The translations under genes were made by a program, and so were the position numbers. The notes beneath the pieces are model-generated. The model was not told where the DNA came from. It was given only the letters and a program-made list of their open reading frames with translations, and did not search any database. Shown one piece after another: positions 1-64,000 of a DNA stretch of 64,000 nt (positions within the stretch are counted from its first letter, which is position 1; each line of letters starts with the position of its first letter). Origin of the DNA: Terrimicrobiaceae bacterium (GTDB lineage: Bacteria; Verrucomicrobiota; Verrucomicrobiia; Chthoniobacterales; Terrimicrobiaceae); contig JAJTZA010000038.1 in NCBI GenBank assembly GCA_021463905.1, positions 1-64,000 on the forward strand. The letters run 5' to 3'.

Positions 1-155
1 AATCCTCGGCCTTCTGAAGAAAATTCCGATCGGTAGCCAGTAAACGGAAATCGAAATTCGTCGCAGATCAAGTGTTGGCGGGCCTTTTCTTCCGTTTAAT
101 GGTCTGAAGTTCAGCTTAACGGGGGTGCCTCCGTCGTGTGCCGTTGGCCCGTCCC

Positions 156-1583
156 TCAGGTGTGGGATGTTTTCTCGGCCAACTCCTCGGCAGGGTAGAG
201 CCAGATTTCGCTGAGCGTGGGGTGGTAATGGGGGACGGCGGCCAATTGGGCGGCGGTGGCGCGAAAGTGCATGGCCACGACGATTTCGTGGATGAGGTCG
301 CCGGCGTGCGGACCGACGACCGAGCCGCCCAGAATCTCGCCAGAGTCCGGAGCGGCCAGCAATTTGACAAATCCGCACCGGGCACCCATGACCAGCGATT
401 TTCCGTGATCATCAAAGGCGTAAGTGGCTGTCAGATAAGGAATGTTTTTCTGGTGCGCTTCGGCCTCGCTCAGGCCCACTGTCGCCACCTGCGGCTCGGT
501 GAAAACCACGAAAAGTTTGAGGCGGTAGTCCATGCTTTCGAGGCGCGCGTCTCCCTCATGGAGGCGGGCGGCATTGCGGGCGGCCAGTTCTCCCTGCTGG
601 ATGGCAATGTGGACAATCTCAAATGGACCACAGCAATCCCCGGCGGCAAATATGCCAGGCTGCGCGGTTTGCTGGGTTCCGGAAACCGCAAGGTGTCCCT
701 CTGTCACAGAAATCCCCGCCCTTTCCAACCCCAGACCCTCCAGGTTGGGACGACGGCCCAGACCGTTGAAAACCGCCTCCGCTCCCAGCGTCAACGGCCC
801 GGCATCCGTTTGAAAATGCACGAGTATCCCCTCTCCACCGCGCTCGATGCGCCGAAGCTGCGTCCCGGTAAAAACCTCCATCCCCCGGTCCCGGAACGAC
901 TGCTCGACCACCGCCGCAACATCGGAGTCCACACCCCGCAGGAATTGCCGCCCGCGCTGAATGATCGTTACCCGCGTTCCCATCGCCTGCAGGTAATGCG
1001 CCATCTCCAGAGCGACTGGCCCGGCACCCAAGACAACCACCGAATGCGGAAGGCTCTCCGCGTCCAGGATGTCATCGCTGGTCAGCACCCGGACTTCATC
1101 CAGCCCCGGCACTTCCGGGTGCCAGCTCCGCGAACCCGTCGCCACAAGAAAATACGAGGACTCCAAGGCAACCTTCCCACCATCCCGCAGAATGACACCC
1201 ACACGGCGCGCATCTTCAAACTCCGCGCGTCCTCGAAAAAAATCAAAGCTCCCCTCCTCGAGCTGGCCTCTGCGGTAGTCGGCAAAGTCGCGGATGAGAG
1301 AGCGTTTGCGCGCAATGACAGCAGAAATATCCACGGTGGGTGTCGGGAGGTTCACTCCGAATTCGCGGGCTTCCCGCGCGGCCAGTGTCCGGTTGGCACT
1401 CTCAATCAGGGTCTTGCTGGGCATGCACCCTCTCAGGATGCAGAGCCCGCCGACTTCGCCACCGCCCTCCACCACCGCTGTCTTGAGTCCCTGCGCGACG
1501 GCGGTTCGAGCCGCCGCGTAACCGGCACTCCCTCCGCCGATCACCACAAAATCATAGCCTAATGAGCTGTCCATCGGCCTCAT
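156..1583 (-). CDS. FAD-dependent pyridine nucleotide-disulfide oxidoreductase (dihydrolipoamide dehydrogenase / mercuric reductase-like)
   Basis: 475 aa ORF; N-terminal FAD-binding YDFVVIGGGSAGYAAA, redox-active CxxxxC in GGLCILRGCMPSK, VVLGAGPVALEMA NAD-binding motif, C-terminal dimerisation domain with HYHPTLSE. Confidence 0.92.
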   Translation of the reverse strand: MRPMDSSLGYDFVVIGGGSAGYAAARTAVAQGLKTAVVEGGGEVGGLCILRGCMPSKTLIESANRTLAAREAREFGVNLPTPTVDISAVIARKRSLIRDFADYRRGQLEEGSFDFFRGRAEFEDARRVGVILRDGGKVALESSYFLVATGSRSWHPEVPGLDEVRVLTSDDILDAESLPHSVVVLGAGPVALEMAHYLQAMGTRVTIIQRGRQFLRGVDSDVAAVVEQSFRDRGMEVFTGTQLRRIERGGEGILVHFQTDAGPLTLGAEAVFNGLGRRPNLEGLGLERAGISVTEGHLAVSGTQQTAQPGIFAAGDCCGPFEIVHIAIQQGELAARNAARLHEGDARLESMDYRLKLFVVFTEPQVATVGLSEAEAHQKNIPYLTATYAFDDHGKSLVMGARCGFVKLLAAPDSGEILGGSVVGPHAGDLIHEIVVAMHFRATAAQLAAVPHYHPTLSEIWLYPAEELAEKTSHT

Positions 1584-1905
1584 TACATATCAAAACGCGA
1601 GTGTGCGCACGCGGAAAGTCCACGTGGGCCGACGACGGGTGCGATGAAAAATGAGTGAGGTTGACGTAGATCCACCCTCCTGCGGCCCATGCGGTGGGCT
1701 TGCTGCGCTGACGGCAATGCCCCTTGCCCGCGCAGCAACCAAAAACCACATCTGTGGTAGCGGGCTCCTTCCTATTCGACACATCGTAACCGTGGCCTGT
1801 CTCTAAATGTATCGATCCGCGAAAGACCGTGCGTCACATGGTCGAGAAGATAGATTTGGCGAACTGGCAATATTTTTGGTCCAACGGAAACGGTGGCTCA
1901 AGACT

Positions 1906-2850
1906 TTAGCGCATTGAGTCCACCGTCTTTCTCTCTCCTTTGTATTTCGCAGCGGATTCAAAGAACCTAAGTTGTTCTATCTGTTGAGAAGTGGACTCTT
2001 CGTAGTCAGTTGCATAGTTGGTGATCAATGCCTCCAACATCGGATTGCGGTTATCTTCCCTCGCGCCGACGTGATAAAAATGCTCGCGGGTCTGAATGTG
2101 ATATGGGCGCCAAATAGAATCAATGAACTGGTTCGCTCTGTATTCGTTGCTGTGCCACGTCGATAGAATGAACCGAGCTGATGTGGTCTCAAGATGAGCG
2201 GCTAAATCCCGCTCGTTGCTCTCGTCCCATCCATTGAAGTAATCAGCATGACGATCAATGTAGGGCGGATCGCAATAAATGAAATCGCCATCACCTGCGG
2301 CGGAAATCGTTTTGTCATAGTCCTGATGGATGAACTCATAATCTCCGCAAGCGATGGTATCAGCAACGGCCTTGACCTGGTTGCAAATTTTTGTGATGTA
2401 AGCCTGAGCAAATCTGTTGGGCTTGCGGCAAAACGGAACATTGAATCCACCCTTGCGGTTGAATCGAATCATTCCGTTAAAGCAGGCCCGATTCAGGAAT
2501 AAAAAGTCGATAGGATCGCCATGCTGGTTGAATCGCTCGCGAATGTTGTAGAAATGTTGCCCCTCGGTGCGGAATAGCTCAGCCCCCTCATTCTCAAGAA
2601 ACTGTCTCACACTACCGGGTGAGATCGAGCCATCGGCAATCGCCTGATAGAGTCGGATTAAATGCGGATTCGAGTCAGCGAGAAGCACGCGCTTCGGTCG
2701 CAAATTGAAGGCTACGACTCCCGAGCCCATGAACGGCTCAATCCACCTGCCGTTGAAATCATCGGGGACAAGTGCTCTGATCCAAGGTACCAACTTGGTC
2801 TTAATGCCTTGACACTTAATAGGCGGAACGATTGTGCGAAAATCGCTCAT
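1906..2850 (-). CDS. D12-class adenine-specific DNA methyltransferase, M.EcoRV-like
   Basis: PPIKCQGIKTKLVPWI...EPFMGSGVVAFN...FLFLNRACFNGMIRFNRKGGFNVPFCRKPNRF...DFIYCDPPY; close to recalled M.EcoRV sequence; 4-bp ATGA overlap with the restored endonuclease frame. Confidence 0.93.
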   Translation of the reverse strand: MSDFRTIVPPIKCQGIKTKLVPWIRALVPDDFNGRWIEPFMGSGVVAFNLRPKRVLLADSNPHLIRLYQAIADGSISPGSVRQFLENEGAELFRTEGQHFYNIRERFNQHGDPIDFLFLNRACFNGMIRFNRKGGFNVPFCRKPNRFAQAYITKICNQVKAVADTIACGDYEFIHQDYDKTISAAGDGDFIYCDPPYIDRHADYFNGWDESNERDLAAHLETTSARFILSTWHSNEYRANQFIDSIWRPYHIQTREHFYHVGAREDNRNPMLEALITNYATDYEESTSQQIEQLRFFESAAKYKGERKTVDSMR

Positions 2851-3673
2851 TCTACGTTTCTGCGTGGGACAATCAGAGAGGTGTCTCCGCTACGATATCG
2901 GACGAAATCCTCAAGAGAAGTGATTTTCGCGATTTTTCCTCCAGCGATCTTAGTCGTGATCTTGCCGTAGTTCATCCAGTAGTCATCAAACCAATCTTCT
3001 CCCAACTTCGAAAACATGCCCTTCCCAGAAAGTATACACCTAATTCTCTGAATGCTTCCGATATTTGGGGAATCCCCGATCCACCCTTGTCGCTCGCAAT
3101 CCGCCATTTTTCCGCGACGAAGAATTGGATATTAGAGATAGCAGAAATAATTGATTGAAGCTCATCAAGCGGACACGATCGGGTCTCGTCAATAGTCGCG
3201 TCCTCGGCGCGATCATAGATGATGCCCAAACAAAAATGGCCCGAGTAGGAGGCATAGGGAAACTGGATGTTCTTAGTGCTTGTTCTGTCTTGGAAATACT
3301 TGCCGTGCGATCCAAGAGTGAAGCCATTGCAGAGCCAAGGTTTATCAGGTTTGCGGTAGGTTGTTTTGAAGTCAATCGCAAACTTCACTGACTCGTCCGC
3401 TTTGAGGACAAAGGAGATGTCGGGGTAGTAGTTCTGGTGTTCGGCGAGCACTACGGCAAAGCCCTGCTCTTCAGCAAACGCGAGAATTTTTGGGAACAGG
3501 TGAATCTCCAGAATTTTGGAAACGATCTTGGTGTCAGATGAAATCGTATAAACGTTGCGGAAAGTGTCGATGAAGCCCTTTACCGTCCATTGACCATCAT
3601 CGGTGCTTACGTGTTTTGTAAGGGTTTTTGCGAAGGTCTTTAGGGACTTTTCAAATTGGGATTTTGTGGTCAT
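2847..3673 (-). pseudogene. EcoRV-family type II restriction endonuclease, single -1 frameshift near 3069-3074
   Basis: N-terminal frame (2972..3673) has SDTKIVSKILE, YPDISFVLKADESVKFAIDFKTTY (EcoRV PD...DxK core), FTLGS, TKNIQFPYASY; second frame (2847..3107) has NIGSI...GKGMF...DDYWMNY matching the EcoRV C-terminus. Adding one G in the GGGG run joins them into about 275 codons. Confidence 0.88.
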
Positions 3674-3755
3674 GAGCAGTTTTCATTTTTTGGGAAAATT
3701 TATTGTAATTCTGTTGTAAGACGGGACGGGAGACAATCATATTTCCTGGCGCGGC

Positions 3756-5897
3756 TCACTCCGGCGGAGACTCGAGGACGAGACGTCCCTCCGCATCCTG
3801 GCGGATCACGACTTTTTTTTGGCCCATGGTGAAGACGAGCAGCGCGTTCGTCGGGGACTCGATGTGTTGAATCGCGTCTCCCTGCCCGCTGAGGTCAAAG
3901 AGCGTCACGAAGCGGGTCTGGGCGGCCTGGCGGCGGCGGACGAGGGTGGGAACCCTTTGGCCGATGGTGTAGCCGATGCTTCGGGTGGTGAAAATACGTT
4001 CGCCGGGTTCCGCGATGAGGTGGGCCGCGAGGAGGGTAGAGCCCGCGGAGAAGTTCCATTGGGAATTTTCCTGCGGCAGATAGGCCAGGGTGTCGGTGAA
4101 GTGTTGGTAACCGTTCATGGTGCCGAGAGATCCCGGGTTCGGGCGCAGGAGCGACGAAGCGGGAGTGAGGTTATCCGCCGCAGCATGAAAGAAGAGGTCC
4201 ATTTGCGAAGACGCCGGTGCGTGCGCCTCGAAGACATCCACGAGGAAGTTCTCGGTGAGCAGGACATGACGGGTGAGGGTTGTTCCCGGGTAGGCGGTGT
4301 CGCAGGTGACGCCGGCAGCCACGAACCCATCGTGAACATCCAGGTAAAGCAACCGACCGGTGGCTGCCGCCTGATTCTCGGTGTTCAGCACCAGGGTGTT
4401 GTGGGCTGCGGTGGTTTTGACCCAGGTTTTGTATTCCTTGTGCGAGTAGGTGAGGCGGCCCGGATCGAGCAGCCACTCGCGCCCGTTGGCAAAAAGCAGG
4501 AGGTTGAGCTTGTCGAAATGGCCATGCTCGCCCCCATGCTGGCCATAATCCAGGAAGGCCGTGACCGCCCGCTCACCCTGACCGCGACGGAGGATGGCCA
4601 GCCCCGCATCGGGGAGAACCTCGGAATCCCGGACGAGCGGCCATTGCGTCCGAGCCTGTGCGCCGAGCAGGGCGGCAAGTTTGTCCCGGTCGCCCTGGGC
4701 CAGTGCCTGCGCAAAGATGGGATCCTGCCAGGTTTCCCACGCCCATTTCCAGAAGCGGCCGTACGAGCCGATGTTGGAGCGATCCGAATCGTGAATGACC
4801 GGGAACGAGCCGTCCGGATAGGTGGCATGCAACGGGCCGGTGAAGAGCTTTCGGAATTTTTCCTCCTGATCCAGCGGCAGGCCAAGGCGTCGCCCCGCTT
4901 CCACAATTTCGATCATGGCCTGCAGGGCATAGAAATGATACGCTATGGCACCCTCATACCAAAGCCCGTCCTGCCCGACCGAGCGTTCCAGTTGGTCGTA
5001 AAACCCGCCTGGCATCGAGAGAACCTTTTTGACAAGGGCGGCATCCTCGAGCACGGAGGCAATCGCCAGCAGACCCGCATTGTACCATGTCTGGTGGTTG
5101 CTCATGCCCTGATTGAACCGCAGCAGCGTCTCGGCCGTTCCCCGAAAAAGATTTTTTTCAATCAGAACCCGGTCTTCTTTCGAAAAAACAGGCGACATGC
5201 GCGTGAGATCATAAGCTTTGGCGAGGGGGATGATGCCAAAGGCCTCATCGAGCGCTTGAACGTTTCGGCGTGCGCCCAGCGGTGCAGCATCCCCCGTATG
5301 ACCCCAGCGATCCACACGATCCGGGTAGCCCGGATAATCCTCCGCCAGTTTGTGGAGAATCCGCCGCGCTCCCGCCGCATAACGGTCGTCACCGGTGTCG
5401 GCGTAAGCCCAGGCGAGTGTCAGGGCACCCGCCTCGGCCCGGTTGTGGAGGAGGAACCGGTACGCGGCGCAGGTTCTCGCGTCCGTGAAAATTTCTCCAG
5501 AGACCGGATCTTTGTGCTCGGTGGCGGAGAGCGGTTCGAGGCGCTGTCCGGTCTCCGGATTGGCGTAGTAAAAAATCCAGGAAGCCGGCCCCTCCGGCAG
5601 TTCCGGCGGTCGGGCCAGGAGTGCCTCAGCCGCCTCAATGCGCGCGGCTCGGAGTTTTGGGAAATCGGTGGCGGCTTTCCTTGCGGTTCGCTCCGTCGCT
5701 GATTCCGCAAGCCGGGGTGGAGGCGCAAATCGCGGTTCCGGCAGGGGGCCGGGTGCAGCCTGAGCCTGCAGGACAACAACCCCATGGAGAGCGACCACCA
5801 CCCGAAGCCATCCAAACCGGGCGAACCAGGCCGCGCGCGACTCCGCAGGATTTTTTCGATTCCATGATTGATTTTTTTGTGGTGGACGATTAGGCAT
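3756..5897 (-). CDS. Heparinase II/III-family polysaccharide lyase, secreted
   Basis: ORF begins upstream at 5966 but a likely start is MPNRPPQ at 5897; signal peptide-like segment, alpha/alpha toroid segment, then QHGGEHGHFDKLNLLLFANGREWLLDPGR...TTAAHNTLVLN heparinase motif. Confidence 0.82.
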   Translation of the reverse strand: MPNRPPQKNQSWNRKNPAESRAAWFARFGWLRVVVALHGVVVLQAQAAPGPLPEPRFAPPPRLAESATERTARKAATDFPKLRAARIEAAEALLARPPELPEGPASWIFYYANPETGQRLEPLSATEHKDPVSGEIFTDARTCAAYRFLLHNRAEAGALTLAWAYADTGDDRYAAGARRILHKLAEDYPGYPDRVDRWGHTGDAAPLGARRNVQALDEAFGIIPLAKAYDLTRMSPVFSKEDRVLIEKNLFRGTAETLLRFNQGMSNHQTWYNAGLLAIASVLEDAALVKKVLSMPGGFYDQLERSVGQDGLWYEGAIAYHFYALQAMIEIVEAGRRLGLPLDQEEKFRKLFTGPLHATYPDGSFPVIHDSDRSNIGSYGRFWKWAWETWQDPIFAQALAQGDRDKLAALLGAQARTQWPLVRDSEVLPDAGLAILRRGQGERAVTAFLDYGQHGGEHGHFDKLNLLLFANGREWLLDPGRLTYSHKEYKTWVKTTAAHNTLVLNTENQAAATGRLLYLDVHDGFVAAGVTCDTAYPGTTLTRHVLLTENFLVDVFEAHAPASSQMDLFFHAAADNLTPASSLLRPNPGSLGTMNGYQHFTDTLAYLPQENSQWNFSAGSTLLAAHLIAEPGERIFTTRSIGYTIGQRVPTLVRRRQAAQTRFVTLFDLSGQGDAIQHIESPTNALLVFTMGQKKVVIRQDAEGRLVLESPPE

Positions 5898-6405
5898 GGG
5901 CTTCATGAAACGCATATTGTCACTGGCACTCACGACATTTCTGGCCCTTTCTCTCAGTTCTTGCATGAAGAAAAAGGGGGATCAATACGCGGGCATAGAT
6001 GGAGATTATGTTTCCGGCACTCCTCTTTCGGAGCGTGCGGATGGTGCCAATTTCTTTGGTGCGAATGTCCAGCGCGGTCATTTCCCACCCGTTTATTTTG
6101 GCTTCGACAGCTATGAGGTTTCAAGCTCCGAGCAGGGCACCATTGATCAAGTGGCCTCCGCCTTGCGCTCTTCCGGCAAGACGCTGATCGTCGCCGGCTT
6201 TACGGATGAGCGCGGTACGGAGGAATACAACCGCGGCCTCGGCGAGCGGCGCGCCCTCGCGGTGCGCGAAGCCCTGATCAATGCCGGCCTCAACGCGTCC
6301 AAAGTCCAGACCGTAAGTTTTGGCAAGGAAATGCCCGCCGACTCCGGAAGCGGAGAGGTGGCCTGGGCCAAAAATCGTCGTGCCGAATTTGGCGTGACGC
6401 AGTGA
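5896..6405 (+). CDS. pal: OmpA-family peptidoglycan-associated lipoprotein (Pal-like)
   Basis: Lipobox LSLSSC near N-terminus; FGFDSYEV...GFTDERGTEEYNRGLGERRALAVREAL OmpA-like domain; start may be ATG 5905. Confidence 0.85.
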   Translation: MGFMKRILSLALTTFLALSLSSCMKKKGDQYAGIDGDYVSGTPLSERADGANFFGANVQRGHFPPVYFGFDSYEVSSSEQGTIDQVASALRSSGKTLIVAGFTDERGTEEYNRGLGERRALAVREALINAGLNASKVQTVSFGKEMPADSGSGEVAWAKNRRAEFGVTQ

Positions 6406-6477
6406 CCTCCGCACCTGTCGGACAGAAAGCACGGCACACGAACCTCCGCCGGTTCTGGGCCTCACGCATCACATTCC

Positions 6478-7695
6478 TTGAGTACACCGCCGAAAGTCCC
6501 GCTCCTTGATTTAACCCGACAATACCAGCAGCTCGCGGAGGGAGTCCGGCAGCGGGTCGCGGAGGTCTTTGCAAAGCAGCAATTTGTTTTGGGAGACACA
6601 GTCGAGCACTTCGAGCGGAGATTTTGCGAGATGTTTGGAACTGCTCACGCTGTGGGCATGTCCTCCGGAACCGACGCGGAGCTGGCGGTGTTCATGGCCC
6701 TGGGGATTGGTCGTGGGGATGCGGTCATAACCACCCCCTACACATTCTTTGCCACAGCGGGCTGCATTGACCGGCTCGGCGCGGAGACCGTCTTTGCGGA
6801 TATTTGTCCGGACACCATGCACCTGGACGCAAACCGCGTGGCGCAGACCCTTGCGACCATGCGGCGGAACGCTGACGGAACCCTGCTCACACAACGTGGC
6901 AACCGCCTGCGGGCACTCGTTCCGGTACATCTTTTTGGATCGGTCTGCGACATGGACGCGCTCCAGAAACTCGCAGACGAATACCAACTGGCTGTTCTCG
7001 AAGACGCCTCCCAAGCCGTGGGCGCGAAGTATCCCTCGACAACAGGTACGCGCGATGCAGGCACTTTCGGCGAAGCCGCATGGTTCAGTTTTTTTCCGAC
7101 CAAAAACCTGGGGGGTGCTGGTGATGGCGGGATGGCCGTTTGCCAAAACCCCGGGCTGGCTGCACGGTTGCGCGCCATGCGAAATCATGGAATGACCGCC
7201 TCCTACCACCACGAAATGGTGGGCGGAAATTTCCGTCTCGACGCCTTGCAGTCGGCCGTCCTTCAGGAAAAACTCCCCCATCTGGCGGCATGGAACGCAA
7301 AGCGACGCCACAACGCGGCACTATACAAACGCCTCTTTCAGGAGTTCCTGCCAGAGGGGGGCGTGGTTTTGCCCGCTGAGCCATGGGCCGCGTCGGGCAT
7401 CGCCGATCACCACACGTTTCATCAATATGTGATCCGTGTCGCCAATCGGGACCACGTGAAACAACACCTCTCCGGCGCCGGTATTGGACATGCGGTGTAC
7501 TACCCATTGCCGCTGCACCTCCAGCCCTGCTTTGCCCACCTCGGCTATGGGTCGGGCGATTTTCCGGAAGCCGAACGGGCCTCCCGCGAATCACTGGCCC
7601 TCCCCATCTTCCCGGAACTCGAAGAACACGAAATCCTCGCAGTGGCCAAGGCAGTCTCCGAAGCCGTCAAATCCCGTACGGAGACAAACAGGTGA
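6478..7695 (+). CDS. DegT/DnrJ/EryC1/StrS-family PLP-dependent sugar aminotransferase
   Basis: VPLLDLTRQY, GMSSGTDAELAVFMALGIGRGDAVITTPYTFFATAG, EDASQAVGAKY, FFPTKNLGGAGDGGM, TTG start. Confidence 0.93.
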   Translation: MSTPPKVPLLDLTRQYQQLAEGVRQRVAEVFAKQQFVLGDTVEHFERRFCEMFGTAHAVGMSSGTDAELAVFMALGIGRGDAVITTPYTFFATAGCIDRLGAETVFADICPDTMHLDANRVAQTLATMRRNADGTLLTQRGNRLRALVPVHLFGSVCDMDALQKLADEYQLAVLEDASQAVGAKYPSTTGTRDAGTFGEAAWFSFFPTKNLGGAGDGGMAVCQNPGLAARLRAMRNHGMTASYHHEMVGGNFRLDALQSAVLQEKLPHLAAWNAKRRHNAALYKRLFQEFLPEGGVVLPAEPWAASGIADHHTFHQYVIRVANRDHVKQHLSGAGIGHAVYYPLPLHLQPCFAHLGYGSGDFPEAERASRESLALPIFPELEEHEILAVAKAVSEAVKSRTETNR

Positions 7696-7730
7696 TCCAC
7701 ACCTCGCACTCCCACAAATGAGTCGCGGCG

Positions 7731-8075
7731 TCAGTGTTTGGGGGGTAGTAAAGCGACGAGCCAGCCGGCCAGCAGAAACAATCCCCCCAGTGGGGTGAGC
7801 GGGCCAAAGATCTTCTGGCCGGTGAGGGCGAGTGCGTAGAGTGATCCGGAGAAGAGAAAGACGCCACCCAGCCAGAGGAGAGCCGCCAGCGGGCGTTTTT
7901 CCGAGGCCCAGAGGGCGGCGATGCTGTGGGTGAGGTGGTAGAGAACGGCGGTGGCCCACAGACTGGTGGTGCCCTGGAGAGTCAGGGTGGGCTTGAGGGC
8001 GTGTGCGCCGAAGGCTCCCAGTGCCACCGCCAGGAATCCAAAAGCCGCTGCGAGCCGATGTGCCCACCGGCTCAT
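7731..8075 (-). CDS. DUF423 small membrane protein (YgdD-like)
   Basis: MSRWAHRLAAAFGFLAVALGAFGAHALKP...ATAVLYHLTHSIA; real start at 8075 inside the longer ORF 7731..8330. Confidence 0.85.
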   Translation of the reverse strand: MSRWAHRLAAAFGFLAVALGAFGAHALKPTLTLQGTTSLWATAVLYHLTHSIAALWASEKRPLAALLWLGGVFLFSGSLYALALTGQKIFGPLTPLGGLFLLAGWLVALLPPKH

Positions 8076-8335
8076 GGGGTGGCTCCCTCTCCCAACTCGC
8101 GCAAAGCGGCGTAGGTATAAATACCTGTGGCGTGGCCATCCCCCCAGCGGGGCTGGAATCCGTAGCCGCCCACGATCTGCCACGAGCGCAGATCGGCGCG
8201 CGCCTTGGCGGGGTCCAACACGGCCCCACCCGGGTTGCCCATGACATCCGGTTCTCCGCGACAGGCGGCACAGGGGCAAAACCTCCTGAGTGCCACGAGC
8301 GGGATGTAATCTTCGCGTCCGTCCGACCACGCCAC
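8072..8335 (-). CDS. DUF971 domain protein
   Basis: AWSDGREDYIPLVALRRFCPCAACRGE...VGGYGFQPRWGDGHATGIYTYAALREL; frame stays open upstream (LPETLQPLTIQKIGDLLAV) so the start is probably upstream with a non-ATG codon. Confidence 0.8.
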   Translation of the reverse strand: MAWSDGREDYIPLVALRRFCPCAACRGEPDVMGNPGGAVLDPAKARADLRSWQIVGGYGFQPRWGDGHATGIYTYAALRELGEGATP

Positions 8336-8410
8336 AGCCAGAAGATCTCCGATCTTCTGAATCGTGAGCGGTTGGAGAGTCTCGGGCAGGGCGGTCAGGC
8401 GCTCAGACGG

Positions 8411-9022
8411 TCAGCGCGAATACAGCTCAACGACGAGCTGTTCGTTGGCGACCGGGTTGATTTCGTCGCGCGAGGGAAGCCGCACGAGCTTGCCGGAGAA
8501 GTTTTCCTGATCCACGAGGAGCCATTCAGGAACCGTCTGTGATGCGGTCTGATCCACGCCCTTGGCTGCGAGACGCTTCGAGCGATCCGTCGGGCAAATG
8601 GTCACTTCATCCCCCGGCTTCAGGTTCATGGAAGAAATGTTGGTGCGTCGCCCATTGACGCGCACGTGGCCGTGCGAAACCATCTGTCGTGCGGCGCGTG
8701 TCGTCTTGGCGAATCCCATCCGCAGAACGAGGTTGTCCAGGCGCGTCTCGAGGAGCTGGAGCAAAATCTCGCCGGGCACGCCGCGCTTGCTGTTGGCAAT
8801 CGCAAAATAGCGGCGGAATTGTCTCTCGAGCACTCCATATTGATGCCGGAGCTTCTGCTTTTCCGCGAGGGCAATCGCATAATCGGACTGCTTGCGGCGG
8901 GTGCCTTTGGGTCCGTGTTGGCCGGGCGGATAGGGCCTCTTCTCGAAGGCTTTGGGTGAACCGCCCAGAAAAGTGTTATAGCGGCGGCTGATTTTGGTTT
9001 GTGATCCAGTGTGTCGGGCCAT
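8411..9022 (-). CDS. rpsD: 30S ribosomal protein S4
   Basis: MARHTGSQTKISRRYN...RLDNLVLRMGFAKTTRAARQMVSHGHVRVNG. Confidence 0.97.
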   Translation of the reverse strand: MARHTGSQTKISRRYNTFLGGSPKAFEKRPYPPGQHGPKGTRRKQSDYAIALAEKQKLRHQYGVLERQFRRYFAIANSKRGVPGEILLQLLETRLDNLVLRMGFAKTTRAARQMVSHGHVRVNGRRTNISSMNLKPGDEVTICPTDRSKRLAAKGVDQTASQTVPEWLLVDQENFSGKLVRLPSRDEINPVANEQLVVELYSR

Positions 9023-9093
9023 TTTTTGTAAAATTTAAAGTTTGGTGAATTGTTGCTTGGTGCGGAGCCATCGGCGGGAGGCGCCGCGAATCG

Positions 9094-9804
9094 TCACACA
9101 CGGCGCTGCTTGGGCGGTCGGCAGCCATTGTGTGGAACGGGCGTCACATCCCGAATCACCGTGATGTCCAAGCCGACAGCCTGCATGGCGCGGACGGCGG
9201 ACTCGCGGCCTGAGCCGGGACCCTTCACGCGCACCTCCACCTCGCGCACTCCATGTCCCATGGCCTGCTTGCAGGCGTCCTGCGCAACAACCTGGGCCGC
9301 ATAGGCCGTGCTCTTGCGCGAGCCCTTGAAGCCGCACTTTCCGGCGCTTGACCAGCCGAGGACAGCACCCCGGGCATCGGTGATGCTGACGATGGTATTG
9401 TTGAAAGTGGCCAGGACGTGGGCAATACCATGCGAGATGTTTTTGCTGCCCTTGGCCTTGATGACTTTGACCGGCTCGATGGTATCATCCAAAGAAATAC
9501 TCACCGGCGCGGCGGCAGGAGCCTCCTCCTTCTTCACAGTCTTTTTGGCCTTCGCGGCTTTGGGACGTTGGGTGGAAGCCGCTGCGGCCACAGCGGGCTG
9601 CGCGCCGTCTGCGGCGGGCGCGGGCGCTTCCGCAGTTGGCGCGACTGGTGCGACTGGTGCTCCCTCAGCAGCAGGAGCTTCCTTCGCGGCCTCCGCATCT
9701 TTGACAGGTGCCTTTTTGCGAGGGGCGGCCTTGGGTTTGGTATTGGCGGCGGTCGCTTCGGGTGCTTCCACTCCTGCCGTGGGATTTTCTGGTTCTTCAG
9801 CCAT
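9094..9804 (-). CDS. rpsK: 30S ribosomal protein S11 with about 110-aa Ala/Pro/Lys-rich N-terminal extension
   Basis: C-terminal [52 protein letters not shown]...[11 protein letters not shown] is S11; N-terminal half is low complexity. Confidence 0.97.
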
Positions 9805-9818
9805 GATTTTCTATGAGA

Positions 9819-10214
9819 TTAAACTTTTCCGGCCTTGGCATTTGGGTTGCGCTGAACGCCGACCACCTTGCGGGGACCCTTGCGGGTGCGCGCATTCGTG
9901 CAGGTGCGCTGTCCGCGCACGGGGAGGCCGCGGCGATGGCGGATTCCCCGATGACAATTGATGGCCTGAAGGCGTTTGAGATTTCCCTGCACCTCGCGGC
10001 GAAGGTCGCCCTCGATGACAATGTTCAGGCTGGAAATTGCGTGAACGATTTTGTTGATCTGCTCCGGCGACAATTCCTTCGCGCGGATATTGGGGTCAAT
10101 ATTGGCGATTTCGAGAATGCGTTTGGTGTTGCTCGGGCCGACACCGTAAATGTAGGGCAACGACGCTTCGATGCGTTTATCGCCGGGAATTTCTACTCCA
10201 AGAAGACGTGGCAT
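9819..10214 (-). CDS. rpsM: 30S ribosomal protein S13
   Basis: [34 protein letters not shown]...[25 protein letters not shown]. Confidence 0.97.
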
Positions 10215-10241
10215 ATAATTGAGGATGGATGGTGGGGCTGG

Positions 10242-10355
10242 TCAGCCCTGTTTTTGTTTGTGGCGCGGGTTTTTACAGATGACGCGCACGGTGTTTTTTC
10301 GGCGAACGATCTTGCAGCTTTCGCAAATGCGTTTGACGGATGCTCGAACTTTCAT
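10242..10355 (-). CDS. rpmJ: 50S ribosomal protein L36
   Basis: [37 protein letters not shown] with Cys/His zinc ligands; internal to ORF 10242..10490. Confidence 0.96.
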
Positions 10356-10558
10356 GGGATGATATGTTTTGTGTGATTTGGTGTGATTGGTTCGCCCGGA
10401 TTCGCGACCGTTGAGGATCGCCAAGCCGCGCGGGTCGCGCAACCGTAGAGGATGGAATCCTCGCAGGAATGTCGTTCCTCGCCGCGACACGCGCCATTCC
10501 CGCCGATGCGGAACGCGCCGTCGGACAATCGTGCGACAACTTTGCCAATTACTTGCAT
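10352..10558 (-). CDS. Uncertain ORF in the canonical infA slot; only its N-terminus resembles IF-1
   Basis: [18 protein letters not shown] resembles the IF-1 start (VxGxVVxxLxxxxFRV); the remainder does not match IF-1 in any frame. Confidence 0.25.
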
Positions 10559-11313
10559 AGCATTTTTTTAGAACCTGTCAACACCTCGGGTGCGCCATCG
10601 GTCACCAGCACCGTATGCTCAAAATGAGCGGAGGGCTTTCCGTCGGCTGTGACCACCGTCCAGCGATCCTCCAAGACCCGCACCGCAGAGCCGCCAAAGT
10701 TTATCATCGGCTCGATCGCCAGGGTCATCCCCGGCTTCAGGATCGGACCGTCTTTGGGCCTGCCAAAATTCGGAATTTGAGGTTCTTCATGGAGCTTGCG
10801 ACCCACGCCATGACCGACAAACTCCCGGACAACGCTGAAGCCATTTCGTCGGGCCTCGGCGTCCACGAAGGCGGAGATTTCCCCGACGCGGCGACCTGCG
10901 CGAGCCAGCGGAATGGCGGCAGCGAGAATTTTTTGGGTGATCGTACACAGACGCTCGGCTTCGGGGTTCAGAATCCCCACGGGGACGCTGGCAGCCGTAT
11001 CGCCAATCCATCCGTCGCGGATGATCCCAACATCCATTTTGACGAGGTCGCCGTATTGGATGCGCCTTGTGCCACCAATCCCATGAACGACCTCTTCGTT
11101 GATGCTGATACAAATGTGTCCTGGAAATTTTTTGTATCCCAAGAAGGCGCTGCGCACGCCCGCCTCCGCCATCAATTCAGCTGCCGCACGGTCAATGTCT
11201 CCCGTCGTGCGTCCGGGTGCCACCATCCCGGAAAGCGCGGAAAGGATTTCGGAAGCGGATTCACCGGCCTTCCGCATGGCCTCGATTTCCCAGCCTCGTT
11301 TGATGGGAATCAT
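10549..11313 (-). CDS. map: Type I methionine aminopeptidase
   Basis: [18 protein letters not shown]...[11 protein letters not shown]-like [55 protein letters not shown]. Confidence 0.97.
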
Positions 11314-11957
11314 GCGGCCTCCTTCATATCCTCATGGAGGGTGTGAAAGACGGCATCGCGACCAGGAGCCGCATCCACAGAGCGTAGAATCCCGGATTTG
11401 CGGTAATAGTCGGCCACGGGGAGAGTCAGCTCACGGTATTCCGCAAGGCGTTTCTCAAGGGCCTCGGGAGTATCATCGGCGCGTCGGTGCAGAACGCCTC
11501 CGCAGTTCGGACAGGGGGTTTCGGGGGTCACATGATGAAATGTCTCGTTAAAAACCGCGCCGCAGGAGCGGCAGGTCAGGCGTGTCAGCATCCGCTCCCG
11601 AATCACCTCCTCGGACAGCTCGAGAAAATAAACACAATCGAGCGGGAGGCTCCTTCGCTGGAGTTCGGAATCAAAGGACCGGGCCTGCCCGATCGTGCGG
11701 GGAAAGCCGTCCATGATAAACCGCTTTTTTTCTCCGAGCCACGTACGCACCACAGCGAGCACCAACTCGTCAGGCAGGAGGCGGCCCTGGGAAATCCACT
11801 GGGCGGCCTGGGTGCCCAGTTGGGTTCCCCGCCGGGATTCTTCACGCAGGATGGCGCCAGTCGAGGCGGAGGGGATGCCAAACGCCGCCGAGATCATGGC
11901 GGCCTGAGTGCCTTTGCCGGTGGCGGGTGGACCGAGCAGAACGACGCGATTTTTCAT
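11310..11957 (-). CDS. adk: Adenylate kinase with four-Cys zinc LID
   Basis: LLGPPATGKGTQA P-loop, IMDGFPRT, LTCRSC...CPNC LID; overlaps map start. Confidence 0.96.
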   Translation of the reverse strand: MKNRVVLLGPPATGKGTQAAMISAAFGIPSASTGAILREESRRGTQLGTQAAQWISQGRLLPDELVLAVVRTWLGEKKRFIMDGFPRTIGQARSFDSELQRRSLPLDCVYFLELSEEVIRERMLTRLTCRSCGAVFNETFHHVTPETPCPNCGGVLHRRADDTPEALEKRLAEYRELTLPVADYYRKSGILRSVDAAPGRDAVFHTLHEDMKEAA

Positions 11958-11969
11958 CGAATCCTCCCG

Positions 11970-13481
11970 CTATTTTTGGGCTGCGAAAAAGATGGCCACC
12001 CCGGCAATGATGAGGATGCCGAGAATCGCGTAGATGAGCACCAGCGTGTCGTCGCGCAGGACATTGGTCGAACCCATGCGCGGGCGGCTGTCGCGCGCAC
12101 CGGCACCCCGCAGTTTCCCTTTTCGTAAAAATCCGTCGTAGTGGCGCTGGAGCAGATACGTCTCGACCTGCCGCATGGTATCCAGCACGACTCCCACAAT
12201 GATCAACAACCCCGTCCCGCCAAAAAACTGCGAGGTCATATACGGGACATTGAGCATCCGAGACATGAGCTGCGGCACCACCGCAATGACCGTCAAAAAG
12301 ATGGCACCCGCAAAAGTCAGCCGCGACATGGTGAAATCCAGGAAATCCGCCGTGGGCTTTCCAGGCCGCACCCCCGGAATGAAACCACCGTATTTTTTGA
12401 GATCATCGGCGATCTGCGCCGGCTGGAACTGCGTCGCCACCCAGAAGTAGCTGAAAAAGAAAATCATCGCTCCAAAGAACACGTAGTGGAGCCAGCCCAC
12501 CGCCAGCAGATTCGCCAGCTCCTGCGCCGCGCGACTCTGCGGAAATGCCATCTTGATGATCGTCGAAGGGAAAAGCAAAATCGCCTGTGCGAAAATGATC
12601 GGCATCACGCCCGAGTAGTTGACCTTGAGCGGCATGTACTGGGTCTGACCGCCATACACCTTTCGGCCAACCACCCGCTTCGCATACTGAATGCTGATCT
12701 TCCGCTCGGCCTGAGTGACGGCAATCACCGCCGCCACGACAAAGACCAGGAACAAACAGAGCAACACCAACACCACCGGGCTGACACTGGCCTGCCCGCC
12801 CACCTCAGTGGGCACAAATGTCCGCCAGGCCTGCACCAGGCCCGCCGGGAGCTGGGCGATGATGCCAATGGTGATGATCAGCGACACACCGTTGCCGATG
12901 CCCCGTTCGGTGATCTGATCCCCCAGCCACGTCAGAAACATCGTGCCGGCGGTCATGGTTGCAATCGTCAAAAACTGGAAGCCCAAACCGGGGCGCTGGA
13001 CGAGGTCCACGCCGAGCCGGTTGATGGTGTCCATGATCCCGGGCAGGAAGGGGTTGGCCTGCGGGTTCTCAAAGGACTTTGCGAGCAGCCACCCCTGAAA
13101 AATGCAAAGTACAATTGTCAGATAACGGGTGTATTGCGTGATGGTTCGCCGTCCGCCATCCTCGCGCGAGAGTTTGCCAAGCTGCGGAACCACAGCCGTC
13201 AGCAATTGCATCATGATGGAGGCACTGATGTACGGCATGATCCCCAGCGAAAATATCGCGCATTGCGCCAGCGCCCCTCCGCTGAAAAGGTTGAAGAGCG
13301 CGGCCACGCCGCCTCCCGAGCCGGAACCGGCATGACGAAACCACGCCGCCAACACCTCACTGTTCACGCCCGGCGTCGTGATCGCCGATCCCGCGCGCAT
13401 GATGACAATCATCGCCAACGTGAACAAAACCCGCTGCCGAAGCTCCGGGATTTTGAAGATGTTGGTGAATGCGGAAATCAT
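11970..13481 (-). CDS. secY: Protein translocase subunit SecY
   Basis: MISAFTNIFKIPELRQRVLFTLAMI, GIMPYISASIMMQLL, GIGNGVSLIITIGI, multiple TM segments. Confidence 0.97.
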   Translation of the reverse strand: MISAFTNIFKIPELRQRVLFTLAMIVIMRAGSAITTPGVNSEVLAAWFRHAGSGSGGGVAALFNLFSGGALAQCAIFSLGIMPYISASIMMQLLTAVVPQLGKLSREDGGRRTITQYTRYLTIVLCIFQGWLLAKSFENPQANPFLPGIMDTINRLGVDLVQRPGLGFQFLTIATMTAGTMFLTWLGDQITERGIGNGVSLIITIGIIAQLPAGLVQAWRTFVPTEVGGQASVSPVVLVLLCLFLVFVVAAVIAVTQAERKISIQYAKRVVGRKVYGGQTQYMPLKVNYSGVMPIIFAQAILLFPSTIIKMAFPQSRAAQELANLLAVGWLHYVFFGAMIFFFSYFWVATQFQPAQIADDLKKYGGFIPGVRPGKPTADFLDFTMSRLTFAGAIFLTVIAVVPQLMSRMLNVPYMTSQFFGGTGLLIIVGVVLDTMRQVETYLLQRHYDGFLRKGKLRGAGARDSRPRMGSTNVLRDDTLVLIYAILGILIIAGVAIFFAAQK

Positions 13482-13548
13482 GGCTGGGAGCAATGGGCCA
13501 CGGGAGCAGGCATCTTATCCTTCACCAACAGGCTGAGGCGAAGGGTGC

Positions 13549-14010
13549 TCACGCGGCGGGTTTCTGACTCAGAGTGACGGAGCCTCCCAGCTTTTCAATT
13601 TTTTCGCGCGCGGCGACGCTGATGATATCCGCCTCGATATGGAAGGCCTTGGTCAGCTCGCCACGGCCAAGAATCTTGATTCCATCCAGCCGCCCGCGCA
13701 CCAGCCCCGCTCCGCGCAGGAGCTTCTCGTTGATGGCCGCACCGGACTCGAAACGCTTTTCCAGGTCGTCCAGATTTACGATCCCGTAGGCTGTCTTAAA
13801 AGCCGCATTGGAAAATCCGCGCTTGGGCAGGCGGCGATAGAGCGGCATCTGACCGCCCTCAAAGCCGGGGCGGATGCTTCCGCCCGCACGGGCCTTCTGG
13901 CCCTTGTGGCCTTTGCCGGAGGTCTTTCCGTGGCCGGAGCTTTCTCCGCGTCCGAGTCGTTTGCGGGAGCGCTTGGCTCCCGGATTGGGTTTGAGGTCGT
14001 GCAGTCGCAT
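13549..14010 (-). CDS. rplO: 50S ribosomal protein L15
   Basis: [44 protein letters not shown]. Confidence 0.97.
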
Positions 14011-14020
14011 GGGATGATGA

Positions 14021-14578
14021 TCAGGCTGGGGCGGCTTCCGGTGCGGGGCGGCGGAAGGGTTTGCCGCGCATTTTGAAAAACTCTTCTTTGGGGCGCAATG
14101 TCCGCAGGGCTTCGAGTGTCGCCTTCACGACATTGGACGGGTTGCTGGAGCCGAGAGATTTGGCGAGAACGTCGCGGATACCCGCCGCCTCGATGACCGC
14201 GCGCACGCCGCCACCGGCGATGACGCCGGTTCCTGGCGATGCGGGCCGCAGGAGGACGCGGCCACCGCCAAACTCGCCGACCGTCTCGTGTGGGATGGTA
14301 TTCTCGTGAACTGACACCGTCACCATGCGCTTGCGGGCGGCGTCGGTCGCCTTGCGGATCGCCTCACTCACTTCATTGGCCTTGCCAAATCCGATGCCGA
14401 CCCCTCCCTTGCGGTCGCCCGCAACAATCAGCGCACTGAAGCTGAAGCGGCGTCCGCCCTTCACCACTTTGGCGCACCGGTTGATAAAGACCACCTTCTC
14501 CGTGGTCTCGGAAGCATCCTGTTTATTATCGCTGGCGGGCTTGGCCCGATCCCTTGTTTTGCGTGTTTGAGCAGCCAT
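14021..14578 (-). CDS. rpsE: 30S ribosomal protein S5
   Basis: [59 protein letters not shown]. Confidence 0.97.
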
Positions 14579-14581
14579 AGG

Positions 14582-14938
14582 TCAAAAATCCAGACCCGCT
14601 TCACGGGCCGCGTCGGCAAGGGCCTTGACCTTGCCATGATATTGGTAGCCACCGCGATCGAAGACAACCTTCCGGATGTTTTTTTCTCCGCCGCGCTCAG
14701 CCAGGAGCTTTCCGACGCGGGCGGCGGTGACCGCATTGGCCCGGGTGGATTTGTCGCCGCGCAACGCTTCCTCGGTGGTGTGGACGGAGGCAACCGTCCG
14801 GGACTCTTCATCGTTGATGATTTGAGCCTGGATGTGCTGCCCGGAAAAATACACGGCGAGGCGCGGACGCCCGGCGGTGCCGGTAACTTTTTTGCGGATG
14901 CGCTGGTGGCGCAGTTGGCGTTTGTTGGTGGTGGCCAT
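14582..14938 (-). CDS. rplR: 50S ribosomal protein L18
   Basis: RIRKKVTGTAGRPRLAVYFSGQHIQAQIINDEESRTVASV...FDRGGYQYHGKVKALADAAREAGLDF. Confidence 0.96.
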   Translation of the reverse strand: MATTNKRQLRHQRIRKKVTGTAGRPRLAVYFSGQHIQAQIINDEESRTVASVHTTEEALRGDKSTRANAVTAARVGKLLAERGGEKNIRKVVFDRGGYQYHGKVKALADAAREAGLDF

Positions 14939-14941
14939 GAG

Positions 14942-15481
14942 TTATTGGACGGTTTTTCCTTCCTTGCGGCGAATTTGCTCGCCTGCGTACCGGATCCCCT
15001 TGCCCTTGTAAGGCTCGGGCGGATAAAATTTACGGATGTCGGCGGCGATTTGGCCGACGGCATGCTTGTCAACACCCTCTATGGCGATTTTGGTGTTGTC
15101 GGTGACGGTGATTTTTATTTCCTTCGGAATGTCCACGAGAATGGGATGCGACTTGCCAAGGCTCAAATTGAGCTTCGAGCCTTGAACTGCCGCGCGGAAC
15201 CCCACGCCGTGGATTTCCAGATCGCGGCGGAAGCCCTCGCTCACGCCGGTGACCATGTTGGCAATGAGGGCGCGAGAGAGTCCATGCAGGGCGCGCACCT
15301 GGCGCGAATCCCCATCGCGCTCAATCGCGACTACCTCTCCCTCGACCTTGGCGCGCACGGAAGCCGGCAGCGTCCACGAGAGCTTTCCCCGGGGGCCTTC
15401 GACGGTGACATGTCCGCCCTGGCCAAGACTCACCTTGACCTTCGGCGGGACGGAAACGGGTTTTTTGCCGATACGAGACAT
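14942..15481 (-). CDS. rplF: 50S ribosomal protein L6
   Basis: MSRIGKKPVSVP...VTVEGPRGKLSW...PEPYKGKGIRYAGE. Confidence 0.97.
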   Translation of the reverse strand: MSRIGKKPVSVPPKVKVSLGQGGHVTVEGPRGKLSWTLPASVRAKVEGEVVAIERDGDSRQVRALHGLSRALIANMVTGVSEGFRRDLEIHGVGFRAAVQGSKLNLSLGKSHPILVDIPKEIKITVTDNTKIAIEGVDKHAVGQIAADIRKFYPPEPYKGKGIRYAGEQIRRKEGKTVQ

Positions 15482-15484
15482 AAT

Positions 15485-15877
15485 TTACCAAATGTAAGCG
15501 AGGAGTTCCCCCCCCACGTTTTGCTTGCGGGCTTCTCCGCCCGTTAAAATTCCCCGTGGTGTGGAAAGCACGGCGATGCCCATGCCGCCGAGCACACGCG
15601 GGATATCTCCCGCGCCCACATAGCGGCGCAGCCCCGGGCGGCTCACCCGTCGCAGGCCGCTGATCACGCTGGCGCGGTTGACAAATTTGTTATGGACGCG
15701 CAGGTGCGGGTGTCCGTCTTTGGGTGTTTCGAGGTCGAATCCGGAGATGTACCCTTCCTGTTTGAGGACGCGGGCGATCTCGGCTTTGAGCTTCGAATAG
15801 GGCACCGTGAAGTCCGCCTTGCGTGCGCTCGTGGCGTTGCGCAGGCGGGTGAGCATGTCAGCGATGGGATCGGTCAT
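15485..15877 (-). CDS. rpsH: 30S ribosomal protein S8
   Basis: MTDPIADMLTRLRNATSARKADFTVPYSKLK...GIAVLSTPRGILTGGEARKQNVGGELLAYIW. Confidence 0.97.
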   Translation of the reverse strand: MTDPIADMLTRLRNATSARKADFTVPYSKLKAEIARVLKQEGYISGFDLETPKDGHPHLRVHNKFVNRASVISGLRRVSRPGLRRYVGAGDIPRVLGGMGIAVLSTPRGILTGGEARKQNVGGELLAYIW

Positions 15878-15909
15878 GGTGAATGGTGGTTGTGTCGTCG
15901 CGCTTCCGC

Positions 15910-16533
15910 TCAATCGGCGGCTTTTTCTGTCTCCGGCGCGGACTCTTCCGCAGCCGGCTTCCGCGCCTGCTGGCGGGTCTTGTCGGAAAAGGGCATCCCC
16001 AGCTCGGTCAGAAGCGACTTGGCCTCCGCGTTGGTTCGCGCCGTGGTGACAATCGTGATGTCGAAGCCGAGGTTGCGCTTGATTTTATCAAGCTCGACTT
16101 CCGGAAAAATCGCCTGGTCGGTGACGCCCAGCGTGTAGTTGCCGTGGCCGTCAAAGGCCTTTGGTGAGACCCCGCGAAAATCCCGGATCCGGGGCAGCGC
16201 CATTTTGATGAGGCGCTGGAGAAACTCGTACATGATGCGACCGCGCAGGGTGACCTTCGCTCCAATGGCCTGGCCTTTGCGGAGTTTGAAATTTGCGATG
16301 CTCTTTTTCGAGAGTGTGGTCACGGGTTTCTGGCCGGTGATCAGGGCGATTTCGGACTTGGCGATCTCGAGTGCCTCCTTGTAATCGCTCCCTGCGCCGA
16401 CGCAGGAATTGACAACCACTTTGATGACCTTCGGAACCTCCTGGATGTTTTTGTAGGTGTGCTTTTCACGCAGCGCGGGGATCACGCGCGTCTTGTACTC
16501 TTGGAGCAGCTCGGGTGCTTGCTGGGCGCTCAT
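15910..16533 (-). CDS. rplE: 50S ribosomal protein L5 with acidic C-terminal tail
   Basis: YKNIQEVPKVIKVVVNSCVG...ALITGQKPVTTLSKKSIANFKLRKGQAIGAKVTLRG...GRGN-like FDGHGNYTLGV. Confidence 0.97.
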   Translation of the reverse strand: MSAQQAPELLQEYKTRVIPALREKHTYKNIQEVPKVIKVVVNSCVGAGSDYKEALEIAKSEIALITGQKPVTTLSKKSIANFKLRKGQAIGAKVTLRGRIMYEFLQRLIKMALPRIRDFRGVSPKAFDGHGNYTLGVTDQAIFPEVELDKIKRNLGFDITIVTTARTNAEAKSLLTELGMPFSDKTRQQARKPAAEESAPETEKAAD

Positions 16534-16536
16534 GGA

Positions 16537-16815
16537 TTAATTGGCTTTCTTTGCGGATTTCTTCGCTTTGGTGGCGGTGTCCGGCGTGACCACCCGCACG
16601 TTGGAAATGTGGAGCGGGCCTTCGCGCTGGATAATGGCACCGTTCGGATTGTCCTGGGTGCGGCGCTGGTGCTTTTTAATCAGGCGCACGCCCTCAATAA
16701 TCACCTGTGACTTGGCCGGAATCACCTGCAGGATTTTCCCGCTTGCGCCCCGGTGGTTTCCGGAAATCACCTCGACGATGTCTCCGCGTTTCACATGAAA
16801 TTTTGGCCTGCTCAT
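16537..16815 (-). CDS. rplX: 50S ribosomal protein L24
   Basis: [45 protein letters not shown]. Confidence 0.96.
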
Positions 16816-17177
16816 AGAACCTCCGGCGCCATCGAAATGATCTTCATGAAATTTTTCTCGCGCAGTTCGCGGGCCACCGGCCCAAAAATGCGCGTACCCC
16901 GCGGGTTTTTGTCTTTGTCAATGATGACAATGGCGTTGTTGTCAAAGCGGAGGTAGGAGCCGTCGGGTCGGCGCACCGGGTGTTTGGTGCGGACGACGAC
17001 AGCGCGCACGACATCGCCTTTTTTGACTGTGCCGCCGGAGGTGGCCTCTTTGACGTTGGCGGTGATGACGTCGCCGACCGAGGCGCTCAGCGTGGATTTT
17101 CCGATCACGCCGATCATGGTGGCCATGTTGGCGCCCGTATTATCCGCCACCGCCAGTCTGGATCGAATCTGTATCAT
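16812..17177 (-). CDS. rplN: 50S ribosomal protein L14
   Basis: [16 protein letters not shown]...[53 protein letters not shown]. Confidence 0.97.
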
Positions 17178-17186
17178 AGAATGGAC

Positions 17187-17456
17187 TTAGTGTTTGAGGA
17201 TTTCGACAAGGCGCCAGCGCTTGAGCTTCGAGAGCGGGCGGGTCTCCATGATGCTCACACGATCGCCCACCTTGGCCTCGTTTTTTTCATCATGGACATG
17301 AAATTTCGCGGTCTGTTTGACAATTTTTCCGAATTTGGGGTGTGGGACGCGGCTGACGACCCGGACGACAATCGTCTTTTGCATGGCGTTGGAGACAACT
17401 TCTCCGACGCGGATCTTTCTGAGGCTTCTGGCCGGGGCTTCTGCGGTCGTGCTCAT
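17187..17456 (-). CDS. rpsQ: 30S ribosomal protein S17
   Basis: [21 protein letters not shown]...[37 protein letters not shown]. Confidence 0.96.
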
Positions 17457-17489
17457 ATACTCTAATAAAAAAATCTGTATTTGGGTGGA

Positions 17490-17690
17490 TCAGGCTTGTG
17501 GGGTTTTGCGTTTGGCGGTGGCCAGTGTGGACACGCGGGCGGCATCGCGGCGCAGGGAGCGGAGCCTGTGGGGTTTTTCGAGCTGGCCGGCCTGTTGCTG
17601 GACGCGCAGATTGAAAATTTCATGTTGGAGGTCGCGCTTGCGCGCGTCGAGCTCCTTGACGGTTAATTCTTTGATTTCGGCGATTTTCAT
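17490..17690 (-). CDS. rpmC: 50S ribosomal protein L29
   Basis: MKIAEIKELTVKELDARKRDLQHEIFNLRVQQQAGQLEKPHRLRSLRRDAARVSTLATAKR. Confidence 0.95.
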   Translation of the reverse strand: MKIAEIKELTVKELDARKRDLQHEIFNLRVQQQAGQLEKPHRLRSLRRDAARVSTLATAKRKTPQA

Positions 17691-17721
17691 GCTGGCAGTC
17701 CCTGCGGACGGAATCCGGGGA

Positions 17722-17745
17722 TAAAAAAAGCACGGGAACGTGCTT
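17722..17745 (-). terminator. Terminator-like hairpin plus U7 in the leader of the rpmC-rpsQ-rplN operon (putative attenuator)
   Basis: Minus strand AAGCACG TTCC CGTGCTT followed by TTTTT; 7-bp perfect stem about 40-55 nt upstream of the rpmC ATG, with no same-strand gene upstream (purH diverges). Confidence 0.55.
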
Positions 17746-17858
17746 CCTCCGGAATCCCGACTTTGCGCGGGACAATGACTCTAGCGGACACAAAATCGGA
17801 GGCAAGCAGATTTTTTGAAAAAATTTTCGCATGACATCGGGTTCGGAAAACGGCACAG

Positions 17859-19397
17859 ATGAAAAGCTCTATGAAGAAGATTGAGCGTGCTCTGATTTCC
17901 GTGTCTGACAAGACGGGGATCGTCGAATTTGCCAGGGGGCTTGTGCGCCGCGGAGTCGAGATCATTTCGACGGGCGGTACGGCCAAGGAGCTGGCGGCAG
18001 CGGGAATCCCCGTTGTGGAAATCTCCTCCTTCACCGGCTCGCCGGAAATCCTGGAAGGTCGGGTCAAAACCCTGCACCCCAAAGTGCATGGCGGACTTCT
18101 GTTCGTCCGCGGCAACACCCAGCACGAGGAGGAAGCCGCCGCCCACCGCATCCGCCCCATTGACCTTGTCGCCGTAAATCTTTACCCGTTCGCGGCCACC
18201 ATCGCGCGCAAGGGCGTCACCGCCGCCGAAGCCATTGAGCAGATTGATATCGGCGGCCCCTCGATGATTCGCAGCGCCGCAAAAAATCATGCCTCCGTGA
18301 CGGTGGTTACGGATCCGGCGGATTACGAGGCGGTTTTGGCTGAGCTGGATCAGGAGGGTGGCTCAACGGGGCAGGCCCTGAGAGAGCGGCTGGCTGTGAA
18401 GGCCTTCGCGACGACAGCGGCCTATGACCGTACCATTGCGGGTTTTCTGAATGGCGAGCAGGAGGCGGCGGCGGCTTACCACGTGGACCTCCCGCTCGAG
18501 TGCCGTCTGCGTTATGGAGAAAACCCGCACCAGGCGGCGGAGCTTTACGGCGACTTCGGCTCCCACTTTGAGAAGCTCCAGGGCAAGGAACTCTCCTACA
18601 ACAATATCCTGGACATTTCCGCCGCCACGCGCCTCATCGCGGAGTTTGCCCTGCCCACGGTGGCCATTCTCAAGCACACCAACCCGTGCGGGGTGGCCAC
18701 GGATGCCGATCTGCGCGCGGCCTGGGACAAAGCCTTCGCCACCGACAAGCAGGCACCCTTCGGCGGCATCATCATCTGCAACCGACCGCTCACCCTCGCC
18801 CTGGCCAAAGCCATCGCGGAAATTTTCAGCGAGGTGATCATTGCGCCGGAATTTGATGCGGATGCCCGGCAGGTGCTGGCCAAGAAGAAAAACCTGCGTC
18901 TGATGCGACTGCTCAAGGAACCGGCAACCGGCGTTCGGGAGACGCGGTCGGTGGTCGGCGGTCTGCTCGTCGAGGATGTGGACGCGGTCGGGAGTCCGGA
19001 GCTCGAGCGCCACGTGGTGTCCGTGCGCCCGCCCACGAAGGACGAGATCGAGGCCATGCAATTTGGATGGCGCGTCGTCAAGCACGTGAAATCCAATGCG
19101 ATCGTCTATGCCGGGACCGACCGCACCCTGGGCGTCGGTGCCGGACAAATGTCCCGCGTGGATGCCTCCCGCATCGCCGTCTGGAAAGCCAAGGAGGCCG
19201 GGCTTTCCCTCAAAGGCAGCGCGGTGTGCAGTGATGCTTTCTTCCCCTTTGCCGACGGCCTCATCGCCGCAGCAGAAGCGGGCGCGACGGCCGCCATCCA
19301 GCCGGGCGGCTCGGTCCGGGATCAGGAAGTCATTGCCGCCGCCAACGAGCGCAAGGTGACCATGGTTTTCACCGGGACACGGCATTTCCGCCATTGA
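17859..19397 (+). CDS. purH: Bifunctional AICAR transformylase / IMP cyclohydrolase
   Basis: [16 protein letters not shown]...STGGTAKEL...[10 protein letters not shown]...LRYGENPHQ...[10 protein letters not shown]...[13 protein letters not shown]...TGTRHFRH. Confidence 0.97.
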
Positions 19398-19424
19398 GGC
19401 CCCATCGCCTCCTCGAACGCCATT

Positions 19425-22400
19425 TTATGCGGGGGAGGGGGCGGATTTTTTGTGGGTCATGAAGTAGAGCACTGGGACAGCCATGCGGCTGAGAAACAGC
19501 GAGGCGATTTCGCCGGCCATCAGCGAGATGGCCAGGCCCTGGAAGATCGGGTCAAAGAGGATCACTGCCGCACCGACAACCACAGCCATCGCCGTGAGAA
19601 GCATGGGACGGAAACGAATGGCACCCGCATCAATCACCGCCTGATCCAGCGGGAACCCCTGGGCCTGCCGAAGCTGGATGAAATCCACGAGAATAATGGA
19701 ATTGCGCACGACGATCCCCGCTCCCGCCATGAAGCCGATCATGGACGTCGCGCTAAAGAATGCGCCCATCATCCCGTGCGCCGGCAGGATGCCCACCAGC
19801 GAAAACGGAATGGCCGCCATGACGACCAGCGGCGTCACGAACGATCCGAACCAGCCCACCATCAGCAGATAGATCAAAACGAGAACGGCGGCGAAGGCCA
19901 ACCCCAGATCTCGAAAAACCTCGAGGGTGATGTGCCACTCTCCATCCCACTTGAGCGCGGGCGCGAACTCCGTAAAGGGCAGGGTGGCATTGTGGATGGC
20001 GATGCGACCGGTCTCCCCTCCAAAATCACCGGCATCGAGCCGGGCGATGCGTTTGTTCATTTCGAGGATGGCATAGACGGGGCTTTCCACTTCGCCGGCC
20101 ACATCGGCCAGCACGTAGATGACGGGCAGGAGATTTTTGCGGTAGAGGCTCTGGTCTTCGAGGGTATGATCCGTGCGCACCAGCTCGCGCAGGGGGATCA
20201 GCGGGGCATTGCCGCCAATGCCACCGGGTTCGGGCAGGGCATTGGCATCGCCGGAGCGCACCCGCAGCGCCAGGAGCTGATCGGGCGAGGATTTGTCACG
20301 GCGGGCCAGCTCGAGCACAAGGTTGACGTCCTCTTTTTCGCGCGGCAGGTGGACGAGGTCCACAGACTGGCCGCTGGTTGCGATGGAAAGCGTGTGGGCG
20401 ATGGTGTCCGCGCTGATGCCATTGAGTGCGGCTTTCTCCTTATCCACGACAAAGCGGGTCTTGGGCCGGGGGGACTCGACGTACCAATCCACATCCACCA
20501 CCCCCGGCGTCCCTTCAAGGATTTTTTTGATCTCGGTGGCCAGTTTCATGCGTGAGGCCTCGTCCGGGCCGTACACCTCCGCCACCAGTGTCTGGAGAAC
20601 CGGCGGGCCGGGAGGCACCTCGGCCACCGCCAACCGCGCGTGGTGACGCGCCGCGATTTCAGCCAGTCTCGAGCGCACGCGCTTGGCCATGTCGTGGCTC
20701 TGTTCCTTGCGCTCGTGTCGGGAGCGCAGGTTCACCTGCAGATCCGCGACGGCCGGCCCGGAGCGCAGAAAGTAATGCCGGACGAGACCGTTGAAATTAA
20801 AGGGCGACGCCGTACCCACATAAACCTGCACGTCGCGCACTTCCGGCTCCGGCAGAAGCGCATCGGCCATCTCCCGCGCCACCGCCGCCGTCTGCTCAAG
20901 CGAACTGCCCTCCGGCATGTTTAGAATCACCTGAAACTCGCTCTTGTTGTCAAAGGGCAGCATCTTCACCTTCACAAAACCGATGGGCACAAGGGCCATC
21001 GCAGCCAGCAACAACACCACGATGCCGCCCAAAAACGGCCACCGCCACTTCGTGTCGTGGATCAGGTGTCCCATCCACTTCCGGTAGAGCAGGGTAAAGC
21101 GCCCCTCGACCTCGCCGTGAGCGCGGGCTCCCGTCACTTCCCCGGCCAGGATCCTCCGCGCCGCCCAGGGCGTAACGACGAACGCAATGAGCAGCGACCA
21201 AAACATGGCCGCGCTGGCTCCGACGGGAATCGGACGCATGTAAGGCCCCATCAACCCGCTCACAAAGGCCATCGGCAGGATCGCCGCAATGACCGCCAGC
21301 GTGGCCAGAATCGTCGGATTGCCCACCTCGGCCACCGCATGAACGGCCACCGTACTCAAATTCGCCCCGCGATTTTGTGGCATCCGGTAATGCCTGACGA
21401 TGTTTTCCACGACAACGATCGCGTCATCCACCAGAATGCCAATCGAGAAGATCAGGGCGAAGAGGGTGATGCGGTTGAGTGTGTAGCCGTGCAGGTAAAA
21501 CACCAGGAGGGTCAGCGCAAGCGTTGTGGGAATGGCGATGGCGACCACGAGTGACTCGCGCCAGCCCAGAACAAACAGAACCAGCAGCGACACGCTCACC
21601 ACCGCGATGGCCATGTGAAAAAGCAGCTCGTTGGATTTTTCAGCGGCTGTCTCGCCATAGTCGCGCGTCACCGTCACCTCCACATCCTCCGGCAAAATGC
21701 GCCCGCGCACTTCCTTGAGTTTGCGCAACACCTCACGGGAGATATTCACCGCGTTGGCTCCCGGTTCCTTGGCGATGCTGAGGGTCACAGCCGATTCAAT
21801 TCCCCGATCCCGCTCCGCATGGAAGACATAGGCGGACGGCTCTTCCGGGCCATCCGTGACTTCCGCAACATCGCGCAAATACACCGGGCTGCCATCAAAG
21901 ACGCCCACCACAATCATGCGCGCTTCCTCGGCACTGGTGATGAATCCCCCGGATTCGATGAGGATGGTTTGGTTCTCGGCGGTGATCCCGCCAGCGGGCG
22001 ATTGGCGGTTGCTCTGCTGGATCATGGGTATGAGACCCGCCGCCGTGAGGCCGTGCGAGGCCAGACGCACCGGGTCGAGCTGAACACGAACCTGCCGCCG
22101 CAGTCCGCCCAGGATGCGCGTCTCCGCCACCTGCGGGATTTGCCTGACCGCGTCCTGCAGCTCCGCAGCGAGGCGGCGCAATTCCATTGGCCCTTGCGCG
22201 GCACTGTGGAGCGTCAGGGCCAGGATGGGTACGTCATCAATCGTCCGGGGCTTGATGAGAGGCTGCGATACCCCATGCGGGATGCGGTCAAAATTCGCCT
22301 GCAATTTTTGATTAAGGCTGATGACGCTTTGCTCGGTGTCGGAGCCGACCTGGAAGCGGACGATCAGCAGGCTCTCGGCGGGCCGCGAAGTCGAGTACAC

Positions 22401-22697
22401 GTATTCCACGCCCGGGATTTCCGAGAGCAACTGCTCCATGGGCCGCGTCACGCGCTCCGCCACCTCACGCGCACCCGCTCCGGGCATGGAAACCATCACG
22501 TCCACCATGGGCACTTGGATTTGGGGCTCTTCCTCGCGCGGAAGCAGAATGACCGCCGCCAGACCCAGCAAAATGGAGGAGACAATGAGCAGCGGGGTCA
22601 GCTTGCTGTCCACAAACATCCGGGCCATCCGTCCGGCGAGACCCTCGCCGACAACTCCGGAGGATTCGGTGCCCGCCCCTGCCTTGAGCGGCTTCAT
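19425..22697 (-). CDS. RND-superfamily efflux transporter (AcrB/CusA-like)
   Basis: 1090 aa; [90 protein letters not shown]. Confidence 0.95.
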
Positions 22698-23746
22698 TTC
22701 ATTCCCTCCACATGCGCTCCATCCCTCAGTTGGGACGCATCCTCGACGACCACAGCCTCCCCGCCAGAAAGCCCGCTCAGGATCTCCACTCCACCATCGA
22801 ACACACGCCCGGTTTTCACCAGCCGCAGCCGCGCCCGCCCGCCCTCAACCACAAAAACCATCTCGAGCTGCCCGCGCCGGACCACAGCAGTCTCCGGAAC
22901 AAGAACCGCCGGACGCTCTTTGACCGGGATGCGTGCGCGTCCGAATTGACCCGCCCGTAAGCCCTCGGCGGCTGGCAGATCCAGCTTGACCAAATACGTG
23001 CGGCTGGCCGCCGAGGCGGAGGGGGCGATTTCCGAGACCACGCCTTGCAGATGCGCATGAGCCGCTCCCACCTGCACCGGAACCCGGGACTGCATGGCCA
23101 CCCGACCGATCAGCGCTTCCGGAACCTCGGCTTCAAATCGCAACAGGGAGGAGTTTTCCACCTCCAACAGCGGCTTCCCCGGCGAAGCCAGATCCCCCAC
23201 CTCCGCCAGCTTGCGCGTCACCACACCGTCAAATGGCGCCGGGATTTCCGTGTACCCCAGCATCGTCTTCGCCTCGACAAGCCCGGCGTCCGCCGTGCGC
23301 AAACGCGCCGTCGCTGCGTCAAACTCCTGCCGCGTCGCCGACCCGCTTTGCAATAATCGCTGCGACCGCGCAAAGTCTTTCTGAGCCTGTTCCTGCGCCG
23401 CCACCGCCTGATCCAGGCGCGCACGGATTTCCCGCGCATCAATCGTCACGAGCGGGTCGCCGTGCGTCACCCGCGTCCCGGGTGTCACGCGGATCGTATC
23501 CACCACGCCCGTCACTTTGGCCGACAAGACAGCCCGTTGTGCCGCCTGAACACCTCCCACCACTTCCTCCTCATCCCAGATCGGAACGGGTGCCACCGTC
23601 ACCACCCGCACCGTCCGCGTCGCCTCCGACGGCTTCCCGGGACTTTCCGGATTTTTCCCACAACCCGACAAAAAAATCAGTGCCACACCCACCCCAATCC
23701 CCGCCCATCCGGACCAACACCTGAAAAATTTTCGGATCATCATCAA
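22694..23746 (-). CDS. RND efflux periplasmic adaptor (membrane fusion protein)
   Basis: Lipoprotein-like N-terminus ([10 protein letters not shown]), [60 protein letters not shown]; 4-bp overlap with transporter gene. Confidence 0.94.
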
Positions 23747-23751
23747 CCTTG

Positions 23752-23773
23752 TATATTGCCATTTGGTAATATA
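23752..23773. promoter_or_regulatory. Inverted-repeat operator in divergent RND/ArsR intergenic region
   Basis: TATATTGCCA-TT-TGGTAATATA: 10-bp arms with one mismatch, between divergent starts. Confidence 0.75.
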
Positions 23774-23786
23774 TCAAGAACAATTT

Positions 23787-24095
23787 ATGCCTAAAGCTTC
23801 CCTGAAATCCATGCCCTCCCGACAATTTTCCCGTCTGGCCGGATTGTTTTCCATTCTCAGCGACCCGGCGCGTTTGCGCATCCTGCAGAGTCTGCGTGGG
23901 GAGGCGCTCTGTGTCGGGGACATCTCCCGCCGCAGCCGTCTCAAGCAGGCCAACACCTCAAAACATCTGCGCCTGCTGCGTGAAGCCCGAATCGTTTCCA
24001 CCGAGCGTCACGGAACCACCATCCTCTACCAGATCACCGAGCCGCTCGTCATCGAGCTCTGCGACCTTGTCTGCGGAAATCGCAGGTGGGCGTAA
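23787..24095 (+). CDS. ArsR-family winged-helix transcriptional regulator
   Basis: LFSILSDPARLRILQSLRGEALCVGDISRRSRLKQANTSKHLRLLREARIVSTERHGTTILYQIT; ATG 23787 preferred over ORF start 23763, which lies in the operator. Confidence 0.9.
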   Translation: MPKASLKSMPSRQFSRLAGLFSILSDPARLRILQSLRGEALCVGDISRRSRLKQANTSKHLRLLREARIVSTERHGTTILYQITEPLVIELCDLVCGNRRWA

Positions 24096-24131
24096 GATTT
24101 TCGGTTGATATTTTAGCCTGCAAAATTACGT

Positions 24132-25130
24132 TTGCATGGCGTGACCTCGTCCATCATCAATCCGTCGCGGCATGGGGTGTCTCCCCTGGCGCGCTGGTTT
24201 ATACCGGCGCTGATGTTTTCGCTGTTGCTGCATGGGATATTCTATTGGTGGGCCAATGGGTTGGCGGTGCGGCGCATGAGTCCGGAGTACTACGATCAGA
24301 TCGTGCCGAGGACGTTTCGCGTTGAGCGGGTGGAGATTGACCCCAAGTCGTTGGAACCCGAGCCGGCGGAAGAGAAGCTGGCGGCCCTGGTGCCCGTGGC
24401 CGTGAGTGCGCCTGAAGAGAAAATTTCTTTTGGCGAGTTGGCCGCGCCGGAGGGCTCGCGGATCGCGGCTCCCAAGATCGAGGTTCCTCTCCCGCTGGAA
24501 AAGCCCGGGCCACCGGGCGGGCATGCGTCCGCGACGCTGGATGCCCGTCAGATCGCGGGGGCGCGCAGCATCCTGGAAAACGACAATTCGTTGCTCAAGG
24601 ATGTGCTGGCGGACAATCCCGCCACGGGAGCCACCGCTGCCGTGGAGAACATTGGCCCGCAGGCTGGGGCATCGCTCGCTCCCGAGGGAGCGCTGGCGGG
24701 CACTTCGCAACCCGGGTACAGCAACCTGAGCGAGCTGTTGGCCCAGACCGGGCCGCTCACTGCGGAAACAAAACCCATTTTGATGCCCACCGACCTGCTC
24801 TTTGATTACGATTCTGCGGGTTTGCGCGAGGCGGCACTGGAGAGCCTGAAACAGCTTGCGGTGCTGATCGAGAGGAATCCGCACGCAAAGTTTCGTATCG
24901 AGGGCCATACCGATTCCTTTGGCTCCGAGGCTTACAACATGGATTTGAGCATTCGGCGGGCGGAAGCCATGCGCATGTGGCTCGTGGATGCAATGGGCGT
25001 CGCACCGGAGCGCATCAACATTCGCGGCTATGGTGCTCCCCGATTGAAGGCCCCCGCCACGGGCACCATCGAGGAACAACAGATCAACCGCCGCGTCGAA
25101 ATTGTCATCCAAACCGCCGGGTCTCCATGA
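24132..25130 (+). CDS. OmpA-family protein with N-terminal TM anchor
   Basis: WFIPALMFSLLLHGIFYWWANGL TM; C-terminal LLFDYDSAGLREAALESLKQL...FRIEGHTDSFGSEAYNMDLSIRRAEAMRMWL. Confidence 0.85.
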   Translation: MHGVTSSIINPSRHGVSPLARWFIPALMFSLLLHGIFYWWANGLAVRRMSPEYYDQIVPRTFRVERVEIDPKSLEPEPAEEKLAALVPVAVSAPEEKISFGELAAPEGSRIAAPKIEVPLPLEKPGPPGGHASATLDARQIAGARSILENDNSLLKDVLADNPATGATAAVENIGPQAGASLAPEGALAGTSQPGYSNLSELLAQTGPLTAETKPILMPTDLLFDYDSAGLREAALESLKQLAVLIERNPHAKFRIEGHTDSFGSEAYNMDLSIRRAEAMRMWLVDAMGVAPERINIRGYGAPRLKAPATGTIEEQQINRRVEIVIQTAGSP

Positions 25131-27877
25131 CCGGCCAGCCGGAACCCGTTTCAGGAACCGCCAGCCTGCGGCAGCAGGCACTGGGCCACGACGAGCCAAC
25201 GGCGGTCTTCAAGGGGTTCCGCAAAACCGAGGAAGACCGCCTGCGACTGGCCCATAAAAATGGGGGCGGTGGGCGCGAGGTGGCGCGTCAGCGTTCGGAA
25301 ATGGTGGACGTCCTGCTGCGGGAGCTGTTTTCGCACATTCTGGCGCGGCATGCTCCCCGGGGGCTTCCCGAGCCGGTGGTCGTGGCGGCGTTTGGCGGAT
25401 ATGGCCGCCGCGAGCTGAGTCCGTTCAGCGATATTGACATCATTTTTTTGCATCCGAAATCCAGGCTGTCGCCGGTGGCCGAGGAGTGTATCCGGCAGAC
25501 CCTGACCGCGCTGTGGGACATCGGATTCAAAGTGGGTCATGCGACGCGCTCCCTCCGGGATGCGCTCAAAACCGCCAATGAAGACCTGGTCGTGAAAACG
25601 TCCATGTTGGAGTGCCGCTTCCTGGCGGGAGACCGTGAGCTTTTCGCCAGCTTCCGCAAGCGTTTCGAGCGCGAGTGTGTCCAGGGCCGTGAGGCCGCCT
25701 ACATCCGGTGGCGGCTGGACAATCAGGCCAGGCTTCACGCGAAGTACGGGGGCAGTATTTTCATGCAGGAACCGCATTTGAAAAACGGGGTGGGGGGATT
25801 GCGGAGCTATCAGAACCTTCTTTGGCTGGCCTATTTCAAGGAGCGTGTGATGACCCCCGCAAAGCTGGTGGAAAAAAAGATCCTGCGGGATGCGGAGCGC
25901 AGGAATCTCGAGACCGGCTACGATTTTTTGTTACGGACGCGCACCGCGCTGCATCATCTGGCCGGGCGCTCCTCGGATTTGCTGACCCTGCAAATGCAGG
26001 GGCGCGTTGCGGCGGCCCTCGGCTACCCGGAGAAACACATCCTGCGCCGCATCGAGGCCTTCATGCGCGACTACTACACCCATGCCCGACAGATCGCCTT
26101 TCTCACCACGGCGGCCACCACGCGCCTGGAGGTCATTCCTGAAACACCCCGCCCGCGGTTGCTCGGCTTTTTACAGCCTCGTGCCGCGCGGTTTGACGGA
26201 TTCCTTGCCAAGGGTGGCAGGTTGTTTCCGGAGTCTCCCAAAGCACTCGCCGCCGACCCGTTCCGGATGATGCGCGCCTTCCATCACGCCCAGTCGCGAC
26301 ACCTCGGGCTGAGTGGTGAACTGCGCGATGCCATCCGCAACCGCCTCTCCAAGGTGGACACCGCCTACCAATACGCAACCCCACCCCGCGAGACATTCCT
26401 GAACATCCTTTCCCGAAAGGGGGAAGTGGGGCGCATCCTGCGGGAGATGCACACGCTGGGCTTCCTCGGAACCTACATCCCTGAGTTTGGAGACCTGACG
26501 TGCCTCGTTCAGCACGAATTTTACCACCGCTACACAGCCGACGAACACACGCTGGTCTGCATCGAGAAACTCGATTCCGTGCTTTTCAGCGAAGATGTCC
26601 GGTTTCGGGGCTACCGTGCGCTCCTGCAGCAATTTGAAGACCCGGCGATCCTGTACCTCGCAATCCTCCTCCACGATATTGGCAAGGCTGCCAACAAGCG
26701 TCACCACGAGGACATCAGCGCCACCCTGGCGGACCGCGTGGCCCACCGCCTCCAGCTCGCCCCCCAACGCCGCAAAATGCTCGTCACTCTCGTCAATGCA
26801 CACGGCGAAATGAGCGCGGTGGCCCAGAAACGCAATTTGGAGGATCCGGCGACCATCAGGCAATTTGCGGGTATCGTTGGCAATAAGGCCAATCTGGATG
26901 CGCTGATGCTCGTCACTCTGGCCGATGGGATGGGCACCGGAGATGAAAAATGGTCTGACTGGAAGGAAACGCTCGTCTGGACGCTCCACCGCAATACCGC
27001 CCAATACCTCGAACGCGGAGAGGAATCCCGCGACGCTTCACATCTCAACATTCGAAAGTTGCGGGATCAGGTGGCCGAACTCCTCCCGCCGGATTTCACG
27101 GAAGAAATTTCCGCTCACTTCGAGTTCATGCCCGACCGCTATTGGCGGATGTTTGAGGCGGAGACTGTCGCCGGCCACCTGCGGCTGTTCCGTGACTTTT
27201 TGGGAAATCATCTCCGCTCGGAATCCGGCGCCCTGACACCCGCACTCCATTGGATTGCACACCCGGAGCTGGGCCACAGCGAGGTCTGGGTTTGTGGATG
27301 GGATCGCCCGCGGCTTCTCGAACGAATCGCCGGCGCCTTTCTCTCCTGTCATATCAACATCCTCAGCGCGGATATTTTCACGCGCAGCGACAATCTCGTG
27401 CTGGATTGCTTCCATGTGGACAACTCCACTCTCTCCGCCATCAGCGCAAAAGAAATGGCCCGCGTGGAAAGCCGCCTCGTGGAAAGCCTGCGCGTCGAGA
27501 TGTATGATTTCACCCCGCTGCTGGGACGCGCCGCGCGGCTGCGATCCTACCGAATTTCGCAGGAGGCCGATCTGCCAAGTGTGATCTCGGTGAGCAATTC
27601 CTCGCATCCTGTGTACACACTGGTGGACATCCAGACTCCCGACCGTCTGGGGCTGCTCTACGGGATTCTGCGGGCACTGGGAGAAGCGGGAGTCAATATC
27701 GAAACGTCCCGGATCAGCACGGAAAGGGATGTGGCTCTCGACAGCTTCTATATCACAGGAAAAAACGGGGGGAAGGTGGCGGACGCGGCGGCTGTTCGCC
27801 GCCTCCAGCTCCTCCTCGAAGGCGTTTGCGACGCGCCCCGCGACGAACCCCCTCCCGCTACTGAAGCTCGAAGTTAA
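25127..27877 (+). CDS. glnD: [Protein-PII] uridylyltransferase / uridylyl-removing enzyme
   Basis: [25 protein letters not shown] nucleotidyltransferase, [21 protein letters not shown] domain, two C-terminal ACT-like segments; ATGA overlap with upstream gene. Confidence 0.94.
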
Positions 27878-28880
27878 TGTTCACTGTGTAAGCACCCCCA
27901 TCGCCCAAGCCCGGCGGCAGCGGGTCAATCTGCCGCACCTTCTCCAGGGCCGCCTCGACGGACTGATCCATCACCGCATTCGAACTGCCCTGAATGATTT
28001 TTGCCGAGGTGATCCTGCCATCCTTCTCGATGCGGATTTGGACGGTGCAAATAAATTGATGGCCAGGATCAAAAATCGAAACCGGCTGATCCCATTGGCT
28101 GAAAAACCGGTCGTGGATCAACTCATGGTACCACGCAAACTCCGACGGATCCCCCTGACCCACCGACTTTTTTGCCGCACCTGATCCCTTGGCTGCGGCA
28201 CCCGCCCCCCCGCCACCCGAGTCACCCTTCGCGCCAGAACCCTGATTGGCAGACGAACTGCCTTCCTTTGTGCCTGCGTGAGATTTGGACGGAGATGCGC
28301 CGGGGTGCGGTGTCGCCTTGGCTCCCTCCTTGGCTTGAGGCTTGGAATCTGCTGATTGGGATTTGGGTTTCGGTGTGGATTTCGTCTCTGGTTTTGGTGT
28401 CGGCTTGGGGGTGGATTTCGGTTTCGGCTTCGGCGTCGGTTTTGGCGTCGGTTTCGGTGTTGGCTTGGGAGTAGGCTTCGGCGTTGGTTTAAGTGTTGGT
28501 TTCGGTGTTGGAGTTGGCGTCGGCTTTGGCGTTGGTGTCGGTGTTGGTTTCGGAGTGGGCGTTGGCGTTGGAGCTGGCAAGGGAGTTTCTTCTTCCGGTG
28601 TCGGCTCTGGTGTCGGCTCTGGTGTCGGCTCTGGTGTCGGCTCCGGTGTCGGCTCCGGTGTCGGCTCCGGTGTGGGTTCGGCAGCGGCTGACTGTCCGTC
28701 TGAAGCGGCTGATTGGAGGGCGGTGGCGGAGTCCGAAAAGGCACCTGCGTCCATCCATACCACCTCGCCTGTCGGTTTTTTTACTTTCGTAGAGCGCGCA
28801 AAAAACAAAATCGCACCAATGACGATAATGTGCGCCAAGGCGACAAGGATCAAATTTTTGCGGAACCGCCTCTCCTCCAT
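27858..28880 (-). CDS. TonB/TolA-like energy-transducing protein with long Pro-Thr-Glu/Lys spacer
   Basis: N-terminal TM, (PTPEPTPE)n/(PTPKPTPK)n spacer, C-terminal [49 protein letters not shown]. Confidence 0.88.
28597..28680. repeat. 12-bp in-frame tandem repeat (GGTGTCGGCTCY)x7 in TonB/TolA-like spacer
   Basis: Seven consecutive 12-bp units read directly, last one diverged; flanked by further degenerate PTP-coding repeats to about 28370. Confidence 0.9.
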
Positions 28881-29085
28881 GGTGCAGGAATCAATTCAGG
28901 GTTGAATCTCGATATATTCACGCAGCTCCTCAAATGCTTTGCCATTAGATGACGACAAATCGGATTTTCACTCCCCCATCTTACAACGCCCTCCGGCGAT
29001 TGTCTAAATGAGAAGTGCCGACGGACTTTCGGAGATTGATCTCCGGAACACGCGATATTATACCTTCCACCATCTCACCATTTCC

Positions 29086-30255
29086 ATGGCATCGAAATCC
29101 GCCACCAATACGCCCGCACGACTTGATGATCTCGTACTGCGGCCCAGCGAGCGCGTGCTGCAATACCTGCAGCAGGAATTTGACCGACCGGGTTTGGCCA
29201 ACGGAGCGCGACTGCCCAGCAATCGTGAGCTGGCGCGGAGGCTGGGGGTCAGCATCCCAACCGTGCAGAGCGTCCTCAAGCGGCTGAGCAATTCCGGGCG
29301 CGTGCTTGTGCGTCACGGCAGTGGGACGTATCTCCTTTCCAAAAGCCGGGAGGGAGGGGAACCGCTCCGAGTGGCCATCGCGTCCTTGTTGCATCCGGGC
29401 GAGCAGCTCAACGATCCGTGGCTCGAGGCCATCGTTTCGGGGTTCATGCCGGTAGCCTTGAAATCACACCCGACCACATTCGTGGGAATCGCACCGGAAA
29501 AATTCGGCCAGGACGAGAGCGTTGCCGCCCTGTTGTCCGAGCTTCCGAAAGCGGATGGGCTGATTATTTTGCCCTATGCGTTGATGCCCAAGGATCGGGA
29601 TTTTGTGGCTGGAGAATATGAGAGGGCGGGTAAGCCGGTGGTTTACCTCAATCCGCCGGAAGTGAATGCCACGCAAAACTTTGTCGCGACCGATTATCTC
29701 GGCCCGGCGGTGAGGTTGGGGCGGGCATGGCGGCAGAGTGGACGGAAAAGGGTCGTGCTCTATACGGTGCTGCAACCCTATGAATATGCAGTTTCCGCTC
29801 AGTTGCGGCTCATGGGATTGGCCTGTGGAATCGGCGATGCCCTCGGAAACTCGGTCTCCCTCCAAGTGCTGCAGCCCGGGGAATCCGGATCGGAGGCCGC
29901 CTACCAGACCATGAAAAAAATCCTCCGAGGTCCGGAGCCGCCGGATGCGATGCTGGTGGCCATGCACGGAGCGGTGGCGGGCATCCGCCGGGCGCTTGAG
30001 GAGGCGGGGTTGAAGGTGCCTGCGGATGTCAGTCTTGTCTCCATCGCAAAGCAAAACGACACACCCCGTAAGGCGGATCTCGCCAGCGAGACGTTGATCC
30101 ACGAGCCGACCGCCCCGCTGAGCGTCGGATTGCTCGAAATGCTTTTCGACCGCATCAAACACGATGGTGCCAGCCGACCCGGAAAGTACACTTCGGCCAC
30201 CCTCGTCGGCAACCTGTCCACCCGCCCCGTGGAAAATTCCCTCCTGGGCCTCTAA
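29086..30255 (+). CDS. GntR-type HTH regulator with LacI-like periplasmic-binding sensor domain
   Basis: LPSNRELARRLGVSIPTVQSVLKRLSNSGRVLVRHGSGTYL wHTH; C-terminal GPEPPDAMLVAMHGAVAGIRRALEEAGLKVPADVSLVSI. Confidence 0.87.
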   Translation: MASKSATNTPARLDDLVLRPSERVLQYLQQEFDRPGLANGARLPSNRELARRLGVSIPTVQSVLKRLSNSGRVLVRHGSGTYLLSKSREGGEPLRVAIASLLHPGEQLNDPWLEAIVSGFMPVALKSHPTTFVGIAPEKFGQDESVAALLSELPKADGLIILPYALMPKDRDFVAGEYERAGKPVVYLNPPEVNATQNFVATDYLGPAVRLGRAWRQSGRKRVVLYTVLQPYEYAVSAQLRLMGLACGIGDALGNSVSLQVLQPGESGSEAAYQTMKKILRGPEPPDAMLVAMHGAVAGIRRALEEAGLKVPADVSLVSIAKQNDTPRKADLASETLIHEPTAPLSVGLLEMLFDRIKHDGASRPGKYTSATLVGNLSTRPVENSLLGL

Positions 30256-30354
30256 GGAATCACCCGGAAATTACAGGCTCCGTCTGCCGGACTTTTTGTC
30301 GTCGTCTCAAATATAATCTCCTTCCGTTGGAGGACCGCTGGTAGAATTGGTTGC

Positions 30355-31368
30355 ATGGAGGCATTGAAACAGGCTGAGGCGGAGTCGGCGCGACTAGTTG
30401 AGGGGATTTTCGCCGGTCGGCGGGCGGATCTGGCGCGGGCGATTACCTTGATCGAGAGCAATGCGCCGCGCCACCGACCGGCGGCCCGCGAGGTTTTGCG
30501 GCGCATTGACGCGCAGAAGCCCGCACGCACCACCCAGCGCATTGGCATTTCCGGCATTCCCGGAGCTGGAAAGAGCACCTTCATCGAGACGTTTGGGAAC
30601 TTTCTTTGCGATCACGGACATCGCGTCGCGGTGCTGGCTGTGGATCCGAGCAGCCCGGTGAGTGGCGGGAGCATCTTGGGGGACAAGACCCGCATGGAAC
30701 GGCTCTCCCGGCGCGAGGAATGTTTCATTCGTCCCTCGCCCTCCGGCGGCGTACTTGGCGGGGTGGCCCGCAAAACGCGCGAGTCCCTCCTTTTGTGCGA
30801 GGCGGCCGGACATGACATTATCCTGGTGGAAACGGTGGGCGTGGGCCAAAGCGAGATTGCCGTGCGCTCGATGGTGGACTGCTTTCTGCTTCTGATGATC
30901 GCCGGTGCGGGCGATGAGCTGCAGGGCATCAAAAAGGGCATTCTGGAAATCGCCGATCTCCTCGTGGTCAACAAAGCCGATGGCGAAAACCGTCCGCGTG
31001 CGCTTGCGACCCGCGCCGAACTCGAGCGTGCGGCCCGATTTTGGAATCCCTGTTCGCCAGGCTGGAAGACGCCGGTGCTGGCCATTTCTGCACGCCACAG
31101 CGAGGGCATTGAGAACCTCTGGGCGCAGATTGAAGCCTTTACGGCTCACACGCGGGCGACGGGGCTGGAGGCGACCCGCCGACAGGAACAAAACCTCGAT
31201 GGGTGGCGTTCGCTGGTCGGGAGCGAGCTGCGCACCCGCGTGCTCGCGCACCCACGCATGGCCAGCGAGGCTGCCGCCATCGAGGAGCGCGTGCGCACCG
31301 GCACCACCACCCCCTCTCTCGCCGCCGAGGAACTCCTCGATCGGTTCGATGCCCTGCTGACCCCGTAG
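30355..31368 (+). CDS. meaB: MeaB/ArgK-family GTPase (methylmalonyl-CoA mutase-associated)
   Basis: RIGISGIPGAGKSTFIETFG, LAVDPSSPVSGGSILGDKTRM, IRPSPSGGVLGGVARKTRESLLLCEAAGHDIILVETVGVGQSE, VVNKADGEN. Confidence 0.95.
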   Translation: MEALKQAEAESARLVEGIFAGRRADLARAITLIESNAPRHRPAAREVLRRIDAQKPARTTQRIGISGIPGAGKSTFIETFGNFLCDHGHRVAVLAVDPSSPVSGGSILGDKTRMERLSRREECFIRPSPSGGVLGGVARKTRESLLLCEAAGHDIILVETVGVGQSEIAVRSMVDCFLLLMIAGAGDELQGIKKGILEIADLLVVNKADGENRPRALATRAELERAARFWNPCSPGWKTPVLAISARHSEGIENLWAQIEAFTAHTRATGLEATRRQEQNLDGWRSLVGSELRTRVLAHPRMASEAAAIEERVRTGTTTPSLAAEELLDRFDALLTP

Positions 31369-31379
31369 TCTGGGGGCTG

Positions 31380-32315
31380 CTACGATGCGGGCTGGTGCAG
31401 CCGGGCCACCTGCTCCCATACCTCGCGCTCCTGCGGCGAGAGGGGCCCCTCGGGTAAGGTGACCTGCAACGAGACATAAAAATCTCCCCGGGTTCCTCCC
31501 GCACCCGGCAACCCGCGCTTGGCCAGACGGAAACGCTTGCCCGGCTGTGAACCGGGCGGGACTTTCAATTTGACGGTTACACCGTCCGGGGTTCTCACTT
31601 TGGCTTCGGTGCCAAGAACGGCCTGCCATGCGGGGATTTCGTAATCGTGGAGGATGTCGCTGCCGGAGATTTCGTAGTCGGGGTGTTTTTCGTATTTTAC
31701 ACGCAGGAAGAAGTCGCCGGCTGCTCCTCCGCCTGCTCCCGATCCGCCGATGCCGGCCAGCCGGATGCGCTGACCCTCGCGGATGCCCTTCGGGATGCGC
31801 ACCTTGTAGGTCTCGGTTTTACGGGAACCGGAGCGCCGGAAGGAAAGGCTCCGGGTGGCACCGTGCAATGCCTCTTCGATGGTGACGAGAAAATCGGATT
31901 CCATGTCCTGACCACGCAGGGGCATGTCCCCACCCCCCCAACTGGAGACACCACCCCCACGCCGCGCGCCAAAGAGGTGCTCGAAGAAATCGCTAAAGCC
32001 GGTGCTGCCCCCAAACCGGAACTCTCCCTCTCCCGGGAACCCCCCGCCGCTCCACGCGCCGCCTCCCCCCTGCGGAGGCGGAGGTGCCTGCCAATTGGGA
32101 CCCAGCTCATCGTATTTGCTCCGCTTGTCAGGGTCTCCAAGAACCTCATAGGCTTCGTTGATCTCCTTGAACTTCGCCTCCGCATTTTTTTTGTCCTGCG
32201 CCACATCCGGATGGTACTTGCGAGCCAGCTTGCGAAAGGCCGACTTGATTTCCTCCTGACTGGCAGAGCGCGTCACTCCCAGCGTGTCGTAATAATCGCG
32301 GAATTGGATAGGCAT
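31380..32315 (-). CDS. cbpA: DnaJ-like co-chaperone, CbpA type (J-domain, G/F region, C-terminal domains, no zinc finger)
   Basis: [55 protein letters not shown]...[49 protein letters not shown]. Confidence 0.93.
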
Positions 32316-32370
32316 GTGAGCACTCTATACAAAACTTGTGATTCACGGGAATCCCGTAAATGCTGAGGAC

Positions 32371-33684
32371 ATGATTGATATTCGGCTGATTCGTGAAACC
32401 CCGGACGTGGTGCGGGAGCGGCTGGCCTTGCGCGACCCCTCCCTGGCGGAAGCGGTGGATGCGCTCATCGCCTGTGATGCAGATCGGCGCTCGGTGGAAA
32501 CCCGCCTCCAGCGGCTGCAGGCTGATCGCAACCGTTTGAGCAAGGACATCGGTCGCCTGCGTGCCGACAAGCAGGACTCTTCGGCGCTCGAAGCCGAGGT
32601 CAGGTCTCACTCCACCGAGATGGAGCGCCTCGCCGCCGAAGGGGAATTGCTGGCCCAACGCCAAAAGGAGATGCTCCTGGGCATCCCCAATCTGCCCCAT
32701 GAGGGCATCCCGCGCGGAACCGGACCGGAGCAGAATCCGGTCGTGCGCGTCCACGGCGAGCCGCCGGTCATGGCCGCGCCCCGTGACCACCTTGCCCTGG
32801 GTGCGGATTTGGGACTTTTCGATTTCGAGCGCGCCACCAAAATTTCCGGTAGTGGGTTTGTCTGTCTGACGGGTGCCGGGGCCCGTCTCGAGCGCGCCCT
32901 TGCCAACTTCCTCCTCGACCTCCACACACGCGAAGGCGGATACGTGGAAATCGCGCCCCCGTTGCTTGTCCGCTCAGAAGCCCTCCTGGGCACGTCACAG
33001 CTTCCCAAGTTTGAAGACCAACAGTATCGCACCGAACGCGATGACCTCTACCTGCTCCCCACCGCCGAGGTGCCTGTCACCAATCTTCATCGCGAGGAAA
33101 TTCTCAGCCACCTCCCCCTGCGCTATGCCGCCTTTACCCCCTGCTTTCGGCGCGAAGCCGGCGCATCCGGACTGGGAACGCGCGGCCTGATCCGGATGCA
33201 CCAATTCGACAAGGTCGAACTCGTCAAAATTTGCCGCCCCGAGGAATCTGCCGCCGAACTCGAATCCCTCACAGCGGACGCGGAAAGGGTGCTCCAGCGT
33301 CTCGGCCTCCACTACCGCGTCGTGGAACTCTGCTCCGGCGATTTGGGATTTGGTGCCTGCCGCACCTACGACCTCGAAGTCTGGGCTCCCGGACAAGGCA
33401 GCTACCTCGAAGTCTCGAGTTGCTCCAACTTCGGCGACTTTCAGGCCCGGCGGATGAACATGCGCTTCAAGGAATCGCCCGAAAGTAAACCCGTCTTCTG
33501 CCACACTCTCAACGGCTCAGGAACAGCACTCGCCCGCCTCTTTGTCGCCATCATTGAGACTGGCCAGCAGCCGGACGGCTCGGTGCACCTCCCGGAACCA
33601 CTCCACCCCTATTTTGGAGGGACGACCATCAGCCCCATGCCAAATAAGCCGCACCCTTGCCAAGCCGCAGCGACCACGCCATAA
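32371..33684 (+). CDS. serS: Seryl-tRNA synthetase
   Basis: MIDIRLIRETPDVVRERLALRD; TAEVPVTNLHREEIL; CFRREAGASGLGTRGLIRMHQFDKVELV; EVSSCSNFGDFQARRMNMRF; LNGSGTALARLFVAIIE. Confidence 0.97.
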   Translation: MIDIRLIRETPDVVRERLALRDPSLAEAVDALIACDADRRSVETRLQRLQADRNRLSKDIGRLRADKQDSSALEAEVRSHSTEMERLAAEGELLAQRQKEMLLGIPNLPHEGIPRGTGPEQNPVVRVHGEPPVMAAPRDHLALGADLGLFDFERATKISGSGFVCLTGAGARLERALANFLLDLHTREGGYVEIAPPLLVRSEALLGTSQLPKFEDQQYRTERDDLYLLPTAEVPVTNLHREEILSHLPLRYAAFTPCFRREAGASGLGTRGLIRMHQFDKVELVKICRPEESAAELESLTADAERVLQRLGLHYRVVELCSGDLGFGACRTYDLEVWAPGQGSYLEVSSCSNFGDFQARRMNMRFKESPESKPVFCHTLNGSGTALARLFVAIIETGQQPDGSVHLPEPLHPYFGGTTISPMPNKPHPCQAAATTP

Positions 33685-33691
33685 TCCCTCC

Positions 33692-34240
33692 ATGAACAAC
33701 CATCGAGAAGTCACACTGACCCGCGACTGCAACGCAATCCAAATCCCCAGCGGCAACCCCATCGAACTCCCCGCCGGCCTGCAAGTGGTCATCACACAAT
33801 CCCTCGGCGACACCTACACCGTGGCCACACCAGGCGGCCTCGCCCGTATCGAACAACAGGACGCGGATGCTCTGGGCCTGGACGCGGCAGAGGCCTCAAC
33901 CGCCAAAATCCCGGTGCCCGCCGAAGGCTCGATCGAGGAGGCCATCTGGACTCAGCTCAAGATGGTCTATGACCCGGAAATCCCCGTGAACGTCGTGGAC
34001 CTCGGCCTGATTTACGACTGTGCGGTCAGCGAAAGAGAAGGTGGCGGACGCATGGTCAATGTGAAAATGACGCTGACCGCTCCGGGCTGCGGCATGGGCG
34101 CGGCGATCAGTGCCGACGCGCGCTCGAGGATTCTTGCGCTGGAAGGCATCGAGGATGCCGAAGTCGAACTCGTCTGGGATCCCCCGTGGAATCAGTCCAT
34201 GATCAGCGAGGAAGGCCGCATGAAACTGGGCCTCATGTAA
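33692..34240 (+). CDS. sufT: SufT-like Fe-S assembly protein (MIP18/DUF59 domain)
   Basis: IWTQLKMVYDPEIPVNVVDLGLIYDCAV...VKMTLTAPGCGMGAAISADARSRI...VELVWDPPWNQSMISEEGRMKLGL. Confidence 0.9.
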   Translation: MNNHREVTLTRDCNAIQIPSGNPIELPAGLQVVITQSLGDTYTVATPGGLARIEQQDADALGLDAAEASTAKIPVPAEGSIEEAIWTQLKMVYDPEIPVNVVDLGLIYDCAVSEREGGGRMVNVKMTLTAPGCGMGAAISADARSRILALEGIEDAEVELVWDPPWNQSMISEEGRMKLGLM

Positions 34241-34262
34241 TCCCCCGAAGGGACGCAGGAAC

Positions 34263-35063
34263 TCAGACTCTGGAAGCCTCCGACACCTCCAGCCGCCAAT
34301 CCTTGCGGGTGCGCGAACGGGTCAGCCGGAGCGGCTGACCGAAAGCGCGGGAGAGCGCGGGGGACGTGAGGGAACGGACGAGCGGGCCTGTGGAAATCAC
34401 ACGCCCTCCTCCCAGAATCAGCGCATGGGTGAAGGTGGGTCGGATTTCTTCGACATGGTGCGTCACCAGGATCACTCCGGGGGCATCCGGCGTCCGCATG
34501 AGGTCTTCGACAAACCGCAAAAATCGTGTGCGTGCCACCGGGTCAAGGCCCGCGCACGGTTCATCCAGGATCAACAGCTGTGGGTGCGTCATCAGGGCCC
34601 GCCCAATCAATACGCGCTGACGCTCTCCCTGGGATAAAAACAGCCACGGACGGTCCGCAAGGTGCCCCGCATCCACCCGCCTCAATACCCGCTTGGCCTC
34701 GCGCCGATCCGCAGCATGCACAGGCCCCCAGTGGTTGATCGTGGCAAAACGCCCGCTGATAACCACCTCCTGCGCGGTCTCGGGATTTTCGATCTGCTGG
34801 GAGATGCTGGCACTGACGATGCCAATGACGCGCCGCAGTTCCCGCCAGTCGGATTCCCCATAGGTCTCACCGAGCACCGAAAGATGCCCCTTGGTGGGCG
34901 GCAGGTATCCGGTCAATGCTCGCAACAGGGAGGTCTTTCCGCTCCCGTTGGGGCCGACCACCACCCAGTGCTCACCCCGACGGATTTCCCAATCCACACC
35001 CTTCAGGATGGTCGCTCCCCCACGCGCAATCGTCAGACCCCGAACCGAAAGAACCGACATCAA
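34263..35063 (-). CDS. ABC transporter ATP-binding protein (molybdate ModF-like or generic)
   Basis: VVGPNGSGKTSLLRALTG Walker A, LSQGERQRVLIGRALMTHPQLLILDEPCAGLD signature and Walker B. Confidence 0.92.
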   Translation of the reverse strand: MMSVLSVRGLTIARGGATILKGVDWEIRRGEHWVVVGPNGSGKTSLLRALTGYLPPTKGHLSVLGETYGESDWRELRRVIGIVSASISQQIENPETAQEVVISGRFATINHWGPVHAADRREAKRVLRRVDAGHLADRPWLFLSQGERQRVLIGRALMTHPQLLILDEPCAGLDPVARTRFLRFVEDLMRTPDAPGVILVTHHVEEIRPTFTHALILGGGRVISTGPLVRSLTSPALSRAFGQPLRLTRSRTRKDWRLEVSEASRV

Positions 35064-35094
35064 AATTACCGCGCCACTGCCCCCCTGCCGCTCC

Positions 35095-35475
35095 TCATGG
35101 CTGCACCTCGGTCAGCAACACAAGCTGATCGCCACGCAGTTCGAGAAGCCTTTCCGCCGCCTCCCGCTCGTCCGCAGACATCCCATCCACGGAAAATTTC
35201 AGAGCTTCTCCTCCATTGCCGGGCGAGATGCTCACCCCAGCCGCGATCAGTTCCACAGCCGCCAGGGTGCTGTTGGCTGAATTGGTCATCCCGGCCGCCA
35301 CCGCAGAATTGTACATTGAAGCGATATTCTGCGCATTGCGCCGGTTTTTTACCGCATCCGCCGAATACACAATCGGCCCAATCATGGGCAGCCCAATCGC
35401 AGCTATAACTCCTATAACCGCAATGACCACCATCAGCTCGACCAGACTAAACGCTTTGGCATGAGGAGGTTTCAT
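35095..35475 (-). CDS. Type IV pilin/pseudopilin-like protein
   Basis: KAFSLVELMVVIAVIGVIAAIGLP class III signal and TM; paralogous to 38512..38895. Confidence 0.9.
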   Translation of the reverse strand: MKPPHAKAFSLVELMVVIAVIGVIAAIGLPMIGPIVYSADAVKNRRNAQNIASMYNSAVAAGMTNSANSTLAAVELIAAGVSISPGNGGEALKFSVDGMSADEREAAERLLELRGDQLVLLTEVQP

Positions 35476-35549
35476 TGAATGAATGTCACCGGTTGCACGA
35501 AAATATGGCATTTTCCAGTCTGTGACACAAGCAAGATTTTTGGGTTTGT

Positions 35550-38435
35550 TCATGGGGCTGGTTTTGGTTGTTGGGTTTGTTGGGAGAGGTTATGGCAAAT
35601 GGTTGCGAGTTGTTGGGGGTTTGGGGTTGAGTTTTCGTCCTGCCAGGGGATGGCGCGGCGAAAGGCGGCTTCTGCTTTGGAATGGCGTTGGAGGCTCATC
35701 AGGAGAAGCCCCTTTCCGACAAAGCTGGAAAACAGGTTTTCGCGGCCCATCGAGTTTGGATTATTGATCCAATCTGGCAGTGTGGTGAGGGCATCCGAGA
35801 TGCTCCGATCATAAAATTGCAGGCCACGTTCGGAGAATATCAATTCGAGGGGAGTATTGCGGAAGTGCGCGGCGCGCATCCGGTAATAGTCGCCCCAGCG
35901 AGAAAACCCCGCAATCAATTGAGGAAAGTGACGTCGGACGAAAATCCGGTCAGCCTTGTTTTGGTATTCGAGTGTCTCTCCTGAGGCGAGCAACCGTGAG
36001 ACAACCGCGCAAGAAAACCATGCGGCTTCATTATCGGGGATGGCGCGGGCCGCGCGGAGGTAGGCCTCTCGTGCTGCGAGCAGGTTTTTGTGCCGGGTGG
36101 CTGGGTCTGGCGAGGCGAGGCCGGATTTCAGATGGAGGTCGCCGCGTGTAAAGCTCAAGGAATTGAACGGGGAAATGCTCTCGCCATCGAGCAAGACGCG
36201 GAGTGCCTCCTCTGGCTGAGGGCCGGACGAGGAGTCTGGAGCACTCAGGGTGGTCGCCAGCAACAACCGCACTGCGACATTCTGCGGGCGGAGAGCCACT
36301 GCGAGCCGGGCCCATTCCCTGCGCGCATCGGCACCATGAGCTGCTTCCGCCCGCTCCTGCGCAAATTCTCCGGCGAGGAGACGACCAGGCAGCCAAACCA
36401 TCGCCCCCAGAACCCCCACCCCACACAGACCAAGGAGAATGAGCTTTCCGAGCGAACTCGCACGCAACGACTCCACGAAACGCGCCAGAAAACCCGTCCC
36501 ACGGGACAGCCCAAGAACGACCGGTGAAATCCCCACCACGACAGCCCACCATAACGCCAGCGCGAAAATCCCGCTCGGACTCGAAGGACGAACCAGCACA
36601 GTCAGCCATCCCAGACCCGCTGCCGCCACCACCCACAACAACACCGGGAATTGCCAGCCGTTCCCAAGTTTCGGCCTGTCCACGATGAGAGCGGCCATGA
36701 ACAGTCCGCCCGCGACAACGAGCACCAGAACCGAGATTCGCGCCACACCTCCCGGAACGGCTCCCTGCTGCATCAGGGAAGCTGACAGGACAGCCCACCC
36801 GACACCGACAACGGCCCACGGCGAAGGCCAAGCGGGAATGCGGGACGGGAGCGCCTGTCTCTTATGCTCATCCGAAAACCCCTCCGTTGGGAAGCCGACG
36901 AGCAGACCACCAAAGATCCAGAAAAAAATCCAGGGCGTATGGGTTGCAAAGGAAAAATTGGCTTCGAGGAGCCATGCGTGCAGAGCAACGAGTATGGCGA
37001 CCAGGAATTCCCAGTTGCGAGGAGGGATGGGTTTTCCCCGGGTGTCCCCCAGGAGGAAGGCCGCAAGAAAAAGGCCGACTACAAACCCGCCATGCGCACC
37101 CAATCCCACGTAGCCGACGTGGATGCCGCCCCCCAGCAATCCTGCTCCCGCGACCATCCCGGCAAGTGCCCCCACGACACCCCTGAGCAACGCCCACCGC
37201 GACCGGCTCACCACGCCCAATTTTCGCAAGCCCGCCCAGGTGAGCGCGAAAATCATCCCATAGAGAGCCAGGATCCCGAACGCCCCCATGCCGAGTGCCG
37301 TATCCCAAAACAGGCTGTGTGCGCTCACCTCGACATAGGGTACGATGGGCCATCCTGGAAAATTCAGCCAGCGATTGGGGAGAACCGCGCTGATCGTATC
37401 CGGCCCGTACCCGACGAGCCAGCGGATTCCCGCATGGGGATCCTGGTGCCCATCCGGAAATACGAATGGTGGGGTCGCCTGCAGGATGTCAGGTACGGTT
37501 CTCCACAAGGAACTGCGGAAAACATCCCCCATTCCCTCTCCCAGGGGAACAATGGTGGACAATCGCGAAATCCCAGGAACTCTGGCCCCCGGCCAATCCC
37601 ACGCTCTGGCAAAATTGAGACCAAGGAGCAGGGCCGCTCCCGTCCCCACGACCAGGAGTACCTTGCGGATCAACCGTCGCTGACCCAACACCCAACCGCT
37701 CAAAAAGCCCCCCAAAAACACCCCCGTCACCAAAGCCAAAACCAGCCCGCGCTTTTCCATGAAAATAACCGCTCCCAGTTGCAGCGCCAAAAGAACCGCC
37801 AATAGCCAGGACAACGACCAAACCCGCCTCTCCCGCAGAAATCCCATGCCTCCTTGCGCCAGAGTGGCCACCGTTAGCGGAATAACCCACAGCAAATACC
37901 CGCATACCGCCACTCCTCCCCCCAAAAATGTGTTCGAATCGGCCAGCGAGGAGCCGGCCTGACCAAACCCGCGCAGCCAAATCCAGAGTGCCACCGGAGC
38001 ACTCGCAGCCACCGCCACCCGCAAAAGAACTCCCACGAACTCGCCCCCCAACCTGACGGCCGAATAGAAAAGCACCGCGCAGGCCAGAGCCGGAAGGATC
38101 GCCTGTGGAAATACTGGCGTCGTCTCGAACACCCGCGAACGATCCACAGAAAATTGCGTGGCCACCACGACCGCCAAGACCCACCCGGATGCACCCACCC
38201 AACCCAAGAACACACCGGGAGCAGCTTCCCGCCGATCCGGACGCCGGCACACCCACCGCAACACAGGGACGACCAACAACAGCAACGCGCAAAAAATCAG
38301 ATAGGCAAGACGGGGACGGCTGAGAGGGTCCGCCCCATACGGAAAGGACATCAGCGGCAGAACAAGCACCACCGCCGCAAGCAGACCAGCTTCCAGCCCG
38401 CAAAAACCTTCGTTCTCTGATGAGGAGCAGGACAT
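35550..38435 (-). CDS. Wzy_C / O-antigen ligase-like polytopic membrane protein with C-terminal TPR-like region
   Basis: About 961 aa; many TM helices, RSSLWRTVPDIL...VGYGPDTIS...EVSAHSLFWDTALGMGAFGILALYGMIFA (ligase/polymerase signature); soluble helical C-terminus. Confidence 0.75.
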   Translation of the reverse strand: MSCSSSENEGFCGLEAGLLAAVVLVLPLMSFPYGADPLSRPRLAYLIFCALLLLVVPVLRWVCRRPDRREAAPGVFLGWVGASGWVLAVVVATQFSVDRSRVFETTPVFPQAILPALACAVLFYSAVRLGGEFVGVLLRVAVAASAPVALWIWLRGFGQAGSSLADSNTFLGGGVAVCGYLLWVIPLTVATLAQGGMGFLRERRVWSLSWLLAVLLALQLGAVIFMEKRGLVLALVTGVFLGGFLSGWVLGQRRLIRKVLLVVGTGAALLLGLNFARAWDWPGARVPGISRLSTIVPLGEGMGDVFRSSLWRTVPDILQATPPFVFPDGHQDPHAGIRWLVGYGPDTISAVLPNRWLNFPGWPIVPYVEVSAHSLFWDTALGMGAFGILALYGMIFALTWAGLRKLGVVSRSRWALLRGVVGALAGMVAGAGLLGGGIHVGYVGLGAHGGFVVGLFLAAFLLGDTRGKPIPPRNWEFLVAILVALHAWLLEANFSFATHTPWIFFWIFGGLLVGFPTEGFSDEHKRQALPSRIPAWPSPWAVVGVGWAVLSASLMQQGAVPGGVARISVLVLVVAGGLFMAALIVDRPKLGNGWQFPVLLWVVAAAGLGWLTVLVRPSSPSGIFALALWWAVVVGISPVVLGLSRGTGFLARFVESLRASSLGKLILLGLCGVGVLGAMVWLPGRLLAGEFAQERAEAAHGADARREWARLAVALRPQNVAVRLLLATTLSAPDSSSGPQPEEALRVLLDGESISPFNSLSFTRGDLHLKSGLASPDPATRHKNLLAAREAYLRAARAIPDNEAAWFSCAVVSRLLASGETLEYQNKADRIFVRRHFPQLIAGFSRWGDYYRMRAAHFRNTPLELIFSERGLQFYDRSISDALTTLPDWINNPNSMGRENLFSSFVGKGLLLMSLQRHSKAEAAFRRAIPWQDENSTPNPQQLATICHNLSQQTQQPKPAP

Positions 38436-38452
38436 GACGGATTTTTTTTAAG

Positions 38453-38493
38453 CCAAAAAAAAGACCCTGTCCCGAAGGACGGGACAGGGTCTT
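38453..38493 (-). terminator. Rho-independent terminator downstream of pseudopilin
   Basis: Minus strand AAGACCCTGTCCC...GGGACAGGGTCTT 13-bp perfect stem with short loop, followed by at least seven T. Confidence 0.95.
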
Positions 38494-38511
38494 TCGGGTG
38501 AGGAATTCCGT

Positions 38512-38895
38512 TTATGGTGTCGAAGCCGTCTGGCTGTAAATCAGCGTAGGCGACTGGAACGTAAGATAGGCCGTTGCGCCCGTTTTATCGGCCGCGCTCA
38601 GCCCATCCACGCGGAAGGTCGCTCCAGCCACAGTCACGCCGTTGGTGGCAGTGACCGCATCAATGGCCGCAGCCACATCCGCAATCGCGTTCGTGTATCC
38701 CGCCGCGACAGCCGAATTAAACACCGAGGCAATGTTCTGCGCGTTCCTCTTGTCTTTCGACGTGTTGGCCGCGCCCGTGATTCCCGCGATATTCGGAATG
38801 GCAATTGCCGCGATGATCGCAATGACTGCAATAACCACGAGCAACTCAACCAAGCTGAATGCCGCGCCAATTTTGTTTTGTGCTGGTTTTTTCAT
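38512..38895 (-). CDS. Type IV pilin/pseudopilin-like protein
   Basis: GAAFSLVELLVVIAVIAIIAAIAIPNIAGITGAAN; RNAQNIASVFNSAVAAGYTN shared with 35095..35475. Confidence 0.92.
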   Translation of the reverse strand: MKKPAQNKIGAAFSLVELLVVIAVIAIIAAIAIPNIAGITGAANTSKDKRNAQNIASVFNSAVAAGYTNAIADVAAAIDAVTATNGVTVAGATFRVDGLSAADKTGATAYLTFQSPTLIYSQTASTP

Positions 38896-39068
38896 AGCAC
38901 ACACAGATTCGGACAACCCACGCTCCCCCGCAATAAAAGGGAATCCGTAATTTTATGTAGGGAAAAACTGCAGAGAATCTACGCAACGTTGCATAAAAAT
39001 CTGTGATATTCTGGGTGTGAATGGTTTGACGATTGCGGGGTCGGCGGGCAGGGTTGCGCTCGATTTCG

Positions 39069-39626
39069 ATGAGTCTTTTATTTTTTCAGCGGATGTTGGC
39101 GAATCCCTTTCGTGTTGGGTATGTGGTGCCGAGTTCTCCTTTTCTCACGCGGCAGACGGCGCGGACGCTGGATTTTTCGAGTCCCCGGGTGGTGGTTGAG
39201 CTGGGGCCTGGTGAGGGGTGTCACACGCGGCAGATCATCCGGCGGATGTGTCCCCAATCGCGATTGGTTCTCCTCGAGCTGGATCAGGTATTTGTCAAAC
39301 ACCTCCGCAAGCAGTTTGCGGGAGACCCTCGGGTGACAGTCCTGCACGCGGACGCGCGGCACCTCGCCAGAGAGCTGGCAGCAACGGGCGTCCAGCGCTG
39401 CGACTATATTGTCAGCGGATTGCCATTTTTCCTGATTTCCCAGCCGCTGAAAGGCGAGCTGCTGGACGCCATCGCTGGGTGCATGGACGAGCGCACCCGG
39501 TTTGTGACGTATCAGGTGAGCCTGCAACTGGCCACGGAGGAGAATCATTTTGCGTTGGCGCGGCGACAGTATTGTCCGTTGAACATTCCGCCCATCAACA
39601 TTCTGGAGTTCCAGAAGTCGGGCTGA
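39069..39626 (+). CDS. Class I SAM methyltransferase (phospholipid N-methyltransferase PmtA / KsgA-like fold)
   Basis: NPFRVGYVVPSSPFLTRQTART, VVVELGPGEGCHTRQI, DYIVSGLPFFLIS, C-terminal NIPPINILEFQK. Confidence 0.85.
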   Translation: MSLLFFQRMLANPFRVGYVVPSSPFLTRQTARTLDFSSPRVVVELGPGEGCHTRQIIRRMCPQSRLVLLELDQVFVKHLRKQFAGDPRVTVLHADARHLARELAATGVQRCDYIVSGLPFFLISQPLKGELLDAIAGCMDERTRFVTYQVSLQLATEENHFALARRQYCPLNIPPINILEFQKSG

Positions 39627-39642
39627 GGAGCCCCTGCGCTCT

Positions 39643-41244
39643 GTGACGGACGGCAAGAAGCTCAACACGCGGGCCAGTGGCGTGATCGCCGCCGCCGTGA
39701 TGTGCTCGCGTGCGCTCGGTCTGATCCGCGAGATGCTTTTTGCGGGGCTTTTTGGCAGCGGGCTGATGGGGATTTTTACGGTGGCCTTCCGGGCACCCAA
39801 TTTGTTGCGGGATCTTTTTGCCGAGGGTGCGCTTTCGACAGCCTTTGTGACGGTCTTCTCGAAAAAGATCGAGCGCGAAGGCCCGGAGGCGGCGTGGCGG
39901 CTGGCCGGCAAGGCCCTCACCCTGACGGCGGTTTTCATGAGTGGGGTGAGCATCCTGGGGATTGTCTTTGCCGAGCCGCTCATTGGGGTTCTGGCCATGG
40001 GTTTCCGTCCCGAGGATGCCGCGCAGGTGGTTCTGCTCACGCGGATCATGTATCCCTTCATCCTGTTTGTCTCGCTGGCCGCCCTGGCCATGGGGATGCT
40101 CAACGCGCGCGGTGTCTTTGGCATCCCTGCGATGTCCTCGAGTTTTTTCAATATCGGCTCGATCCTTGGCGGGGCGATCCTTGGCTGGGCACTGGATCCC
40201 TCCTTTGGGCCGCGCGCCCTGACCGGGTTGGCCCTCGGCACCCTGCTGGGCGGCCTGCTGCAATTCCTCACCCAAATTCCCGCGCTCCTACGGGCCGGGT
40301 TTCGTCCGTCCTGGGATTTCCGATGGAATGATCCGGGTCTGCGCGAAATCCTCGGCTTGATGATTCCGTCGGTCATTGCCGCCAGTGCCGTGCAAATCAA
40401 CGTGTTGGTCAATACGACTTTTGCGTCCTTTGTGGGAAAAGAGGCGGTCTCGTGGTTGAACTTTGCGTTCCGGCTCATGCAGCTTCCGCTGGGTGTTTTT
40501 GGGGTCGCGGTGGCGACCATTACCCTGCCGGTGGTGGCGCGCATCGCGGCCGGGAGCGACCGCACCCATTTCGGGCCGACGCTCGGCCAGGCCCTGCGTC
40601 TGGCCATTTTTTTGACCCTTCCTGCCGCAGCAGGTCTTTTTGTGCTGGCGCGTCCGATCATTGCCCTGATCTACCAGCGCGGGGAGTTTTTTGAGAACGA
40701 CTCGGTGCAGACCGGCCTCGCCTTGCAGTACTACGCGCTGGGGCTGGTCGCGTATGCGTGCGTAAAAGTCCTGTCGCCGGCCTTCTACGCAATCAACCGA
40801 CGCTGGACACCCATGTTGGTCAGCTTCGTCGCCATCGCCATCAACCTCTCGCTCAACTATTTCTTTATTTTTCGTTGGAATCTCGGCCACCGCGGACTCG
40901 CCCTCGCGACCGCCATCTCCGCCATCTTCAACTTCGTCGTTCTCTATGCCCTCATGTCCCGATTTGCGGGCTCGCTCGACACACGACGCCTCCTCCAAAC
41001 TGTCCTGCGCTGCGGCCTGGCCACGGCGGCACTCACCGCAGTCTGCCTGGCCGGAAATACGTATGGAAGCGCGTGGCTCGATGCTCCCGGATTCGTGACC
41101 CGCGCCCTCTCGCTCCTTGGCCTCATTGGTGCCGCAGGCGTCGCCTACCTTGCCACCTGCTTCCTCCTCCACGTCCCGGAAACCCGCACCGCCGCCACGA
41201 TCATCACCAAGCGCTTTCGCCGAAACCCACCGCGATTATCGTGA
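39643..41244 (+). CDS. murJ: Lipid II flippase MurJ (MviN)
   Basis: GTG start; SRALGLIREMLFAGLFGSGLMGIFTVAFRAPNLLRDLFAEGALSTAFVTVF, multi-TM MATE-like. Confidence 0.96.
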   Translation: MTDGKKLNTRASGVIAAAVMCSRALGLIREMLFAGLFGSGLMGIFTVAFRAPNLLRDLFAEGALSTAFVTVFSKKIEREGPEAAWRLAGKALTLTAVFMSGVSILGIVFAEPLIGVLAMGFRPEDAAQVVLLTRIMYPFILFVSLAALAMGMLNARGVFGIPAMSSSFFNIGSILGGAILGWALDPSFGPRALTGLALGTLLGGLLQFLTQIPALLRAGFRPSWDFRWNDPGLREILGLMIPSVIAASAVQINVLVNTTFASFVGKEAVSWLNFAFRLMQLPLGVFGVAVATITLPVVARIAAGSDRTHFGPTLGQALRLAIFLTLPAAAGLFVLARPIIALIYQRGEFFENDSVQTGLALQYYALGLVAYACVKVLSPAFYAINRRWTPMLVSFVAIAINLSLNYFFIFRWNLGHRGLALATAISAIFNFVVLYALMSRFAGSLDTRRLLQTVLRCGLATAALTAVCLAGNTYGSAWLDAPGFVTRALSLLGLIGAAGVAYLATCFLLHVPETRTAATIITKRFRRNPPRLS

Positions 41245-41311
41245 CAGGCCACAAGAAGACGTTCTCAAAAATTCATTCGGAATCCGCTCAATTTCCGCGT
41301 AGTCTTTTGCA

Positions 41312-41723
41312 ATGTGGGCCATTTTTGACACGAACGTCATCATTTCCTCCATGCGAAGCACAACGGGTGCTTCGCATGGCATCTTGCTCGCCATCCATCG
41401 CAGCGAAGTCACTCCCGTCGTCTCCGTTCCTCTGATTGATGGAGTATGAGGAAGTCAGCAAGAGGCCCGGAATGATTCCGAATCTGACTCATTCCCAGAT
41501 CGACACCGTTCTGAATCAGATTTGCTCCAGAGCCATGGAGCAGCGGATTTATTTCCGATGGAGGCCCTTTTTGCCCGATCCAGACGATGACATGCTCGTA
41601 GAGCTTGCCGTGGCAGCCAATGTACCCTATATTGTCACCAGCAACCTGAGCGATGTTTCGCCCGCCCAGGCTCTTGGCATTCAAGTCATGACGCCGGGCG
41701 AATTCATCCGAACATTCCACTGA
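41312..41723 (+). pseudogene. COG1569-type PIN-domain toxin, +1 frameshift near 41435-41440
   Basis: Frame A from ATG 41312: MWAIFDTNVIISSMRSTTGASHGILLAIHRSEVTPVVSVPLI; frame B: MEYEEVSKRPGMI...LPDPDDDMLVELAVAANVPYIVTSNLSDV. Deleting one base joins them to 136 aa. Confidence 0.82.
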
Positions 41724-41724
41724 T

Positions 41725-41988
41725 ATGAGCTCGATCACCATCAAAGTCCCGGAATTTCTCCAACAGCAGATCGAAAAGCTGAGTGCCGACGAGGGGTTCA
41801 CAGTTGATCAGTTTTTCACTACCGCAGCGTCAGAGAAGCTTTCGGTGATTCGTGAGCTGGACTACATTCGCAATCGGGCCTCTCTGGCGAATGACCGTGA
41901 ATTTGAAGAGGTTCTAAAGCATATCCCTGCGATTCCCATTGCCGAAGAGTGGGATCGCATGCCTACTCCGACCAAAGGAGAACAATAA
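41725..41988 (+). CDS. Antitoxin-like small protein (ribbon-helix-helix / HicB-like) paired with the PIN gene
   Basis: MSSITIKVPEFLQQQIEKLSADEGFTVDQFFTTAASEKLSVI; one bp after the PIN stop codon. Confidence 0.75.
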   Translation: MSSITIKVPEFLQQQIEKLSADEGFTVDQFFTTAASEKLSVIRELDYIRNRASLANDREFEEVLKHIPAIPIAEEWDRMPTPTKGEQ

Positions 41989-42016
41989 AGGCTGTAGCGG
42001 AAGCAGGGAACGAACC

Positions 42017-42242
42017 CTCAACTTCACCTATGAACGACAAAGCGTGCATAATGTGGCCGAGATTGAATTGAGTGTTCTGCAATCCCAATGCCTTGACCGT
42101 TGCATTCCCGACATAGGCAAGATGCGTAACGAAGTGGCAGCTTGGGATGCTGAGAGAAACAACTGCGCCAAGTAAGGCCATCTGGCGGTTCACGACCGCG
42201 CAGGTGCGCAGCAAACTCCAGCACCTTTACCCAAAGCTTTAA
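42017..42242 (+). pseudogene. C-terminal relic of an IS630-family transposase, frameshifted
   Basis: NFTYERQSVHNVAEIELSVLQSQCLDRCIPDIGKMRNEVAAWDAERN then, in another frame, WRFTTAQVRSKLQHLYPKL*; matches the recalled IS630 tail pattern (WLNMAEIELSVLSRQCLDRRIPD...VAAWEAARN...WRFTTADARIKLKRLYP). Confidence 0.85.
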
Positions 42243-42355
42243 GTGTTACGGGATACCAGGTTGTCAGCTCCGCATCTTTTCCTGAGTGCGAGAATGGCCA
42301 ACCCCAGCAGCAGTGCGACGGGCGTCGGCTCCAGGGGATGTCCAGGTCGTATTTT
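42239..42355 (-). pseudogene. Orphan PEP-CTERM-like C-terminal sorting tail
   Basis: LEPTPVALLLGLAILALRKRCG on minus strand: P-rich motif, hydrophobic helix, basic end; no matching upstream domain in frame. Confidence 0.5.
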
Positions 42356-42443
42356 ACGCGAATTGGCTTGTCGGATGGGTTGGGTGCTGGCAGTTTTTTC
42401 GCGCATGGTAGATTGTGGTGTTCTGAGGCGGTGCAGGTGGAGT

Positions 42444-43790
42444 ATGGTTTTGGGCCTGGCGATTTTTGCGTCGTGGGTGACGGGAGCTGCTGAGGAGAAT
42501 GCGCTGGAGAAAAAGTCCTTTGTTTCCGAGTGGTGGGCAGGAGAGTATGCCACAGGGTCGTGGCTGGGCATCCGAGACACCCTTGCCGACCACGGGCTAA
42601 GCTTCGTGGTCGAGTGGAAATCGAATTTTTTGTGGAATGTGGATGGTGGCTTGCAGCAGCGCTTCGGGTATGACGACGAGTGGAGATTTCGTACGAATTT
42701 GGATGTTGCGCGTCTGACGGGTTGGAGTGCGATCGAGGGTCTCACGCTGGCATCCGCAGTGCGTTATCGTGGTGGAGACGGGGTGAACCGCTACGTGGGC
42801 ACCAGCGCAAATTTTGGGCCGAGTGCATTCCAGACGGGCCGTCTCTGGCGCTTTCAAGTCGCCTATGCCACCTACACAACGCCCGAGCTTTTTGGAATAC
42901 GGAAGCTGCTCACGCTTTCGGCGGGCTGGCAGAATCCGGCAGAGTTTTTTCTCGATCAAAATCCCAGCAAGCTCTTTGTCAACAACAGCTTCTCGACAGG
43001 AAAGGGCATCTCCGCCAATGGCATTCCCTGGGGAGGCAGCTACTCGGCATGGGGCGGCTACCTGCGGGTGAACCCTGCCAGTTGGTTCTACGCCCAGACC
43101 GGCCTCTACCTTGCCATCCCCTTCGGATCGGACACTTCCGATCACGGCCTTGACTTTGCCGGCTATCGCAGAAACCCAAATCTCAACGGCCTCTACTGGC
43201 TCACAGAAACCGGATTCACACCGAAAATCACCGAAGCCAATCTGCCTGGAAAATATGCGGTGGGGTTTTTGTATTGGGGCGTGGAGAACCGGGCGTTTCG
43301 GGGAGAGACGACCGACCAGCGCGTGCAACTGTATTTCCAGGCCGACCAGATGCTCTACCGCGAGCCGGACCGCTCGTCCGGGCCTTCCTCGGGGAAAGCC
43401 GTCCAGGAAGCGACTCCTCCTCCCGACAGGCGCAATAAGCAGGGGCTTTATTTCTTCAGCCTTTTTAATGTGGCACCGGCATTTCAAGCCACCCTCCCCT
43501 TTTATTTTCACGCGGGTCTGGTGTATCAGGGCCCGCTGCCGGGCCGCGACCGGGATCTGGCAGGCATGGCGATGGGCCTGGGAAGCTACAGTGCTGCGCT
43601 GCAGGATGTGGAAGCTGGCAACGGACAGTCCCCCCAAACCAGCGAGGGTGTCCTCGAATTATTCTACCGCGTCCAGATCAATTCCTGGGCCTATTTCCAG
43701 CCCGACTTCCAATATGTCATCCAACCCAATGGCACGGGACAAACTCCCAATGCCACCATCCTTGGCTTCCAGCTCGGCGCGGTTTTTTAA
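42444..43790 (+). CDS. Carbohydrate-selective porin, OprB family
   Basis: WLGIRDTLADHGLSFVVEWKSNFLWNVDGG...FYAQTGLYLAIPFGSDTSDHGLDFA...ELFYRVQINSWAYFQPDFQYVIQPNG; ORF opens at 42243 but signal peptide suggests start at 42375, 42405 or 42444. Confidence 0.87.
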   Translation: MVLGLAIFASWVTGAAEENALEKKSFVSEWWAGEYATGSWLGIRDTLADHGLSFVVEWKSNFLWNVDGGLQQRFGYDDEWRFRTNLDVARLTGWSAIEGLTLASAVRYRGGDGVNRYVGTSANFGPSAFQTGRLWRFQVAYATYTTPELFGIRKLLTLSAGWQNPAEFFLDQNPSKLFVNNSFSTGKGISANGIPWGGSYSAWGGYLRVNPASWFYAQTGLYLAIPFGSDTSDHGLDFAGYRRNPNLNGLYWLTETGFTPKITEANLPGKYAVGFLYWGVENRAFRGETTDQRVQLYFQADQMLYREPDRSSGPSSGKAVQEATPPPDRRNKQGLYFFSLFNVAPAFQATLPFYFHAGLVYQGPLPGRDRDLAGMAMGLGSYSAALQDVEAGNGQSPQTSEGVLELFYRVQINSWAYFQPDFQYVIQPNGTGQTPNATILGFQLGAVF

Positions 43791-44218
43791 GGACAGGGGC
43801 TGTCCACCAAGCCCTCCTGCGACGCTGAAATCCGTTTGATGAGGACAAGCTCGGTGCCCCGTGGCTTGGGCGTGTAAATCACTTCATCAAAGACCTGGCG
43901 GATGATGTGAACACCCACCCCACCAGGACGAACGTCCTCGAGCGCACGACCGCGGATTTCGGAGGGAGCACAATTTTTTCCATAATCGCGCAGGGTGATC
44001 CGCAGGTGACACCGTCTGCGTTCAAAAGTGATGCGCAGAGGGCGGCAGCGGTGCTGGTAGGCGTGGCGGATGATATTGGTGCAGGCTTCATCAATGGCGA
44101 GGATCAGGGTGGCTGCCGCCTCCTCTGTGAGTTGGTTCTCCAAAAAAAACTCGCGGGCGGCTGCGCGGATTTCCACAAGCCGGCAGGTTTCGCTCGAAAA
44201 TACGAATTTTTTTTTCAT
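43787..44218 (-). CDS. RsbW-like anti-sigma/serine kinase, HATPase fold
   Basis: TLILAIDEACTNIIRHAYQHRC...LRDYGKNCAPSEI...PGGVGVHIIRQVFDEVIY. Confidence 0.9.
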   Translation of the reverse strand: MKKKFVFSSETCRLVEIRAAAREFFLENQLTEEAAATLILAIDEACTNIIRHAYQHRCRPLRITFERRRCHLRITLRDYGKNCAPSEIRGRALEDVRPGGVGVHIIRQVFDEVIYTPKPRGTELVLIKRISASQEGLVDSPCP

Positions 44219-45513
44219 GCGAGGCCGACGGCAAGGATGGTGAGGTCATCGGGGCGGGGCGAGGTGCCGCGATGGAGTTTCTCGGCGGCGACGAGGTTCT
44301 GGATGAGGCCCTCGGGAGCCGGTTCGAGGGGAGCCTCTGCGAGAGTGGCCGCGATGCGCGGCTCAAAGAAATCCTGCGAGTGGGTGGTGCGCGATTCCGT
44401 TAAACCATCCGTAAAACTGACCAGCCAATCGCCGCGCTGACACGCGATTTTTCCCTGTTGATAGACAACCTTTGGCAAAACGCCCAGTGGCAGGGCCCCT
44501 GGAGTCTCGATTTCCGTGACTGCGCCGGAGGCCTTGCGCAGGAGCGGGCGGCAATGGCCCGCGCTGGCGATTTCGATGCGTTGTGAGGACGGGGTGATGC
44601 GTCCGATCAGTGCGGTGATGAACATGCCGCGGACAATCTGATTGTATAAGGTGGCGTTCAATTTCCCGAGAGCGTCGGCGGGGCTGCTGGTCGAGGCGAA
44701 AACAAATTGCATGGCGCTGATCGTTTGCGCCATGAGCAGTGCCGCCGCCATCCCCTTGCCGGAAACATCTCCAATCCCAAAATAAATCTCGTAGGGATTC
44801 CGGACGAAGACCGCGTAAAAATCCCCACCCACATTGGCAGCCGGCTCGCTAAAGGCCGCAAAGGCGCAGCCATCCGGGAGCTGCTTCGGAATGGCGCGGG
44901 AGAGAAGCTCGGTCTGAATCTCCGAGGCAATGGCCAGGTCGCGCTCGACGCGCTCCTGCCGGCGGCTGCGCTCAAGAGCGCGGATTTTTTCGAGCGCGGT
45001 CGCCGTCAGATTTGCGTAGGCCTCGAAGCCGTCGAGGTCCTCGGCGTCAAATGCGTCCTTTTCGCGGGGGTTGAGCACCTGCAGGACTCCGATCAGAACA
45101 CCATCGCGCTTGAGTGGCGCACACAGGATCGAGCGCGTACGAAAGCCCGTCTGCTTGTCCACCTCTTTGTAAAAACGGTTGTCGGAATAGGCGTCGCGGA
45201 TGAGCAGGCTCTTCCCGTTCTCGAAGACGCAGCCCGCGATGCCCTTCCCCTTGGGGACGCGCACCGGTTTGCGCACAAATTCACCGTCCGCATACGAGGA
45301 GAGTGCCATCTCGAGGGTCTCGCCCTCGGCATCCAACAAAAAGAGCGATGCGGCTTCCGCGCGCATGACCCTCCGCGACACTTCCAGGATGGCCTGCAGC
45401 AGCTCGTCGTATTCGGTAATGGCTGCAATCAACCCGCTGACCTCAACCAGCCCGCGATAGACCGCCAGCGACTTTTTTAAGGACTCAATCTCGGTCTGCA
45501 TTTCGCCGACCAA
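44215..45513 (-). CDS. GAF-domain PP2C-type serine phosphatase (SpoIIE/RsbU-like)
   Basis: GAF-like N-terminus, then LASEIQTELLSRAIP, GDFYAVFVRNPYEIYFGIGDVSGKGMAAALLMAQTISAM, LVSFTDGLTES. Confidence 0.92.
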   Translation of the reverse strand: MVGEMQTEIESLKKSLAVYRGLVEVSGLIAAITEYDELLQAILEVSRRVMRAEAASLFLLDAEGETLEMALSSYADGEFVRKPVRVPKGKGIAGCVFENGKSLLIRDAYSDNRFYKEVDKQTGFRTRSILCAPLKRDGVLIGVLQVLNPREKDAFDAEDLDGFEAYANLTATALEKIRALERSRRQERVERDLAIASEIQTELLSRAIPKQLPDGCAFAAFSEPAANVGGDFYAVFVRNPYEIYFGIGDVSGKGMAAALLMAQTISAMQFVFASTSSPADALGKLNATLYNQIVRGMFITALIGRITPSSQRIEIASAGHCRPLLRKASGAVTEIETPGALPLGVLPKVVYQQGKIACQRGDWLVSFTDGLTESRTTHSQDFFEPRIAATLAEAPLEPAPEGLIQNLVAAEKLHRGTSPRPDDLTILAVGLA

Positions 45514-45552
45514 TGTGCCACAGAATGCCGCTCCCTGAAAGCGTTTTGCTGG

Positions 45553-46914
45553 TCAGAGGGTCGCCGCCATGAGGCGCGGTAGCAGCTCGCTGATCGGCAC
45601 CCGCTCCTGAGTCATCGCGTCACGGTGACGAAGCGTGACCGTCTCCTTGTGGGTCGGACCATTCTCCCCGAGGGGGTCAAAATCCACCGTGACGCAAAAT
45701 GGCGTTCCCGCTTCATCCTGGCGGCGGTAGCGGCGGCCAATCGCTCCCGTTTCATCGTAAAAGATCTGCATGTGAGGACGAAGGGTTGCTGCAATCCCGC
45801 GCGCCTTGGCCACCAAATCCGGCTTGTTTTTTAACAGAGGGAAGACGCCGCACTTGATCGGGGCCATGCGCGGATGAAAGCGCAGCACCGTGCGCGTCTC
45901 CGTCTGGCCCTTGTCGCCCGTCACAGTCTCCTCGTCAAAGGCCTCGCAAATGAGCGCCAGTGCCGTGCGATCCACACCGGCACTTGGCTCGACCACATGC
46001 GGAATGATTTTCCTTCCCGCCGCCTCGTCAAAGTACTCGAGCGGCTTGCCGCTGTGCTCGATGTGGCGCGAAAGATCATAATCGGTGCGGTAGGCGATGC
46101 CCTCGAGTTCGCTCACTCCAAACGGGAACTCATACTCGAGATCATAGGTTTTTTTGGAATAAAAGGCGCGCTCGCTTTCCGGAATGTCCTTGATCGTAAT
46201 TTTCGAGCGGGGGATGCCAATATCCTCGTAAAACTTGAGGCGTTCCTTGAGCCATTCGTCGGTGAGCCGCAGCCCGTCCTCGGCATGGCAGAAATACTCG
46301 ATTTCCATCTGCTCGAATTCGCGCGAACGAAACGTGTAGTTGCGGGGGTTGATCTCGTTCCGAAACGCCTTGCCAATCTGCGCGATGCCAAAGGGCAGCT
46401 TCTGCCGGGAGGTGTCGAGGACGTTGCGGAATTGCACAAACATGGCCTGTGCGGTCTCGGGGCGAAGATAGACGAGGTTGTCATCATCTTCGAGCGGCCC
46501 GGTGTGGGATTTGAACATCAGATTGAAGGCGCGCGGTGCGGTCAGGTTGCTGCTCCCGCAATGCGAGCAATACTTTTTGCCATCGCGTTCCGGGAGCTGA
46601 TCCGCCCGGTGGCGCGTATTGCAAACACGGCAGTCCACGAGCGGGTCGCTGAAGGTCTCCTCATGCCCGCTGGCCTGCCAGACCCGGCGGTTCATAATGA
46701 TCGAACCGTCCATGCCGACCATGTCCTCTCGCTCGCGCACGTTCCGCCGCCACCAAAAATCCTTCAGGTTCCTCTTCAGCTCGACCCCCAGCGGGCCGTA
46801 ATCCCAAAACCCATTCAGACCGCCGTAAATTTCCGAGGATTGAAAAATAAACCCTCTCCGCTTGCAGAGGCTGACAATCCTTTCCATCCGTGCACTGTGT
46901 TTTTCCTTGACCAT
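45553..46914 (-). CDS. glyQS: Glycyl-tRNA synthetase, alpha2 type
   Basis: IVSLCKRRGFIFQSSEIYGGLNGFWDYGPLGVELKRNLKDFWW; RPETAQAMFVQFRNV; FRNEINPRN; FRSREFEQMEIEYF. Confidence 0.96.
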   Translation of the reverse strand: MVKEKHSARMERIVSLCKRRGFIFQSSEIYGGLNGFWDYGPLGVELKRNLKDFWWRRNVREREDMVGMDGSIIMNRRVWQASGHEETFSDPLVDCRVCNTRHRADQLPERDGKKYCSHCGSSNLTAPRAFNLMFKSHTGPLEDDDNLVYLRPETAQAMFVQFRNVLDTSRQKLPFGIAQIGKAFRNEINPRNYTFRSREFEQMEIEYFCHAEDGLRLTDEWLKERLKFYEDIGIPRSKITIKDIPESERAFYSKKTYDLEYEFPFGVSELEGIAYRTDYDLSRHIEHSGKPLEYFDEAAGRKIIPHVVEPSAGVDRTALALICEAFDEETVTGDKGQTETRTVLRFHPRMAPIKCGVFPLLKNKPDLVAKARGIAATLRPHMQIFYDETGAIGRRYRRQDEAGTPFCVTVDFDPLGENGPTHKETVTLRHRDAMTQERVPISELLPRLMAATL

Positions 46915-46929
46915 AAGTCTTTTCCAGAT

Positions 46930-48393
46930 TCAGCAACCGGCTTCCGAGAGCGGGATGCCAAGAGCCTCAGCGACGCCTCGTCCGTAGCGGGGATCCGCCT
47001 TATGGCAGTGGGCGATATGCCGGATTTGAACCTCCCGCGTCACACCGTTCATGGCTCGGGCGGTATTCTCGAAGAGCGCCTGCTGTTGTGGGGCGGTCAT
47101 CAGCCGGAAAAGGTTGCCCGGCTGTGAAAAGTAGTCGGTGTCTTCGCGGTGGTTCCAATGGTCGGCGGCACCCTCGAGAGAAAGCGGGGGTTCGCGGAAG
47201 TCGGGCTGTTCCTGCCAGGCACCATGGCTGTTGGGCTCGTAGCCCGCCGTGCCTCCGAAGTTCCCATCCACGCGCATCGTTCCGTCGCGATGATAGAAAT
47301 GCGCGGGGCAGCGAGGCGCGTTCACCGGGATTTGGTGGTGGTTCACGCCGAGGCGGTAGCGCTGCGCATCCCCATAGGAAAACAGGCGACCCTGGAGCAT
47401 CTTGTCCGGCGAGAACCCAATGCCCGGAACGACATTGGCCGGATTAAACGCAGCCTGCTCGACCTCGGCAAAGTAGTTTTCCGGGTTGCGGTTGAGTTCC
47501 ATAACTCCCACCTCGATGAGCGGATAGTCGCCCTTGGGCCACACCTTCGTGAGATCGAACGGATTGTAGGGAACCTTTGAGGCCTCCTTCTCCGGCATGA
47601 CCTGAACAAACAGCGTCCACTGCGGAAATTCCCCGCGCGCAATCGCCTCGAGCAGGTCCCGCTGATGGCTCTCGCGATCCTGGCCCACAAGACGCTCCGC
47701 TTCCGCATCAGTAAGATTTTTAATGCCCTGGCGCGATTTCCAGTGAAATTTCACCCAAAAGCGCTCGTTCTTTGCACTGATAAGGCTGAAGGTGTGCGAC
47801 CCAAATCCGTGCATGTGCCGGTAGGAGGCGGGGATGCCGCGGTCGGACATGACAATGGTCACCTGGTGCAGGGCTTCGGGAAGCGAGGTCCAGAAATCCC
47901 AGTTGTTCTGAGCGGAGCGCATGTTGGTGTGCGGATCCCGCTTTACAGCATGGTTAAGGTCGGGGAATTTAAGCGGATCCCGCAGGAAAAACACCGGGGT
48001 GTTATTGCCCACGAGGTCCCAGTTGCCCTCCTCGGTGTAAAACTTCACGGCAAACCCACGAATGTCCCGTTCGGCATCCGCCGCCCCACGCTCGCCGGCC
48101 ACCGTCGAAAACCGCGCGAAAACTTCCGTCTTTTTTCCCACCTTCGAGAAAATTTTTGCGCGTGAGTACGGGGTGATGTCGCCCGTGACGGTGAACGTGC
48201 CGTAAGCGCCCGAGCCTTTCGCGTGCATCCTGCGCTCGGGGATGACCTCGCGGTCAAAATGCGCGAGCTTTTCGAGGAACCAGACATCCTGCAAAAGCAT
48301 CGGTCCGCGCGGCCCGGCAGTGATCACGTTTTGGTTGTCCGGCACGGGTGCTCCGGCGGCAGTCGTCAGGGGGCATTTTTTGTCGTGTTTCAT
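46930..48393 (-). CDS. katA: Monofunctional heme catalase
   Basis: [103 protein letters not shown]. Confidence 0.97.
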
Positions 48394-48412
48394 AGTGAGT
48401 GTGGGTGGAGGT

Positions 48413-49183
48413 TCAGGGGCGCAGGGCGGCCCGGACAATTTGCGCGAAGCTGCGCGCCTCGAGGCTGGCTCCGCCCACGAGGGCACCATCAATGTCGGGC
48501 TGCGACATCAGCGAAGCCGCATTTTCCGGTTTGACGCTGCCACCGTATTGAATCCGAATTTTCTTGGCGACAGCCTCAGTGTACAATTCGGCAAGGACAA
48601 GCCGCACATGCGCATGGGCATCCTGGGCTTGTTCCGGCGTGGCATTGACGCCGGTGCCAATGGCCCAGACCGGTTCGTAGGCGATCACCGCATCAAGAAC
48701 GTCCTCCTCCGGAACCGACCGCAACGCACCCTCAAGCTGCGTCCGCAGGACGTCCTTCTCTTTTCCGGCCTCGCGCTCGGCCAGCGTTTCTCCGACGCAG
48801 AGGATGGGCAGCAGCTCCGTGGCGCAGGCCGCCAGAACCTTCTTATTGATGAGCGCGTCGGTCTCACCAAAAATCTGTCGGCGCTCGCTGTGACCGATGA
48901 TCACATAACGCACAAAAAGCTCGCGCAGCATGAGCGCACTCACCTCTCCTGTGAAGGCCCCCGGCTTTTCGTGATAAAAATTCTGCGCACCCAGCCGGAT
49001 TTGCTGCGAACTCCCCAGCAGCTCGCTCAGCCGGGGCAGGGACGTGAACGGCGGCGCAATGACAATTTCCACGCCGGACACCCCCTCCACAGCCCGCCGA
49101 AACGTCGCCAAAAACGTCTCTGTGTCGGCTACGGTCATGTTCATCTTCCAATTGGCGGCGATAATTTTTTTGCGGGCAGGCAT
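48413..49183 (-). CDS. tpiA: Triosephosphate isomerase
   Basis: [46 protein letters not shown]. Confidence 0.97.
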
Positions 49184-49351
49184 GGTGATAAAAAGAGACG
49201 CGATGTTACGAAAGCCCCCTCCGCTCCGCAAGACCCAAACGGTTTAACCCAAATCCGCGCACAAGCGCGATTCGCGCAAAAATTCACCGCTGATGAGGCC
49301 GACGAGGCCTGCTCCGGGCGCGGCGAGCGTCTTCTTGCGCCGTTTTGGAGC

Positions 49352-49798
49352 TCAATCCTCAATTTTTTCGGGGGCGACGGACGATTGGGAACCTCTTTTT
49401 GCGATCACTGCCATCGGCAAAGAGCACCCCCTGAGCCTTGAGAAGCCCAGGCCCACGTAACGCAGCGGAGCGCTGGCTTTGCTTTCGTAGCTTTGAGCGG
49501 GAACAAAGGCCACTTCCGCCCACGCCTGATCCAGCGTGACGGTTCGGTTGGCCATGTCGCCGAAGGTGATGTCGGTGCCACTCCTCCTGCCCAATTATCG
49601 GGATTGCTCCAAAGGGTGTTCAAACCACAGCCGCTCCAGACAAAGGATTGGGCGGACGCGGAAAAAAGCGGAAAGTGAAAGGAGGAACTCCAGCGCGATT
49701 GTGCCACCGATTGGGCGGGCCAGTCGAAGGTATCGCCGGGCGACAACCAGAGCGAAGCGGATGAAAATGAAAAGCAGAAGGCGGGTGGTGTTTACCAT
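49352..49798 (-). pseudogene. N-terminal fragment of an autotransporter/PEP-CTERM-type surface protein, broken over three frames
   Basis: Signal-like MVNTTRLLLFIFIRFALV...LLSLSAF (frame 1); SASAQSFVWSGCGLNTLWSNPDNWAGGVAPTS (frame 2); GTDITFGDMANRTVTLDQAWAEV (frame 3). Confidence 0.6.
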
Positions 49799-49857
49799 GG
49801 TGGGAAGTTGGGGAGGTTTGGTGATTGGCTAAGAGTCATTGGTCAGCGGAAATAGGG

Positions 49858-49886
49858 TTCACACGGAGGACACAGAGGACACGGAG
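49858..49886. repeat. ACACGGAGGACACAGAGGACACGGAG short tandem-like element
   Basis: Tandem 9-12 bp degenerate ACGGAGGACACAGAGGACACGGAG, resembling a dispersed intergenic repeat seen in many environmental genomes. Confidence 0.5.
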
Positions 49887-49988
49887 AATGCCGGGCTTGC
49901 ACATCCTCCGTGGAATGAGATAGTTTCCGGGATAGCCATCTGGGTGCCTCCGCGTCCGGGTGGTGATGCTTGCGAGAATCCCACGACA

Positions 49989-51536
49989 ATGAGCGCAGAA
50001 CACAACACGCCTCTTTGGAACAAGCTGGAGTATTTTCATGGTGCATTTGTCCATTCTGCCATGGGGATGGCACTGGTTTCTCACGAAGGCAAATTTTTGG
50101 ATGTAAATCCGGCACTCTGTGGTTTTTTGGGGTGTTCGCGGGATCAGTTGCTTCAAACCGATTTTCAAGCGATCACCCACCCGGGGGATTTGGCGCAGGA
50201 TCTGGCCTTCGCACAGCAACTTTGGGAGGGCGAACGCGACTGGTACTCGATGGAAAAGCGCTACATTTCCTTCCAGGGTCAAATCCTCTGGGCGCGGCTC
50301 ACGGTCTCCCTGGCGCATGAAGAGCAGGAGCGCCCCGCCTTCTTCATTTCCCAGGTGCAGGATATTGCCCGCGAGCGGCTGGCCGCCGAGGAGATTCTCA
50401 GCAGCCGCGAACGCCTGCGCCAGACCGCTCTGGCCGGCAATGTCGGAACATGGGAATACAATTTTACCACCCAGCAGGTGGACTGGAATGAAGTGACTTT
50501 TGCCATCCACGCCATGACTCCGCAGGATTACATGCCCCATCCAGACAACACACGGGAATTCCTGCACCCGGACGATGCGGAGCGGGTTCTGGGCGGCATC
50601 CGGGATTTTATCGCCAGCGGACAGGAGACCTTCCAGACCGAATACCGCATCCGCCGCCACAACGGGGAAATCCGCCATCTGCGCACGGGGGCCGGTCTGC
50701 TGCGGGATGAGTCCGGTCACCCCCTGCGACTTTATGGTACTCTCATTGACCTCACTGACGAAAAGTTGGCGATTGAGTCCGCGCAGGCGGTCAGCCGGGC
50801 CAAGGGGGAATTCCTCACCATGACCAGCCATGAGATCCGGACGCCCATGAACGGGATTCTGGGGTTCATCGAGCTGCTGCAGGCCACCCCCCTGAATGAA
50901 ATCCAGCGGGACTACGTCGAAACCATCGCTGCCAGCGGACGACGGTTGCTCGAGGTGGTCAACGACCTCCTCGATCTGGCCCACATCGAAACCGGCTCGC
51001 TCCCGGTGCGCCCCGCTCCGTTTTCCCTGCGCCCCTGCGTCCAGGATGTCCTGGAAACCCTGCGACCCATCGCTCAGGAAAAGCACTTGGATTTGTCCCT
51101 GGACTTCCCGGAGGGTTTACCGGCGGCAATCGTGTCCGACCGGGGTCGCCTCTCGCAAATCCTCACCAACCTTCTCGGTAACGCTATCAAGTTTACCGAA
51201 CACGGCGGCGTCTCACTGGCTGTTTCCGGTGAACCGCCTGCATCCGAACACACGGACGGGTGCGGAGACGGGAGCGGGGACGGAGACGAATGGACATGGA
51301 AATTCACGGTGGCCGACACCGGACCGGGAATTCCTCCCGAAGACCTCCCAAGGATTTTCGAGGCGTTTTATCGCGGAAGCGCAGCCAAGACGTCGGGAAG
51401 CGGACTCGGGCTGATGATTTCCCAGCGCATTGTCGCCCTCCTGGGCGGCAACATTTCCGTCTCCAACAGACTCCCGCACGGAGCAGAGTTCTGCGCCACC
51501 ATCCTCGCTCCCCGCGCTCCGGACAAACCGCAATAA
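49989..51536 (+). CDS. PAS-domain sensor histidine kinase
   Basis: Two PAS/PAC segments, EFLTMTSHEIRTPMNGILGFIELLQ (HisKA), LTNLLGNAIKFTEHG, ADTGPGIPPEDLPRIFEAFYRG, SGLGLMISQRIVALLGG; start MSAEHN at 49989. Confidence 0.93.
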   Translation: MSAEHNTPLWNKLEYFHGAFVHSAMGMALVSHEGKFLDVNPALCGFLGCSRDQLLQTDFQAITHPGDLAQDLAFAQQLWEGERDWYSMEKRYISFQGQILWARLTVSLAHEEQERPAFFISQVQDIARERLAAEEILSSRERLRQTALAGNVGTWEYNFTTQQVDWNEVTFAIHAMTPQDYMPHPDNTREFLHPDDAERVLGGIRDFIASGQETFQTEYRIRRHNGEIRHLRTGAGLLRDESGHPLRLYGTLIDLTDEKLAIESAQAVSRAKGEFLTMTSHEIRTPMNGILGFIELLQATPLNEIQRDYVETIAASGRRLLEVVNDLLDLAHIETGSLPVRPAPFSLRPCVQDVLETLRPIAQEKHLDLSLDFPEGLPAAIVSDRGRLSQILTNLLGNAIKFTEHGGVSLAVSGEPPASEHTDGCGDGSGDGDEWTWKFTVADTGPGIPPEDLPRIFEAFYRGSAAKTSGSGLGLMISQRIVALLGGNISVSNRLPHGAEFCATILAPRAPDKPQ

Positions 51537-51569
51537 AACCCCACTGCTGTCGCGCGGGGCCACGCGCGC

Positions 51570-52040
51570 TCAGGCGCGGCGGGCGGGTTTGCCTGACCGG
51601 AACGCCGCGATGAAAAAGAGTGCGGCGGCGATGCAGATGCACGAGTCGGCCACATTGAAGGCCGGCCAGTGACCATAGAGCGGCAGGATAAAATCCAGAA
51701 AGTCCACGACGTGGCCGTGCCAGAGGCGGTCGGTCAGATTCCCGGCGATTCCAGCCAGGAGCAGTGCGGCACCCGCGCGTGATGGCTTGTCTTGAAACGC
51801 TCCCTTGCGCATCAGCCAGACCAGAATGAAAAACGCAACCGCCGAGAGGACTGCAAAAAACACGCTGGCACGCTGGAACATGCCAAAGGCCGCCCCGGTA
51901 TTGTACACGCGAACGATATTAAAAAATCCGGGAATGACATGGATTTCGTGCCCTTCGGGGACAGTGGCGAGTACGGCCCATTTGGTGAGCTGATCCAGCA
52001 GGTAGAGCGGGACGGTCAGTCCATAGAGGCCCCGCTTCAT
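51570..52040 (-). CDS. lspA: Lipoprotein signal peptidase (signal peptidase II)
   Basis: LYLLDQLTKWAV, FFNIVRVYNTGAAFG, GIAGNLTDRLWHGHVVDFLDF, FNVADSCI. Confidence 0.95.
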   Translation of the reverse strand: MKRGLYGLTVPLYLLDQLTKWAVLATVPEGHEIHVIPGFFNIVRVYNTGAAFGMFQRASVFFAVLSAVAFFILVWLMRKGAFQDKPSRAGAALLLAGIAGNLTDRLWHGHVVDFLDFILPLYGHWPAFNVADSCICIAAALFFIAAFRSGKPARRA

Positions 52041-54754
52041 GGAGCGGTCACCACATCGTGGCAGCGTCCACAAAGTCCGGGATGATCTGCAAAGGCTCCG
52101 ACATCGGGCCGGTGACGCCAGCAACGCTCGCAACGCGCATGAGCGATTTTTTCAAGAGTCACCGAAATCTCCGCGCCTTCTTTTTCGTGAACATCCAGGC
52201 TGCTCAGGATGAGGATTTCCTCGAGACCTCCGGGATCTTCCTTGGCGAAGCCTGCGACCGCTCCGGGAGGCAGGATCAGCGACACGCGGGCTTCGAGGGT
52301 GCCACTGATGACCCCGGATTTTTGCGCGCGCTCGACTTCCTGGGCGATGCGCGCCCGTGTGTCCAGAATGTCCGCCATCAATTCGAGTGTGGTCTGATCA
52401 TCTGTGCGGGCCGGTGTTTCCGGGAACAGTTCGAGGTGGACGGAGCTGTCTGGCGCGAAGTGGCTCCACGCCTCCTCGGCTGTGAAGGCGAGGATGGGAG
52501 CGAGCAGTCGGCAGAGCGCATCAAAGACCACGCGCATGACCGTGGTGGTTGCGACGCGTCGTGGCGAATGGGCGGGGTCACAGTAGAGGCGATCCTTGGT
52601 GATGTCCACGTAGAGGCTGCTGAGGTCCACCGCGCAAAAATCATTGATGGCGCGGTAGGCCCGATGGAACTCGAGTTTTTCGTAAGCGTCGCGGCAGGTG
52701 GTGTTCACGACGGCGAGGCGGGCGAGAATCCAGCGATCCACGAGCGGGAGACGGTCGGGCAGTTCAAGGCCGGACGCCCGTGCGCCACCATTAGCCAGAA
52801 GGATGCGCAGGGTGTTGCGGATGCGCCGGTAGGCATCACCCAGCCCCTTGAAAATCTCCTCCGAAAATGGGACATCCTCGGTGCACTTCACGCTGCTGAC
52901 CCAAAGCCTCACCAGATCCGCGCCGTAGCGCTTGACGTAATGGGCCGCGTCGGTCGGCTTGGCATAGCCGCCCTGCGCCGATTTCGAGATTTTTCGGCGT
53001 GTGTCCTCATCCACCACAAACCCGTGGGTGAGGACGCGCCGATAGGGTGCCGCACCATTCAGTGCAACCGAGGTCATCAGCGAGCTTTGGAACCAGCCCC
53101 GGTGCTGGTCGGTGGCTTCGAGGTACAGGTCGGCGGGGAAGGCGAGTTCCGGGCGTGTCCGCAGGACGGCCTGATGGCTCACTCCGGAATCAATCCAGAC
53201 ATCCAGGGTGTCATGCCGACGCCTGGTGCCTGCAGGCAGCCCAACCAACCTGGCCCATGCGTCATCGTCTTTTTCAAACCAGGCATTTGTTCCCTCGCGT
53301 TCGACGACCTTTGCGACGGCTTCAATGATCGTCGGGTCGAGAATGGGGGTGCCCTCCGCCGTGTAAAAAACCGGCAGCGGAACCCCCCACGTCCTCTGAC
53401 GCGAGATGCACCAGTCCGGACGGCTCGCAACCGTTCCTGCAATCCGCGCACGGGAGGCGGGTGGTACCCAGGCTGTTTCTGCAATCCCCTGCATCGCAGC
53501 CTCACGGAGCGCGTCAATGCGGATGAAAAATTGTTCGATGGCCCGAAAAATCACCGGGGTCTTGGAGCGCCAGCAGTGCGGGTAGCTGTGCGGGTAATCC
53601 TCGCGCCCCACCAGGGCACCGGCCTCTTGCAGCATCCCCACAATACGCTCATTGGCCGCAAATACGTATTTTCCAACCAGCTCCGGCACTCCACATTCCT
53701 CGGTGAAGTGACCGCGGTCGTCCACCGGCGAAAGCATCGGCAACCCGCGCTCGAGTCCCAGCCGGTAGTCGTCATCCCCATGCCCAGGCGCAATATGCAC
53801 GCAGCCAGTGCCAGTCTCCAGCGTGACAAACTCCGCCGGATAAATGGGCGCCGAACGCGGCAGAAACGGGTGCCTCGCCTCAAGCCCTTCCAACCGCGAA
53901 CCGGGAAAGGTCTCGATCACGCGCGGCTCCGCCCCCGGGATACGCGCGGCCAGCGCGGGCAGAAGAGCTTCCGCCACCACGACCCGCCCCAAGGCACCCA
54001 CCTCCGCCAGGACGTATGTGTGACGCGGATGAACCGCAATGGCGAGGTTGGCCGGCAGTGTCCAAGGCGTCGTCGTCCAAATGAGAATCCCCGCGCTCCC
54101 ACCAAAGACCCCTCCCTCGAGGGCAAAACGCACCGTCACCGCTGTTGAGATTTTGTCCTGGTACTCGACTTCGGCTTCGGCCAGCGCGGTCTGCGCTCCC
54201 GTGCTCCAGAGAACAGGCTTCAAACTCCGATAGACGAGGTCGGCAGCGACAAACTTTCCGAAGGAGCGCAGAATCTCCGCCTCATACGCCGGGTCGAGGG
54301 TCAGGTAGGGATTCCCCCAATCGCCGAGAACCCCCAGTCTGCAAAATTGCTCCTTTTGGATTTCGACAAACTTTCGCGCATAGTCCTCCGAGCGGCGGCG
54401 AACCTCCACCGGTGCCAGACCGCGGTGCTCGCTCACCACCTTGAATTCAATGGGCAGCCCGTGGCAGTCCCAACCCGGAATAAACGGCGCACGGTAGCCG
54501 CTCATCGTCCGCGTCTTTATCACAAAATCTTTCAGGATTTTATTCAGTGCCGTCCCCATGTGGACGTCCCCGTTGGCAAATGGCGGGCCGTCATGCAGAA
54601 CATAACGCGGACCCTCCGCCCGCGCTTCCTGTATCTTCCGGTACAACCCCTCGCGCTCCCACTGCCCGAGCAACACCCGCTCCCGAACCGCCAGCCCAGC
54701 CTTCATCGGAAAATCGGTCTTCGGAAGATGCAGGGTTTCTTTATACGCACTCAT
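52037..54754 (-). CDS. ileS: Isoleucyl-tRNA synthetase
   Basis: YVLHDGPPFANGDVHMGTALNKILKDFV, HIAPGHG, DTLDVWIDSGVSHQAVL, DEDTRRKISKS, C-terminal CERCWRHRP...CGRC. Confidence 0.97.
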   Translation of the reverse strand: MSAYKETLHLPKTDFPMKAGLAVRERVLLGQWEREGLYRKIQEARAEGPRYVLHDGPPFANGDVHMGTALNKILKDFVIKTRTMSGYRAPFIPGWDCHGLPIEFKVVSEHRGLAPVEVRRRSEDYARKFVEIQKEQFCRLGVLGDWGNPYLTLDPAYEAEILRSFGKFVAADLVYRSLKPVLWSTGAQTALAEAEVEYQDKISTAVTVRFALEGGVFGGSAGILIWTTTPWTLPANLAIAVHPRHTYVLAEVGALGRVVVAEALLPALAARIPGAEPRVIETFPGSRLEGLEARHPFLPRSAPIYPAEFVTLETGTGCVHIAPGHGDDDYRLGLERGLPMLSPVDDRGHFTEECGVPELVGKYVFAANERIVGMLQEAGALVGREDYPHSYPHCWRSKTPVIFRAIEQFFIRIDALREAAMQGIAETAWVPPASRARIAGTVASRPDWCISRQRTWGVPLPVFYTAEGTPILDPTIIEAVAKVVEREGTNAWFEKDDDAWARLVGLPAGTRRRHDTLDVWIDSGVSHQAVLRTRPELAFPADLYLEATDQHRGWFQSSLMTSVALNGAAPYRRVLTHGFVVDEDTRRKISKSAQGGYAKPTDAAHYVKRYGADLVRLWVSSVKCTEDVPFSEEIFKGLGDAYRRIRNTLRILLANGGARASGLELPDRLPLVDRWILARLAVVNTTCRDAYEKLEFHRAYRAINDFCAVDLSSLYVDITKDRLYCDPAHSPRRVATTTVMRVVFDALCRLLAPILAFTAEEAWSHFAPDSSVHLELFPETPARTDDQTTLELMADILDTRARIAQEVERAQKSGVISGTLEARVSLILPPGAVAGFAKEDPGGLEEILILSSLDVHEKEGAEISVTLEKIAHARCERCWRHRPDVGAFADHPGLCGRCHDVVTAP

Positions 54755-54905
54755 GAGAAAAGCCCTGCATCCTAGCGACACCTCATGCTCACAGTCAACG
54801 CACTCCGCAGAGGTCCTGATCATGCCCCTTCCTCGTCTTGCAGAACCAATCGGAACGCCCACCCGCGACCGAACCGGCAAGCACGGAATCCCCGCTCGTC
54901 GAGCG

Positions 54906-55451
54906 TCAGGATGCTCGGGAGGCTTGGAGGTGGGCGAGGCCTACGGCGATGGCATCGGCGGCGTCGGGAGGGGGAGTTTCTTCGAGACCGAGCAGTGCGC
55001 GCACCATGAATCCGACCTGTTGTTTTTGTGCGCCGCCGCGTCCGACGACGGCCTGCTTCACACGGCGGGGTGCGTATTCATGGATGGGCAGACCACGGCG
55101 CGCGGCGGCCAGCAATACCGCGCCGCGGGCGGAGCCCAAAACGATCGCCGTGCGGAAGCTCTGCACATAAATCACCGACTCGATGGCAACTCCGGAGGGA
55201 TGGTGGGCATCCATGAGAGCGAGCAGCGTGTCATGGATGGCCAACAGGCAGGCTTCGTGCGGGAGCCGCGCGGGGTTCGAGACGACTCCATACGTCACGG
55301 CACGGATTTTCCTGGAGGGCCCCTCCGAGATCAGCACGGCGTAGCCGGTTCCGCGCAGTGAAGGGTCCACCGCCAGAATCACCCGCCTGGCCCCCGCCGT
55401 GGCTCCCGCTGACAAATTAGCACCCGAAGCCGGGCGACCGGACGGCAGCAT
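54906..55451 (-). CDS. ruvC: Crossover junction endodeoxyribonuclease RuvC
   Basis: RVILAVDPSLRGTGYAVL, VAIESVIYVQSFRTAIVLGSARGAVLLAA, VKQAVVGRGGAQKQQVGFMV, PPDAADAIAVGLAHL. Confidence 0.95.
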   Translation of the reverse strand: MLPSGRPASGANLSAGATAGARRVILAVDPSLRGTGYAVLISEGPSRKIRAVTYGVVSNPARLPHEACLLAIHDTLLALMDAHHPSGVAIESVIYVQSFRTAIVLGSARGAVLLAAARRGLPIHEYAPRRVKQAVVGRGGAQKQQVGFMVRALLGLEETPPPDAADAIAVGLAHLQASRAS

Positions 55452-55463
55452 GATTCTTAAGGG

Positions 55464-57158
55464 TTACGGCAGCGGGAACCTCGCCGTGAAAGCGGTCACC
55501 CTCCGCCGCAAGGCCTCGAGCTTTTTCTCCTCGCCCCGCGATTGGATGGCCTCATCAATAAACTCCGCAATCTCCATGAAATCGTCTTCCTCCATGCCGC
55601 GCGTGGTGGCTGCCGGCGAGCCCAGCCGGATGCCCCCCGTCTTGGTGATGGGTTCGGTATCAAAGGGAATCGCGTTTTTGTTGACGGTCATGGCGGCACT
55701 TTCGAGCGCAGCCTGGGCCTCGACACCCGTGACCCCTTTCGCACGGAGGTCCACCAGCATGACATGGTTGTCGGTTCCACCCGAAACAATGCGGAAACCC
55801 AATTGCGAAAGGCGGGCCGCAAGCGCCTTTGCGTTATTCACGACCTGCCGGGCATATTCCCGGAAGGCGGGTTGAAGAGCCTCGTGCAGGCAGACGGCTT
55901 TGGCTGCGATGACGTGCATCAGCGGGCCGCCCTGCACGCCGGGAAAGGTCTGCGCGTCCACCTTCTTGGCGAATTCCTCCCGACAAAAAACAATCCCACC
56001 GCGCGGGCCGCGCAGGCTCTTGTGTGTGGTTGTTGTCACAAAATGCGCGTGAGGGATTGGGGAGGGATGCTCGCCCCCGGCAACCAGCCCGGCTATATGG
56101 GCCATGTCTACAAAAAGATACGCCCCCACAGAATCTGCAATTTCGCGCATGCGCCGGAAATCAATAACCCGCGAATACGCGCTGGCTCCCGCCGTGATCA
56201 TCCGCGGATGAACCTCCTCTGCCTGCCGCCCGAGTGCCTCGTAATCAATGGTTTCTGATTCGCGCTCCACCCCATAATGATGGACATCGTACAACTTTCC
56301 CGAAAAGTTGGCCTTGTGACCATGCGTCAGGTGGCCGCCATGCGAGAGATCCATCGTAAGAATGCGATCCCCAGGCTTCAACACACTAAAGTACACCGCC
56401 ATGTTCGCCTGGCTCCCACTGTGGGGCTGCACATTGACGTGCTCGGCACCAAAGAGAGCTTTCGCGCGTCCGATGGCCAGACTCTCAATGATATCCACGT
56501 ACTCGCAGCCGCCATACCAGCGGCGTCCCGGGTAGCCCTCGGCGTATTTGTTGGTCAGGCATGACCCCTGCGCCTCGCGTACAGCGCGGCTCGTGAAGTT
56601 CTCGCTGGCAATCAATTCAATGTGCTCAAACTGGCGTCGCGCCTCGTCAGCAATGGCTGCGGCGATTTCCGGGTCCATGGCCGCAAGAGCGGCGTTTTCA
56701 GGTGATGTCATAGATTCTTGGGATTCGAGAAAGGGGATGATTTTTTGGAGTGATTGACGGATCATGTCCCGGCATTCGATGTAGGCTCGACGTCCGCGGC
56801 CCATCGGGTCGGGGACATCCCCACCGCCCTCAATCTCGCGAAGCAGGCGCACCTTGGTGATGTGCTCCGGAAAAAACACCCGCAGGATGCGCTGGTGGTC
56901 GGCGGTCATGACGAAAATATCGGTCGCGCTTTTCATAAGCGTCCCGGTGACGGACTGGCTGCGGAATCCGCCGAGCTTCACGGAGGCGCCGGCCAGTGCC
57001 TCCACGGCTTCCGGACTGGCCGGCTGGCCATCGAGCGCACTGACTCCCGCCGATGAGACCGTCCATCCGGGACGGTCGGCGATCAACTCCCGAAAAAGCC
57101 CTTCCGCCATCGGGCTGCGGCAGACATTGCCGGTGCAGATAAAAAGTACGCGCCTCAT
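55464..57158 (-). CDS. glyA: Fusion ORF: LMW protein tyrosine phosphatase domain plus serine hydroxymethyltransferase
   Basis: N-terminal [22 protein letters not shown]-loop and DVPDPMG...; C-terminal SHMT ([54 protein letters not shown]). No stop between; internal ATG at 56711. Confidence 0.93.
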
Positions 57159-57276
57159 CGGAAGTTTCTTTTGGAATGTCTAACCCGGGGACGCGAGCAA
57201 ATCAAGCCAACCCGCGCACCCCTCTCATGCCGACCCGCATAAAAACCGAAAAATCGAAAAATTGAGTGATTTCGGA

Positions 57277-57304
57277 TTGACGGCAGGGCGCAACCCCCTA
57301 CGAT
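57277..57304 (+). promoter_or_regulatory. Sigma70-like promoter for rplI-dnaB
   Basis: TTGACG - 16 bp - TACGAT about 30 bp upstream of rplI. Confidence 0.5.
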
Positions 57305-57334
57305 GAGCAGCCCGTCACGCGACGGATTTTACTT

Positions 57335-57892
57335 ATGGCACACACTCAGATTTTGCTTACCGCAAACGTCCCGAACCTCGGCGCCGAAGCCGATATTGTC
57401 AAGGTGCGCACCGGATACGCGCGCAACTTCCTCATCCCCAAAGGCGACGCCCTCGAACTCAACCCCTCGGCTCTCCGCCGCGTCAACCACCTGAAAGCCA
57501 GGCGGGCAGAACGCGAAGCCCGCGAATTGACTGCAGCCGAGGAACTGGCGGCGCGCATTGGTAAATTGCGCCTCTCCTTCACGCTCGAGATCGGAGAGTC
57601 CGGGAAAGCGTTCGGATCGGTGACCGCAAAAGACATCCATGACCGGCTGCTCCAGGAGCTGCCCGAAGTCGGCCTCGAGCGCCACGCTGTCGAGCTCGAC
57701 AAACCCGTCAAGGAATCCGGCCAGCAGGTGGTCGCCGTACGCGTACACCCCGACGTCACCGCAAAACTCTCCATCAAAATCGTCTCTCCCAAGGTGGAAG
57801 AGGAGGCAGGAGGGGAAGCCACCGCAGAAGAATCCGCGCACGAGCCGAAAAAGTCCACCCGCCCAAGAAAAAAAGCGGAGGCACCCGCATAA
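57335..57892 (+). CDS. rplI: 50S ribosomal protein L9 with charged C-terminal tail
   Basis: ILLTANVPNLGAEADIVKVRTGYARNFLIPKGDALELN...GKAFGSVTAKDIHDRL. Confidence 0.95.
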   Translation: MAHTQILLTANVPNLGAEADIVKVRTGYARNFLIPKGDALELNPSALRRVNHLKARRAEREARELTAAEELAARIGKLRLSFTLEIGESGKAFGSVTAKDIHDRLLQELPEVGLERHAVELDKPVKESGQQVVAVRVHPDVTAKLSIKIVSPKVEEEAGGEATAEESAHEPKKSTRPRKKAEAPA

Positions 57893-57920
57893 CGCGCCCT
57901 CGCGAAATCCATAGCCTCAC

Positions 57921-59420
57921 ATGCCCGCGCCATCTCCGGCTTCTGTCCGAGAGAACTCCACCACACACAGGGGAGCACCGGGGCGCGAAGCCCCGAAAAA
58001 ACAGCGCGGTTCTTCACAAAAATCCGGGAGTTATTTACAGGATGCTCACCGGTCACTCCCGGCCAGCCTGGATGCGGAAAAGGGCGTTCTGTGCAGCATC
58101 CTCCTGGATCCGGCGCGTCTGATTGACGAATGTGTCACGCGGCAGGTCACCGACAGCCATTTTCATCTCCCCGCCCATGCCCTGATCTTTCAAAGCGTGG
58201 TGAACATGCACAACGCGCAGCACCCCGTCGAGATGATCTCTCTGACGCAATGGCTCGCGGACACCGGTAAACTCGAGGAGGCGGGCGGGCACGCAACGAT
58301 CGCCGATTTGTACACGTTCGTTCCCAGCCCGGCCAACGCCCTCTACTACATCGAAATTCTCCGCGAAAAATACCTTCTTCGCAGGATCATCTCCACCTGC
58401 GGCGAATACGCAGCGCGCGCCTACGACGAACAAAACGAAGTCAGGATGCTCCTGGACGAGGTCGAGGAGAAAATTTTGAAAATTGGCGACGACCGGTTTG
58501 TGGACGGTGCGCCGCCGATGAAGGAGCTGGCCATGAACGCCCTGGATGATGTCGAAAAGGTCATCAAGCACCGGCATGGCATTGGCGGCCTCGCCACGGG
58601 GTTCACGGGCCTCGATGCCCTGACCGATGGGCTGCACGGCGGGGAAATGATCGTCATTGCCGCACGCCCCTCGATGGGAAAAACCGCTTTCGCCATGAAT
58701 GTGGCCGAACATGTCGCCCTCGAGGGCAAAAAGGCGGTGGCTGTTTACAGCCTCGAAATGAGCACACGGCAGCTCATGCAGCGGCTTCTTTGTTCGGTCG
58801 CACGCGTCAATATCAAAAAATTGCGCTCACAGGTGCTCGGCCAGAACCAGCAAAAGGCGCTCGTGAACGCAACCGAAAGACTCGCAACCACCCGCATGTT
58901 CATTGATGACACCCCAGGACTGGAAATCATGGAGCTGCGCGCACGAACCCGACGACTCCACAAACGCGAAAAACTCGACCTCATCATCATTGATTACCTC
59001 CAACTCCTGCGCTCAACCACCAAGCGCGGAATGGACAACCGACAAACCGAAGTCGCCGAAATTTCCGCCGGAATCAAGGCACTGGCCAAGGAACTCGACC
59101 TCCCCATCATCGTCCTCGCACAGCTCAACCGAAACCCGGAGTCGCGCGTCGGCAGCCGCGATGATGGCAAAGGCGGCAAGCCCCGACTCAGCGACCTGCG
59201 CGAGTCCGGATCCATCGAACAGGATGCGGACGTGGTCGGCCTGCTCTGGCGTCAGCAGTACTACGCGGCTGATGAAGAAGCAAAAAAGGAGGCCGAAGGC
59301 ATCGCCGAACTCCTCATCGCCAAACAACGCAACGGCCCCACCGGAGAAATCCCACTCACCTTCCTCAGCGAATTCACCCGCTTCGAGGACCGCGCAATCA
59401 ACCCCACCGATGGAGCTTGA
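57921..59420 (+). CDS. dnaB: Replicative DNA helicase DnaB
   Basis: SLDAEKGVLCSILLDPARL, GGEMIVIAARPSMGKTAFAMNVAEHVA, YSLEMSTRQLMQRLL, LIIIDYLQLL, DLRESGSIEQDADVVGLLWR. Confidence 0.97.
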   Translation: MPAPSPASVRENSTTHRGAPGREAPKKQRGSSQKSGSYLQDAHRSLPASLDAEKGVLCSILLDPARLIDECVTRQVTDSHFHLPAHALIFQSVVNMHNAQHPVEMISLTQWLADTGKLEEAGGHATIADLYTFVPSPANALYYIEILREKYLLRRIISTCGEYAARAYDEQNEVRMLLDEVEEKILKIGDDRFVDGAPPMKELAMNALDDVEKVIKHRHGIGGLATGFTGLDALTDGLHGGEMIVIAARPSMGKTAFAMNVAEHVALEGKKAVAVYSLEMSTRQLMQRLLCSVARVNIKKLRSQVLGQNQQKALVNATERLATTRMFIDDTPGLEIMELRARTRRLHKREKLDLIIIDYLQLLRSTTKRGMDNRQTEVAEISAGIKALAKELDLPIIVLAQLNRNPESRVGSRDDGKGGKPRLSDLRESGSIEQDADVVGLLWRQQYYAADEEAKKEAEGIAELLIAKQRNGPTGEIPLTFLSEFTRFEDRAINPTDGA

Positions 59421-59598
59421 TTGACGATTTTTCATGGTGGTGTCTTTCTTCATAGAGTAGGACTTGGCCAATAGCTTGCTGCATAGCAGTATAATCGCAT
59501 GACAGCATTGCCGGTTTCAAAGCGTGAGGGTTTTTGAGGCATTTACGCTCTGGGTGCGAGGTGCCTCACAGAGCCATTTTTACGGGTTGGATTGAGGG

Positions 59599-59916
59599 TT
59601 ACGAGTAGCGAACGTCCTTGCCGGGGTCCATCTCGTGATCGAGGGCGAGACGCCCAGTGATATGCGGTTCGAGAACCTCGCGGACAAATTTCTGGTGCAC
59701 GGGGTCATCCCGGTAGAGCCGCAACTTGTCCAGGGACTCGACCTCGACGGCAAGGAAGAACGGCCACTCGAGGTCGGCCTCGATGCGCTTGCCGCAGCGC
59801 ACACTGCAAACCTCCGGAATCTTGAGCAGTTGGATGCGTGTCTCCCGCATCATCCACTCGATACGCTCCTCGTCCACTTCCGGCTTGAGCTTGAATAAAA
59901 CCAGATGATGAATCAT
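59599..59916 (-). CDS. Stress-responsive A/B-barrel (Dabb) domain protein
   Basis: MIHHLVLFKLKPEVDEERIEWMMRE...DKLRLYRDDPVHQKFVREVLEPHI. Confidence 0.88.
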   Translation of the reverse strand: MIHHLVLFKLKPEVDEERIEWMMRETRIQLLKIPEVCSVRCGKRIEADLEWPFFLAVEVESLDKLRLYRDDPVHQKFVREVLEPHITGRLALDHEMDPGKDVRYS

Positions 59917-59949
59917 GCCGCGCGCGCGCTGTCTTCCCCGTTCCCCGCC

Positions 59950-60327
59950 TCAACTGCGCGACCAGTTCAGCGCACCTTTCTTAATGGCGTAGATATACCC
60001 AAACAGCAGGATGAGGATAAAGCTCAACATGCTCCACAGGATCACCGTCCCAAACTCCGCGACAAACTGGCGGAAAACCACCGCCCACGGATACATAAAA
60101 ACAATCTCGATATCAAAAAGAATGAAGAGCATGGCCACGAGGTAAAACTTCACGCTGAACCTCGGCTGAGGGCCCGCCTCGGGAACCATCCCGCACTCGT
60201 AGGCCATGTCCTTCGCCGCGCTGCGCACCCCCGCGCGACCCAACAACACGTTAGAAACGAGCGCCACCGTCGCAAAACCCACCGCCACCAAAATATGCAG
60301 CAATACCGGAACGTAATTCTCAATCAT
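59950..60327 (-). CDS. nuoA: NADH-quinone oxidoreductase subunit A
   Basis: AYECGMVPEAGPQPRFSVKFYLVAMLFILFDIEIVFMYPWAVVF. Confidence 0.95.
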   Translation of the reverse strand: MIENYVPVLLHILVAVGFATVALVSNVLLGRAGVRSAAKDMAYECGMVPEAGPQPRFSVKFYLVAMLFILFDIEIVFMYPWAVVFRQFVAEFGTVILWSMLSFILILLFGYIYAIKKGALNWSRS

Positions 60328-60339
60328 GGGACTCGGTGC

Positions 60340-60858
60340 TTAGTCCCAGGAGGTGACATACTGGCGGGTATTGGTGGTGACATTCCACACGCCCACTTTC
60401 TTGCGCAGCGACACAGGGGGGTTCCCTGCGGAAATTGTTCCCGTGTAGTTGGTATCCATCGCGACATTGTAATCGCGCCCCCATGCATCCACAAAGTTTC
60501 CGCTCGAATTGGTTCCGCTTTTGCCGCCCTTTCCCACCGGAGCATTGGTCGGCTTGCGAGCACCCACCTCCAGAAAGACAATTTTACGGGGATTGTTGGC
60601 GGCATCCTGGCCCGTCAAAATGTTGACAAGAGCAGCATTCACCTGTGATGCGCCGCCCGGTGGCATCTTTCCATATTCGGTTTCGTAGGCAGTGATCGCT
60701 GTGGCGATTTGGACGACATCATTCTTGCACTGCGCCTTGCGGGCTGAATCCATGGCTCCATTGACAGCCGGAAAGAGCAACCCGGCCAGGATGCCGATGA
60801 TGGCGATCACGACCAGCAGCTCCATGAGGGTGAAGGCGTTCTTTTTAGGATTCATCAT
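60340..60858 (-). CDS. Type II secretion pseudopilin-like protein
   Basis: NAFTLMELLVVIAIIGILAGLLFPAVNGAMDSARKAQCKNDVVQIATAITAYETEYGKMP...DAWGRDYNVAMD. Confidence 0.9.
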   Translation of the reverse strand: MMNPKKNAFTLMELLVVIAIIGILAGLLFPAVNGAMDSARKAQCKNDVVQIATAITAYETEYGKMPPGGASQVNAALVNILTGQDAANNPRKIVFLEVGARKPTNAPVGKGGKSGTNSSGNFVDAWGRDYNVAMDTNYTGTISAGNPPVSLRKKVGVWNVTTNTRQYVTSWD

Positions 60859-60965
60859 GCAGGAATCTACGGGTGTTCGTGTGTCAGCACAAGCGGAATT
60901 TCCCATTTTCTCAGTTGAGAACCGAAGGGCTTCCAGCCATACTTGTCATAAACTCCACCATCATT

Positions 60966-61571
60966 TTGACGGGTTCCTTCAAACGCTCCGGCATTCTTTT
61001 TGTGCTCTCCGCGCCCTCGGGTGCCGGGAAGACCACCCTCCTGCGCGCCCTGCTTCAGAACCCTGATTTTGTGTATTCGGTCTCCTGCACCACGCGCCCG
61101 CCGCGCGCGGGAGAAGTGGATGGCGAGGATTATCATTTTTTGAGCGAGGAGGAGTTTGAGACCCGCGCCCACGCCCGGGAGTTTCTGGAACTCGCCGATG
61201 TCCACAACCACCGCTACGGTACACTCCGCGCCACTGTCCTCGATCGCCTCCGGCAAGGCGTGGATGTTCTCCTTGATATTGACACCCAGGGTGCTGCGAT
61301 GATTCGTGCGGACGCTTCCGTCGCGGGCCTGGTGGCCGACGTTTTTTTGATGCCACCCGGCCTCGAGGAATTGACACGCCGCCTCGAACAACGCGGCACG
61401 GAAACACCCGCGCAAATTGCCACGCGCATCGCCAACGCAGCCGCCGAAATGCACCATTGGCGCGACTACCGCTACACCCTCATCAGCGGCTCGCGGGAGG
61501 AAGACGTCGAGGGCTTCCGTGCGATCATGCGCGCCGAGCGTGCACTCACCCGGCGTCTCGAATTCCCATGA
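60966..61571 (+). CDS. gmk: Guanylate kinase
   Basis: ILFVLSAPSGAGKTTLLRALLQ, VSCTTRPPRAGEVDGEDYHFLSEEEF, DVLLDIDTQGA; probable TTG start at 60966. Confidence 0.95.
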   Translation: MTGSFKRSGILFVLSAPSGAGKTTLLRALLQNPDFVYSVSCTTRPPRAGEVDGEDYHFLSEEEFETRAHAREFLELADVHNHRYGTLRATVLDRLRQGVDVLLDIDTQGAAMIRADASVAGLVADVFLMPPGLEELTRRLEQRGTETPAQIATRIANAAAEMHHWRDYRYTLISGSREEDVEGFRAIMRAERALTRRLEFP

Positions 61572-62179
61572 CAGCTCCCCGCACTATTCTTCTCGGCGTC
61601 TGCGGCTCGATTGCCGCCTACAAAGCCGCCGACCTGACCAGCCGCCTTGTCAGGGACGGCCATGAGATATTTGTCGTTCTCACCGCGCACGCAACCGAGT
61701 TTGTCGCACCACTCACCTTTCAAACGCTCTCGCGAAACCCGGTAACGGTCGGCATCTTTGACGAAAAAGAATCGTGGCATCCCGGGCACATCGCCCTGGC
61801 AGACCGCGCGGACCTGCTCGTGGTCGCGCCAGCCACCGCCAACATCATCGCAAAACTCGCACACGGCATCGCCGATGATGCGCTCACTTCCATTGCCCTC
61901 GCCACCCGCGCTCCTCTCCTCATCGCACCCGCCATGAATGGAAACATGTGGGCGCACCCCGCCACACAGGCCAACGCAAAAACGCTGCAGGATCGTGGAG
62001 CCATCTTTCTCGGACCCGAAGAAGGCCTCCTCGCCTGCGGCTACGAAGGACTCGGGCGCTTGCGGGACGTCGGCGCCATCGCGGATGAGATCCATCGGCA
62101 ACTCAAAAAAATTCAGCGCGATTCCGCCACTTCAAACACTCCAAAAAAAAATCAAGCGAAAACAAAAAAAAATTGTTGA
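61568..62179 (+). CDS. coaC: Phosphopantothenoylcysteine decarboxylase (CoaC flavoprotein) without CoaB domain
   Basis: ILLGVCGSIAAYKAADLTSRLVRDGHEI, VVAPATANIIAKLAHGIADDALT, LLIAPAMNGNMWAHPATQANAKTL; ATGA overlap with gmk. Confidence 0.92.
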   Translation: MTAPRTILLGVCGSIAAYKAADLTSRLVRDGHEIFVVLTAHATEFVAPLTFQTLSRNPVTVGIFDEKESWHPGHIALADRADLLVVAPATANIIAKLAHGIADDALTSIALATRAPLLIAPAMNGNMWAHPATQANAKTLQDRGAIFLGPEEGLLACGYEGLGRLRDVGAIADEIHRQLKKIQRDSATSNTPKKNQAKTKKNC

Positions 62180-62197
62180 CGTCATTGTCTGTGGGAC

Positions 62198-62227
62198 TTA
62201 TTCACAGCGCGACGTGAGTTATTCACA
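62198..62227 (+). promoter_or_regulatory. Two DnaA-box-like 9-mers TTATTCACA (62198-62206 and 62219-62227)
   Basis: Exact match to TTATNCACA twice in direct orientation, 21 bp apart; the first overlaps a TTGACG-17-TATTCA promoter-like motif. Confidence 0.6.
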
Positions 62228-62275
62228 TATTTTTAACAATTTCCCGCAGATGCGGAATGAAAGGGGGGAATCCGA

Positions 62276-62437
62276 ATGCCAGTAGCAAAGAAAAAACCTG
62301 CCGCCAAAAAAGCCGCTCCTAAAAAAGCAGTGAAGAAAGCGGCCGTGAAGAAAGTCGCCAAGAAGGCCGCTCCGAAAAAAGCGGCTAAGAAAGCTGTTGC
62401 CAAAAAGCCAGCGAAGAAGGCGGCCAAGAAGCGCTAA
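62276..62437 (+). CDS. Histone H1-like Lys/Ala-rich nucleoid protein (53 aa)
   Basis: MPVAKKKPAAKKAAPKKAVKKAAVKKVAKKAAPKKAAKKAVAKKPAKKAAKKR read directly; purine-rich RBS AAGGGGGGAA; not in the ORF track (too short). Confidence 0.88.
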   Translation: MPVAKKKPAAKKAAPKKAVKKAAVKKVAKKAAPKKAAKKAVAKKPAKKAAKKR

Positions 62438-62476
62438 CCCTTAACCCGCGCCGTCGGCAACCGCCGACGGAACGGT

Positions 62477-64000
62477 TCAATTTGGGAGAGGCCCACCAGC
62501 CTCTCCCAAATTTTTTTTATGCGTGGGCTTGTGCGGGATGGCCAGATCGAAGACGCGCCGTATTGCCTCAACCGCAATGGTGGGTGTCATTTTACTGAGT
62601 CCTTCCCGTCGTTCGGTAAATGTGATGGGAACTTCCGACAAACGCGCGCCACATTTCCAAAGGGAAAAATGCAGTTCGACTTGGAACCCATATCCTTCTG
62701 CATGGATGGCATTCCAATCGAGATGGTGGAGAGCCGCCACGCGCAGAGCCTTGAACCCGCTCGTTACGTCCGTGAGAGGGAGGCCCAGCATAAAGCGTAC
62801 AAATTGTGTGGCGGTGGAACTCAGCAACAGGCGGTGTTCCGGCCAGTTGACCACACGCAAGCCATTCAAATAGCGCGAGCCAATAGCCGCATCGGCCCCT
62901 TGATTCAGAGCCTCCAACAGACGTGGGACATCATGAGGGTCATGCGAAAGGTCGGCGTCAATTTCGACACAGGCATCGTAGCCATGCTCAACAGCCCACC
63001 GGAATCCCGCGCGATAAGCACTGCCCAGTCCCTGCTTGCCTTCGCGCTCAATCAGGAAAAGCCGCTGCCCGAAGTTGGGGTGACTTTTAACAACATGCGC
63101 CGTTCCATCAGGAGAGCCGTCATCAATCACCAGCACGTGCAGACCAGAATCCGCCTCCAACAAAACCCCGAGCAAGCCGGGAAGTGAAGTCGCCTCGTTA
63201 TAGGTGGGCGTGATTGCCAATGGACGGGAAATGGGTGGGCGCGGAATATCCAGGCGACTCACCGGCGAAGCTCCCCACGCGGAACATCTCTGACGAAAGC
63301 GCGGAATGATGATCAATGCCAGGGCTGTCACCAGGGAGGCCAGCCATCCCACGCCTGCCACGCCATGACAAATGGGATACCACCAGGGAGAGCGAAAATT
63401 CAAAACCACATCGGCGGGTTGTTGGCCGGTCTCAACAGCAAGCAATCCACCCAGCGCCTTGAAAACTTGTGTGGGTTTCCCATTTTGTGTGGCTTGCCAG
63501 TCGGGGTGCCATGCTTCCGGAATGACAATCCAGCCGCCCCCTCCCGGACTGCTCACCCGAATCGCTGAGTCTCGCTCCCGGCGGATGGCGTGAGAGTCGA
63601 GCACCTCGTAGGCACGCCCGTCGCGGCTGCCAAGCTCCTTGCTGCGGGTCAGCCGCCCCTCCCGGATCACCCCGGCACTTTGTCCGGGAAGCACCGGGCC
63701 AATTGCCAAAAAATTCTTCAGGCTGGCTTCCAACCCTGCAGAAATATCTTCGAGGCGATCCGTGGAAAGAAGTACCGCGTCCCTGGCGAGGTAGGCCGGA
63801 GCGCGTGGCTCATCCATGACAAGGATTTCAAAATGCGGATTACGGTACACGACATCCAGCCGCTCGCGAAAGATGGCTGCGTTTTGTTCCGGAAGCTGCG
63901 GGTCGTCAAGATCCAGAAGCACAAAGCCCACTCCCGCAGAACGCAGAGCTTCAAAATAAGTTCCCTGCCCGGACATGCCTGCCGCGAGCAGTGCTGCAAA
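62477..64000 (-). CDS. Membrane protein, YfhO-like C-terminal region fused to Dpm1-like family 2 glycosyltransferase; open at the window edge
   Basis: GWIVIPEAWHPDWQATQNGKPTQVFKALGGLLAVE...VVLNFRSPWW, TM, then ITPTYNEATSLPGLLGVLLEADSGLHVLVIDDGSPDGTAHVV...VEIDADLSHDP...IGSRY; reading frame continues past 64000. Confidence 0.8.
   Translation of the reverse strand, partial: FAALLAAGMSGQGTYFEALRSAGVGFVLLDLDDPQLPEQNAAIFRERLDVVYRNPHFEILVMDEPRAPAYLARDAVLLSTDRLEDISAGLEASLKNFLAIGPVLPGQSAGVIREGRLTRSKELGSRDGRAYEVLDSHAIRRERDSAIRVSSPGGGGWIVIPEAWHPDWQATQNGKPTQVFKALGGLLAVETGQQPADVVLNFRSPWWYPICHGVAGVGWLASLVTALALIIIPRFRQRCSAWGASPVSRLDIPRPPISRPLAITPTYNEATSLPGLLGVLLEADSGLHVLVIDDGSPDGTAHVVKSHPNFGQRLFLIEREGKQGLGSAYRAGFRWAVEHGYDACVEIDADLSHDPHDVPRLLEALNQGADAAIGSRYLNGLRVVNWPEHRLLLSSTATQFVRFMLGLPLTDVTSGFKALRVAALHHLDWNAIHAEGYGFQVELHFSLWKCGARLSEVPITFTERREGLSKMTPTIAVEAIRRVFDLAIPHKPTHKKNLGEAGGPLPN
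62481..62518 (+). terminator. Rho-independent terminator of the H1-like gene
   Basis: TTTGGGAGAGGC CCACCA GCCTCTCCCAAA then T8; preceded by a second hairpin CCGTCGGC-AACC-GCCGACGG at 62451-62470. Confidence 0.95.

Follow-up and report, generated by a model that had tools for sequence, protein, structure and literature searches.

Results

An EcoRV-like endonuclease gene in two frames beside an intact methylase gene

The analysed window, which is the whole 64,000-nucleotide stretch of the Terrimicrobiaceae contig, carries on its minus strand two neighbouring genes resembling the EcoRV restriction-modification (R-M) system. The endonuclease homologue is spread over two reading frames. Frame A (2972-3673) encodes 233 amino acids, of which the N-terminal 200 are EcoRV-like and the last 33 unrelated. 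The missing C-terminal part lies in frame B (open reading frame 2847-3107), where homology extends from about 3076 to 2847. Both frames exceed the curated cut-off of 25 bits of the Pfam profile PF09233 (Endonuc-EcoRV), frame A at profile positions 2-179 (E 6.9e-88, 294.6 bits) and frame B at positions 178-243 (E 2.3e-19, 70.2 bits). On the EcoRV structures in the PDB, residues 13-184 are covered by frame A and residues 182-238 by frame B. The two halves abut on the profile as well as on the structures, in line with an earlier reading of the DNA from its letters alone (the sequence-only reading), which had assigned the gene to the EcoRV family, described the second frame as EcoRV-like and proposed that the frame is lost at a single point. 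Its position for this point, about 3069-3074, was right to within a few bases. The catalytic residues of EcoRV, D74, D90 and K92 (PD...DxK), correspond to D85, D101 and K103 of frame A according to the alignment to the PDB structures and a blastp comparison with R.EcoRV. The frame is lost after residue 200, equivalent to EcoRV Gly184, inside the DNA-recognition loop.

Joined, the two frames comprise 276 codons including the stop, and their end overlaps the beginning of the methylase gene (2850) by the four bases ATGA, as had been predicted. The present endonuclease frame stops about 120 bases upstream of the methylase start, so that any translational coupling from endonuclease to methylase would be lost.

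The second gene (1906-2850, minus strand, 314 amino acids) encodes a D12-class adenine methylase, and its earlier description as intact was confirmed. The frame is uninterrupted from 2850 to 1906, the DPPY motif is present, and the protein matches PF02086 (E 6.1e-48), TIGR00571 (dam, above cut-off) and the PADLOC profile MTase_II (E 8e-133), which together place it among the type II D12-class M.EcoRV-like methylases. No other PF02086 gene was found in the assembly, which is 72% complete. Based on its 59% identity over 278 residues to M.EcoRV of plasmid pLG13 (blastp), the enzyme probably still methylates GATATC and would thus be a solitary methylase. A methylase 67% identical to it is encoded on the viral contig IMGVR_UViG_3300035034_000461 (1-6915). 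An EcoRV-like endonuclease is absent from these 6.9 kb, and this solitary viral methylase perhaps serves self-protection.

The frame is continuous in relatives

To compare the locus with related genomes, as the sequence-only reading had proposed, one genome per species was scanned. This revealed 149 encoding relatives. Eighty of them were retained, and adding one relative from viral contigs and another from the same taxonomic family gave the 82 that were examined. Seventy-five are full-length single frames that could be aligned, six are broken, and the one from the same family was excluded as a longer form. The latter (G007:C2, about 995917-996750) is an open frame of 369 residues with matches to profile stretches 1-153 and 139-243 and an insertion between them. 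In all 75 aligned relatives the frame runs continuously through the junction point, which supports the earlier suggestion that the restored frame is the ancestral one.

A methylase homologue follows directly downstream on the same strand in all 82 cases (running off the contig in L015 and L081), and many relatives have the same four-base overlap, e.g. L005, L006, L008, L009, L010, L012, L013, L017, L031, L032 and L047. The six broken endonuclease genes are interrupted at other points, by frameshifts in L007, L017, L069 and L077 and by in-frame stops in L057 and L078, and their methylases are uninterrupted. Some of these breaks may be sequencing errors.

A probable small complex lesion in the recognition loop

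At the junction, the intact relatives read Gly-Ser-Gly-Asn-Thr-Ala-Asn-Ile-Gly-Ser-Ile with very few exceptions, as seen in a comparison of codons, whereas bridging the two frames of the window gives Gly-Ser-Gly-Asp-Ser-Pro-Asn-Ile-Gly-Ser-Ile. Asn, Thr and Ala occupy the three junction columns in 74/75, 75/75 and 75/75 relatives, respectively. A leave-one-out analysis of conservation identified 103 columns with at least 97% conservation; the window departs from four of them, and three of these are the adjacent junction residues. The protein accordingly has the profile match and catalytic residues of the EcoRV family (PF09233) and lacks the continuous frame with the GSGNTxNIGSI loop. Since the frame is lost at this loop and Asp-Ser-Pro appears when it is bridged, the gene, judged from its sequence, appears to be a broken, non-functional member of the family, i.e. 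a pseudogene.

The lesion (3066-3077, minus strand) combines a net loss of one base with altered Asn-Thr-Ala codons and leaves the palindrome GGGGATTCCCC (3077-3067), which a palindrome scan recorded with a length of 11 bases. On the minus strand it consists of GGGG (3077-3074), ATT (3073-3071) and CCCC (3070-3067). The sequence-only reading had explained the break by one base lost from the G run. This simple -1 deletion is probably wrong, because restoring the base leaves Asp-Ser-Pro in place of Asn-Thr-Ala, and with three near-invariant residues altered a single lost base is an insufficient explanation. The smallest account would be a net loss of one base together with two or more substitutions in a stretch of about nine bases.

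Both of these substitutions would lie in the second arm of GGGGATTCCCC, making it pair fully with the first. In E. coli, template-switch mutation at quasipalindromes perfects imperfect inverted repeats (PMC7202029). As the substitutions affect one arm and complete the palindrome, a more tentative proposal is that template switching at an imperfect inverted repeat produced the lesion. However, 20 of the 75 intact relatives also have palindromes with five-base arms within the same 40 bases, so that the palindrome on its own is weak evidence for such an origin. A broader version of this idea, in which the loop codons of the EcoRV family (GGN AAY ACN GCN) form imperfect inverted repeats and constitute a hotspot of template-switch mutation, is very unlikely. 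If it were true, EcoRV-family enzymes would be prone to a loss of activity or a change of specificity at the recognition loop.

Evolutionary rates were compared between the two parts of the protein using branch lengths on a fixed tree. In the window's protein, the rate of the C-terminal part relative to that of the N-terminal part was slightly raised (rank 5 of 76 tips); an increase as mild as this does not prove that the gene decayed after the break. Synonymous sites are saturated between the relatives in pairwise dN/dS comparisons.

Alternative explanations for the split frame

A sequencing or assembly error, in which the gene of the cell is intact and the consensus of a metagenome-style assembly is locally wrong, is an unlikely candidate. 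The genome is fragmented (157 contigs, 72% complete) and, with a G run on one side of the lesion and a C run on the other, the sequence context is awkward. Yet a lone lost base would leave its neighbours normal, and three adjacent near-invariant residues are altered. Tiling of the 64-kb window, moreover, showed no other broken frames: suspicious same-strand overlaps proved to be complete separate genes, and a 1.1-kb gap contains a full TonB-like open reading frame. Thus, of the sequencing-error option in the sequence-only reading, the plain homopolymer error is weakened by the altered neighbouring codons, and an assembly error is retained at the low probability given above. The product of the open reading frame at 27858-28880 (minus strand, 340 amino acids) is TonB-like in its C-terminal part and contains a long repeat rich in Pro and Thr (PTPKPTPKP).

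Programmed -1 frameshifting at the G GGG run, which would yield little full-length endonuclease and keep restriction low, is very improbable. A tRNA on GGG could re-pair exactly one base back, and a 91-nucleotide stretch spanning the site can fold, but the fold is no better than that of shuffled sequence (z -0.76). All 75 relatives in the alignment use a single frame, so that the split is not an ancestral programmed frameshift, and a full-length product would carry Asp-Ser-Pro instead of Asn-Thr-Ala in the loop. As neither a conserved two-frame layout nor a stimulatory structure was found, the classification as a programmed -1 frameshift gene was rejected.

A run of four to five G is short for phase variation. 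Frameshifts by length changes of poly(G) or other repeats are known in methylase genes, e.g. in Mycoplasma agalactiae (PMC9465063), and a comparable switch at the G tract had been among the options of the sequence-only reading. Here, the run has only four bases, the loop codons are altered beyond it, and the frame restored by one base still carries Asp-Ser-Pro at three near-invariant columns. The gene was therefore not classified as phase-variable, and we regard phase variation as extremely unlikely. Just as little probability is given to two separate pieces that assemble into a split enzyme, frame B starting at its own ATG (3107) 33 bases ahead of the junction, since no aligned intact relative is split at the same place and the junction carries abnormal loop residues.

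Origin of the cassette

The cassette has a GC content of about 48% compared to about 61% in both flanks. Within the taxonomic family, the PF09233 domain was detected in only 2 of 26 genomes; within the order, 3 of 213 genomes gave a match, which was weak in one case. The nearest relative belongs to a Gemmatimonadetes assembly (84% identity), and the relatives most similar to the window's gene come from other phyla. Taken together, the deviating GC content, the patchy occurrence and the relatives in other phyla are most naturally read as horizontal acquisition. A syntenic empty insertion site was not found in the same family, where the genes flanking the cassette were not found next to each other in relatives; in G007 they are far apart. 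No second or near-identical copy was detected in the own genome, in the 213 genomes of the order (protein level), in 384 genomes of the class (DNA level) or in viral contigs.

We also analysed the frequency of the putative recognition site. GATATC occurs 65 times in 673 kb compared to 105.9 expected occurrences (rank 26 of 64 palindromes), and six times in the window, where 6.35 are expected. Marked avoidance of GATATC was thus found neither in the 673 kb nor in the 64-kb window, and past restriction is consequently not confirmed. One GATATC site lies within the endonuclease gene itself (2894-2899). Several other palindromic hexamers are strongly depleted in a sample consisting of the first 20 kb of each of contigs 1-60 of G000 and the window, namely ATCGAT (7 versus 107 expected), CAGCTG (24 versus 204) and GAGCTC (36 versus 200), which may reflect other restriction systems.

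Discussion

Together, these data make it likely that the locus is a horizontally acquired R-M cassette in which the methylase persisted after a single small complex mutation in the recognition loop had inactivated the endonuclease. According to this explanation, a cassette of an endonuclease gene followed by an overlapping methylase gene on one strand would have been acquired horizontally, and a small complex mutation would then have hit the codons of the DNA-recognition loop. Translation would run out of frame after residue 200 and end after 33 unrelated residues. The truncated product would keep the catalytic strands but have neither the remainder of the recognition loop nor the C-terminal part. 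Of the 18 hydrogen bonds possible in the major groove, 12 are made by the recognition loops (R-loops) in EcoRV (PMC4081073). With the frame of the loop and everything after it lost, loss of restriction is expected: from the structure, the truncated endonuclease should neither recognise nor cut DNA.

The whole methylase would remain as a solitary enzyme. The cell comes to no harm if the endonuclease is the first to go, whereas prior loss of the methylase would expose the chromosome. Orphan methylases adjoining degraded endonuclease genes are described in PMC6471742, citing Seshasayee et al.

The EcoRV system of plasmid pLG13 has an endonuclease of the same family with the same catalytic residues (32% identity of R.EcoRV over the frame A part, blastp) and a closely related methylase (59%). 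Its methylase gene is divergent and a helix-turn-helix regulator gene stands before the endonuclease, whereas the cassette described here is an overlapping tandem of endonuclease and methylase without a regulator and with a broken endonuclease. Chromosomal EcoRV-like tandem cassettes of Gemmatimonadetes, Chloroflexi, Entotheonella, Verrucomicrobia and Proteobacteria (L005-L084) have the same gene order with the methylase directly downstream and often overlapping, and the N-terminal part of the endonuclease is 66-84% identical to theirs. In contrast to the window, almost all of these have a continuous endonuclease frame and Asn-Thr-Ala in the loop. A broken endonuclease beside an intact methylase is also what characterises the degraded R-M systems with solitary methylases in the account of Seshasayee et al. 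given in PMC6471742. Compared to the systems described there, the locus shows no difference in principle, its one peculiarity being the exact lesion in the recognition loop.

The locus is therefore an ordinary decayed R-M system, and its decay is of a common kind and not surprising. The survey provides a rough base rate for the family, with the endonuclease broken in 6 of 82 relatives and the methylase visibly broken in none. The case further indicates that the residues at a junction need to be checked before a break is attributed to homopolymer slippage or to a phase-variable switch. As such, it would represent a clean example of the decay of an R-M cassette, in which the cutting half was lost first and the protective half was kept.
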